Assembly: GCA_913058135.1 (NCBI GenBank)
Contig: CAJXPR010000016.1
Coordinates: 1 to 46,697 of the forward strand
DNA: 46,697 nt
DNA from: an uncultured Gammaproteobacteria bacterium
GTDB taxonomy: Bacteria > Pseudomonadota > Gammaproteobacteria > Pseudomonadales > Pseudohongiellaceae
Reading direction: 5' to 3'
This document shows, piece by piece, positions 1 to 46,697 of this stretch. Under the pieces are notes generated by a model. That model had not been told where the DNA came from and did not search any database. It saw only the letters and a list, made by a program, of their open reading frames with translations. A program made the translations under genes and the position numbers. The stretch's first letter is position 1, and the number at the start of each line of letters is the position of its first letter.

Positions 1-32
1 CTCGTGGGCTCGGAGATGTGTATAAGAGACAG
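1..32. other. Nextera adapter remnant (artefact)
   Basis: These bases match the Illumina Nextera read-2 transposase adapter, ending in the 19-base mosaic end (14-32) and lacking only the first two adapter bases. They are library sequence, not genome. The biological sequence starts at about 33, so no gene call should extend into this stretch. Confidence 0.97.
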
Positions 33-631
33 GATATGTAGAGGGTGTGACACCGGCGTTCTTTGCCAGTCGCCCCGAAGGCATGGGTGCCTATGACGGC
101 CCCGAAGCCAGGCCGCTGGGTGAGCGCTGCCTGATGTCCTTCGGTTCCAGCGGCGGTCCGCCCATGCTGCCGGTGATGTACAACAACAACTATCAGATTG
201 TGCAGACACAGGACCATGTGGTGATCCTGGTGGAAATGGTGCACGATGCCCGTATCATCAGGCTGGATGCCGACTTCAATCCGCATGACATGCAGAAATG
301 GATGGGTGATTCGGTGGGCTACTATGACGATAACACCCTGGTGGTCAAAACCCGCAACATAAACACCAGTCAGCGCTTTCGCGGGTCATCGCCAAACGCC
401 GTGATAACGGAATATTTTACCCGGGTGGCGGATAACAAGATTGACTATCGCTTCGAGATTGAGGATCCAGAGGTTTTTGCAGAGAACCTGATTGGTGAGG
501 TGGCCATGTATCGTCGTCCCGAGGGCGAGCCCATGTACGAATATGCCTGCCACGAAGGCAATCATGCGCTGGCAGGAATCCTTGCCGGCGCACGCATTCA
601 GGAGCGTGACGAAGCAGCGGCGGCGCAGTAA
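33..631 (+). CDS. Hypothetical protein, 5'-truncated (C-terminal part)
   Basis: The frame is open from the adapter junction to the stop at 631 with no upstream stop, so the true start is missing; the GTG at 47 is only the first possible codon. About 198 residues remain. They include WMGDSVGYYDDNTLVVKT, a RFRGSS segment, FTRV and a C-terminal YEYACHEGN motif. From memory, this pattern belongs to a family of uncharacterised, usually exported proteins common in Proteobacteria and Acidobacteria that carry no functional name. Family members usually have a signal peptide at the N-terminus, which would be in the lost part. It is followed by an intrinsic terminator, so it ends a transcription unit. 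Function is unknown. Confidence 0.75.
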
Positions 632-661
632 CATCCGGTTGACACTGATCGAACGTAAAAC

Positions 662-687
662 AAGGAGTCCGTGGGGCTCCTTTTTTT
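662..687 (+). terminator. Rho-independent terminator
   Basis: A seven-pair stem (664-670 with 674-680, including one G-T pair) with a three-base loop is followed by seven T (681-687). It lies about 30 bases after the stop of the truncated gene and reads on the plus strand, so it ends that transcript before the exporter gene. Confidence 0.85.
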
Positions 688-783
688 ATACCGACCTCGC
701 AGCGAGATAACAATTCACCCGCCAACAGGGTATAGTTCGGTGCGGTATTTCCGGCATTAATTTTCACAGACGATGGATACGTT

Positions 784-3291
784 ATGCGTTTGACTCTTTC
801 GCGCTGGTATAGCGCCCTGGTCTTTGACCGACCCTGGCTGGTCATTGTGCTGTTGTTGCTCGCAGTTGCAGGTTTCGGCTGGTATGCCCAGGATTTCCGG
901 CTCGATGTCTCAGCCGATTCTCTGTTGATGGAGGATGATAAAGAGCTTGAGTACACACGTGAAGTCAGTCAGCGCTACGGTGCCACGGACTCAGTGACGA
1001 TTGCCTTTACCCCGCGCGACATGGATCTGCTGAGTGATGAATCGCTGGCGATTATGGCAGACATCCGCGATGAGTTGTTGGCACTGGAGCGCATAGAGAC
1101 AGTCAACAGCCTGCTTAACGTACCCATTTTTGGTGATACGCCGCTGACCGGCATCTCGGAAGACTACGACACCATCCTTGACGAGAATGTCGATCGGGAA
1201 ATGGCGCGCGAAGAATTGCGCACCAACCCGGTTTTCAGCAATGCCGTGATCAGTCCCGACGGCACCACGGGTGCGATGCTGGCCAGTTTCAGGGAAGATA
1301 CCCGTTATATCGAATTGGTGAACCGCCGTACCGAACTGCGCAATCAACGTGATGCCGAAGGGCTCAGCGCCGCCGAGGCGGCAGAACTGGAGCAGGTATC
1401 GGAAGAATTTGATGCCTATAGTGCCCAGGCGGCTGAGCTACGTCACCAGGATATCGCCGCCATTCGCGGGATTCTGGACAATTACGATAATGAAGTGCAG
1501 TTGTATCTGGGTGGCGCCCCCATGATCGCTGATGATCTGGTGACCTTTGTGCAGAACGATCTGGCAACGTTCAGCCTGGGCGTATTTGCCTTTATTGTGG
1601 TTGCACTGGGGCTGATTTTCCGGCGCCTGCGCTGGGTGTTGCTGCCACTGGCCTGCTGTGCCGTGGCCGGCATCATTGTAGTGGGCATACTGGGGCTTAT
1701 GGACTGGAAGGTCACAGTGGTTTCCTCCAATTTCATGTCGCTGTTGCTGATCATTACCATTTCGTTAACTGTGCATCTGATGGTGCGCTACCGCGAATTG
1801 CGTGCCAGCCGGCGCTTCAGCAATCAGCAGAAGATAGTCCGCCATGCGGTGCGCGCCATGTTCCTGCCCTGTTTGTACACGGCGCTGACCACCATTGTTG
1901 CGTTCGGATCGCTGGTGGTCAGCGGCATCACTCCCATTATTTCTTTCGGCTGGATCATGGTAATGGGCGTGCTGACTGCCTTGATTGTGGTGTTCCTGCT
2001 GTTCCCCGCCATGATGAGTCTGTTGCCCGCAGAAAAGCGGGAGAAACCCAGGGCAATGCGCGCCAGCTTCACTGCACTATTGGCGAAAACCACGGACCGG
2101 CTGGGCAATAAACTGTTGTGGGTTTATGCCCTGGTGTTTGTCGCCAGTGCTGTGGGTGTCACGCGGTTGCAGGTAGAGAACAGTTTCATTTCCTATTTCA
2201 GCGAAGACACCGAAATCTATCAGGGCATGAAACTGTTTGATGAAAAACTCGGTGGCACCCTGTCATTCGATGTTGTCGTCCAGTTGCCCGACAGCGGGGG
2301 CGCTGATGATGGATTTGATGACGGTTTTGACGACGGCTTCGACGATGGTGGTGATGCTGAAAGTGACAACCCGTACTGGTTCACCGCCGACAAGATGAAC
2401 ACCCTTGAGCGTATGCACGAGTTCCTGGACGAGCATCCGCAAACGGGCAAGGTGCTGTCTTTTGGCGCGGTCGTGCAGCTGGCGGAAGAGCTGAACGGGG
2501 GAGAAGTCGACAGCTTCCTGTGGGCGCTGCTGTACAGCATGTTGCCAGAAACCTTACGTTCAACCGTGCTGACGCCGTTTGTTGCGATTGAGGAAAATGA
2601 GGTTCGTTTTAATGTCCGTGTGATCGAATCCGATCCTGACCTGAACCGTAATCAGCTGATTCAGGATATTCAGACTGGCATGCAGGAGAATTTTGACCTG
2701 AGCCCGGAACAGGTGCGTGTGACCGGTACCCTGGTGCTCTACAACAACGTACTGCAAAGTCTGTATCAGTCGCAGGTTTTGACCCTGGGGGTGGTTTTGG
2801 CCGCCATCATGCTGATGTTCCTGGCGTTGTTCCGCTCGCTGAAGATCGCCGTCATCTGTATTATTCCCAATATCATTGCTGCGGCACTGGTGCTGGGTAT
2901 TATGGGCTGGCTGGCTATTCCGCTGGATATTATGACCATCACCATTGCGGCCATTTCCATCGGCATTGGCGTGGACAACACGATTCATTACATGCACCGG
3001 TTCCGGCGCGAGTTCCACCGCATCGGCAACTACCGGCAGACCATGTTTTACTGTCACAGCAGTATCGCCCGGGCCATGTACTTCACGTCCCTGACGATCG
3101 TCGCTGGGTTCTCTATCCTGGTGCTGTCAAACTTTATCCCGACCATGGTATTCGGCCTGCTGACCAGCATTGCCATGCTGGTTGCGCTGCTGGGCGCGCT
3201 AACGCTGTTGCCGCAGTTGCTGATTGCCTTCAGGCCGCTGGGCGACGAGTCTCATCCCGACGCTCAGCAGGTGTCGGGCGTGGTATCATGA
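784..3291 (+). CDS. RND superfamily exporter, MMPL / sterol-sensing type
   Basis: This 835-residue inner-membrane protein has the two-fold RND layout. There is one membrane segment near residues 18-35, a periplasmic domain, a helix bundle at about 260-420, a second lone segment near 450, a second periplasmic domain, and a C-terminal bundle at about 660-820. The second bundle contains a GIGVDNTIHYMHR segment typical of the MMPL/SSD branch, which uses the proton gradient to move lipids or other hydrophobic compounds. At 835 residues it is shorter than the roughly 1000-residue drug-efflux RND pumps. No membrane-fusion or outer-membrane partner lies nearby, which also points away from a tripartite pump. 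The second periplasmic domain carries a DDGF tandem repeat (residues 508-522). The ATG at 784 has a weak GGA upstream. The substrate cannot be told from sequence. Confidence 0.88.
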   Translation: MRLTLSRWYSALVFDRPWLVIVLLLLAVAGFGWYAQDFRLDVSADSLLMEDDKELEYTREVSQRYGATDSVTIAFTPRDMDLLSDESLAIMADIRDELLALERIETVNSLLNVPIFGDTPLTGISEDYDTILDENVDREMAREELRTNPVFSNAVISPDGTTGAMLASFREDTRYIELVNRRTELRNQRDAEGLSAAEAAELEQVSEEFDAYSAQAAELRHQDIAAIRGILDNYDNEVQLYLGGAPMIADDLVTFVQNDLATFSLGVFAFIVVALGLIFRRLRWVLLPLACCAVAGIIVVGILGLMDWKVTVVSSNFMSLLLIITISLTVHLMVRYRELRASRRFSNQQKIVRHAVRAMFLPCLYTALTTIVAFGSLVVSGITPIISFGWIMVMGVLTALIVVFLLFPAMMSLLPAEKREKPRAMRASFTALLAKTTDRLGNKLLWVYALVFVASAVGVTRLQVENSFISYFSEDTEIYQGMKLFDEKLGGTLSFDVVVQLPDSGGADDGFDDGFDDGFDDGGDAESDNPYWFTADKMNTLERMHEFLDEHPQTGKVLSFGAVVQLAEELNGGEVDSFLWALLYSMLPETLRSTVLTPFVAIEENEVRFNVRVIESDPDLNRNQLIQDIQTGMQENFDLSPEQVRVTGTLVLYNNVLQSLYQSQVLTLGVVLAAIMLMFLALFRSLKIAVICIIPNIIAAALVLGIMGWLAIPLDIMTITIAAISIGIGVDNTIHYMHRFRREFHRIGNYRQTMFYCHSSIARAMYFTSLTIVAGFSILVLSNFIPTMVFGLLTSIAMLVALLGALTLLPQLLIAFRPLGDESHPDAQQVSGVVS
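2305..2349 (+). repeat. In-frame 12-base tandem repeat encoding DDGF
   Basis: Three and three-quarter copies of a 12-base unit encode DDGF-DDGF-DDGF-DDG inside the second periplasmic domain of the exporter and run into a further acidic stretch (GDAESD). The copies use different synonymous codons (GAT/GAC, GGA/GGT/GGC, TTT/TTC), so this is not a fresh slippage product. The acidic repeat could bind calcium, but that is inference. Confidence 0.9.
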
Positions 3292-3365
3292 CGGGCTGAG
3301 AATTCCAGGTCTGCGGCCACCGGCCTCAGAGACTGACTACGAGCCGATTTTTGGAGAGAAAGAGT

Positions 3366-3953
3366 ATGCAAACAATGTCGTCCGCCAAAGAGGCACCCGC
3401 GCAACCGTCAAGCCGGCTACTGGACGAAAAACTGTTCAAGGCACGTGCGCTGACCATTTTTGGCGAGATCACTGACCGTCTGGCGCGCCAGGTGACTGAG
3501 CGTATGCTGGCGCTTGCGGCGGAAAGCGATGAGCCCATCACCCTGTACATCAGCTCGCCCGGCGGCCACGTCGAGTCCGGTGATGTGGTGTACGACATCA
3601 TCAAGTTCATCGAACCTGATGTGTATGTGGTGGGTACGGGCTGGGTGGCCAGCGCCGCGACCACAATTTACCTGGGCGCCAAAAAAGAGCACCGCTTTGC
3701 CTTGCCCAATACGCGATTTCTTGTGCACCAGCCCATGGGCGGTTCACGCGGAAGTGCGTCGGACATCAAGATTCAGGCGGAGCAGATTGTCAAAATGCGC
3801 GCCCGGATCAACAAGCTGATTGCTGATGAAACCGGCCAGCCGCTGGAGCGTGTTGCCAAAGACACCGATCGTGACTACTGGATGACCGTGGAAGAGGCAA
3901 TTGAGTACGGTATTGTCGGCAAGCAGATACGTTCGATGACTGAGATGAAGTGA
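3366..3953 (+). CDS. ClpP-family serine protease
   Basis: This 195-residue protein has the ClpP fold: an LYISSPGGHVESG segment for the oxyanion region, a catalytic serine at about 96 in GWVASAAT, a catalytic histidine at about 121 in VHQPMGG, and the aspartate segment DTDRDYW at 166-172. The usual ClpP ASMG box is replaced by ASAA, and the segment after the aspartate reads RDYWMTVEEAIEYGIV, as in a ClpP-like side branch rather than the clpX-linked housekeeping enzyme. No clpX, lon or tig lies beside it. The ATG at 3366 is chosen over a TTG at 3351 because GGAGA sits about 8 bases upstream. It is most likely a second ClpP of the organism, degrading proteins in the cytoplasm with an ATPase encoded elsewhere. 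The intact triad argues that it is active. Confidence 0.85.
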   Translation: MQTMSSAKEAPAQPSSRLLDEKLFKARALTIFGEITDRLARQVTERMLALAAESDEPITLYISSPGGHVESGDVVYDIIKFIEPDVYVVGTGWVASAATTIYLGAKKEHRFALPNTRFLVHQPMGGSRGSASDIKIQAEQIVKMRARINKLIADETGQPLERVAKDTDRDYWMTVEEAIEYGIVGKQIRSMTEMK

Positions 3954-3960
3954 TGTGGTC

Positions 3961-3987
3961 TGCGCCGCCTGTCAACGGGGCGGCGCA
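3961..3987. terminator. Hairpin between convergent genes
   Basis: A perfect nine-pair GC-rich stem (3961-3969 with 3979-3987) sits between the convergent protease and exported-protein genes, 2 bases from the leftward stop. Neither strand has a T run after it. It may act as a bidirectional terminator or an RNA 3'-end stabiliser. Confidence 0.5.
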
Positions 3988-3989
3988 AC

Positions 3990-4433
3990 TTATTGCAGTT
4001 TGACAAAGCGGGCCTGCTGGTTGCGCACCAGCGTGCAGACCACATGGTAATCCGGTTGGCAGGACATTGACCTGACGATCGCGGTTTGCGGGCTGGTCAG
4101 CTGCACCATGACCTGCGCTACAACACCCTGATAGCGCACTTCCACAGTGCCACTGCTGCCATTTATCATACCTTCCCCAGCCTGCCATTCGATACCGGCC
4201 GGGCGCAGGGGTTCCAATCGGAAGTTTGTGCCTGAGGGCGATACCGACACGCTGAAATCGGTGTTTTCTGCTTGCCATTCACCTTGCCAGGTATCCGGGT
4301 CAGTGAGCTCGTCTGCCCCAGCACTGCTGGCCAGTGCGGCGCCCAGCATCAGCGCGGCGAGCAGGCCGGTGGCGCACCGACCGATGGGAGGCAAAGAGGC
4401 AGAATAGGGGGCGCTTAATCTGGGATCGGTCAT
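3990..4433 (-). CDS. Small exported hypothetical protein
   Basis: This is a 147-residue protein. A hydrophobic stretch at about 22-38 (GLLAALMLGAALASSAGA) ends in a likely signal-peptidase I site before DELTDPDTWQGEW. The mature part of about 105 residues is predicted periplasmic, is rich in beta-type sequence and contains two cysteines (in SCQPDYHVVC) that could form a disulfide. I do not recognise a family. An extended -10 promoter at 4474-4482 fits the ATG at 4433. It is convergent with the protease gene, so it stands alone as a transcription unit. Confidence 0.7.
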   Translation of the reverse strand: MTDPRLSAPYSASLPPIGRCATGLLAALMLGAALASSAGADELTDPDTWQGEWQAENTDFSVSVSPSGTNFRLEPLRPAGIEWQAGEGMINGSSGTVEVRYQGVVAQVMVQLTSPQTAIVRSMSCQPDYHVVCTLVRNQQARFVKLQ

Positions 4434-4473
4434 GGTGATAGCTTACCTGTCGCAGTTGGCCGATGGAGCACGG

Positions 4474-4482
4474 AGTATAACA
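4474..4482 (-). promoter_or_regulatory. Extended -10 promoter for the 4433 gene
   Basis: Read on the minus strand, 4482-4474 is TGTTATACT, a TGn-extended -10 box with five of six consensus bases. The -35 region is poor (TTAGTA), as expected for extended -10 promoters. Transcription would start near 4467, about 35 bases before the ATG at 4433. Confidence 0.5.
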
Positions 4483-4575
4483 GTTATTCGGGCAGATACT
4501 AAAAGCACCCCGGGGCTGGGGCCGCGCAGCTATACGTTATTGCCTTGCGAGTGGCATGTCTTTGCGCACCGGCCT

Positions 4576-4614
4576 AAAAAAAGGCCAGGATGATCTTTGG
4601 GGATCGTCCTGGCC
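4576..4614 (-). terminator. Strong minus-strand intrinsic terminator
   Basis: A 13-pair stem with one G-T pair (4602-4614 with 4583-4595) and a 6-base loop is followed, reading leftward, by seven T (4582-4576). No minus-strand gene ends here: the next one to the right starts beyond oxyR, and the gene to the left begins only at 4433. It therefore ends some non-coding transcript that begins upstream of oxyR. Confidence 0.85.
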
Positions 4615-4697
4615 AAGAGGGAGCGTACAATCTGGATCCGTACACCAGTCAAACCTACCTTCCTGCGAGCGATGACGGGTCATCAGGGTTCGCGATG
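4576..4697 (-). ncRNA. Candidate small RNA divergent from oxyR (OxyS-like position)
   Basis: The unit reads away from oxyR. On the minus strand it has a -35-like TTTATC (4731-4726), a 17-base spacer, a -10 TATATT (4708-4703), a start near 4697 and the strong terminator ending at 4576, giving an RNA of about 120 bases. E. coli OxyS, made divergently from oxyR and activated by OxyR, is 109 bases. The sequence has a small 5' hairpin (GATGA, CCCG loop, TCATC, 4684-4671), a purine-rich middle, and the terminator stem. Hfq, the usual partner of such RNAs, is encoded at 32810. The only open frame (about 48 codons from an ATG near 4685) runs through the terminator and has no ribosome site. Sequence similarity to OxyS is not visible; the call rests on position and signals. 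Confidence 0.45.
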
Positions 4698-4702
4698 TCT
4701 GC

Positions 4703-4764
4703 AATATAGGCTAATGGGCTGAATAGATAAAATGCATTAAATGTATTAAAGTGATATGCATATT
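4703..4764. promoter_or_regulatory. oxyR divergent promoter region with a candidate OxyR half-site
   Basis: ATAGATAAAATGCAT (4723-4737) matches the OxyR half-site pattern ATAG-N-T-NNN-A-N-CTAT at ATAG, T, A and the final AT. It covers the poor -35 of the leftward promoter, where an activating regulator is expected. The second half-site (4745-4759) matches only weakly. For oxyR itself a loose -35 (TTAAAT, 4737-4742) and -10 (CATATT, 4759-4764) are possible. This arrangement would let one site repress oxyR and activate the divergent RNA. Confidence 0.4.
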
Positions 4765-4818
4765 GTATCGATCGTCAGGATCCGAAATCGCGTAAATCAG
4801 CCTTTATGGGGAGCCGCA

Positions 4819-5721
4819 ATGAATCACTTACCCACCACCAAGCAACTGCGGTATTTTGTTGCGCTTGAGCAGTATGAGCACTTTGGTAAAGCTGCAGAAT
4901 CCTGTTTCGTTTCGCAACCGGCGTTCAGTGTTGCCATCAAGGAGCTGGAGAATATGCTTAATATTCAGCTGGTTGATCGCACCAACAAAAACGTCACGGT
5001 CACCAGCCTGGGCCGCGATATCGCCCGCCAGGCGCGCGTGGTGCTGCGGGATCTCGAAGACATGGTCGATATCGCGCGCGGCAATCAGGCGCCGTTGACC
5101 GGCCAGCTGAAGTTGGGAGTGATCCCCACCATTGCTCCGTTTTTATTGCCCAAGCTACTGCCCGCTTTGCGCGAGTCCTATCCCGAGCTTAAGCTTTATC
5201 TGAAAGAGGATCTGACTGATCGGGTTTATGAGCGCCTGATGGACGGCGAGCTCGATCTCATTTTGATTGCCTTGCCCTACGAACTGCGCAATGTCACGGA
5301 TATGCCCCTGTTTGACGATCACTTTTTCCTGGCGCATCACCAGCACAGTGCTTTTGTTGACCCGGCGCGCTACAACATGAACGCGCTGCCCACGGACAGT
5401 ATTCTGTTGCTTGAAGACGGGCACTGCCTGCGCGACCATGCCCTGTCTGCCTGCAATATAAAGAACGCTGACAAGGTCAGCAGTATTACTGCTACCAGCC
5501 TGTTGACGCTGGTGCAGATGGTGGACGCTGACCTGGGCATCACGTACTTGCCGGAAATGGCGGTCAAGTCGTCGCTATTGACGAACACACGGATAGAAAC
5601 CATTGCCATGGACGAGCGTAGCTACCGCCAGATTGGTCTGGTCTGGCGCAAAGCCAGCACACGGCGGGAAGAGTTCGAGATGCTGGGCAATTTCATCAAG
5701 CAACATTATCAGGCGGGTTGA
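4819..5721 (+). CDS. oxyR: Hydrogen-peroxide-sensing regulator OxyR (LysR family)
   Basis: This 300-residue cytoplasmic regulator has an N-terminal LysR helix-turn-helix (about 10-60, with HFGKAAESCFVSQPAFS) and a C-terminal sensor domain. The redox pair is present: C203 in LEDGHCLRD and C212, with the same eight-residue spacing as C199 and C208 of E. coli OxyR. These form a disulfide on peroxide and switch on catalase, peroxiredoxin and iron-handling genes. The ATG at 4819 is chosen because GGGGAG lies 6 bases upstream and because LysR proteins begin just before the helix-turn-helix; an upstream GTG/ATG at 4756 would add an unrelated leader. No catalase or ahp gene lies in the window. The upstream region has a possible OxyR site and a divergent RNA. 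Confidence 0.92.
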   Translation: MNHLPTTKQLRYFVALEQYEHFGKAAESCFVSQPAFSVAIKELENMLNIQLVDRTNKNVTVTSLGRDIARQARVVLRDLEDMVDIARGNQAPLTGQLKLGVIPTIAPFLLPKLLPALRESYPELKLYLKEDLTDRVYERLMDGELDLILIALPYELRNVTDMPLFDDHFFLAHHQHSAFVDPARYNMNALPTDSILLLEDGHCLRDHALSACNIKNADKVSSITATSLLTLVQMVDADLGITYLPEMAVKSSLLTNTRIETIAMDERSYRQIGLVWRKASTRREEFEMLGNFIKQHYQAG

Positions 5722-5834
5722 GGCTAAGCTGAGATGTAAGCTATTGACCCGTTACTAAACCGGGTGTTCAATGGCAGCGTATCTTGTTGACAGTTTGTCA
5801 TTTTGTAGCAAGCAACGTATCTGGAGTGAGTTTC

Positions 5835-7826
5835 ATGAGTATCCAACTGAGTTTCATCAAAGTCCTGGCAACAGTGACCAGCCGGGCAGTCGGTGCCCCG
5901 TTGGCGCTGGTGGCAATTGTGGCGACGGGCCTGGTCGGTACCGTTACCGCCAGCGATTCCGATCCGGCTGCTGCGATGACCGTGCGCGCCTCCGATTTCA
6001 CCCTGATCGACCAGCACGGCAAGGCTTTCAGCCTGCACTACCATGAACAGGCACCGGCCATCGTGCTGATGGGGCATCGCAACGGATCGGCCGCGGTAGA
6101 TGTCGCGGATGAGCTGAGCGAGCGGTGGGCTGCGCAGGGTGTGGTGTTTGCACTGGTGAATGCGGCGCCCACAGAGTCGCGCGCAGACATTCTGGCCGAT
6201 GCCCGGCAGAGGGGTCTGGAATTGCCGGTGTTAAAAGATGACGCGGGTCTGGTGACTGAGACCCTGGCATTGAACCATGTCGCCGAGACGCTGGTGATCG
6301 AGCCCGGCCGCTGGCAGATCGTTTATCGCGGTCCGGCCGATCATGCCGCATTTGGTGCAACCCTGCAGTCCTTGCTGGATGGCGAGCGCGTTGAAGCGAC
6401 GGCGCAGGCAATGCCCGCTGACGCGGAACAGCTGCCGCGTCGAGCGGCCATCGCAAACATGTCAGAAACCCTGTACAGCGACACCATCGCGCCGCTGCTG
6501 GTTGAAAAGTGTGCCGATTGCCACCGGCCCGGCGGCATCGGGCCGTGGGCGATGACCAATCACGCAATGATTCAGGGTTTCTCCCCGATGATCCGCGAAA
6601 CCATTCTGACCAAGCGTATGCCGCCCTGGCATGCTGATCCGGAGATTGGCGAGTTTCTGCATGACCTTAGCCTGGATGTTGATGAGGCCAGACAACTGGT
6701 ATCCTGGATTGATGCCGGAGCACCGCGCGGCACCGGGGAAGACCCGCTGATGGCAGTGGCGGCTCAGGATACCCAGTGGGAACTGGGTGAGCCTGATCTG
6801 GTGGTGACCCTGCCGACTTTCGACATCCCCGCCACCGGGACCCTGGACTACCAGTTTTTCGAAGTGAAAAACCCGCTGGAGCATGATGTCTGGGTTCGAG
6901 CTGTGCAAATTGCACCCGGCGACAGACAGGTTGTCCATCATGCCATTGCCACCTTCGGCGATAGCTCCAATACGGCAGGCCAGTCGGACAGCGGTGAGTC
7001 CCTGTTCCAGCCGCAGCTGATGACATTTGTCCCTGGCAATGAGACCTATATCTATCCCGAGAACACCGGCGTCTATGTGCCGGCCGGCACCTCATTCTAT
7101 ACGCAGATGCACTACACTACGTATGGCAAGGCCACCAGCGACCAGACCCAGATCGGCCTGTACTTCAGTGACGAAGCACCGGAACATGTGTTGCAGCACT
7201 TCTCCATCCTGAATCCCGAGTTGCGGATCCCCCAGGGTGCGGCGGAACACGAGGAAGCAGCGTATTACCAGTTCCAGCGGGATGCCGTCATTTATAGCCT
7301 GTTCCCGCACGCACACTATCGTGGGCGGGCTTCGGAGTTTGCCATCCGTTACCCTGACGGGCGCGAGGAAGTGGTGTTGTCGGTGCCGAACTATGATTTC
7401 AACTGGCAGCGCTACTTCCAGTTCAAGGAACCGATTGAGGCGCCAGCTGGCACCTTCGTTATCCATCGCACAGTGTATGACAACTCGACGGCTAATCTGA
7501 GCAACCCTGATCCATCGGTTGACGTCAGGTTTGGTGAACAGACCTGGGAAGAAATGCTCTATGGCGGTATTTCCTTCCGCTACGCAGAGCCCGGTGAAAA
7601 CGACTTTGAGGTCAACGAGGATGATTACCTGGCGGCGCTGGCCATGGGGTTCATGGATGTAAACATGGATGGCAAGGTTGCCCTTGATGAAATGCCGGAA
7701 CGGTCACGGCAGGCGCTGGCGCTGCCATTTACCATCATGGATCGCAACAAGACCATGGGCCTGGAGTTTCCTGAATTCCGCGAGTTCATGGTGCAAAGCA
7801 ACATGATGAGCCGAGACGCTTTTTAA
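5835..7826 (+). CDS. Redoxin-fold / cytochrome c / copper monooxygenase / EF-hand fusion
   Basis: This 663-residue exported protein has a hydrophobic N-terminus at about 20-38. Residues 47-200 resemble a redoxin fold, but the position of the usual redox cysteine reads GHRNGSAA. A haem c motif C226-A-D-C229-H230 follows, with M in KRMPPWHAD as a possible axial ligand. Residues 330-600 resemble the copper type II ascorbate-dependent monooxygenase fold (PHM/DBH). All six expected copper ligands can be placed: H368, H369 and H426 for the first copper; H492, H494 and M574 for the second. Two EF-hand loops end the protein: DVNMDGKVALDE (608-619) and DRNKTMGLEFPE. The only cysteines are the two haem ones. 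The ATG at 5835 has GGAGTGAG upstream. The likely role is periplasmic hydroxylation fed by the haem; the substrate is unknown. Confidence 0.82.
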   Translation: MSIQLSFIKVLATVTSRAVGAPLALVAIVATGLVGTVTASDSDPAAAMTVRASDFTLIDQHGKAFSLHYHEQAPAIVLMGHRNGSAAVDVADELSERWAAQGVVFALVNAAPTESRADILADARQRGLELPVLKDDAGLVTETLALNHVAETLVIEPGRWQIVYRGPADHAAFGATLQSLLDGERVEATAQAMPADAEQLPRRAAIANMSETLYSDTIAPLLVEKCADCHRPGGIGPWAMTNHAMIQGFSPMIRETILTKRMPPWHADPEIGEFLHDLSLDVDEARQLVSWIDAGAPRGTGEDPLMAVAAQDTQWELGEPDLVVTLPTFDIPATGTLDYQFFEVKNPLEHDVWVRAVQIAPGDRQVVHHAIATFGDSSNTAGQSDSGESLFQPQLMTFVPGNETYIYPENTGVYVPAGTSFYTQMHYTTYGKATSDQTQIGLYFSDEAPEHVLQHFSILNPELRIPQGAAEHEEAAYYQFQRDAVIYSLFPHAHYRGRASEFAIRYPDGREEVVLSVPNYDFNWQRYFQFKEPIEAPAGTFVIHRTVYDNSTANLSNPDPSVDVRFGEQTWEEMLYGGISFRYAEPGENDFEVNEDDYLAALAMGFMDVNMDGKVALDEMPERSRQALALPFTIMDRNKTMGLEFPEFREFMVQSNMMSRDAF

Positions 7827-7834
7827 GTCAGCAT

Positions 7835-7877
7835 GCCCTGTCACAGTCAGTGAGCAAAACACTGACTGTGACAGGGC
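7835..7877. terminator. Perfect 18-pair inverted repeat between convergent genes
   Basis: An uninterrupted 18-pair stem (7835-7852 with 7860-7877) and a 7-base loop lie between the convergent monooxygenase and IorB-type genes. Neither strand has a T run after it. It most likely serves both transcripts as a terminator or 3'-end stabiliser. Confidence 0.6.
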
Positions 7878-7912
7878 TGGTCACTAAACCGCGAAGTCAT
7901 GACAGATGAGCG

Positions 7913-10147
7913 TCAGACGTTACCGGATGCCTCTGTCGGTGGTGGCAGGAAGCGGTAGTTCTTTAAAGGCAGCTCGCGGACCCGCTGTCCGGTCAGCGCA
8001 TACAGCGCGTTGGTGACTGCCGCCGAGATGGGCGGCGTGGCCGGCTCGCCAAGACCGCCTACCGGCGCATCACCCGACTCCAGCAGGATCACTTCTATCT
8101 CCGGCGACTGGGCCAGGCGCAACATCTCATAGTCATGGAAATTGCTCTCCTTGACCCGTCCGTTTTCGATGCTGATCTGCCCGTACATGGCCGCCGTCAG
8201 GCCGTAGATGATGCCACTTTCCACTTGTGATGCGGCGGTGTCCGGATTGATTACGCGACCGCAATCGATGGCGCACACAACCTTTTCCACGCGCACTTCA
8301 CCCTCGTCGGTGAGAGAGACTTCAGCTACTTCTGCAACGATGCTGCCAAAACTCTCCTGCAAGGCAATGCCCCGGGCCCGACCCTCGGGTGCCGGTGTTG
8401 TCCATCCGGCCCGAGCGGCAGCTTCCTGCAGTACCCGGCGATGGCGTGGCTTGTCAGCCAACAGCGACAGGCGGTATTGCAGTGGATCCTGATTGGCATG
8501 CCAGGCCAGTTCGTCAGTAAAGGATTCGAGAAAGAATGAGTGCTGCGAATGCGCAACGCTACGCCAGGCGCCGAACGGTATATGGGTCGGGCTCTCAACA
8601 TACTCAATCTGCTGATTCGGTACCTGGTAGGCGAGATGTGCGGCTTCCGCTGGCTCATTCTTGCCCACGTAGATGTTCTCCCAACCGATCAGCTGGCCTT
8701 CGCCGTTCAGGGCAGCGCGGAAGCGGCTGCTGACGGCGGGTCGATAATAATCCTGACGGGTATCTTCTTCCCGGCTCCACAGGGTTTGCACTGGCACATC
8801 AAAGTGGCTGGCGATACGGGTCGCCTGATCAATGGTGTTGGTGGATTGCGGCAAACGCCGCCCGAAGCCGCCGCCCAGATAAAATGGATGTACCGTGACA
8901 TCGTTCTCGTCCATATCAGCGACTGATGCAACCCGGGCTCGAATGCCCAGGTTATCCTGGGTGCCGGTCCAGACATCGCAGCGGCCGTCATGAAAGTGCA
9001 CCGTGCAGTTCATCGGTTCCATGGCCGCGTGGGCCAGGTAGGGTACCCGGTAGCGCGCATCAACAATCTCCGCGGCGTTTTCAAAAGCCTGTGCAGCATC
9101 GCCGGCATGCACATCTTCGTTGCGGTCAGCGCTATCCAGCGCAGCATCGAACTGGGCGAATATGTCGTTGCTGCTGCTACCATCAAATTCAGTGCCGGAG
9201 AATACCGGCTGCAATTGTTTAAGGGCCTCGCTGGCGCGCCAGTAATTGTCGGCGACGACGGCCACTGCATCTTCCAGCTCAATGACGCGTTGTACGCCAC
9301 GGCGCTGCATGACGGCATCGACATTGTCGACACGTGCAAGCTTGCCGCCAAATACCGGGGCAGTGGTGACGGCCGCGTAAAGCATGCCATCGGGACGAGC
9401 ATCGATACCAAACATGGCGCTGCCATCTACTTTTGCAGGGATGTCGATGCGCGGCACGGGTGTGCCCATCAGGGTGAAGCGGTCCGCGGTTTTCAGGGTC
9501 GGATTACGTGGTGGCTCGAACGCAGCAGCGGCGCTGGCCAGTTCGCCGAAACTTGCCGAGCGGCCACTGGCAGGGTGATGGACAAAGCTGTTGCGGGCGT
9601 CGCATTCGCTGGCCGCCACATCCCAGCGCTCTGCCGCAGCATTGATCAGCATTTCCCGAGCGGCGGCACCCGCAGCGCGCATGCCCATCTCGCCGGTGAA
9701 GCGCACTGAACTGCTGCCGCCGGTGATTTGCATGTTCATGATTTCGGCGGCTTTCAGCGTTGCGAAATCAACTGTGCGATCCAGAAACGCGGGCACTGTC
9801 AGTCCCATAGACATGGCAAAACCCTTGATCAGCACGCCATTGGCAAACAGGTCGGTAGCAGGTGCCTGTTCAACCCGCACCCGGTTCCAGTCGGCGTCCA
9901 TCTCGTCTGCTGCCATCATCGGCAGAGAGGTCAGCACGCCTTGTCCCATTTCCGAGTGAGGTACCACTACCGTGACCTGATTATCAGGATCAATTCGCAG
10001 CCACGTAGTCAAAAAAGTCTGTCCGGCTTCAGTGTGGTCGCGATTGGCGAGTGACTGTCGTGTTGGGCGCGTTACCGCATAACCGAGCAGCAGGCCGCCG
10101 CCGATGACCGTAGTGCCCAATAAAAAACGGCGTCGATTCATCTTCAT
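7913..10147 (-). CDS. Molybdopterin-binding large subunit, IorB type (isoquinoline oxidoreductase-like)
   Basis: This is a 744-residue xanthine-oxidase-superfamily subunit. It opens with a twin-arginine signal (MNRRRFLLG, then a hydrophobic stretch), so it is exported folded to the periplasm. Cofactor-site motifs are present: a GQGVLT box early on, GGGFGRR in the middle, and the active-site glutamate in GGLGEPATPP near the C-terminus. The Tat signal and the lack of an FAD subunit place it with IorB / aldehyde-oxidase types, which hydroxylate N-heterocycles or oxidise aldehydes and pass electrons to a cytochrome. The start at 10147 overlaps the stop of the small subunit by four bases (ATGA), indicating translational coupling; the same frame stays open to 10360 but that part lies inside the neighbour. 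The substrate cannot be read from sequence. Confidence 0.88.
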   Translation of the reverse strand: MKMNRRRFLLGTTVIGGGLLLGYAVTRPTRQSLANRDHTEAGQTFLTTWLRIDPDNQVTVVVPHSEMGQGVLTSLPMMAADEMDADWNRVRVEQAPATDLFANGVLIKGFAMSMGLTVPAFLDRTVDFATLKAAEIMNMQITGGSSSVRFTGEMGMRAAGAAAREMLINAAAERWDVAASECDARNSFVHHPASGRSASFGELASAAAAFEPPRNPTLKTADRFTLMGTPVPRIDIPAKVDGSAMFGIDARPDGMLYAAVTTAPVFGGKLARVDNVDAVMQRRGVQRVIELEDAVAVVADNYWRASEALKQLQPVFSGTEFDGSSSNDIFAQFDAALDSADRNEDVHAGDAAQAFENAAEIVDARYRVPYLAHAAMEPMNCTVHFHDGRCDVWTGTQDNLGIRARVASVADMDENDVTVHPFYLGGGFGRRLPQSTNTIDQATRIASHFDVPVQTLWSREEDTRQDYYRPAVSSRFRAALNGEGQLIGWENIYVGKNEPAEAAHLAYQVPNQQIEYVESPTHIPFGAWRSVAHSQHSFFLESFTDELAWHANQDPLQYRLSLLADKPRHRRVLQEAAARAGWTTPAPEGRARGIALQESFGSIVAEVAEVSLTDEGEVRVEKVVCAIDCGRVINPDTAASQVESGIIYGLTAAMYGQISIENGRVKESNFHDYEMLRLAQSPEIEVILLESGDAPVGGLGEPATPPISAAVTNALYALTGQRVRELPLKNYRFLPPPTEASGNV

Positions 10148-10635
10148 ACGGTGTCTCCCTGGGTACTGGCGGCATTGGTCGCAATGACGCTGCGAATGGC
10201 TTTGCTCACGCGAGGATAGGTGCCGCAGCGACACACATTGCTGATGCTGCGCTCGATAGCTGTCTCGTCGGGATTCGGGTTCTCGTTCAGCAGGGCGCTG
10301 ACGGCCATGATCATGCCAGACTGGCAGTAGCCACACTGCGGCACCTGATGGTCGATCCATGCCTGTTGTACGGCGGTGAGCGCAGCGTTTCCGGCGGCGT
10401 TGTGTGCCAGACCCTCAATGGTTGTGATCTGGCCGTTCTGCACGGCGCTGACCGGGGTCATGCAGCTGCGCACCGGCTGACCGTCGACATGTACGGTGCA
10501 GGCACCGCAAGCGGCGATGCCACAGCCGAACTTGGTGCCGGTCAGGCCCAGTTCATTGCGCAGAGCCCAAAGCAAGGGCATTTCTGCTTCGATATCCAGT
10601 TGCCGGGTAGTTCCGTTAATAGTAAGTTCGATCAT
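10144..10635 (-). CDS. [2Fe-2S] small subunit, IorA type
   Basis: This 163-residue iron-sulfur partner of the molybdopterin subunit is encoded just upstream in the same operon. The N-terminal plant-type ferredoxin domain carries CGIAACGACTVHVDG and a further cysteine in RSCMTP. The C-terminal helical domain carries CGYCQSGM and CRCGTYPRV. Together they bind two [2Fe-2S] clusters that move electrons from the molybdenum centre. It has no signal peptide, so it is probably carried through the Tat pore with the large subunit. The two genes overlap by four bases. No dedicated cytochrome or XdhC-type maturation gene lies beside them. Confidence 0.92.
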   Translation of the reverse strand: MIELTINGTTRQLDIEAEMPLLWALRNELGLTGTKFGCGIAACGACTVHVDGQPVRSCMTPVSAVQNGQITTIEGLAHNAAGNAALTAVQQAWIDHQVPQCGYCQSGMIMAVSALLNENPNPDETAIERSISNVCRCGTYPRVSKAIRSVIATNAASTQGDTV

Positions 10636-10825
10636 GTAAGCCTCACCAGGTCAGTTGGCATGGGCGCGTAGTCGGGGCAGCGCCGGAACAGTGATAGTGT
10701 ATAAGCGGTTGTCATGCAATGTGCGCGCGGTGTTAATAGCAGAGCATATAGCAGAACATGAACGGCTTCAATTTGCACGTATGTTTCGGTGAATGACCCA
10801 GTTTAACAGGGCCGAGGGAATGTGG

Positions 10826-12004
10826 ATGTCGTCAGTGATTTATGATTATACCGGACTTCATCGTGTGCACCTGGGCGCGCGTGTCACCGAGACGCTCAGC
10901 GCGGAATTGCAGGAATGTCCGGCTGCCCGGGTGTACGCCATTGTCTCGGGTACGCTGAGCAGGCAAACATCATTACCGGACGAATTGAAACAGGCGCTGG
11001 GCCATCGGCTGGCAGGAATTTTCGATACCATGGGGGCACACACGCCACGCACAGACGTGCTGAAGGCGCTCGCGCAGGCTCGTGGCAGCAAAGCGGATAT
11101 TCTGCTGGCCGTCGGGGGCGGCTCGATGATTGATGCCTGCAAGGTCATTCAATTTTGTCTGAACGCTGGCATCGACAGCGAAGCCGGGCTGCTGCGACAT
11201 GCGCAATTCAGTAACGGGACACGGGGGGAGCTGTGTGGCACCAAGCCGGAGCTGCAACGTGAGCAGCCGGTCTGGCAGATTGCCGTACCCACAACGCTAT
11301 CCGCTGCCGAGTTCAGCAACAACGCAGGTGTCACGGATACATCCCGGGGCACCAAAGAGGGCTACAAGGCACCCGGGCTGGCACCCAGGCAAATTATCTA
11401 CGATCCCGAACTGACGCTGCACACGCCGACGTGGCTGTGGTTATCGACGGCCATCAGAGCGCTGGACCATGCTGTGGAAGGATACTGCTCGGCTGATGCC
11501 CATGCATATGTACAAGCGCATTACCTGCATGCGATGCGTATGTTCGCCGAATCACTGCCAGCGATAAAGGCCAACCCTGGCGACCTCGAGGCCCGTACCC
11601 GCAACCAGCAGGCCACCTGGCTTGCCGGTTGTGGGCTGGGTCGGATAAGCCACGGAGCCAGCCATGGTATCGGATACATCCTGGGTGCGATGTGTGGCGT
11701 CCCGCATGGCCATACTTCCTGTGTCATGCTGCCAGCGGTGTTGCGCTGGAACGAGACGGTCAATAGCGCGCGCCAGCGAGAGGTGGGTGATGCTCTTGGG
11801 GCTGAGGGCGGCAACACAGCCGACTTTTTACGCGGCTGGCTGCAGGATCTGGAATTGCCGGTAAGTCTGCGTGATGTGGGCGTGAAAGCAGAGCAGTTGC
11901 CGGCTATCGCCGCCGCGGCTGCCCAGCATCGGGTGGTCAAAGCGAACCCCAGAACCATCAGCGGCGCTGATGATGTCATGCAGATCCTGCAACTGGCATG
12001 GTGA
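10826..12004 (+). CDS. Iron-containing alcohol dehydrogenase family (maleylacetate reductase-like)
   Basis: This is a 392-residue cytoplasmic NAD(P)-dependent oxidoreductase. The N-terminal nucleotide domain has the GGGSMIDACK box. The C-terminal helical domain holds the metal ligands: D and H in RALDHAVEG and histidines in ISHGASHGIGY and GVPHGHTSC, the family signature. Such enzymes reduce aldehydes or ketones, or oxidise alcohols; the SHGASHGIG wording is like maleylacetate reductases, but no aromatic-ring cleavage genes lie nearby. The ATG at 10826 is chosen because GAGGG (10814-10818) stands 7 bases upstream; ATG codons at 10793 and 10820 are also in frame. It is divergent from the IorAB-type pair, and the roughly 190-base gap shows no promoter I would defend. 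Confidence 0.85.
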   Translation: MSSVIYDYTGLHRVHLGARVTETLSAELQECPAARVYAIVSGTLSRQTSLPDELKQALGHRLAGIFDTMGAHTPRTDVLKALAQARGSKADILLAVGGGSMIDACKVIQFCLNAGIDSEAGLLRHAQFSNGTRGELCGTKPELQREQPVWQIAVPTTLSAAEFSNNAGVTDTSRGTKEGYKAPGLAPRQIIYDPELTLHTPTWLWLSTAIRALDHAVEGYCSADAHAYVQAHYLHAMRMFAESLPAIKANPGDLEARTRNQQATWLAGCGLGRISHGASHGIGYILGAMCGVPHGHTSCVMLPAVLRWNETVNSARQREVGDALGAEGGNTADFLRGWLQDLELPVSLRDVGVKAEQLPAIAAAAAQHRVVKANPRTISGADDVMQILQLAW

Positions 12005-12007
12005 AAA

Positions 12008-12049
12008 CTGACGAATTTATGCAAGTTGCAGGAATTCGTCAGGGTTTTT
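12008..12049 (+). terminator. Rho-independent terminator
   Basis: A perfect ten-pair stem (12008-12017 with 12033-12042) with a 15-base loop is followed by GG and five T. It starts 4 bases after the dehydrogenase stop and ends that single-gene transcript. Confidence 0.75.
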
Positions 12050-12253
12050 GGTTACTTCAACGAAAAAGCCGTTGACCTGAGATCAATTCAATATCAAAGT
12101 AAGCCAGCTTTCAGCCGCTGGCACTTTCGGGTGATCCAGGCACGAAGGATGCCTGCCGGGTTCCGCCCGGTGGCATATCAGCTACTTTCCGGATGCGTTA
12201 GTGTGTGCGTGTCAAATCACAGTACTTTTAACAATATTGAAGGGGAATTCATC

Positions 12254-12625
12254 ATGCGAACAAGAATCGGCTCACTCATCACAGGCGTCATGGTGGCGTT
12301 GCTTATCAGTGCCTGTGCCAGTGTTTCTGAGCCGCACCCGCTGGTGGGCGGTTGGGTGATCACTATCGACACACCCATCGGAGCCATGGACGCCAACCTG
12401 AACGTCAACGAAGACCTGACCGGGGAGATGTCATCCCAGGACCTGGGCGGTGCACCACTTGACGCGGTATCGGTTGATGGTGAAGCGGTCAGCTTCAGCA
12501 CAACAATTGACGCTCAGGGCCAGACCATGACGCTGGTATTCAATGGCACTGTGGTTGAAGATCGGTTGAGCGGCAGCTTCAACACTGATTTCGGCGCAAT
12601 CCCGGTTACCGGTCGTCGTATGTAA
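12254..12625 (+). CDS. Small lipoprotein of unknown function
   Basis: This is a 123-residue protein with a lipoprotein signal: a hydrophobic stretch from about 6 to 20 ending in the lipobox LISAC, so the mature protein begins with a lipidated cysteine at 21. The rest is a short beta-rich domain (VGGWVITIDTPIG, GSFNTDFGAIPVTG) resembling repeats seen in uncharacterised exported proteins that are annotated only as hypothetical. The ATG at 12254 has AAGGGG about 9 bases upstream; the frame is open further 5' but without a plausible start. It sits alone between a terminator and a convergent sulfur-carrier gene. Confidence 0.8.
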   Translation: MRTRIGSLITGVMVALLISACASVSEPHPLVGGWVITIDTPIGAMDANLNVNEDLTGEMSSQDLGGAPLDAVSVDGEAVSFSTTIDAQGQTMTLVFNGTVVEDRLSGSFNTDFGAIPVTGRRM

Positions 12626-12632
12626 TACAGCA

Positions 12633-12657
12633 GACCCCGGCTGATACTGCCGGGGTC
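12633..12657. terminator. GC-rich hairpin after the lipoprotein gene
   Basis: A nine-pair stem (12633-12641 with 12649-12657) and 7-base loop lie 7 bases after the lipoprotein stop and before the end of the convergent gene. It has no T run. It is a probable 3'-end structure. Confidence 0.45.
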
Positions 12658-12691
12658 CGGATCGGCGCTTGCTGCTCGGCGGGCGCCGGCC

Positions 12692-12955
12692 CTAGCCGCC
12701 TTCAATGGCGGCAATAAATACCAGCTCATTGTCGTCAGTCAGCGTTTCTGCCAGCACGTTGGTATAAATGTCACCATCAATTGCGACGGCCGCCCGGCTC
12801 AGAATCCGTCTGCTGCCCGGGTATTGCAACTCAAGCATGGTCAGCAATCCGCGCATCGTAGTGGCAGACATCTCCAGGCATGTATCCGATGGCAATGTCG
12901 CGGCCTTGTCCCCCAGTGCTTCCCGTAAAAAACTGTTTACTATAATTCTGGCCAT
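12692..12955 (-). CDS. MoaD/ThiS-like ubiquitin-fold sulfur carrier
   Basis: This 87-residue protein ends in Ile-Glu-Gly-Gly, the di-glycine tail that is adenylated and thiocarboxylated in MoaD and ThiS. The order of strands and the last segment (ETLTDDNELVFIAAIEGG) fit a beta-grasp fold: MoaD proteins end in a D-x-V-x-x-x-PPVxGG-like strand, here with AIEGG. The ATG at 12955 is chosen because the open frame upstream (to 13210) runs into the promoter of the divergent gene and has no domain content. No moaE, moeB, thiF or thiG lies in the window, so its sulfur acceptor is unknown. It is divergent from the TAXI-TRAP transporter genes, 157 bases away. Ordinary MoaD for molybdopterin synthesis is possible, given two molybdenum enzymes nearby. 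Confidence 0.72.
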   Translation of the reverse strand: MARIIVNSFLREALGDKAATLPSDTCLEMSATTMRGLLTMLELQYPGSRRILSRAAVAIDGDIYTNVLAETLTDDNELVFIAAIEGG

Positions 12956-13112
12956 CTGCTTACCTTGCTCTCCTGACCTTGCTGTCGGTGTCTCGAGCAT
13001 ACCCGATACCCAAAGTATGCCATATTCCTTCCACTCTTTTGGCGACCTTGATACTCTTTGAGGCCATTGAAGCCTAATACTCGCCGCTTGACAGCTGTGC
13101 AGGAGAATAATA

Positions 13113-14303
13113 ATGCGCTTGAACAAACGGGCATCGATGCCGAACATCTTCAGCAAGTTTGGTATCGCGGCCACGCTGGCACTGGCTGTCTCGCTGTCCG
13201 CACCGGTCAATGGGCAATCGGCCCAGCCCGAGTTGCCGCGACAGATGGCGTGGACTGCCTACAACCTGGGGACCACCGGCTACAACCAGGCCGTCGCCAT
13301 CGGCGCCATGTTGCGCGATCGGTACAATATCACGCTGCGAGTGATTCCCGGGCAGAATGACGTGTCGCGACTGTTGCCACTGGACACCGGGCGTGTGCAG
13401 TTCTCCGCCAATGGAGTTGCTACTTATTTTGCCCAGGAGGGCATGTTTCAGTTTGCTGACCCGCAGTGGGGACCCAAACCGCTGCGCATGCTGATGAGCT
13501 CCAATGGGTTGAGTAACCAGGCGGTTGCGGTTGCGGCTGATACCGGCGTTACCACGTTTGCTGAGCTCAGAGGCCGGCGTGTACCGTACGTGCGCGCAGC
13601 GCCCGCGCTCAATATTTCCATGGAAGCCTATCTGGCCTGCGGTGGACTGACCTGGGATGATGTCGAGCGGGTCGATTTCCCGGGCTACGAAGCGATGTGG
13701 GAAGGGGTCATCAACGGTGATGTCGACGCGGCGTTTGGCACCACAGTTTCCGGGCCCACGCGCCGACTGGAAGCATCCCCGCGCGGAATTCGGTGGCTGC
13801 CGGCGCCGCACGACGATGAAGCCTGCTGGCAGCGACTGCTGGCCGTCGGACCCTATTTTAACCAGTACAGCGCCACCCGCGGGGCAGGCATCAGCGACGA
13901 GGATCCTCAGGAGGCGGGAACCTATCCCTATCCGGTGCTGATCGCGCTGGAGAGCCAGGACGAGACCACAGTGTACTGGATGACGCGTGTCATCAACGAA
14001 AATTTTGATGATTTCAAGGACGCTGATCCGGGCGCCATCGGCTGGGCACTGGAGTCCCAGGTTTTCAAATGGGTAGTGCCTTACCACGCGGGCGCAGTCC
14101 GTTACTGGCGCGAGATTGGCGCCTGGACGGACGAGCATGAGGCGCACAATCAGGCATTGATCCGACGCCAGGAAGTTCTGGCAGATGCCTGGAGCGAGGT
14201 GGAAGGCGAAAACATCGATGACCGCGATGCGTTTATGGCGCGCTGGCAGCAGCTTCGTGCTGAACGACTTGAGGCGGCCGGCTTCGATCCGGTCTGGCGC
14301 TGA
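13113..14303 (+). CDS. TAXI-family TRAP transporter solute-binding protein
   Basis: This is a 396-residue periplasmic binding protein. A signal peptide (residues 1 to about 35, hydrophobic AATLALAVSLSAPVNG) is followed by a TAXI domain beginning with the W-x-x-Y-x-x-G-T-x-x-Y pattern (WTAYNLGTTGYNQA), which gives the GxTGxxY class its feel. It captures a small organic acid or related solute and hands it to the membrane subunit. AGGAG stands 7 bases before the ATG at 13113. The stop TGA shares its A with the ATG of the permease (TGATG), so the two are made together. The ligand cannot be assigned. A 416-residue frame on the opposite strand here is a composition shadow. Confidence 0.88.
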   Translation: MRLNKRASMPNIFSKFGIAATLALAVSLSAPVNGQSAQPELPRQMAWTAYNLGTTGYNQAVAIGAMLRDRYNITLRVIPGQNDVSRLLPLDTGRVQFSANGVATYFAQEGMFQFADPQWGPKPLRMLMSSNGLSNQAVAVAADTGVTTFAELRGRRVPYVRAAPALNISMEAYLACGGLTWDDVERVDFPGYEAMWEGVINGDVDAAFGTTVSGPTRRLEASPRGIRWLPAPHDDEACWQRLLAVGPYFNQYSATRGAGISDEDPQEAGTYPYPVLIALESQDETTVYWMTRVINENFDDFKDADPGAIGWALESQVFKWVVPYHAGAVRYWREIGAWTDEHEAHNQALIRRQEVLADAWSEVEGENIDDRDAFMARWQQLRAERLEAAGFDPVWR

Positions 14304-16249
14304 TGGCCCGCTCGCCCGCGTCAATGCCCGCGCCGGTTCGCTGGCTGGTTGCCATCTCGGCGGTGCTCAGTGCCTTTCTGGCCATGGACTCCTTGCGCCT
14401 GTTTTCCGAGAGCCCCTTACTCGATTTTGTCATTACCGTGCAAAATCACTACTACTATGCCTTGCTCGCGCTGCTGCTGCCGCTGGCCTACCTGATCTAC
14501 CCGGCCCACGCCGGAGCCCGACACTACTGGTATGACATCGTACTTGCGGTCATTACCTTCGCGGTCTGCACGTTCTTTTTTATCAACGCCGAAACCATGC
14601 TGGATTATGGCTGGGAGTTCGCTGCCCCGACCTATGCCGTGGTGATGAGTTATCTGTTATGGATGCTGGCGCTGGAGGCAGTGCGTCGCTGCGGTGGTAC
14701 AACGCTGTTTGTACTGGTACTGGTGTTCTCCCTGTATCCGATTGTCGCCGATCAATTACCCGGGCCGATTTCCGGCATGGCATCATCCGCCGCAGAAACC
14801 GCCTCCTATCATGTGATGAGTATCGAAAGTATCCTCGGTCTCCCGTTTCGCGCGTTTGCACAATTGGTCATTGGTTTTCTGATTTTTGGTATCGCCCTTC
14901 AGCACACCGGCGGCGGCCGGTTCTTTATCAACCTGGCGTTTGCCATGTTTGGCCATGTGCGCGGCGGTTCCGCGAAAGTGGCAATCGTTTCCAGCGGCCT
15001 GATGGGTTCCATGAGCGGCAGCGTGATCACCAATGTGCTGACCACCGGTCAGATGACCATTCCGGCGATGAAACGTGACGGTATGTCCAGCGAGTATGCT
15101 GGTGGTGTGGAAGCCTGCGCCTCCACCGGCGGGGTGCTGCTGCCACCGATCATGGGCTCGACAGCGTTTGTCATGGCGACCTTTCTGAATGTCCCTTACA
15201 CCACAGTGGCGCTGGCGGCAGCGATACCGGCACTGTTGTATTTCTTTGGACTGTTTGTGCAGGTAGACGCCTATGCGGCACGCACCGGCTTAAAAGGCAC
15301 GCCGCGCGAGCAGTTACCGAAACTGGGCGCAACCATGCGCGAAGGCTGGTTCTACATAGCGTCCTTCGTGGTACTGATTTTCCTGCTGGTATATCTGCAG
15401 CGCGAAGCAGTGGCGCCATTCTATGCAACTGCCATGTTGCTGGTGCTCAACCAGCTGTCAGCGAAAAATCGTTGGGATATCAAAACCACCGGCTCGTTTC
15501 TGGTGGCTGCGGGCAAGCTGTTGGCTGAGCTGCTGGCGATCATGGCCGGTGTGGGTCTGATCGTGGGCGCACTGTCACTGACCGGGCTGTCGGGTACGCT
15601 GGTCAACGATCTGCTGTATCTGGCGGGGGACTCGGTACTACTGCTACTGTTGATGGGGGCATTGACGAGTTTTGTTCTTGGCATCGGCATGACCGTCACG
15701 GCCGCCTATATTTTTCTGGCCATCATCCTGGCGCCCGCCCTGATCCAGGGCGGCCTGGATCCGATGAGTGTGCACCTGTTTATTCTGTATTGGGGGATGT
15801 TGTCCTTTATCACCCCGCCAGTGGCCCTGGGCGCCTTTGCCGCCGCCAGCATCGCTGGTGCTTCGTCGCTGGCTACCGGTTTTAAAGCGATGCGCCTGGG
15901 CAGTGTCATCTATTTTATCCCGTTCTTTTTTGTCCTGGATCCGGCATTGACCATGGCCGGCAGTTTTTGGGACACCCTGTCTGCCACTGTCACGGTGGCA
16001 GTCGGTGTGTTGCTGATTGCTGGATCGTTGCAGGATTATCTGCCCGGGCTGGGCTTTCTGGATCGCAGCGGTTGGCCTGGGCGCGCCGGTCGACTCCTCA
16101 CCGGATTCGGCGGTGGTCTGGTTGCCCTGCCTGGCCTGGAGATGATCGGTGTTAACGTGGGTGATATGGCGCTGTTGAGTGCCGGTGGGGCAATGGCTCT
16201 ACTGGGCATAGTGCTTGCCCGGCGCCCGGCAGAGCCAGTGACCGCTTAG
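14303..16249 (+). CDS. TRAP transporter fused permease (DctQM-type, TAXI class)
   Basis: This 648-residue inner-membrane protein is almost all hydrophobic helices. The N-terminal part (to about 170) stands for the small DctQ-like subunit, and the rest for the large DctM-like subunit that moves the solute with sodium or protons. The DctM signature segments GSMSGSVITNVLTTGQ and ASTGGVLLPPIMGS are present, and a second pseudo-repeat has LGIGMTVTAAY and FITPPVALGAFAAA. The fused form is the rule for TAXI-type systems. The start overlaps the binding-protein stop. The C-terminal tail has two further hydrophobic segments. The stop overlaps by four bases the end of the convergent DUF6351-like gene. 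Confidence 0.9.
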   Translation: MARSPASMPAPVRWLVAISAVLSAFLAMDSLRLFSESPLLDFVITVQNHYYYALLALLLPLAYLIYPAHAGARHYWYDIVLAVITFAVCTFFFINAETMLDYGWEFAAPTYAVVMSYLLWMLALEAVRRCGGTTLFVLVLVFSLYPIVADQLPGPISGMASSAAETASYHVMSIESILGLPFRAFAQLVIGFLIFGIALQHTGGGRFFINLAFAMFGHVRGGSAKVAIVSSGLMGSMSGSVITNVLTTGQMTIPAMKRDGMSSEYAGGVEACASTGGVLLPPIMGSTAFVMATFLNVPYTTVALAAAIPALLYFFGLFVQVDAYAARTGLKGTPREQLPKLGATMREGWFYIASFVVLIFLLVYLQREAVAPFYATAMLLVLNQLSAKNRWDIKTTGSFLVAAGKLLAELLAIMAGVGLIVGALSLTGLSGTLVNDLLYLAGDSVLLLLLMGALTSFVLGIGMTVTAAYIFLAIILAPALIQGGLDPMSVHLFILYWGMLSFITPPVALGAFAAASIAGASSLATGFKAMRLGSVIYFIPFFFVLDPALTMAGSFWDTLSATVTVAVGVLLIAGSLQDYLPGLGFLDRSGWPGRAGRLLTGFGGGLVALPGLEMIGVNVGDMALLSAGGAMALLGIVLARRPAEPVTA

Positions 16250-18528
16250 GGACTTGTCTGGTAACGATTGACCGGCGACGGACCAAAGGACAGCCAGGTC
16301 TGGTTGCTGCCCTGGCCGATGCCGGGACGGCTCCAATCGCACACACCCTCAGGGAAGATGTTTTCCAGTCGGGCTTTTTCTCCGGCACTGAACTCCACCC
16401 GATAGTCATCGTAATCAATGGGTTTTAGCTGGCACTTCATGACATCATTGCTAAGTGGGCCGCCAGCCACCAGTCGCAGGCCGGCGTGCGGCGGGTACAG
16501 CTGATTACAACGCCCTTCTGTGTTGTCAAACAGTCGATCGGTATTAAAAACCGCGGGCTCCACGATGCGTTCGCCCTCGACAGTGAAGCAGTCGTCGCTT
16601 AATGCGGCCGGTTTCGACCGGACAATGCGCTCCAGTATCGGCAAATCATCATTGGCGGCTTTGATTGCATCCAGCCAGCTGTTCATCAGCGCCAGATTTT
16701 CATCTGCCAGCGACAGGCTGGCCGGGTGGCGTCTGATCACGTAGTTGTCGGCATGACCATTGTCGCGCTCCAGGCGGGCGCGGGTGGTGAATGAATACAC
16801 GCTGGCGTGGAAGTTGCCTTCGTGGTCCAGGTAGGGGCGGTCATCGATAATGGGAACGCGTGACAGGCCGGCAGCGCCGTTGGTGATGCGTCCGGTTTCG
16901 TAGGCAGCGCGGATCGCCTGCAGGTCGCCGCGGGTCCGCTCCTGCGTGCGCTGGTAGTCGATGTCCCAGCCACCAAAGTTTTCGTTGATATCCAGGAACA
17001 GGGATTTGTCGATCAGGCCCTGATTCAGCGCTGCCAGGCCATACTGCACACCGACATTGTCATGTGGACTGGGCGCAACCTCGCGGTTGATGCTGCCGTC
17101 CGGATGCTGTCGCGCACCAAACACGTTGCGCATGCCATCGTAGATGGAGCAGCGGATACCGGAGGGGTTGGTTTGCGGGTGATAGTGCAGTTCGGCAGGT
17201 ATTTCTGCCGAGCAGTCAAACGGAGAAATACGATCCGGCCGGTCTCCGAGTGACTGGTCGCACAGGTACCAGTTGGGCCAGCCTCCCACGGCAGCCCTGG
17301 TGTCTTCATCCAGACCATGAGCGGGGTTGTTTGCATAGTTGCGCCAGGGCCCGGAGCACTCCTGCGCGTCAGCGAAGTAGGTGATGGCATCGGAGAAAGT
17401 GAGGCTGACCAGCAGTCCGTCCAGAATGCCGGGATAGGCGCCGGCGATCAGCAACTGCTGCATGGCTCCACCTGAGCCGCCGCTGCCAATGGTGTGTACC
17501 GGTTCGCCGTAATATTTGCTGAAGTGCTCTTTCACCATCATCGCCGTTTCTGCCGATAACACATCATTGCAACCGCCCTGGGCATTGACGTTAAGTGTCG
17601 AGGATGCGATGGCGTAGCCTTGCGCCAGCACCGATTCGCGCAGCACCCCGCCGGTGCCTGTGCCCTGGAAGTAGCCGGCTTCGCAGCCACCGCCAAAAGT
17701 GTAGAGCAGGCGCTGATTCCAGGCCTGGGCCGGCGCTGTCGCCGTGGGTAGCGGCGTATCAGGGTCATGCAGCACCGCAATCTGATAGACAGCGCGATTC
17801 AGCGTACCTGTTTCCATGCGCACAATGAACGGTACGTCGGCGCCGGTGCTGGTTTTGGTGAACATGATGTCGTCCGGCCGTTGACCATCCACAGGCAGTG
17901 GCTGAAAGCCGTCAAGCGAGATGCTGCGATAGACGTAGTCGACACGGGTGGGCAATGAGCAGTTGTCGTCCTGTACACGGGTGTCCAGGTAATCGCCATT
18001 GCCGATGGCAAACCGGCGAGGCTCACCTTGTGAACGCGCTGCCAGCGCATTCAGGCAAACATAGGGCTGCTGGTGGGGGCCCGATATCACCGGGCCGGTG
18101 GCCGTGTAATTGGTCAATGTGAGACTGGCACTGACTGCCCCGGAGCTGATCTCCAGCACATTATCGCCGACATCGAGACCGGTCAGCAAAAAGCGGAAGC
18201 TGACATCCTCTTCTTCCTCGCGAATACGGGCATCAGCTGGCAGCGGTATGTTACGGCCATTTAACTGCAGCGTGGGCAGCGCGGCCGCACTGCCGTCATG
18301 CTGCACGTCAATCAGCGCACTGCCGCCGGTCACCAGATGGGGTTGGCTGGAGACGACGTCTACAGCTATGCGTGTAGTATCTGTCGCCACGGGAGCGCCG
18401 TCATCGGGTCCGGAACAGGCATTGACGGCAAGAATAAGCGCCATACCGCCGATACATCGGGTTGTACGCTGGCGCAGTGAGCATGATTTCTGGCCCGGCA
18501 GACGCTTTTTTATTTTGAGTGCGTTCAT
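16246..18528 (-). CDS. DUF6351-like lipoprotein with serine-hydrolase motif
   Basis: This is a 760-residue exported protein. The N-terminus is basic, then hydrophobic, ending in VNAC (C38), a plausible lipobox. An Ig-like segment (about 50-140) precedes a large domain that, from memory, matches the uncharacterised DUF6351 family. It contains TFGGGCEAGYFQG and GSGGSGGAMQQ: the second looks like a nucleophile elbow with S352, and the first like an oxyanion loop, as in tannase/feruloyl-esterase and PHB-depolymerase-like alpha/beta hydrolases. There are several cysteine pairs, fitting a periplasmic or surface location. It may cleave an ester. The ATG at 18528 has only a weak ribosome site; an internal ATG at residue 29 would leave too short a signal. 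It is a lone leftward gene, convergent with the TRAP permease. Confidence 0.72.
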   Translation of the reverse strand: MNALKIKKRLPGQKSCSLRQRTTRCIGGMALILAVNACSGPDDGAPVATDTTRIAVDVVSSQPHLVTGGSALIDVQHDGSAAALPTLQLNGRNIPLPADARIREEEEDVSFRFLLTGLDVGDNVLEISSGAVSASLTLTNYTATGPVISGPHQQPYVCLNALAARSQGEPRRFAIGNGDYLDTRVQDDNCSLPTRVDYVYRSISLDGFQPLPVDGQRPDDIMFTKTSTGADVPFIVRMETGTLNRAVYQIAVLHDPDTPLPTATAPAQAWNQRLLYTFGGGCEAGYFQGTGTGGVLRESVLAQGYAIASSTLNVNAQGGCNDVLSAETAMMVKEHFSKYYGEPVHTIGSGGSGGAMQQLLIAGAYPGILDGLLVSLTFSDAITYFADAQECSGPWRNYANNPAHGLDEDTRAAVGGWPNWYLCDQSLGDRPDRISPFDCSAEIPAELHYHPQTNPSGIRCSIYDGMRNVFGARQHPDGSINREVAPSPHDNVGVQYGLAALNQGLIDKSLFLDINENFGGWDIDYQRTQERTRGDLQAIRAAYETGRITNGAAGLSRVPIIDDRPYLDHEGNFHASVYSFTTRARLERDNGHADNYVIRRHPASLSLADENLALMNSWLDAIKAANDDLPILERIVRSKPAALSDDCFTVEGERIVEPAVFNTDRLFDNTEGRCNQLYPPHAGLRLVAGGPLSNDVMKCQLKPIDYDDYRVEFSAGEKARLENIFPEGVCDWSRPGIGQGSNQTWLSFGPSPVNRYQTSP

Positions 18529-18629
18529 GGTGTCGGAGGTTCCTTGGCTCAGCAGTTGAATTCTGCGTCAGCTTACACCAAACTTAAGCGGTGGGCATCT
18601 TGCCCGCTCCCGTCACTACAGGTGTTGTC

Positions 18630-19412
18630 ATGATCATAACTTGCTTTGGTCGCAGCGCGCGTCGATCAGTAGCCATCGCCGGATACTGGCTGGCCCTGCT
18701 GGCCGGCCTGACCAGCGCGCCCCTGAGTGCCAATACCGAAAACGACCTCGCAGGCGAATTTGCCTTTGTGCGCCTGCAGTATGACTCCTATTTCCGCGGT
18801 GGCTTTGGGTATGGCCCCTGGTCTGTGGACTTTCCCGACGCCGACCGCAATTTTCTGCGCGGTGTGGCGCGGCTGAGCCATGTACGGGTGATGCCGGATC
18901 CCATTGTCCTGCGCCTGGATGACGAACAGATCTTTGAGTACCCTTTTATCTATGCACTGGAGATGGGTCGCAACGGCGGGCCGTATTTCTCTCCGCCGGA
19001 GATTGCCAACCTGCGTGAATACCTGTTGCGAGGCGGTTTCCTGCTGATCGACGATTTCTGGGGCACAAGAGAGTGGGACGCATTTGCCAGCTCTTTCAGT
19101 AATATTTTTCCGGAACGGGAGATCGTTCAGCTGCCGCCTGATCATGAGATTTTCAGGCTGTATTACGACACGGACGGACCGCAAATGGTACCCGCGCTGG
19201 GCAATCCGGACAATGTTCCGGAGCGCGACGTTGATCAGGCAACAGTGCATGCGATTCTGGATGATGATGGCAGAATCATGGTGCTAATTAACTGGAATAC
19301 CGACATGGGCGACGGCTGGGAGCACACCTATCACCCTCGTTATCCTACCCAGTATGCCAATACCGCCTATCAGTTGGGCATCAACTATCTGATCTATTCC
19401 ATGACGCATTGA
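18630..19412 (+). CDS. DUF4159-like exported protein
   Basis: This is a 260-residue protein with a signal peptide of about 34 residues (hydrophobic YWLALLAGLTSAPLSA). The mature part starts FAFVRLQYDS and contains YGPWSVDFPDADRNF, LREYLLRGGFLLIDDFWG, EREIVQLPPDHEIF and a long C-terminal segment. This matches, from memory, the DUF4159 family: proteins with a glutamine-amidotransferase-like or vWA-associated fold seen in membrane complexes. Here it stands without its usual DUF58/MoxR neighbours. The ATG at 18630 is preferred because AGGTG lies about 6 bases upstream; an in-frame start at 18591 would add 13 residues. The function is unknown. Confidence 0.78.
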   Translation: MIITCFGRSARRSVAIAGYWLALLAGLTSAPLSANTENDLAGEFAFVRLQYDSYFRGGFGYGPWSVDFPDADRNFLRGVARLSHVRVMPDPIVLRLDDEQIFEYPFIYALEMGRNGGPYFSPPEIANLREYLLRGGFLLIDDFWGTREWDAFASSFSNIFPEREIVQLPPDHEIFRLYYDTDGPQMVPALGNPDNVPERDVDQATVHAILDDDGRIMVLINWNTDMGDGWEHTYHPRYPTQYANTAYQLGINYLIYSMTH

Positions 19413-19425
19413 TGTTGCGTCATGG
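19399..19425. terminator. Hairpin overlapping the stop of the DUF4159-like gene
   Basis: A perfect ten-pair stem (19399-19408 with 19416-19425) has the TGA stop (19410-19412) in its loop. It lies 6 bases from the end of the convergent gene and has no T run, so it is a candidate shared 3' structure. Confidence 0.45.
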
Positions 19426-19431
19426 GACGGA

Positions 19432-20409
19432 TTACGGGTTCTGCGCTGCTCTCATGTCGGCACAGTAATCATCCTGCCTGAGCGCCGGGGTGAACCAGAT
19501 GACATCATACGCGGCGACGTCCGAGAATTGTTGCAGATACGCCGTCGGTTCGTCGGATTCTGGATCCACCTCCAGAAAGGCCACACTTACTGATTGCCGC
19601 GACATGGGTCCTGGCAGGTAGTTGGGCACACCGAGATCGCGCCGGATATGATAATTGCCGGCCAGCAGGATGCGTTGGTCAAAGGTGTTGCGGCCTGACA
19701 TCAGGACGTCGGCCATCTTCTGGTCACGGGCCTGCTGTACGCGCACCATGGCGGGAAACTGCTCAGCCGGCAGCAGGCCACAATGACTGCTGTCGATATC
19801 GCGTTCCAGTTGTGCCAGTTGTTGCGTATCCAGCAGCTGTGGCGCCGTCGGCGTGGCATCGCGATAGATTGCCATCACATCGGCGCTGTCGATATTGCCG
19901 GCGGCCAGACTTGCTCCGCGCTGCAGCGACAACGTGACTGCAGGTCCGTAAAACTGCCAGGGCCAGCCCTGTTCATCCCAGGCAAGATGGTCGGCCAGTT
20001 GCGCCGCCTGCAGGCCCTGGTAATTGGTCGCGAGCGCATCAATATGCGTTTGTTGTCGGCGCTCCATCATTTCCAACGCTATCAGGGATTTTTTGCCGGG
20101 TGAAAGCAGGCTGTCAAGCAGTGACAGGCGAAGCCGATGGTGATCCGGGTTGTCATGTTTTTCGCCCAGCAGCAGAACCGGGCTTTGCTGTAGCTGCGAC
20201 AAAAGCTCATTGCGCGTAATGAATCGCTGCGCTGCGGTCAGCCAGATTTTGCCCGTGAGCGGATGATCCTGATGCAATGGACTTTCCCAGACAGGCTGCG
20301 AATCAGTTGGGGCCGCGCTCTTGGCGACAGCAGAAAGGCCGGTGCAGCTCAGCATCAGTATGAGCGTCAACAGTGTCAGGCAATCAGATGATTTTTTTCG
20401 GATAATCAA
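19432..20409 (-). CDS. ChaN-like haem-binding / iron-regulated protein
   Basis: This is a protein of about 325 residues with a ChaN domain: LLLGEKHDNPDHHRLRL near its N-terminus and GNYHIRRDLGVPNYL near its C-terminus, a pattern of the ChaN/TIKI group of haem-binding or metalloprotease-like proteins. A hydrophobic stretch (LTLLTLILMLSCTGLSAVA) serves as signal, possibly with lipidation at its cysteine although the lipobox is not canonical. The TTG at 20409 is the best start: it gives a normal signal peptide and GGAG stands 10 bases upstream. The frame is open to a TTG at 20457. Either start overlaps the end of sixA, so the two genes form an operon. The protein is probably an envelope protein involved in haem or iron handling. 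Confidence 0.75.
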   Translation of the reverse strand: MIIRKKSSDCLTLLTLILMLSCTGLSAVAKSAAPTDSQPVWESPLHQDHPLTGKIWLTAAQRFITRNELLSQLQQSPVLLLGEKHDNPDHHRLRLSLLDSLLSPGKKSLIALEMMERRQQTHIDALATNYQGLQAAQLADHLAWDEQGWPWQFYGPAVTLSLQRGASLAAGNIDSADVMAIYRDATPTAPQLLDTQQLAQLERDIDSSHCGLLPAEQFPAMVRVQQARDQKMADVLMSGRNTFDQRILLAGNYHIRRDLGVPNYLPGPMSRQSVSVAFLEVDPESDEPTAYLQQFSDVAAYDVIWFTPALRQDDYCADMRAAQNP

Positions 20410-20881
20410 TGTACTTAAGCTCCGCCTGCCCGAATTGGAGTTCGGACCACTGATCAACGGGCAGGCTCAGTTCCGCCACACAGCATGTTGGCATATTGTC
20501 GAGTCTGGCATCGCTGCAAAGCTCGTTAAAAAAGTCAGTCAGAGCCGGATTATGCCCCACCAGCATGACCGAATCGATATTGCCATCCTGCTGGCGAACA
20601 AGTTGCAGTAAATGACCGCTGCTGGCCAGATATATCTGGCGCTCAAAGTGAATGAGCTCTTTGGGAATGGACAGATGGTTGGCAAATATTTCGGCAGTTG
20701 AGGCGGTGCGCAGCGCCGGGCTGCACAGGATGCGTTGCGGATGCGTGCCGCGTTTGTCCAGGTTATCCGCCATCAAAGGCGCATCGTGACGGCCACGCTC
20801 ATTGAGAGGACGGTCGATATCGCGCTGGGCCTGATCATTCCAGCTGGATTTAGCATGTCTAACCAGAATCAACGTCTTCAT
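20384..20881 (-). CDS. sixA: Phosphohistidine phosphatase, SixA type
   Basis: This is a 165-residue histidine-phosphatase-family enzyme. The nucleophile box LVRHAKSSW is at residues 6-14, the arginine that helps hold phosphate lies in CSPALRTASTAE, and the second histidine in VMLVGHNPALTDF. SixA removes phosphate from histidine residues of phosphotransfer proteins, in E. coli the nitrogen PTS. The length is usual for the family. It is the first gene of a leftward pair with the ChaN-like gene, whose start lies inside its 3' end. The ATG at 20881 is the only plausible start. Confidence 0.87.
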   Translation of the reverse strand: MKTLILVRHAKSSWNDQAQRDIDRPLNERGRHDAPLMADNLDKRGTHPQRILCSPALRTASTAEIFANHLSIPKELIHFERQIYLASSGHLLQLVRQQDGNIDSVMLVGHNPALTDFFNELCSDARLDNMPTCCVAELSLPVDQWSELQFGQAELKYIDYPKKII

Positions 20882-21114
20882 GATCTCTCCAGGCGCGGGG
20901 CGTCACGACGTCCTGCTGTGCGATGACCAAATGTACGGCATTCATTAGCCATGTATTGTACCTGCAATATGACGAGAAACATACCACAGGACCCAGCCTG
21001 CTATGGCCGGATCGGCGCTGGACTTTGTGGGCGTAATTGCTCAGAATTCAGTTTTCTCACGAGGACTGGAAGACAGTTCTTTCTCTGATATCGCTCACAC
21101 ACAAGGGGAGTTGA

Positions 21115-21846
21115 ATGTTGGTATCGCTTAAACGTTCGCTGGGCATGATGGTCTTGCTGACCGCAGTGTCGATCAGTACGCAGTTGTCTGCACAGGATTG
21201 GGACCTGGCCACGGAACTGGAGTTGGGAGCAATATTTACCTCCGGTAACACGGATGATGAAAATATCCGCTTTCGAGGGCGCTTCGATGCCATTCGCGAA
21301 GACTGGGCATACCGCTTTTCCATGGACGGCTTTCGCTCGTCATCCGATGATGAATTGTCAGCACAGCGTCTCTACACGGTCGGCAGTGCGACCTACAGCT
21401 TCGATGCAGACAATTTTGTTCAGGGTCGGGTCGCTCATGAAGATGACCGGTTCAGTGGTTATGACAGCCAAACCGATGCCTCGGTGAGTTACGGTCAGGT
21501 TGTGTTGCGTGATATCGAAAGCATGTCATTAAGATATACTGTCGGTGCGGGTGTGCGGGTTTCAAGAGCTACCGATGAGACCGAAGACGATTTTGAAGAA
21601 GCGATTGTCCGTCTGTCCACCGACTACAGTTGGGATATTTCTGACAGCGCCCGGTTTATCCAGACTCTGGGTCTGGATGCCGGTGAGCGCTCCAGCATCG
21701 GTCGCTCCGAGTCGTCCATTGAGACCGACATCATGGAGAACCTGTCCATGAAGTTTACCGTCAACGTAAAGCACCAGACTGAAGTCCCCGAGGACCGGGA
21801 AAAGACCGATACCGAAGCATCCATAACGCTGCTGCTGCGCTTCTGA
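21115..21846 (+). CDS. DUF481-family outer-membrane barrel protein
   Basis: This is a 243-residue protein with a signal peptide of about 25 residues ending in SAQ. The mature part begins WDLATELELGAIFTSGNTDDENIRFRG, the G-x-x-x-x-x-GN-T pattern of DUF481 (YdiY-like) salt-induced outer membrane proteins. Alternating hydrophobic strands run to the C-terminal LLLRF, which ends in phenylalanine as expected for Bam-assembled barrels. GGGGAG sits 5 bases before the ATG. The roughly 230 bases upstream (20882-21114) hold no signal I can name. It is likely a single-gene unit. Confidence 0.85.
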   Translation: MLVSLKRSLGMMVLLTAVSISTQLSAQDWDLATELELGAIFTSGNTDDENIRFRGRFDAIREDWAYRFSMDGFRSSSDDELSAQRLYTVGSATYSFDADNFVQGRVAHEDDRFSGYDSQTDASVSYGQVVLRDIESMSLRYTVGAGVRVSRATDETEDDFEEAIVRLSTDYSWDISDSARFIQTLGLDAGERSSIGRSESSIETDIMENLSMKFTVNVKHQTEVPEDREKTDTEASITLLLRF

Positions 21847-21925
21847 CCTGGTCTTGTCAACCGCCCTGGCGAACGACAGGATGGCTCTCGAATAACAAAT
21901 AACTGGTCAATAACGGGGCGAGACA

Positions 21926-22795
21926 ATGCAATACGAGGCACCCACAAATCTGGCTGAGGTTGTTGCGCTGTTGGCATCCGCCGACGGACATGGCCGGGTC
22001 ATGGCGGGTGGAACGGATCTGCTCGCCCGGTTTGCCACCGGATCCCATAGGCCGGCCTTATTGGTGGATCTGAAACACGTTGCCGAACTTATGGAAATCG
22101 AACAGCGTGGCGATGGCGGTTTTACGATAGGAGCTGCCGTTTGCGGTGCCGCGATCAGCGAACATGCTGGCTTGTGTTCTGCATGGCCGGGTGTCACTGA
22201 GGCCATGGATCTGATCGGGTCGGTGCAGATTCAGGGACGGGCATCCCTCGGCGGAAATCTTTGCAATGCGTCCCCGGCCGCTGATTCGGTGCCAGCGCTG
22301 ATAGCGGCCGGTGCGACGTGCCGGATACTGGGTAGCCAGGGTGAACGGCAAGTGCCGGTTGCCGACGTTATTCTTTCTCCGGGCAAGACCTGCCTGGCGG
22401 GTGATGAATTCGTCGTCAGTTTTTATCTGCCACCACGAGCACCGAACAGCGGTGACGCCTATCTGCGTCTGATTCCCCGCAGCGAGATGGATATTGCGGT
22501 TGCCGGCGCAGCAGTTAACCTGACACTGGACGACACCGGGGTGGTGATCGCGGCGGCCATCGCGCTGGGGGCCGTGTCTCCAGTGCCGTTGCTGGTGCCG
22601 CGCGCGGCCGAGGTGATGTTGGGATGCAGACTGGATGAAGAAGTGATGAGGCGATTCAGGTCAGTAGTGTCGGCGTCGTGTCGCCCCATCAACGACAAAC
22701 GGGGCACCATTGATTATCGCAATCACGTAGCTGGTGTACTGGCGGTTCGGGCTGCATTGATCGCCGCCAGACGCGCGGGGCAGGAGGACATATGA
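21926..22795 (+). CDS. FAD-binding medium subunit of a molybdenum hydroxylase (CoxM/XdhB type)
   Basis: This is a 289-residue subunit with the two FAD-binding boxes of the family: AGGTDLLARF near residue 27 and SLGGNLCNASPAADS near residue 109. It passes electrons from the iron-sulfur subunit to an acceptor. It is the first gene of a tight three-gene operon: its stop overlaps the start of the small subunit by four bases (ATGA). GGGGCGAG precedes the ATG. Unlike the IorAB-type enzyme, this complex has no signal peptide and should be cytoplasmic. Confidence 0.9.
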   Translation: MQYEAPTNLAEVVALLASADGHGRVMAGGTDLLARFATGSHRPALLVDLKHVAELMEIEQRGDGGFTIGAAVCGAAISEHAGLCSAWPGVTEAMDLIGSVQIQGRASLGGNLCNASPAADSVPALIAAGATCRILGSQGERQVPVADVILSPGKTCLAGDEFVVSFYLPPRAPNSGDAYLRLIPRSEMDIAVAGAAVNLTLDDTGVVIAAAIALGAVSPVPLLVPRAAEVMLGCRLDEEVMRRFRSVVSASCRPINDKRGTIDYRNHVAGVLAVRAALIAARRAGQEDI

Positions 22796-23298
22796 AGCAG
22801 CACATCTGCACGCATATTAATGGCGAAGCCACCGAGTTTCTGTGTGCGACCGAAGACACGCTGCTGCAAGTGTTGCGTGACAATCTCCGGCTCACCGGCA
22901 CCAAGGAAGGGTGCGCCACCGGGGACTGCGGTGCCTGCAGTGTGGTGCTGGACAACAGACTGGTGTGCTCGTGTCTGGTACTGGCGGTAGAGGCGCAGCA
23001 CAGCCGGATTGAGACGGTGGAGGGACTGGCAGATGGTGATACTCTGCATCCGCTGCAGCAGGCTTTTCTTGATCATGCGGCGCTGCAATGCGGCATCTGC
23101 ACACCGGGATTTCTGGTTGCCGCCAAAGCGCTGCTTGACCGCAATCCGTCACCCAGCGAAAGCGAAGTCCGTTTCTGGGTCGCCGGCAATCTGTGCCGTT
23201 GTACGGGATATGACAAAATCGTCCGTGCAATCCTGGCTGCCGCTGACACGATGCGCAACACCAATAGTCGGACAACCGATGCCGGGGCGCAGCCATGA
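22792..23298 (+). CDS. [2Fe-2S] small subunit of a molybdenum hydroxylase (CoxS/XdhC type)
   Basis: This is a 168-residue iron-sulfur subunit. The first cluster is bound in GCATGDCGACSVVLDN plus a cysteine in CSCLVL, the second by CGICTPGF and CRCTGYDK. Electrons move from molybdopterin through both clusters to the FAD subunit encoded just upstream. It overlaps both neighbours by four bases, so the three proteins are made in step. The length and motifs are typical of the family. Confidence 0.92.
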   Translation: MKQHICTHINGEATEFLCATEDTLLQVLRDNLRLTGTKEGCATGDCGACSVVLDNRLVCSCLVLAVEAQHSRIETVEGLADGDTLHPLQQAFLDHAALQCGICTPGFLVAAKALLDRNPSPSESEVRFWVAGNLCRCTGYDKIVRAILAAADTMRNTNSRTTDAGAQP

Positions 23299-25568
23299 GC
23301 CGGACCCCTGAGAACTGGCGATCGGTCGGTACCCGGCCTGTTCGTCCCGATGGTATAGACAAGGTAACTGGCCGTGCTGTCTTCAGCGCCGATTTTAATC
23401 TGCCTGATGCCTTGCACGGCGCGGTGCTACGCAGTCCTTTTGCCCATGCCCGCATTCTGCGCCTTGATACCAGCCGAGCGATGGCGCTCGAGGGCGTAAA
23501 AGCGATAGTGACCGCCCGCGATCTGCCCTTGATACCGGCAGACCAGGCAACGACAGACGGCCAGCCTCCGGACTTTCGCGATATGTCAGCCAACATCCTG
23601 GCTCGCGACAAAGTCCTTTATGAAGGACACGCCATTGCCGCCATTGCCGCCGTGGATGCGCAGACGGCCGAGCATGCCCTGACACTGGTCGATGTCGAAT
23701 ACGAAGTATTACCTCATGTTATTGATGTGCAACAGGCGATGGAGCCGGACGCGCCGGTATTGCATGACAGCCTGGTCACCCAGGGCATTACCCCGGCGCC
23801 CTCACACCCGTCGAATATTGCCAGTCGTCACGAACAGGTTCACGGCGATGTCGAGCGAGGCTTTGCACAGGCAGATATCATTCTGACCGAGGAGTTCACC
23901 ACGCAGCCTGTGCATCAGGGTTACATCGAACCGCACGCATGCATGGCACGGGTGGCCAGTGATGGACAGACTGACGTCTGGTGCAGCAGCCAGGGGCAGT
24001 TCATGGTGCGTGCCTATTGCGCGCGCCTGCTTGATATGCCGCTTTCACAGATTCGCGTGACGCCACTGGAGATCGGCGGCGGCTTTGGCGGTAAAACCAC
24101 GGTGTATCTGGAGCCGCTGGCGATACTGCTGGCGCGCCGCAGCGGGCGGCCCGTGAAAATGCAGATGTCCCGGGCCGAAGTGTTCCGCGCCACCGGGCCG
24201 GCGTCGGGCAGCTATATCAGCATGAAAATCGGTGCGCTCAAGGACGGAACGCTGGTCGCTGCACAGGGCATTCTGTGTTATCAGGCGGGTGCATTTCCGG
24301 GCTCACCGGTACGTCTGGGGTGTATGACGGCATTTGCGCCCTATGATATTGCCAATGTCAAAATGATTGGTTATGACGTAGTAGTCAATCGTCCCAAAAG
24401 TGCCGCCTATCGTGCTCCGGGCGCGCCCATGGCATCGTTCGCGGCGGAAAGTCTCCTTGATATGCTGGCGCTGCGGCTGGATATGGATCCCATTGATTTA
24501 CGTATCAGAAACGCTGCACGGCCGGGTACCCGGGCGGCATATGGCATCAGCTTCAAGGAAATCGGCTATCTGGAAACGTTGCAGGCAGCAAAGGCTCATC
24601 CGCATTATTCGGCCCCGTTGGCGCGGAACCAGGGGCGCGGCGTGGCTTCGGGGTTCTGGTTCAACATCGGGGGGCAGTCCAGCGCCGCCCTAACGCTGAA
24701 TGAAGATGGTACCGTGATGGTTACCACCGCCAATCCTGATATCGGCGGTTCGCGTGCATCCATGGCACTGATGGCGGCTGAAGTACTGGAGATTGACGTC
24801 AGTCGGGTGCGTCCGGAGATCGCTGATACCAGTTCGATCGCGTACTCTGATCTTACCGGCGGCAGCCGGGTTACGTTTGCTGTCGGCATGGCCGTCACCC
24901 AGGCTGCCAGCGAACTGCTGGCCAAGCTGCGGGAACGCGCGGCGATGCTCTGGGACACTGCCGTTGATGAGGTGACCTGGCGTGACGGCTGCGCCCATGC
25001 CTGCGTCGACGGCAAGGATGTGCAGCTGTCGCTCGCCTCGCTGGCTGCGCAGGCAGGGAAAACCGGCGGACCGATAGCGGCGCATGTCAGTCTCAATGCC
25101 CAGGGTGCGGGCCCGGGTTTTGGTACGCACATCTGCGACGTTGAAGTTGACCCGGACACCGGCCGGGTCACTGTGCTGCGTTATACTGCGGTCCAGGACG
25201 TTGGCAAGGCAGTGCATCCTGCCTATGTCGAGGGGCAGTTACAGGGTGGTGCAGCACAGGGAATCGGCTGGGCTCTCAATGAAGCCTACCTGTACGACGA
25301 CAATGGCGTTCAGTTGAACCCCGGTTTTCTTGACTACCGGATGCCGGTTGCCTCGGATCTGCCGATGATCGACACCGTGTTGGTAGAAGTGCCCAACCCG
25401 CGCCACCCGTTTGGTGTTCGCGGGGTCGGCGAAGTGCCAATTATTCCGCCGTTGGGCGCGGTTGCCAACGCAGTGTCCCGCGCCACAAACGCCCGGCATG
25501 CCGATCTGCCCATGTCGCCGCCAGTTGTGCTGAAAGCCATTCAGCGAGCTGCGCGCAAGCGCCGCTGA
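23295..25568 (+). CDS. Molybdopterin-binding large subunit, xanthine dehydrogenase family
   Basis: This 757-residue catalytic subunit has an N-terminal aldehyde-oxidase/xanthine-dehydrogenase domain (about 15-125) with RPVRPDGIDKVTGRAVFSAD, followed by the molybdopterin-binding region with GGGFGGKT and the active-site glutamate in GVGEVPIIPP. The loop that carries CSFR in true CO dehydrogenases reads AYRAPGAPMASF, so it is not a form I CO dehydrogenase, nor does it read as the form II AYRGAGR. Substrates of such enzymes include purines, aldehydes and aromatic acids; which one is used here is open. It ends 100 bases before a MarR regulator that may control it. No CoxD/E/F/G accessory genes are present. 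Confidence 0.87.
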   Translation: MSRTPENWRSVGTRPVRPDGIDKVTGRAVFSADFNLPDALHGAVLRSPFAHARILRLDTSRAMALEGVKAIVTARDLPLIPADQATTDGQPPDFRDMSANILARDKVLYEGHAIAAIAAVDAQTAEHALTLVDVEYEVLPHVIDVQQAMEPDAPVLHDSLVTQGITPAPSHPSNIASRHEQVHGDVERGFAQADIILTEEFTTQPVHQGYIEPHACMARVASDGQTDVWCSSQGQFMVRAYCARLLDMPLSQIRVTPLEIGGGFGGKTTVYLEPLAILLARRSGRPVKMQMSRAEVFRATGPASGSYISMKIGALKDGTLVAAQGILCYQAGAFPGSPVRLGCMTAFAPYDIANVKMIGYDVVVNRPKSAAYRAPGAPMASFAAESLLDMLALRLDMDPIDLRIRNAARPGTRAAYGISFKEIGYLETLQAAKAHPHYSAPLARNQGRGVASGFWFNIGGQSSAALTLNEDGTVMVTTANPDIGGSRASMALMAAEVLEIDVSRVRPEIADTSSIAYSDLTGGSRVTFAVGMAVTQAASELLAKLRERAAMLWDTAVDEVTWRDGCAHACVDGKDVQLSLASLAAQAGKTGGPIAAHVSLNAQGAGPGFGTHICDVEVDPDTGRVTVLRYTAVQDVGKAVHPAYVEGQLQGGAAQGIGWALNEAYLYDDNGVQLNPGFLDYRMPVASDLPMIDTVLVEVPNPRHPFGVRGVGEVPIIPPLGAVANAVSRATNARHADLPMSPPVVLKAIQRAARKRR

Positions 25569-25653
25569 CATACATCATCGGTTGTCTGGGCGGCGCGACC
25601 ATTAGCGACTGACAGATTGACAACATTCGGTCAAAGTGACAGCATCCGTCCAT

Positions 25654-25665
25654 CTATAATTATAG
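25654..25665. promoter_or_regulatory. 12-base palindrome containing a consensus -10
   Basis: CTATAATTATAG is a perfect palindrome that contains the exact -10 consensus TATAAT (25655-25660). It lies directly before the MarR-type gene. MarR proteins bind palindromes that overlap promoters, so it could be an autoregulatory operator. No good -35 stands 16-18 bases upstream. Confidence 0.45.
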
Positions 25666-25679
25666 AACGGGTGTCAGTT

Positions 25680-26117
25680 GTGCATTCTCCTAAACGTAAA
25701 CTATTTCTGGATCTGGTACGGGCGATATTCCGGCTGAATGGTCTGCTGCTGGCAGACGGTGACCGAATGGCGGAAGGTGTCGGCCTGACCAGTGCACGCT
25801 GGAAGGTGATCGGGATTGTGGCGCTGACTGGCGCGGGTGTCACCGTGCCCGGCATCGCGCGGGCGCTCGGGCAATCACGACAGGCAGTGCAACGGATCAC
25901 CGACGTCATGCAGACGGACGGGCTGGTGCATTACGAACCCAACCCGCGACACAAACGCTCCTCGCTGGTACAACTGACTGATCATGGTCAGCAGGTTTAC
26001 AACAAATTACGCTCGGTGCAGGACCCCTGGGCAATAGGTCATACCGAGGACACTTCCGTTGAAGAGCTGGAAAGTGCCTTGCGTCTGATGCAGCGCCTGA
26101 TTAACCGAATGGAGTAG
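25680..26117 (+). CDS. MarR-family transcriptional regulator
   Basis: This is a protein of about 145 residues with a winged helix-turn-helix. The recognition region reads VTVPGIARALGQSRQAVQRITDVM, followed by the wing with NPRHKRSSLVQLTDHG. It would bind DNA as a dimer and let go on binding a small aromatic or phenolic ligand. The GTG at 25680 is proposed as start because the palindromic -10 at 25655-25660 would place the transcript start near 25667, leaving no room for the in-frame starts at 25617 and a doubtful leader for 25671. It follows the molybdenum hydroxylase operon and precedes nnr by 4 bases, so it may be co-transcribed with either. The target is likely itself and the enzyme genes. 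Confidence 0.8.
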   Translation: MHSPKRKLFLDLVRAIFRLNGLLLADGDRMAEGVGLTSARWKVIGIVALTGAGVTVPGIARALGQSRQAVQRITDVMQTDGLVHYEPNPRHKRSSLVQLTDHGQQVYNKLRSVQDPWAIGHTEDTSVEELESALRLMQRLINRME

Positions 26118-26121
26118 TGCT

Positions 26122-27696
26122 GTGAATTTGCCTCTGTACACGGCCAGTCAGGCCCGCGCCATTGACCAGCAACTGATCGCCGCCGGCACACCTGGTATCA
26201 GGCTCATGCAGCGCGCTGGCGAAGCAGCGTTGACCGCGCTGCGTCAGCGTTGGCCCCAGACGACGTCTGTCATCATCATTTGTGGTCGGGGCAATAACGG
26301 CGGTGATGGTCATGTGCTGGCCGGGCTGCTGTTGCAGACCGGCGCCCGAGTGCATGTGCTGCAGATCGGTGATATCACCGGGTTGAGTGGTGACGCTCGA
26401 GTGGCGGCTGATAATGCCGCAGCTCTGGGTGTCACAGCGAAGCCCTACCACGCACAGCAGCTGTCGGACCTGCTGAGCCAGCATGCGGCGGCGCGGGTCG
26501 TTATCGTTGATGCCATGCTGGGTACCGGGTTTCATGGCGCGTTGAGTGACGATTTTGCTGATGCGGCGGGGCAGATTAATGCCAGCGGTCAGCCCGTGCT
26601 GGCTATCGACATACCCAGCGGCCTGCATGCAGACACCGGCCATATAGACGGCACCGCTGTGAAAGCCGACGCGACCATAACCTTCATTGCCCGCAAGCGA
26701 GGCTTGTACACTGCCCATGGTCCTGACTACGCCGGAGAGATCATATTTGATGACTGTGGTGCCGGACCCCTGCCAGCCGGGTCAGGGCAGCCTGCAGTAC
26801 GCGCCATCGATGCGGGCCTGTTGAAGGCCATGTTGCCGCCTCGATTACGGACAGCGCACAAGGGTCAGGCGGGCAGTGTTCTGGTAGTGGGCGGCGACAC
26901 CGGCTTTGGCGGCGCCGCCATGATGGCCGCTGAAGCGGCTGCACGCTCGGGCGCCGGGACCGTCAGTCTACTGACCCGGCCTGCACATGTTGTTCCGATG
27001 CTGGCGCGGCGACCCGAAGTCATGGTTAGTGGTCTGGATGAATGGCTGGGGGATCCGGGCACAGCGGCCCGGCAGCTGGTTGAAAAAGCCAGCGTAGTGA
27101 TCATAGGGCCAGGGTTGGGACAATCGGACTGGTCCAGACAGATACTACAAAACAGCATGATGTGGTCCGTGACTCTGGGTAAACCGCTGGTGCTTGATGC
27201 GGACGCGCTGAACCTGGCTGCGCAGGACAACAGGTTCTGGCGCGAAGCGGCGCCTCTGGCGCAGCGGCGTCGGTGGGTTATCACGCCGCATCCCGGTGAA
27301 GCGGCGAGACTGCTGGGAACTGATGCAGCCCGGATACAGGCTGATCGTTTTGTCGCCATTGCGGATCTGCAGGCCCACACCGGTACCCACTGTTTGCTGA
27401 AAGGCGCCGGTTCGCTGCTGGCGTTTGCACCGACAGACGAGGCAGACAGGCTGCCGCTGGACCTTTGTACGGAAGGCAATCCCGGCATGGCATCGGGTGG
27501 TATGGGCGACATTCTTACGGGTGTGATCGCGGCGTTGATCGCACAGGGACTGTCATCAGCGGACGCGCTGCGCTGTGCGGTCTGCGCCCATGGCGAAGCA
27601 GCAGATCAGGCGGCGAGGACTCTCGGTGAGCGCGGATTACTGGCCACGGACGTTCTTTCATTTTTGCCTCGGGTGTTGAATGCCAACAGCAAATAA
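26122..27696 (+). CDS. nnr: Bifunctional NAD(P)HX epimerase / dehydratase
   Basis: This 524-residue enzyme repairs hydrated NADH and NADPH. The N-terminal YjeF_N domain (to about 215) has the GRGNNGGDGHV box and D in DAMLGTGF; it interconverts the two epimers. The C-terminal domain (about 225-524) is a ribokinase-like ADP-dependent dehydratase with NPGMASGGMGDILTGV, the conserved catalytic aspartate region. The length is usual for the fused bacterial form. The start is the GTG at 26122, with GGAG at the end of the MarR gene. Its 3' end overlaps tsaE by 17 bases, a pairing found across Gammaproteobacteria. Confidence 0.93.
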   Translation: MNLPLYTASQARAIDQQLIAAGTPGIRLMQRAGEAALTALRQRWPQTTSVIIICGRGNNGGDGHVLAGLLLQTGARVHVLQIGDITGLSGDARVAADNAAALGVTAKPYHAQQLSDLLSQHAAARVVIVDAMLGTGFHGALSDDFADAAGQINASGQPVLAIDIPSGLHADTGHIDGTAVKADATITFIARKRGLYTAHGPDYAGEIIFDDCGAGPLPAGSGQPAVRAIDAGLLKAMLPPRLRTAHKGQAGSVLVVGGDTGFGGAAMMAAEAAARSGAGTVSLLTRPAHVVPMLARRPEVMVSGLDEWLGDPGTAARQLVEKASVVIIGPGLGQSDWSRQILQNSMMWSVTLGKPLVLDADALNLAAQDNRFWREAAPLAQRRRWVITPHPGEAARLLGTDAARIQADRFVAIADLQAHTGTHCLLKGAGSLLAFAPTDEADRLPLDLCTEGNPGMASGGMGDILTGVIAALIAQGLSSADALRCAVCAHGEAADQAARTLGERGLLATDVLSFLPRVLNANSK

Positions 27697-28198
27697 CGCA
27701 CTTGCATATCGTTTGCCTGCCGAAGCGGATACCTGCAAGGTGGGTGCTTGCCTGGGCCAGGCGCTGGGGCGCGATGGCGCGGTCATTTTCCTGAACGGTG
27801 ATCTGGGGGCTGGCAAAACGACGCTGAGTCGTGGCCTGATCCGTGGGCTGGGTTACCAGGGGGCGGTCAAAAGTCCGACCTACACGCTGGTGGAACCTTA
27901 TGAATGTTTTGACTTTCCTCTCTATCACTTTGATCTGTATAGACTAACGGATCCAGAGGAGGTAGAATTTCTCGGCGTTGATGAATACTTCGTGCCGCCT
28001 GCCGTATGCCTGATCGAATGGCCGGGTCGGGGGCAGGGTTTTCTGCCAGCGCCGGACCTGCTCATACGGCTGGAAACAGTCGGTAAAGGCCGCTGTTTGA
28101 GTGTCGAGGCAGGCAGTGGCAGGGGCCATGAAATCGCTGATCGTTTACGGGTTTTACTGCAAGATGCTGGATTACAGGAATTGGCACCAAAAGCGTGA
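27680..28198 (+). CDS. tsaE: tRNA threonylcarbamoyladenosine synthesis ATPase TsaE
   Basis: This is a 172-residue P-loop protein with Walker A GDLGAGKTTLSRG at about 40-52, then the conserved SPTYTLVEPYE and HFDLYRL segments of TsaE. It works with TsaD and TsaB to make the t6A base at position 37 of ANN-decoding tRNAs. It starts inside the end of nnr and its own 3' end overlaps the amidase gene, which signals one operon. The C-terminus is about 20 residues longer than the E. coli protein. Confidence 0.94.
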   Translation: MPTANNALAYRLPAEADTCKVGACLGQALGRDGAVIFLNGDLGAGKTTLSRGLIRGLGYQGAVKSPTYTLVEPYECFDFPLYHFDLYRLTDPEEVEFLGVDEYFVPPAVCLIEWPGRGQGFLPAPDLLIRLETVGKGRCLSVEAGSGRGHEIADRLRVLLQDAGLQELAPKA

Positions 28199-29750
28199 CA
28201 TTGCGTTCCGATCGGCGGCGGCCTGGCTATGCCTGTTAATATGTGCAGCTTTGCTGATGCCGGCTACCGTACTTGCCGGCGATATCCGCGACCTGCGGGT
28301 ATGGCGCTCCCCCGATTACACGCGTGTTGTCATTGATCTGGGCAGCCGTGTCGAATACAGCGTATTTGTACTGGATAATCCCCACCGGGTAGTCATTGAT
28401 GTCAACGATTCCCGCATGCTGGCTGACGTTGCCCGGGTAGATTTGGTTGACAGTCCGGTCAGGTCGGTGCGCAGTGCGGTGCGGAATCAGCGTGACACCC
28501 GCATCGTGCTCGACATGGACGGTCCGGTTAACCCCTCCAGCTTCACCTTGCCGCCCAACGATGAATTTGGCGATCGCCTGGTGGTAGATCTGTATGATCT
28601 GGGCGCCGAATCACCGGCCCGGCCTGCGGAAATTGCGCCAAGCAGCCCAGCCGAGCGACAAACCGTGTCCTCGTCCAGTCAACGCAATATCGTGGTGGCC
28701 ATCGATGCCGGCCACGGGGGTGATGATCCGGGCGCCATCGGTTTTGACGGTCGCATTCGCGAAAAGGATGTTGCGCTGGCGATATCGCGGGCCGTGTTTG
28801 AGAGGTTGCGCGGTATTCCCGGCTACGAACCGGTAATGATCCGCCAGGGTGACTACTATGTGCGGCTGCAACAGAGGCCGCAGTTGGCCCGCCAGAACCG
28901 CGCCGACATTTTCCTCTCCATCCATGCCGACTCCTTCAGCACCTCACGCGCCGAAGGCGTGACGGTATACGCCCTGTCTCAGACCATTGCCGAAGACGAG
29001 AATATTCGTCGGGTCGCCGAAAAAGAGAACTCGGCGGATCTGTTGGGCGGGGTATCGGGTGATACCAGCCTGAAAAACTTCGAGGATGACCTGGCCTTGA
29101 CCCTGCTCGATCTCTCCATGGCCTGGAGTATTGAGCAGAGCGTTGCCGCTGGTTCCTATATCCTCAACGCCATAGGGTCGGTTGCCAGACTGCGACGGGA
29201 CGTGCCACAGCAAGGCAATCTTTGGGTACTGCGTTCGCCGGATATTCCGTCGCTGCTGATTGAAACCGGCTATCTCTCGAATCCGCGCGAGGCGCGGCTG
29301 CTGACCTCGGCCGACTATCAGCGTCGGCTGGCAGATGCCATCGTGCAGGGAGTGATGAATTATTTCTACGAGCGACCTCCCGAAGGAACCCTGGTAGCCT
29401 GGCAGAAAGCCAACAATCAGGGTCCGGACCGGCAATATGTGGTGCAGCGTGGCGACAGTCTGTCGCTGATTGCCCAGCGCCACAATGTCAACATGGCGCA
29501 GCTGCGCGCCGCCAATAACCTGCGAGGCGATATCGTGCAACTTGGTCAGACCCTGACCATACCCGGGGGCGGGCCAATGCCGGTGGTGTCCGCGCCACCA
29601 ACGGTATCCGAGCACACCATTAGCCGGGGCGAGACGCTGTCGGGTATCGCCGAGCGCTATCGTGTGAGTTTGTCACGGCTGCGCGAGGCAAACGATCTGC
29701 GCAGTGATACAATCCGCATTGGTCAGGTTTTGCAGATTCCTGCCTTCTGA
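28128..29750 (+). CDS. amiC: N-acetylmuramoyl-L-alanine amidase with AMIN and LysM domains
   Basis: This is a protein of about 540 residues. A hydrophobic signal (LCLLICAALLMPATVLAG) leads to the periplasm. An AMIN domain (about 55-155) targets it to the septum. The amidase_3 domain follows with zinc ligands in DAGHGGDDPGA (H196), E in REKDV and H in SIHADSF, and a catalytic glutamate in LIETGYLSN. Two LysM repeats close the protein (YVVQRGDSLSLIAQ and HTISRGETLSGIAE), binding peptidoglycan. It cleaves the stem peptide from glycan to part daughter cells. The start is uncertain: ATG 28128 and ATG 28164 are possible, and either overlaps tsaE. Two C-terminal LysM units place it nearer the AmiB/AmiC of Pseudomonas type than E. 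coli AmiC. Confidence 0.9.
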   Translation: MKSLIVYGFYCKMLDYRNWHQKRDIAFRSAAAWLCLLICAALLMPATVLAGDIRDLRVWRSPDYTRVVIDLGSRVEYSVFVLDNPHRVVIDVNDSRMLADVARVDLVDSPVRSVRSAVRNQRDTRIVLDMDGPVNPSSFTLPPNDEFGDRLVVDLYDLGAESPARPAEIAPSSPAERQTVSSSSQRNIVVAIDAGHGGDDPGAIGFDGRIREKDVALAISRAVFERLRGIPGYEPVMIRQGDYYVRLQQRPQLARQNRADIFLSIHADSFSTSRAEGVTVYALSQTIAEDENIRRVAEKENSADLLGGVSGDTSLKNFEDDLALTLLDLSMAWSIEQSVAAGSYILNAIGSVARLRRDVPQQGNLWVLRSPDIPSLLIETGYLSNPREARLLTSADYQRRLADAIVQGVMNYFYERPPEGTLVAWQKANNQGPDRQYVVQRGDSLSLIAQRHNVNMAQLRAANNLRGDIVQLGQTLTIPGGGPMPVVSAPPTVSEHTISRGETLSGIAERYRVSLSRLREANDLRSDTIRIGQVLQIPAF

Positions 29751-29826
29751 CAGACCGGTGTGCCGCGTCTGTTCACGCACTAATTATTGCACTGCTTGCC
29801 GGTGCTGACACCGAACAGGTCTGCCC

Positions 29827-31722
29827 ATGAAAAGAATTGCATTGCTCAGTCAGCGTCTGGCGAATCAGATAGCCGCCGGCGAAGTTGTTGAGCGGCCGGC
29901 CTCTGTGGTCAAGGAGTTGCTGGAGAACAGCGTAGACGCAGGTGCCTCGCGTATCGATGTCGAAGTCGAGCAGGGTGGCAGCAAGCTGATCCGCATCCGT
30001 GATGATGGTCAGGGCATTAACAAGGAAGACCTGGCACTTGCGCTCAGTCGTCACGCGACCAGCAAAATTGCCGACCTCGACGATCTGGAGAACATTGCCA
30101 GTCTGGGGTTCAGAGGCGAAGCACTGGCCAGTATCAGTTCAGTCTCCCGCTTGCTGCTGGCCTCGCGCTCTGTCGATGCCACGGAGACTGGTGGCTGGCA
30201 GGTAGAGGCCGCAGGCCAGGAGATGACCCCGACGCTCGCGCCGGCGGCACATCCACAGGGCACCACGGTTGAAGTGCGGGATCTGTTCTTCAACACGCCG
30301 GCACGCAAGAAATTTCTGCGCACGGAAAACACTGAGTTCGGGCGAATAGATGAAGTGGTCAAACGTCTGGCTCTGAGCCGGTTTGAGCTGGCATTTTCAT
30401 TACGTCACAATCAGCGCACAGTGCATCAGCTGCAGGCGGCGCAGTCCATGCAGGAGAAGCAGCGGCGCATCGGGCTGGTCTGCGGGCCGGCATTTCTGGA
30501 ACATGCTGTATATATTGATATCGAGGCCTCGGGTCTGCGGCTTTGGGGCTGGGTATGTTTGCCAACATTCTCGCGCAGCCAGCCTGACCTGCAATACTTC
30601 TACGTCAATGGCCGGGTTATTCGTGACAAACTGGTGTCTCATGCGGTTAAGCAGGCTTACCGCGATGTGCTGTTTCATGGCAGGCATCCGGCCTTTGTCC
30701 TGTACCTGGAGCTGCAGCCGGCACTGGTCGATGTCAATGTACACCCGACCAAACACGAGGTGCGCTTTCGCGACCAGCGGCTGGTACACGACTTCCTGTT
30801 CCGCTCGCTGCACAAGGCATTGGCCGATGTCAGACCCGCAGACCACATGGAGCCGGCGCTGGAAGCTGCCGGGATGGGCGCGGACGGTCAGCGCCGCGTG
30901 GAATCACCGGCGCAGCAGGTGCCATTGGGTCTGCGTCTGGACGAAAGCACGGGGGAACTGTACGCGCCGCCCGACGCATCCGGGGCCGCCCGATCCGCTG
31001 CTGCAACAGGGGGCTGGAGCGCCACCGCTGCCGGATCCGGGGGTGGCGATCGCGGCGGTTGGCGACCAGGCGCGTCGCCGGTTGCCAGTCTGGCAGAGCA
31101 GGCGGCGTTGTATCAGCGGCTGAGTGAGGATGCCGAGGTGCCGCCACTGGGTTATGCGCTGGCGCAACTGCATGGCGTCTATATCCTGGCACAGAATCAG
31201 AATGGCCTTATCGTGGTCGACATGCACGCAGCCCATGAACGCATCACCTATGAACATATGAAGACCGCCAGTGACAATCAGAGTATCAAGGCGCAGCCGT
31301 TGCTGGTCCCCATCTCCATTGCCGTCAGTCGGGCGGAGGCAGAATGCGCCGAGGCTCAGGCCGATGAGCTGGCGACGCTGGGGTTTGACATTGCCCGGGT
31401 TGCCGACGAGTCAGTGATTGTTCGTCAGGTGCCGAGTATTCTGGCACGGGCTGACATCGAGCAGCTGGTGCGGGATGTGCTGGCCGATGTGCGCGAGCAC
31501 GGTCGCAGTGAGCGCATCAGTGCCTATCGCGACGAACTGCTGTCCACCATGGCCTGCCATGGTTCGGTGCGCGCCAATCGCCAGCTGAGCATTGCCGAGA
31601 TGAATGCCCTGTTACGCGACATGGAGCGCACGGAGCGTAGCGGACAATGCAATCACGGGCGCCCCACCTGGGTGTATCAGAGCATGTCTGATCTGGACAA
31701 GCTCTTCCTGCGTGGTCAATGA
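29827..31722 (+). CDS. mutL: DNA mismatch repair protein MutL
   Basis: This is a 631-residue protein. The N-terminal GHKL ATPase has [23 protein letters not shown] and [11 protein letters not shown] Gly/Ala/Pro-rich linker (about 350-420) leads to the C-terminal dimer domain. That domain has [12 protein letters not shown] at 465-476, ACHGSVRA and CNHGRP at 608-613: the metal-binding endonuclease motifs found in MutL of bacteria that lack MutH. It should therefore nick the strand to be repaired itself. It lies 76 bases after the amidase and 37 before miaA, the usual gammaproteobacterial order. Confidence 0.96.
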
Positions 31723-31759
31723 TGGAAGGTGCTCCGCAGCCGGAGAGGGAGTTGCAGTC

Positions 31760-32707
31760 ATGGAGTTGATCGCGCAGCAGTGTCCGGCAGTCTGCCTGAT
31801 GGGGCCAACTGCGTCGGGCAAAACCGCGCTGGCCATCGAGCTGGTGCAGCGGTATCCCTTCGACATCATCAACGTGGATTCCGCGCAGATATACCGCGAC
31901 ATGGACATTGGCACCGGCAAACCGGATGCCGCTACACTCCGTCGTGCACCTCATCGGTTGATCGATTTTCTGGATCCGGCGGAATCCTACTCGGCGGCCC
32001 GGTTTCGCACCGATGCCATTGCCGAAATGGCGGATGTGCGCCGGGCGGGGCGCATCCCCCTGCTGGTAGGCGGGACCATGCTGTACTTCAAGGCCCTGCG
32101 CGACGGCCTGGCAGTGCTGCCCGAGGCGGACCCCGGCATACGCGCGACCATCAGCACCACGGCTCAGGCTGAGGGCTGGCACGCCGTGCATGCGCGGCTG
32201 GCTGAGGTCGACCCGGAAGCTGCACGGCGCATCCACCCCAATGATCCGCAGCGTCTGCAGCGAGCCCTTGAAGTGTTTATGGTGACGGGCCGGTCTATGA
32301 CGGAGCTGCAGGCCCGGAACCAAGCTGTCAACAACTTGTCAGAAGACCTGTTGTTTGTGTCAATCCAGCCGACAGAGCGCAGCGTACTACATGCAAGGAT
32401 TGCGCAAAGATTCCGGCAAATGCTGGATGATGGTCTGGTCGATGAAGTACGCAGGCTCCACCAGCGGGGCGATCTGCATACTGGGCTGCCGTCGATCAGA
32501 AGCGTCGGATACCGGCAGGTTTGGCAGTATCTGGACGGTGAAATCAGCTTTGATGCCATGGTGGAAAGAGGTATCATTGCCACTCGACAGCTGGCTAAAC
32601 GGCAGGTGACCTGGCTGAGAAGCTGGGACAAATTGCACAATTTCGACAGCGAAAGTCCGGAAACCATGGCTAAGGTCTTGAAATTGATCTACTCGACCTC
32701 CATATAA
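31760..32707 (+). CDS. miaA: tRNA dimethylallyltransferase MiaA
   Basis: This 315-residue enzyme adds a dimethylallyl group to A37 of tRNAs that read codons starting with U. The P-loop [11 protein letters not shown] is at about 15-25, followed by [18 protein letters not shown] and the [10 protein letters not shown] segment, all typical. The ATG at 31760 is chosen because GAGGGAG stands about 8 bases upstream and because the longer frame (from 31604) lies inside mutL. It is followed by hfq, as in E. coli. Confidence 0.95.
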
Positions 32708-32767
32708 GCGCTACGGTCAGAATGGCCATTCGCTGAGATAGAGCGTTGCTGGACGGATCCAAACTGC

Positions 32768-32802
32768 TTTTTAACGTTTTTTTAGCTGAATTTTTTAAGG
32801 AG
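32768..32802 (+). promoter_or_regulatory. U-rich hfq leader with AAGGAG ribosome site
   Basis: Three T runs of 5 (32768-32772), 7 (32777-32783) and 6 (32791-32796) come directly before AAGGAG (32797-32802). Hfq binds U-rich RNA and in E. coli represses its own translation, so this may be a self-control site. No hairpin makes it a terminator. Confidence 0.4.
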
Positions 32803-32809
32803 AATATCA

Positions 32810-33085
32810 ATGTCAAAAGGGCATTCCCTACAAGACCCTTTCCTGAATGTGCTGCGGAAAGAGCGCATCCCGGTTTCCATCTACCTGGTCAGCGGTATCA
32901 AGCTGCAGGGGCAGATCGAGTCATTCGACCAGTTTGTCATTTTGTTGAAGAACGCGGTTAACCAGATGGTTTACAAGCACGCAATTTCCACTGTTGTTCC
33001 GGCGCGTACGGTGAAGATCCCGACCACGAACGGCGGTGAATTCACTCACGAAGACGATGAGTCTGCACCAGGTAATATGGCCTGA
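32810..33085 (+). CDS. hfq: RNA chaperone Hfq
   Basis: This is a 91-residue Sm-like protein that forms hexamers and pairs small RNAs with messages. The Sm1 region [21 protein letters not shown] and Sm2 segment [11 protein letters not shown] are intact, with the RNA-binding Q at position 8 and the KH pair. The acidic C-terminal tail is short ([11 protein letters not shown]), as in Pseudomonas, rather than the long tail of E. coli. It is placed between miaA and hflX. AAGGAG lies 7 bases before the ATG. Confidence 0.97.
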
Positions 33086-33098
33086 ATCGAGGGCATGA

Positions 33099-34376
33099 TT
33101 GTTTTTTGAGCGTCCCGAGGGTGGAGAATCCTCAATTCTTGTTCACATAGATCTCGATTCTGAGCGCGAACAGGAAGATCCCGTAGAATTTGAAGAATTG
33201 GTGCGCTCATCTGGCGCTGACCCGGCCGCCTTTATCAAGGGTAGCCGCAAGTCGCCGGACGCGCGCGTATTCGTCGGTTCGGGCAAGCTGGCAGAAATCG
33301 CTGCTGCCGTTCAGGAGCACCAGGCCGAGCTGGTTCTGTTCAACCATTCATTGTCTCCCAGTCAGGAGCGAAATCTCGAAAAAGAACTGCAATGCCGGGT
33401 GTTGGATCGAACCGGCCTGATTCTGGATATTTTTGCGCAACGCGCCCGCACCCATGAAGGCAAGTTGCAGGTTGAGCTGGCCATGCTGCAGCACACGGCA
33501 ACACGCCTCAAGCGCGGCTGGACCCACCTTGACCGGCAAAAGGGTGGTGTCAATTTGCGCGGTGCGGGCGAGACCCAGCTTGAGATGGATCAGCGCATGA
33601 TTCGTCAGCGCATCAAGCAAATCAATAAAAGTCTGGCCAAGGTGCGTGCCCAGCGCGAGCAGGGCCGTCGTTCCCGGAAGCGGGCCGAAACGCCCGTAGT
33701 GTCACTGGTGGGGTACACCAATGCCGGTAAATCGTCAGTTTTTAACACGCTGACCAGCGCCGGTATTTACGCCGCGGATCAGCTGTTTGCAACCCTGGAC
33801 GCAACCTTGCGACGCATCCAGTTGCCTTCCTTCGGTGAGGCCGTACTGGTAGATACTGTCGGTTTCATCAGTCACCTGCCGCACAAACTGGTGCAGGCGT
33901 TCAGGGCGACACTGGAAGAAACCGTGCAGGCCGACTTGTTACTGCACGTGGTCGATGTCGCCAATGACGCGCATGACTACTATATTGAACAGGTCAATGA
34001 AGTGCTGACTGAAATCGGCGCTGATGATATTCCGTGTATTCAGGTGCTTAACAAGATCGATCTGGCGCAGGGATTTCAGCCCCGGGTAGACAGAGGCGAA
34101 GACGGCAAGCCCACCCGGGTCTGGGTGTCGGCAAAAACCGGCGCCGGCATGGACCTGCTACTGGCGGCCGTCAGCGAAATGCTGGGCGAGGATGTGGTCA
34201 GTCAGGCGCTGACCATCAGCCCGGACGAAGGTCGTCTGCGTGCCCGGCTGTACGCCCGGGGTGCGGTAACGACAGAAACCACTGGCGAGGATGGAAAGGT
34301 TGTCCTGCAGATCAAATTGCCGCGTCTGGATTTTGAGCGCCTGTTGCAGGAAGAGCGTCTGGATCAACACCGATAA
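33099..34376 (+). CDS. hflX: Ribosome-associated GTPase HflX
   Basis: This is a 425-residue GTPase that splits stalled 70S ribosomes, for example after heat. The HflX N-terminal domain with the RTGLILDIFAQRARTHEGK and GAGETQLE segments is followed by a G domain: GYTNAGKSS (G1), DTVGF (G3) and NKID (G4). The start is the TTG at 33099: it gives MFFERPEGG, matching how HflX proteins of Pseudomonas-type bacteria begin, and GAGGG is 5 bases upstream. An ATG at 33095 opens only a four-codon frame. It is 13 bases after hfq. Confidence 0.95.
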   Translation: MFFERPEGGESSILVHIDLDSEREQEDPVEFEELVRSSGADPAAFIKGSRKSPDARVFVGSGKLAEIAAAVQEHQAELVLFNHSLSPSQERNLEKELQCRVLDRTGLILDIFAQRARTHEGKLQVELAMLQHTATRLKRGWTHLDRQKGGVNLRGAGETQLEMDQRMIRQRIKQINKSLAKVRAQREQGRRSRKRAETPVVSLVGYTNAGKSSVFNTLTSAGIYAADQLFATLDATLRRIQLPSFGEAVLVDTVGFISHLPHKLVQAFRATLEETVQADLLLHVVDVANDAHDYYIEQVNEVLTEIGADDIPCIQVLNKIDLAQGFQPRVDRGEDGKPTRVWVSAKTGAGMDLLLAAVSEMLGEDVVSQALTISPDEGRLRARLYARGAVTTETTGEDGKVVLQIKLPRLDFERLLQEERLDQHR

Positions 34377-34460
34377 CTGTACCGCCGGCTCCTGAAAAGC
34401 TGGGTTAATGCGCAATTATTCGTTAAAATCATCCGGCATTCGCTGGGTACGGAGTAAACG

Positions 34461-35675
34461 ATGGCTTGGAATGAACCTGGAAACAAAGGTAAAGACAATG
34501 ACCCCTGGGGCAGTGGCGGCGGGGGTGGTCGACGTGGTGATGACCAGGGTCCGCCCGACATTGATGAGCTGATCAAGAACCTGAGCAAAAAATTCAACGG
34601 CCTGTTTGGCGGTAAGGGCGGCAGTGGCTCGTCCGGCGGTAGTGGTGGCAGTGCCGGCGCATCTGCCGGCTTGCTGGGCGGCCTGGTGGTGCTGGCGGCA
34701 GTGGTATGGGCGGCCATGGGCTTCTATACCGTCGACGAAGCGGAGCGCGGTGTGGTCATGCGTTTCGGTGAGCTGCGTGATGAAGTGGTGATGCCCGGCC
34801 TGCGCTGGAATCCGCCGCTGATCGATGATGTCCAGAAGGTCAACATCTCGCGCGTTAACACCCGGTCCTACTCCAATGACATGCTGACCACCGACGAGAA
34901 TATCGTGACAGTGTCGCTGTCGGTGCAATACATCGTTGAAGATCCGATCGAGTATGTAGTGCGTGTACGTGACCCGCAAAGCGGCCTGGATCAGGCCGTG
35001 GAATCGGCGATCCGTCATGTGGTCGGTGGCACCACCATGGATCGCGTGCTGACCCAGGGCCGTGCCGATGTGGCAGCCGAAGTGCGTGAGCGTGCGCAGA
35101 GCTACATGGAGAATTATCAGACGGGCATTCTGGTGACCCAGGTCAACGTTGAGAACGCCCAGCCACCCGTGGCGGTCCAGGGTGCTTTCGACGACGTGAT
35201 CCGGGCGCGTGAGGATGAGCAGCGAGTGCAGAACCAGGCACTGGCCTACGCCAACCGGGTCATCCCGGAAGCGCGTGGTGAAGCCCAGCGCATAATCGAA
35301 CAGGCCAATGCCTACCGCGATGAGGTAGTGGCGCGAGCGGAAGGTGAAGCCTACCGTTTTGAGCAGCTTCTCACCGAATATGCGCTGTCGCCTGAAGTTA
35401 CCCGGGAGCGTATCTACATTGATGCCATCCAGGACGTGTTGCGCAATTCAAGTAAGGTGCTGATTGATGTTGAAGGCGGCAATAACATGATGTTCCTGCC
35501 ACTGGATCGCATGATGCAGCAGGCGGGCACGGGCGCCATGGGCAATGGTGTCACCAGCTTCCAACTGAACAACCAGCAGCTTCGCGAGCTTGCCGACCAG
35601 GTTAGCCGGGAACTTTCATCCCAGTCCACGACCGACCGGTCTCGTACGCAGATGCCGGCAAGGGGGCCTCGTTAA
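34461..35675 (+). CDS. hflK: FtsH modulator HflK
   Basis: This is a 404-residue SPFH/prohibitin-family protein. A glycine-rich cytoplasmic N-terminus (SGGGGGRRGDD and GGKGGSGSSGGSGGSAG) leads to one membrane helix at about 75-95, then the periplasmic SPFH domain beginning TVDEAERGVVMRFGE. With HflC it forms a cage around the FtsH protease and limits its action on membrane proteins. It is encoded directly before hflC; the two stops and starts are 1-2 bases apart. Confidence 0.96.
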   Translation: MAWNEPGNKGKDNDPWGSGGGGGRRGDDQGPPDIDELIKNLSKKFNGLFGGKGGSGSSGGSGGSAGASAGLLGGLVVLAAVVWAAMGFYTVDEAERGVVMRFGELRDEVVMPGLRWNPPLIDDVQKVNISRVNTRSYSNDMLTTDENIVTVSLSVQYIVEDPIEYVVRVRDPQSGLDQAVESAIRHVVGGTTMDRVLTQGRADVAAEVRERAQSYMENYQTGILVTQVNVENAQPPVAVQGAFDDVIRAREDEQRVQNQALAYANRVIPEARGEAQRIIEQANAYRDEVVARAEGEAYRFEQLLTEYALSPEVTRERIYIDAIQDVLRNSSKVLIDVEGGNNMMFLPLDRMMQQAGTGAMGNGVTSFQLNNQQLRELADQVSRELSSQSTTDRSRTQMPARGPR

Positions 35676-35676
35676 T

Positions 35677-36549
35677 ATGAAAAATTTAGTTGCAGGTGCA
35701 GTTTTATTTCTGATCGTCATTATTGGCGCCAATTCGATATTTGTGGTCAGGGAAACCGAACGTGCGGTGATGCTGCAATTCGGTAACATTGTCGAAACAG
35801 ACATCCCGCCAGGTCTGCATTTCAAGATCCCCTATGTGAACTCGGTGCGCAAGTTTGATGCCCGTATCCTCACTGTGGATGCCACACCACAGCGCTACCT
35901 GACGCTGGAGCAGAAAGCCTTGCTGGTGGATTCCTATGCCATGTGGCGCATCATCGATGTCGAGCGTTTTTATACCGCGACCTCGGGCGATGAGTCGCGT
36001 GCCAACGCGCTGTTGGCGCAGCGGGTCAACGATGGCTTGCGTAACAAGTTTGGTGAGCGTGATCTGCAGGAAGTGGTATCCGGTCAGCGTGATGCGCTGA
36101 TGAACGAGTTGACCACCGAACTCAATACCTATGTAGCGAACGAGTATGGCATTGAGGTCATAGACGTGCGGGTCAAGCGTATTGATCTGCCCGACGATGT
36201 TCGCTCCTCTGTGTACGAGCGTATGACGTCCGAGCGTCAGCGTGAAGCCCAGCAATTGCGATCACGCGGTAACGAGCTGGCTATTGGTATCGAAGCAGAT
36301 GCCGATCGTCAGGAAGCCGTCCTGCTGGTGGAAGCGTATCGTGATTCAGAGCGCATCCGTGGTGAGGGTGATGCACGGGCAGCTGCCATCTATTCCGCAG
36401 CCTACACACAGGATCCGGAATTCTACTCATTCACCCGTAGCCTGAATTCGTATCGCGACACATTTTCGTCGAAGAGCGACGTGATGTTGCTGGATCCGGA
36501 AAGTGACTACTTCAAATATCTGCGCAGCGACGAGGCTCAGCCTCAGTAG
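35677..36549 (+). CDS. hflC: FtsH modulator HflC
   Basis: This 290-residue partner of HflK has an N-terminal membrane helix (LVAGAVLFLIVIIGANSIFVV), then an SPFH domain starting with ETERAVMLQFGNIVE. The helical region with MTSERQREAQQLRSRGNE and the conserved EGDARAAAIY follows. The ATG at 35677 is chosen; the frame is open upstream into hflK but a signal-anchor at residue 4 and AGGGGG at about -11 support this start. Confidence 0.96.
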   Translation: MKNLVAGAVLFLIVIIGANSIFVVRETERAVMLQFGNIVETDIPPGLHFKIPYVNSVRKFDARILTVDATPQRYLTLEQKALLVDSYAMWRIIDVERFYTATSGDESRANALLAQRVNDGLRNKFGERDLQEVVSGQRDALMNELTTELNTYVANEYGIEVIDVRVKRIDLPDDVRSSVYERMTSERQREAQQLRSRGNELAIGIEADADRQEAVLLVEAYRDSERIRGEGDARAAAIYSAAYTQDPEFYSFTRSLNSYRDTFSSKSDVMLLDPESDYFKYLRSDEAQPQ

Positions 36550-36555
36550 GCGACC

Positions 36556-36578
36556 AAAGCCGGCGTTCAGCCGGCTTT
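36556..36578 (+). terminator. Hairpin after hflC
   Basis: A nine-pair stem (36556-36564 with 36570-36578, AAAGCCGGC against GCCGGCTTT) with a 5-base loop lies 6 bases after the hflC stop. The T run is only three bases, so it may be a weak terminator before hisZ. Confidence 0.55.
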
Positions 36579-36712
36579 CATTGGCAGCGGGCGCCCTTTT
36601 ATAACGGCGTCCTCTGGCCAGGGCGCCTGAGAACGTCAGTAGACGCGGCCGGTTGATGCACCGCTGGGATCGCAAAGAGTTTCAGTAAAAAAGATTAGGC
36701 AGGAAGGGATAC

Positions 36713-37915
36713 ATGACACGCGCTGACCGCTGGCTGCTGCCGGAAGGGGTTGAAGAGGTTTTGCCTCCGCAGGCCCACAGACTGGAAACTTTGCGTCGCG
36801 AGATACTGGACCTGTATCGGGGCTGGGGCTATCAGTTGGTGATCACCCCGATGATCGAGTATCTCGATTCATTGCTGGTAGGTTCATCTCACGATCTGGA
36901 TTTGCACACGTTCAAGATTACCGATCAGCTCAGCGGCAGGATGATGGGCGTACGTGCCGACATCACGCCTCAGGTCGCCCGCATTGATGCCCGCAATCTC
37001 CATCGTGACGGCCCGGCACGCCTGTGTTACGCCGACAGCGTGCTGCACACCCGTCCGCAAGGTTTGCTCAGTTCCCGTGTACCCATCAAGATTGGTGCCG
37101 AACTCTTTGGTCATGGTGGCGTTGCCTGTGATGTCGAGCTCATCCTGCTGATGACCGAGACCTTGCGTTTGGCCGGCATCCGTCCCGTTCATGTAGTATT
37201 GGGTCATGTCGGGATTTTCCGTGGTCTGGTTGCAGCCGCCGGGTTGAATGCCGAGGCAGAAACCGAGTTATTCGATCTGGTGCAGCGCAAGGCGCATGCC
37301 GAAACGGATAGCTGGCTCGATGCCAATGTTGGCGCGCCAGACATTCGTGAGCTGTTGCGTGGTCTCTCACAGCTCAGCGGCGGCATTGATGTTATGGCGC
37401 AGGCGAAGGCTATGCTGGCGTCAGGGCCGGCAAGTGTGCGTGATGCGCTGCTTGAGCTTCAGCAGATCAGTGATGCCCTGAGTCAGCGCGTCGGAGACGT
37501 CAGCCTTGGCTACGATTTGTCCGAGTTGCGCGGTTACCAGTACCACACCGGCACAGTGTTCGCTGCCTACACGCCAGCGCATGGCCGCGCGGTCGCCAAA
37601 GGCGGCCGTTATGACGAGATCGGCAAGGTGTTTGGTCGTGCCCGTCCGGCCTCCGGCTTTGATGCCGACCTGAAAATTCTGGCTCAGTTGAGCAACCGTG
37701 ACTATCCATCGCCACGGATTGTGCTGGCGCCGGACCAGGCTGATGCCGGTCTGCAGGCGTTGATCTCGCAGTTGCGTAGCGATGGCAATATCGTCATTCA
37801 GCATCTGGAAAACGAGCCTGCCGACGACAAACTGATGCGCGAACTGCAGTGCAGTGCCCGTATCGTCGCCGATGACAAGCGGGGCTGGCGTGTCGTTGAA
37901 TGGCCCGGCCAGTGA
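36713..37915 (+). CDS. hisZ: ATP phosphoribosyltransferase regulatory subunit HisZ
   Basis: This 400-residue histidyl-tRNA-synthetase-like protein lacks the tRNA anticodon domain function and instead forms an octamer with the short HisG to start histidine synthesis and sense histidine. The class II fold segments LPEGVEEVLPPQA, RADITPQVARID and a C-terminal GYQYHTGTVFAAY with KGGRYDE are present. hisG is not in the window, which is common for this gene position between hflC and purA. GGAAGGGA precedes the ATG. Confidence 0.94.
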   Translation: MTRADRWLLPEGVEEVLPPQAHRLETLRREILDLYRGWGYQLVITPMIEYLDSLLVGSSHDLDLHTFKITDQLSGRMMGVRADITPQVARIDARNLHRDGPARLCYADSVLHTRPQGLLSSRVPIKIGAELFGHGGVACDVELILLMTETLRLAGIRPVHVVLGHVGIFRGLVAAAGLNAEAETELFDLVQRKAHAETDSWLDANVGAPDIRELLRGLSQLSGGIDVMAQAKAMLASGPASVRDALLELQQISDALSQRVGDVSLGYDLSELRGYQYHTGTVFAAYTPAHGRAVAKGGRYDEIGKVFGRARPASGFDADLKILAQLSNRDYPSPRIVLAPDQADAGLQALISQLRSDGNIVIQHLENEPADDKLMRELQCSARIVADDKRGWRVVEWPGQ

Positions 37916-37924
37916 AATTGATAG

Positions 37925-39271
<1,347 letters not shown>

Positions 39272-39322
39272 ACATAGGCTCGATAGAATCTGTAGGGCCG
39301 CAGAATAAGTCTGGAACATGAC

Positions 39323-41047
39323 ATGGATTTATTGGCCATCAACAGTTTTTTCCTGATCGGCGCCCTGCTGGTAGGGTTCAGTGTGTTGTTTAGCGCTGTT
39401 TCTTCCCGGCTGGGTGTGCCGATTCTGCTGATATTTCTTGGCGTCGGTATTCTGGCCGGTGAGGAAGGTATCGGCGGCATCCTGTTCAATGATTACTCCC
39501 TCGCATTTTTTGCCAGTAACCTGGCATTGGCTATCATACTGTTTGACGGCGGCATGCGGACGCGTGTTGCGAGCTTCAAGGTGGCTCTGTGGCCGGCCTT
39601 GTCGCTGGCGACTTTTGGCGTTGTTATCACCGCCGGCCTGACCGGCGTGGTGGCGGCCTGGCTGTTCGGTCTGAATCTGTTGCAAGGCTTGCTGATTGGT
39701 GCCATTGTCGGGTCTACCGATGCGGCGGCAGTGTTTTCGCTGTTGGGCGGTCGACATATCAATGAACGGGTCCGCGCGACACTGGAGATTGAATCGGGCA
39801 GCAACGACCCGATGGCAATTTTCCTGACTGTGACGTTGATCGATATTCTGGCCACGGCGCAAGGGGAAGGCGACAACTCTGCCCTTAGTTTCATCATCAG
39901 TCTGGTGCGGCAGTTCGGCCTGGGCGTTGTCCTGGGCGGTGCCGGCGGTTGGCTGTTACTGCAGCTGATCAATCGCAGCACGCTGGCCAATGGCCTGTAT
40001 CCATTGTTGGCCGTGAGCGGTGGTCTTTTTCTGTTCGCCCTCACCGCCTATGCGGGGGGCAGCGGGTTCCTGGCTATCTACCTGTGTGGTGTATTCCTGG
40101 GTAACAGGCCGTTGCGCAGTCGCACCTCTATTCTAAGTGTGCTCGATGGTCTGGCCTGGCTAAGCCAGATCGGCATGTTCCTGGTGTTGGGCCTGTTGCT
40201 GACACCCAGCGAGCTATTGCCGATTGCCGTCCCGGGTCTGCTATTGGCGCTATGGATGATCCTGGTTGCACGCCCACTGGCGGTTTTTGTCAGTCTGGCA
40301 CCTTTTAGCCGTTTCCGGATGCGTGAGCGCTGGTACCTGTCCTGGCTGGGTCTGCGCGGCGCCGTGCCCATCATTCTGGCAGTGTTCCCGGTCATGGCGG
40401 GTTTGCCCGATTCCCAGCTGTATTTTAATCTGGCGTTCTTTGTAGTGCTGGTGTCATTGCTCGTCCAGGGCACGTCCATTCCGTTGGTTACGCGCCTCGC
40501 TAAAGTGCAGGTGCCATCACAGCCCATGCCAATATCACGGGCCGGGCTGGAGATCCATCACACCAGTGAATGGGAGTTGTTTGTGTATCGCCTGGGTGCC
40601 GAGAAGTGGTGTATCGGACGGGAGCTCAGGCGTTTGAAAATGCCCGACGGAACCCGTATTGCAGCCTTGTTCCGGGGCCGCGAATTGCTGCATCCGACGG
40701 GCAGCACGCGGTTGCTGGCGGATGACATTCTGTGCATCATTGCGCACGAACACGACCTGCCGGCCCTGGGTAAGCTGTTCAGTGTGGCACCGTCCAGTGG
40801 CATGGACGATTGGTTCTTCGGCGACTTCATTCTCGACGCCTCTGCCAGTATTGCCGATCTGGCGCCAGTCTATGGCCTGCATCCCGATCCATCGGTCAGT
40901 GGACTGAGCATCGGGGACTTTCTGAACCAGCGTATGGGCGGCAAGCCGGTCCTCGGTGACCAGCTTGAATGGCAGGGTTTTATATGGACCATCGCCGCCA
41001 TCGAAGAGGGTAAGGTCAAGCGCATCGGTCTCAAGCTGGCGCAGTAA
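39323..41047 (+). CDS. cvrA: K+/H+ antiporter, CvrA/NhaP2 type
   Basis: This is a 574-residue inner-membrane protein. The CPA1-type antiporter domain (about 5-395) has a dozen or so helices, with [21 protein letters not shown] and ESGSNDPMA, the aspartate pair that drives exchange. A cytoplasmic RCK_C (TrkA-C) domain (about 400-485) and a CorC/HlyC-like C-terminal domain (about 495-574, ending [10 protein letters not shown]) make up the regulatory tail, which is the arrangement of potassium/proton antiporter CvrA. It exports K+ under osmotic or alkaline stress. GGAAC precedes the ATG by 6 bases. Confidence 0.9.
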
Positions 41048-41116
41048 CACCCTGCAGATTCGTGTAAACTGCCAGTAAATCCGACATCAACAGGCAATAA
41101 CAACAGGAGAGTAAAA

Positions 41117-42151
41117 ATGCCTCTATCACGATTACATCATACTGTTCGTCAATGGGCTCTGGCCGGTGCGCTGCTGGGCAGTGCCAGCCTGGCCATGGCG
41201 CAGAACGAACCGCCCAGCGAGCCACCCGCTGACTGGGGGCCGGTATCCGCGTCCATGGTGGAGATAGAATATCCCTATCCGGTCGACTACATGCCGGTCA
41301 CGCATTTTGGTCAGGACGGCCTCAAGGCGTATATGGATGTTGCGCCCACCGGTCCCGCCAATGGCCAGACCGTCATGCTGTTTCACGGCATGAACTTCGC
41401 CGGCATCGGTTTTGCCCCGACCATTGAGGCGCTGTCGGCGGCCGGATTCCGCGTTGTCGTACCGGATCGCATCGGCTACGGCCGTTCATCAAAAATGGAC
41501 ATTCCTTACAATCTGCACATTTTTGCCTCAGATGCCAAAAAATTGCTGGACCACCTGGGCATTGATCAGACCGCGATAGTAGGCCACTCCATGGGCGGCA
41601 TGCTGGCAGCGCGATTCGCCATGACCTATCCCGACACCACGACACATGTGGTGTTTGTAAACCAGATCGGCATGAGTGACCAGCGTCAGAATCGCCCCTG
41701 GCGCGACATCGAAGAAGCGGCACACAGCGTGCGCGAGAACACCAGTTATCAATCGATCCTGGCCAACCACATGCGGTATTACAATACCGAAATCAAACCG
41801 GAGTACCTGGAGTTTGTGCGTTACCAGTACGGTCAGACACTGACCTCGGAATGGCCTCTGTTGGCGAGGATCCGGGCCTGGCAGCAAGCCATTCTGTATT
41901 TCGATCCGGTCGTTTACGACTGGCAGCACATTGATACCAAGGCGCTGGTGCTGGGCGGAGCAGATGACCGGCTGACCAATGATTTTGCCGGTCAGGCACG
42001 CATGGTGGCGGAGACACTGCAGAATGCCGAGCTGAACCTGTATCCTGGCATTGGTCACAATCCACATTTCGAAAACCCGGAGCAATACCACGCGGATCTG
42101 ATTGAATTCCTGCGTTCTGATCCGGATGAGCCCGCCAGTTCGGACTGGTGA
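41117..42151 (+). CDS. Secreted alpha/beta hydrolase
   Basis: This is a 344-residue protein. A signal peptide (WALAGALLGSASLAMAQ) leads out of the cytoplasm. The hydrolase fold has the oxyanion loop LFHGMNFAG, the nucleophile elbow GHSMGGMLAARF, an acid in GGADDRLT and the histidine in GIGHNPHFE: a full catalytic triad. Proteins of this type include esterases, haloperoxidase-like enzymes and ester-bond hydrolases of plant or algal material; the substrate cannot be named. AGGAGAG precedes the ATG. It is followed by a hairpin and stands as a single gene. Confidence 0.87.
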   Translation: MPLSRLHHTVRQWALAGALLGSASLAMAQNEPPSEPPADWGPVSASMVEIEYPYPVDYMPVTHFGQDGLKAYMDVAPTGPANGQTVMLFHGMNFAGIGFAPTIEALSAAGFRVVVPDRIGYGRSSKMDIPYNLHIFASDAKKLLDHLGIDQTAIVGHSMGGMLAARFAMTYPDTTTHVVFVNQIGMSDQRQNRPWRDIEEAAHSVRENTSYQSILANHMRYYNTEIKPEYLEFVRYQYGQTLTSEWPLLARIRAWQQAILYFDPVVYDWQHIDTKALVLGGADDRLTNDFAGQARMVAETLQNAELNLYPGIGHNPHFENPEQYHADLIEFLRSDPDEPASSDW

Positions 42152-42172
42152 ACCTGGGGCTGAGCCCAGGTT
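42151..42172 (+). terminator. Hairpin at the stop of the hydrolase gene
   Basis: An eight-pair stem (42151-42158 with 42165-42172) begins at the last base of the hydrolase stop codon. There is no T run. It is probably a 3'-end structure of the hydrolase message. Confidence 0.45.
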
Positions 42173-42191
42173 GGCAGTGCCGATTTATCAG

Positions 42192-42222
42192 TTGGCATTG
42201 CAGCTGGCATAAGCGTTAAAAT
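42192..42222 (+). promoter_or_regulatory. Possible maeB promoter upstream of a terminator
   Basis: TTGGCA (42192-42197) and TAAAAT (42217-42222) are near-consensus -35 and -10 boxes with a long 19-base spacer. Transcription would start near 42229 and meet the terminator at 42246-42276 before maeB. A six-pair hairpin, CCGAAC with GTTCGG (about 42225-42240), lies at the start of that leader. Confidence 0.4.
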
Positions 42223-42245
42223 AGCCCGAACGGCTGTTCGGTCGC

Positions 42246-42276
42246 ATTATCGCCCTCTTGAGGGCGATAATTTTTT
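42246..42276 (+). terminator. Strong intrinsic terminator 36 bases before maeB
   Basis: An eleven-pair stem (42246-42256 with 42261-42271) with loop CTTG is followed by six T. It ends 36 bases before the first maeB start codon. It could simply end the hydrolase transcript, but the space left for a maeB promoter is very small, so attenuation of a maeB leader is possible. Confidence 0.85.
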
Positions 42277-42312
42277 AACGCTCGGCCACGTTCACTTCGC
42301 CACGGAACAGGA

Positions 42313-44607
42313 ATGACCTCAATGTCAGAAGACTCTTTCAAGGACAGTGCGCTCCGTTATCACTCGGAGCCTACTCCCGGCAAACTGGCCATCCGGCCTA
42401 CCAAACCTCTCGCCAACAACCGTGATCTGTCCAGGGCGTATTCCCCCGGCGTGGCCTTTGCGTGCGAAGCGATTGCAGAGAATCCAAAAGAAGCAGCCAA
42501 CCTGACCGCACGCGGGAATCTGGTGGCGGTGATCACCAATGGCACGGCCGTTCTGGGTCTGGGCAACATCGGCCCGCTCGCCGCCAAGCCGGTGATGGAA
42601 GGCAAGGCCGTATTGTTCAAGAAGTTCGCGGACATTGATGTCTTTGACATCGAAATCAATGAAACCGATGTCGACAAGCTGGTCGATATTATTGCCTCGC
42701 TGGAGCCAACTTTCGGCGGCATTAATCTTGAGGATATCAAGGCGCCAGAATGTTTTCTGGTGGAGCGGCGTCTGCGCGACATCATGAACATCCCGGTATT
42801 CCATGACGATCAGCACGGTACTGCCATCGTGGCAGCTGCGGCGGTCTACAATGGCCTGCGTATCGTCAACAAGAAATTTGAAGATATCAAACTGGTAGCT
42901 TCCGGTGCGGGTGCTGCGAGCATTGCCTGTGTGGAGTTGCTGCTCAGCATGGGTGTGAAAAAAGAAAACGTACGCATGCTGGACCGTAACGGTGTCATCT
43001 ACAAAGGCCGGCAGCAGGGCATGAATCCCTGGAAGGAGCAGTTTGCGGTCGATACGTCGGATCGCACTATCGAAGATGCGATCGTAGACGCCGACCTGTT
43101 TCTGGGCTTGTCAGGGCCAGGTGTCCTCAATGGCGCCATGGTCAAGACCATGGCGCGGGATCCATTGATTCTGGCGATGTCAAACCCGATCCCGGAAATC
43201 ATGCCGGAGGAGGCGCGCGCTGCGCGTCCCGATGCCATCCTGGCGACTGGCCGATCAGACTATCCCAACCAGGTAAACAATGTCCTGTGCTTCCCGTTCA
43301 TTTTCCGTGGTGCACTGGACTGTGGTGCCACCCATATCAACGATGAAATGAAGCGTGCCTGTGTGCGTGCCATCGCTGACCTGGCAACCCGGGAAGTGTC
43401 CGAAACCGTGGCCAAGGCCTATATCGGCGAGGACCTGAAGTTCGGGCGTGAGTATCTGATTCCCAAGCCGTTTGATCCGCGGCTTATCGAAGAAGTGCCA
43501 CTGGCCGTTGTCAAAGCGGCCATGGCCAGTGGCGCAGCAACGCGTCAGATTGACGATCTGGATGCCTATCGCAACAAACTGAGTGCTTACGTCAATAGCA
43601 GTCGTCTGTTTATGCAGCCATCTATTGATCTGGCAGCCAAGCATCCAGCACGTATTGTGTATGCTGAGGGCGAAAATGAAGATGTACTGCTGGCGATGCA
43701 GGCGGTGGTTGACGAAGGTGTGGCCAAACCTATCCTGATCGGACGACCGCAGATCATTGATGCCAAGATCGAAAAGATGGGACTGCGTCTGGTGCCAGGT
43801 ACCGATTTTGATGTCTTTAATTCGGAAGAGGCAGATATCCATAAGAAATACTGGCAGTTCTATCACCACCATGTCGGGCGCTCCGGCGTGTCAGTCGATG
43901 CCGCCAAGACAGCGGTGCATAGCAATACCACGGTACTGGCGGCGCTGATGGTGGCCATGGGGGAAGCCGATGGCATGGTTTGTGGCAAGGTGGGGCGTTT
44001 CGATGCCCACCTTAAAGATATTCGCCCCATCATCCGTTCTACTAAACCAGGCGGCAGATTGTCCTCTGTTTGTGTGCTGTTGATGGATGATGGCCCGCTG
44101 TTTCTGACCGATCCTTTTGTTAATGTCAATCCCAATGAGGATGAAATTGTAGATATCGCCAAGGATGCGATCCACTTTGTCCAGCAGTCGTTTGACATTG
44201 AGCCGGTGGTAGCATTCCTGTCGCATTCCAACTTCGGTACCTATGAGGACGAGTCAGCATTAAAAATGAAAACAGCGGCCCATCGTCTGCGCAACCAAAT
44301 GCCCGATGTTCAGATTGATGGTGAAATGCATGCGCTGACCGCCCTCAACCCGGAGCTGCGTGCCACCGTATTTGAGGGCTCAACGATCAAGGGGCGCGCC
44401 AATGTGCTGGTAATGCCGAATATGGACACGGCCAGCATTGCTCTGGGTCTTTTGCGCTCATTCACCAACGGTCGCCTGATTGGCCCGTTCCTTTGTGGCC
44501 TGGAAAAACCGGCGCATATTCTGATTCCGTCGGTCTCTGGTCGCGGTATCCTGAATCTGACTGCCCTGGCTTCGGCAGGCATCTATCAGCATAAACAAAA
44601 TCTGTAA
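42313..44607 (+). CDS. maeB: NADP-dependent malic enzyme with phosphotransacetylase-like domain
   Basis: This 764-residue enzyme turns malate into pyruvate and CO2 while making NADPH. The malic domain (1 to about 420) has the YSPGVA segment, [11 protein letters not shown] (metal and substrate site) and a Rossmann GAGAASIA. The C-terminal part (about 430-764) resembles phosphotransacetylase and serves regulation by acetyl-CoA, as in E. coli MaeB. The start is ATG 42313; ATG 42322, with AGGA 9 bases upstream, is equally possible. It supplies NADPH and pyruvate in bacteria growing on organic acids. Confidence 0.95.
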
Positions 44608-44645
44608 CGCAAGGTTTCTGGTATTCGGTTTTCGGGAGCACCCAG

Positions 44646-45890
44646 ATGTTGGCAGACAAACCAGCGCGGTTTTTAATCGTTGGCAATATGGCATGGGCGT
44701 TGTTTTTGTCTGCCGGTGCCAGCGCTGAGAGTCCCTGGCGGGATCCACATCCGCAACGTCTTGATGGCTTTGTCGAAGGGCGTGAGTTTCTGTATAACGG
44801 CGCCAGTTTTATCAATCGCTTCAGCTATCGCCAACTGTCCGATGTGCCGGCACCCGGCGAGGACGGTCTGTCGGGTACAGGTGGCAGCATCTCCGGTGAT
44901 GAGCTGTATCTGGAAACGAATCTGCAGAAAACGCTTTATTTTGACGACGATCGTTATGGCATTATTGCGCGGGTGCAGCGTCGTGAAGACTTTGATGGAC
45001 GGTTTGACCGGCAGTTGCTTGGCGTTGTCCGGCGGTTTGGTAGTGACTGGCAAGCTGTTTTTTCGGCCGACGTGTCTGGCGACAAAGGCGAGGTAGATTT
45101 TCAGTACGAGGCGACCTGGCACCCTGACGAAAGTCGCACGCTTAGGCTAGCCCTGATACAGGTTGACCGTCTTTATAACAACAAAGGTAACAGCGACAAC
45201 AAGTATCAGCGTACACCCGTGACGCTGTTTGCGCATTATCAGCAGCAACTGGCGTCGGGGCTGGGGTGGGATCTTGCTGTCAATTATTCACCTCACGCGC
45301 AATATGAGGATCATGGCAATGATCTCTATATTCGCGGCGATCAGCTGCGCATTGCAGGCTCTGTGCGGGTCGATGTTACCAACGGCTGGCAGGCCGGCCT
45401 GTCCTTTAAAATGGAGAGTACCGGAAGGGAATTTCGCGCGCTGACGTCGGGTGACAGCGCCCGCCGGGATATCTTTGATCGTGAAATGCACAGCTTCACC
45501 TTATCTGTCAGATCTGGCGCTGCGTCAGAGATGCATGGCGGGGTGCATTATCTGGCGCTGGATGAACAGGGATGGTTTGGAAGTAATCTGGCGAGCTCGG
45601 GGTTCCACAAGCGCGAGGAGGTGCTATTGTTTGCCGGCATGACATTGGCGCGCAGCGCATCCAGCTGGTGGGAGCCGACACTGAGCATCGGCGCTATTGA
45701 CGTCGACAGGCAGTTGGAGCAGCAACCGTGGGAAAATCGTCGGGACGACGAATGGCTGGCGCGCCTGACCCTGCCCTGGCGCTATGTTGTCAACCAGCAA
45801 AGCGGTGCCATCCTGACACTGAACCCGACGCTGGATCTTGATTCCCTGAAATTCGGTGGCGGCAATATCCAGCTGCACTGGCCGTTCTAG
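44646..45890 (+). CDS. Predicted outer-membrane barrel protein of unknown function
   Basis: This is a 414-residue protein. A signal peptide (MAWALFLSAGASA) is followed by PWRDPHPQRLDGFVEGREFLYNG. The rest alternates short polar and aromatic strands (FAHYQQQLASGLGWDLAVNY, LRIAGSVRVDVTNGWQAGLSF) and ends in HWPF with a C-terminal phenylalanine, both signs of a beta-barrel inserted by the Bam machine. I do not recognise a family. The start is ATG 44646, although a TTG-free alternative ATG lies at residue 15. It is the last plus-strand gene and converges, 6 bases apart, with the thiolase gene, without a visible terminator. Confidence 0.72.
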   Translation: MLADKPARFLIVGNMAWALFLSAGASAESPWRDPHPQRLDGFVEGREFLYNGASFINRFSYRQLSDVPAPGEDGLSGTGGSISGDELYLETNLQKTLYFDDDRYGIIARVQRREDFDGRFDRQLLGVVRRFGSDWQAVFSADVSGDKGEVDFQYEATWHPDESRTLRLALIQVDRLYNNKGNSDNKYQRTPVTLFAHYQQQLASGLGWDLAVNYSPHAQYEDHGNDLYIRGDQLRIAGSVRVDVTNGWQAGLSFKMESTGREFRALTSGDSARRDIFDREMHSFTLSVRSGAASEMHGGVHYLALDEQGWFGSNLASSGFHKREEVLLFAGMTLARSASSWWEPTLSIGAIDVDRQLEQQPWENRRDDEWLARLTLPWRYVVNQQSGAILTLNPTLDLDSLKFGGGNIQLHWPF

Positions 45891-45896
45891 GGTTCC

Positions 45897-46650
45897 TCAG
45901 GGGCGTTCCACGATGGCCGCAACCCCCATTCCACCAGCAGTGCATATTGATATCAGCCCACGACCGCTGCCTTTCTCTTCCAGAATCGCGGCCAGGGAGC
46001 CCAGAATACGTGCGCCGGTCGCAGCAAAGGGATGGCCAAAGGCCAGTGACCCGCCTTTGATGTTCATTTTGTCGCGGTCAATCGGTCCCAGAGCCTGAGA
46101 CAAGCCCAGTTTGTTACGGCAAAAAGCATCATCCTCCCAGGCTTTCAGCGTACACAGCGCCTGTGCTGCAAATGCTTCGTGTATCTCGTAGCAGTCAAAG
46201 TCCTGCAGCGTCAGTGTATGTTGTTGCAGCAGTTCGCTGACGGCAACCGTGGGCGCCATCAGCAATCCCTCGCCGTGTACAAAATCAATGGCGCTACTGC
46301 GCCCGCCGTTCAGGTACGCCTGAATGGGCAGGTTGTTGGCACGTGCATAATCCTCACTGCACAGCAGCACCGCCGCCGCACCGTCGGTCAAGGGCGTACT
46401 GTTGCCCGCGCTCAGTGTGCCATTATCCCGGTCGAACGCGGGCTTGAGTGACGCCAGTTTGTCCAGGCTGCTGTCAGCACGGATGTTGTTGTCGCGGCTG
46501 ACGCCCTGATAGGGAGATACCAGATCGTCGAAGAAACCGGATTCATAGGCTGCGGCCGCTTTCTGGTGGCTTTCCAGCGCCAGCTGATCCTGATCCTGAC
46601 GGCTGATGTCCCACTCCTGTGCCATCAGCTCGCAGTGCTGACCCATGGAG
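45897..46650 (-). CDS. Acetyl-CoA acyltransferase (thiolase), FadI-like, 5'-truncated
   Basis: About 250 C-terminal residues of a thiolase of the FadI type are present. Conserved segments are NSTPLTDGAAAVLL, IHEAFAAQ (with the histidine-rich loop's HEAF), GHPFAATGAR (catalytic H) and CTAGGMG (second catalytic C). It cleaves 3-ketoacyl-CoA in beta-oxidation or makes acetoacetyl-CoA. The N-terminal part with the nucleophile cysteine is missing because the sequence breaks at the adapter. An open frame starting at 46679 adds ten residues, MGSEMCIRDS, that are translated adapter and not protein. The full gene would be about 420-440 residues. Confidence 0.9.
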
Positions 46651-46697
46651 CTGTCTCTTATACACATCTCCGAGCCCACGAGACAGGCAGAAATCTC
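46651..46697. other. Nextera adapter with i7 index (artefact)
   Basis: 46651-46684 is the full 34-base Nextera adapter read in the outward direction. It is followed by AGGCAGAA (46685-46692), which is the N703 i7 index, and ATCTC, the start of the P7 flow-cell sequence. This is sequencing read-through, not genome. Confidence 0.98.

Follow-up and report, generated by a model that had tools for sequence, protein, structure and literature searches.

OxyS is among the best-studied stress RNAs. To our knowledge, none of SorX, PrrF and NfiS is divergent from oxyR. An excerpt of one study reports 603 potential OxyS homologues from ten enterobacterial genera, all located beside oxyR (PMC5793797), and a passage of a 2013 article leaves the existence of an OxyR–OxyS system in Shewanella undecided (PMC3575234). 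Among the literature matches listed (titles and abstract openings, with mainly open-access coverage), no oxyR-divergent small RNA outside the enterics was recognised. Likewise, no small RNAs of Pseudohongiella were recognised among the titles and abstract openings listed. The locus described here lies in the window, the whole stretch of 46,697 nucleotides that was analysed, which is contig 16 of a 3.78-Mb assembly from a Pseudohongiella-type gammaproteobacterium. The region divergent from oxyR probably holds an independent small regulatory RNA gene that is activated by OxyR and whose product pairs with mRNAs under peroxide stress. Comparison with related loci establishes, at the level of sequence, a predicted gene unit with its promoter architecture, a covarying terminator and an operator that is kin to those of peroxide-defence promoters.

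The oxyR locus and the predicted RNA

The oxyR gene (4819–5721, plus strand) encodes a LysR-family protein (PF00126 and PF03466) for which NF008361 (OxyR, E = 4.5e-72) is still the best NCBIfam model, although its 242.9 bits fall under the curated cut-off of 329. A C-X8-C pair (C203 and C212 in CLRDHALSAC), by analogy the putative redox pair, is kept in all 16 OxyR orthologues compared (L001–L016). Pseudohongiella titles are carried by four of the 18 related oxyR loci from named genomes, the nearest locus (96% identity) among them, and on this basis the window is assigned to Pseudohongiella or its immediate neighbourhood. One further record (L034) is titled as a Rhodoferax sp. OV413 MAG, yet holds a Pseudohongiella-type oxyR (83%), and this title is probably wrong. 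The gene for Hfq, which the earlier note had placed in the same window, is found at 32810–33085 (PF17209, E = 3.4e-29). On its other flank, oxyR adjoins a 663-aa ORF (5835–7823, plus strand) that by eye begins like a redoxin and contains a CxxCH haem motif; at E 0.001 it is matched by neither Pfam nor NCBIfam, and a similar ORF start is seen on that flank of oxyR in L005, L006, L008, L012 and L014.

Leftward from oxyR, on the minus strand, the order of features is operator, weak −35, −10, predicted RNA, hairpin and T7. The predicted RNA (4576–4696, minus strand) is ~121 nt long, with a 5′ end estimated from the promoter and a 3′ end set by the terminator. The latter comprises a stem-loop with the loop CCCAAA (4583–4614) and a T7 tract (4576–4582); read on the minus strand from 4614 to 4576, it runs GGCCAGGA-C-GATC-CCCAAA-GATC-A-TCCTGGCC, then T7. 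The RNAfold structure has 12 pairs, interrupted by a single C/A mismatch (−21.4 kcal/mol, z −5.6), and this stability is matched by 0 of 200 mononucleotide shuffles in which the last 8 nt were fixed. The minus-strand terminator with seven T that the earlier note saw ending at 4576 is therefore present, with a stem of 12 pairs instead of the 13 counted there. The same note held that there is no gene for it to terminate, in agreement with which no minus-strand ORF of at least 80 aa ends near the terminator. Three short minus-strand frames (23, 40 and 55 aa) cross the hairpin, and the nearest leftward ORF starts 143 nt beyond, at 4433. This 147-aa ORF (3990–4433, minus strand, from the ORF list) is the next gene leftward, lies outside the RNA unit and is unassigned to a family, as Pfam and NCBIfam gave no match at E 0.001. 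By eye, its start resembles a signal peptide, and ORFs resembling it come after the RNA in several relatives. Simple scans of the window for terminators and promoters listed neither the hairpin nor the promoter, presumably because of the interrupted stem and the poor −35.

Taken as a whole, the 121-nt RNA is predicted to have no more than moderate structure (z −2.0, with 7 of 200 dinucleotide shuffles reaching its stability), and a 141-nt version gives a similar value (z −2.1). Two conserved motifs of the RNA are AGGAAGGT (4657–4664, minus strand; alignments A1, A4 and A6) and, just before the hairpin, CCCTCTT (4615–4621, minus strand), a possible target contact that is conserved as CCCTC or CCCTT in A6. 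The second is unpaired in the 141-nt fold; in the 121-nt fold it is unpaired in the centroid and partly paired in the minimum-free-energy (MFE) structure, where AGGAAGGT supplies part of the pairing. Among the MFE folds of the 24 RNAs described below, most of those from the window's genus show CCCTCTT in at least partial pairing, often with AGGAAGG, and several RNAs of a second genus (g5) leave it open. Because of this pairing, CCCTCTT was dropped as a plainly unpaired seed. Since AGGAAGG and CCCUC partly pair together in many MFE folds, they may form a second helix instead.

The promoter proposed in the earlier note, a −10 of TATATT with a poor −35 at 17 bases, is present in the sequence: TATATT (4703–4708, minus strand; TAnnnT in relatives) stands 17 nt from the −35-like hexamer TTTATC (4726–4731, minus strand), at which alignment A3 has a conserved block, CATTTTATC. 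This alignment was built without L039, L042, L044 and L045, and a CATTTTAT-like block was not seen in L042, L044 and L045. Abutting the −35 is an OxyR-type operator (4732–4768, minus strand; 55.7 bits with R1, an operator model of 69 nt and 21 sequences without structure). The earlier note had supposed an OxyR half-site covering the −35; the OxyR-like element is there, and it is not a half-site but a four-element site of 37 bp. Such a site next to the −35 is the arrangement of the OxyR-activated promoter class.

The window operator agrees only modestly with the E. coli OxyR consensus. In the 20-position form of the consensus that we assumed for scoring, the operator reaches 13/20, which is tied best (two places) of 46,661 places in the window, and it is the best or tied best place, in the same register, at all 16 loci L001–L016. 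Against the published 16-position consensus (PMC5720770), it scores 11/16, and since this is reached at five places in the window, the single match is weak; 10 of 200 shuffles of the 200-bp upstream stretch reach it as well. Across 26 loci, the 16-position scores are 10–13/16 and individually weak, being no better than chance in L005, L010, L012, L016 and L071, and in L014 and L016 the best match sits in another register. P. aeruginosa OxyR sites score 10–13 in rows of a table in the same paper (PMC5720770).

Conservation and covariation in three genera

The census covered 29 genomes with an OxyR at 77–100% identity, 14 from the window's genus (g1), 14 from g5 and one from a third genus (g7). 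The loci of g1 and g7, one g5 locus and the last three g5 genomes were reached through the OxyR protein, and ten g5 loci through the operator model, which is biased towards genomes whose operator is good; of the last three g5 genomes, one has the RNA and two are without it. In G006, a fifteenth g1 genome (72% complete), such an OxyR was not found at E up to 1e-60. A terminated RNA is predicted at the same place in 25 of the 29 genomes (g1, 12/14; g5, 12/14; g7, 1/1). In 24 of them, TAnnnT lies 18 or 19 nt past a CATTTTAT-like block and is followed by a run of at least six T, for RNAs of 74–125 nt. The 25th carrier, L009, has the operator and terminator, a poor −10 and no AGGAAGG. The hairpin and T run thus recur at orthologous loci of three genera, and 14 of 15 tested hairpins have z ≤ −3.0; the exception is L012 (z −0.2), and L010, which has no hairpin, stood outside this test. 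Conservation of the stem and promoter in relatives that share oxyR, the check called for in the earlier note, is borne out by the fixed spacing of the −10 and the terminated RNA in 24 of 29 genomes.

The RNA has been lost in the remaining four genomes. In L012 the hairpin is decayed and the −10 mutated, L010 lacks the hairpin, and L139 and L140 lack both the RNA and the −10. All four keep an operator-like stretch, which in L139 and L140 is visible by eye, R1 having no match in these two genomes at E up to 1. They amount to natural knock-outs, with the RNA gone and the operator-like stretch in place. This retention would also suit a locus without any regulatory RNA, at which the operator has no role beyond oxyR autoregulation and the hairpin does no more than end stray transcription in the leftward direction. 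We regard such an arrangement as unlikely, as it is at odds with the spaced −10 and the T run being conserved together (24 of 29 genomes), with the conservation of AGGAAGG and CCCTC/CCCTT outside the hairpin, and with the use of the same promoter by peroxide-defence genes in other lineages.

A regulated leader is also conceivable, the 147-aa gene being on the same strand with its start 143 nt past the terminator; transcripts would then stop at the hairpin as at an attenuator or read through into this gene. Between the terminator and the gene, however, lies a separate extended −10 (TGTTATACT, 4474–4482, minus strand), and TGnTATACT recurs at this place in L016 and in 13 of the 14 loci of the window's genus (L009 lacks it). 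Moreover, g5 keeps the RNA and hairpin and has a different next gene, which by eye encodes a membrane-like product of about 190 aa. The constant downstream gene of a cis leader or attenuator is thus not found, and because the downstream genes differ in two genera, the RNA is not expected to be the leader of its neighbour; an attenuator is quite improbable. It is very doubtful that the transcript instead encodes a peroxide-induced small protein, for although AGGAAGG resembles a Shine–Dalgarno sequence and might be its ribosome-binding site, with an ATG shortly past it in L011 and L013, and although 7 of 24 RNAs have a closed frame of at least 10 aa (one common to the close relatives L011, L013 and L014), 17 of 24 have no such frame, no frame is common to all, and the frame past AGGAAGG stops at once in L005, L008 and L014 and has no nearby start in L016 (by eye).

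The reading as an independent RNA gene also draws on the hairpin itself, which covaries in the sequences aligned. Alignment A6, which was fitted to the structure of the RNA model R2 and leans to that structure, covers 25 of 26 loci (L010 has no match). In A6, 82.9% of cells are paired versus 68.6% in shuffled alignments, 51 cells carry double changes versus 17.3, and the covariation score is 0.401 versus 0.172; for each of these measures, 0 of 500 shuffles were as high. Changes on both sides occur at 11 of the 13 stem pairs, and sliding the partner by one to three columns lowers the pairing from 83% to 29–47%. By number of pair types, the alignment does not stand out (25 versus 22.0, 54 of 500 shuffles as high). 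For the unfitted alignment A2, RNAalifold predicts eight pairs, five of them with compensatory changes. L010 was left out of A1 and A2, and L009, L010, L012 and L015 were left out of A4, the alignment for R2 training (12 sequences). R2 finds the RNA in all 11 untrained g5 loci at E 5e-5 to 0.65, the higher of which overlap chance (L044 at 0.45 and L045 at 0.045 in the same search). It also matches L138, L009 and L012 and has no match in L010. Family-wide, R2 matches with E up to 1 occur in 68 of 99 genomes.

An operator shared with peroxide-defence promoters

In the window's own genome, R1 finds at E up to 10 only the window site (1.3e-14) and the ahpC promoter (0.48). The ahpC site, weak if taken alone at this E value, is on the same strand as ahpC and 86 nt ahead of it, with TATTAT 18 nt past the block (by eye), and the encoded AhpC scores 350.7 bits, over its cut-off of 272. 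Elsewhere in the family, where at least one R1 match at E up to 1 is present in 66 of 99 genomes, R1 reaches the promoters of two katG genes (L075 and L078) and of two redoxin-type peroxiredoxin genes (L070 and L079). TAnnnT stands 18 nt past the block at all four, and the peroxiredoxin site of L070 agrees with the published 16-position consensus (PMC5720770) at 15 of 16 positions. Outside the family, ten matches were taken at E up to 0.001 in an order sample of 293 genomes; six precede peroxiredoxin-, katG- or dps-like genes (named by eye), four of these six with TAnnnT at 18 nt, and four of the ten are placed otherwise. The same operator is thus found at known OxyR targets (ahpC, katG and peroxiredoxin). 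OxyR control of the predicted RNA, which the earlier note had suspected, is supported in sequence terms because the operator model also finds these promoters.

More distant relatives show what else can stand in this place. At nine loci (L039–L047, two of them titled Woeseiaceae), where OxyR is 58–63% identical, a dps- or peroxiredoxin-like gene is divergent from oxyR in eight (family checked for L040 and L041), and in six the dps or peroxiredoxin gene is preceded by the same CATTTTAT-like block and, 18 nt on, TAnnnT. The RNA therefore appears to occupy the slot of a peroxide-defence gene. In four loci of other genera (L018, L019, L020 and L022), the gene divergent from an OxyR-like gene is rubrerythrin-like (family confirmed for L018).

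Proposed action of the RNA and comparison with OxyS

We infer that the RNA is transcribed and induced, that it uses Hfq, and that it acts by pairing through a seed stretch with target mRNAs. In the proposed mechanism, oxidised OxyR would bind the shared 37-bp operator and contact RNA polymerase at the promoter with its poor −35, thereby turning on an RNA of ~75–125 nt that ends at its own terminator (T7). The same operator would probably also let OxyR limit oxyR itself. Hfq would probably bind the U-tail of the RNA and help pairing, which most likely involves a conserved stretch, be it the C-rich terminator loop, CCCUC/CCCUU or AGGAAGGU, and would change the translation of targets during peroxide stress.

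Candidate targets were sought in two ways. With one mismatch allowed, a 12-nt pattern complementary to the CCCTCTT region occurs at five places in the window's own genome versus 11 for a reversed control pattern; one of the five is the RNA gene itself, and the other four are not at the start of an ORF of >90 aa. Duplex energies against nusG and rpoS-like leaders gave no consistent signal, and none of the 18 rows stands out (for the best row, 26 of 200 shuffles were as low; long global duplexes were used). This second comparison was a poor one: of the eight nusG rows, three had the right leader, four took an rplK-like ORF and one a spurious start, and all rpoS matches were below the family cut-off. 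A search for nusG in the genome of the window gave no match. AGGAAGG had also prompted the idea of a CsrA sponge; we do not favour it, because by eye each RNA has about one copy of the motif.

E. coli OxyS and the predicted RNA are both divergent from oxyR, face away from it and end at their own terminator. The 5′ end lies 96 nt from the oxyR start for E. coli OxyS and about 123 nt for the predicted RNA, and the lengths are 117 nt as annotated (110 in Rfam) and 121 nt, respectively. An RNA of about 120 bases with the size and position of OxyS, as announced in the earlier note, is therefore what the locus predicts (24 RNAs, 74–125 nt), namely an RNA in the oxyR 5′ intergenic region that resembles the ~109-nt class with its own intrinsic terminator. 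Literal kinship with OxyS is not borne out. The OxyS family RF00035 has no match in the window at 4440–4830 (E up to 10) or in 15 relatives (E up to 1), whereas the E. coli gene, as positive control, scores 139.5 bits. R1 does not match the E. coli oxyS stretch, and R2 leaves the oxyS gene unmatched, with one weak match (E 0.057) beside it on the other strand. Based on the lack of an Rfam OxyS match, the predicted RNA is best regarded as an analogue of OxyS in position and probable control, and not as a member of its family.

Other described RNAs are no closer in sequence. Rfam gave nothing for the whole window at the gathering threshold and only sub-threshold, chance-like scores at a relaxed one. 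The best score for the predicted RNA is to SorX (RF02784), at a sub-threshold 15.7 bits versus a gathering threshold of 46.6, and it is probably due to chance, since E. coli DNA beside oxyS scores 15.1. SorX, PrrF and NfiS, small RNAs outside the enterics that are linked to oxidative stress, have no significant sequence match to the predicted RNA. Where other gammaproteobacteria have dps, peroxiredoxin or rubrerythrin divergent from oxyR, the slot is protein-coding, whereas here it holds a predicted RNA.

On balance, we lean towards the view that, outside the Enterobacterales, the oxyR-divergent OxyR promoter, which drives dps or a peroxiredoxin in related lineages, was independently converted to make a regulatory RNA. 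A second, sequence-unrelated RNA in the same slot and under the same regulator would show that OxyR and a small RNA have been coupled on more than one occasion. If so, a peroxide-induced RNA beside oxyR would be a recurrent design and not an enteric peculiarity. The same promoter making Dps, a peroxiredoxin or an RNA, together with the four genomes in which the RNA was lost, forms a natural comparison set, and targets in common with OxyS would show the purpose of such an RNA. OxyS itself would, in that case, be one of two or more solutions reached separately.
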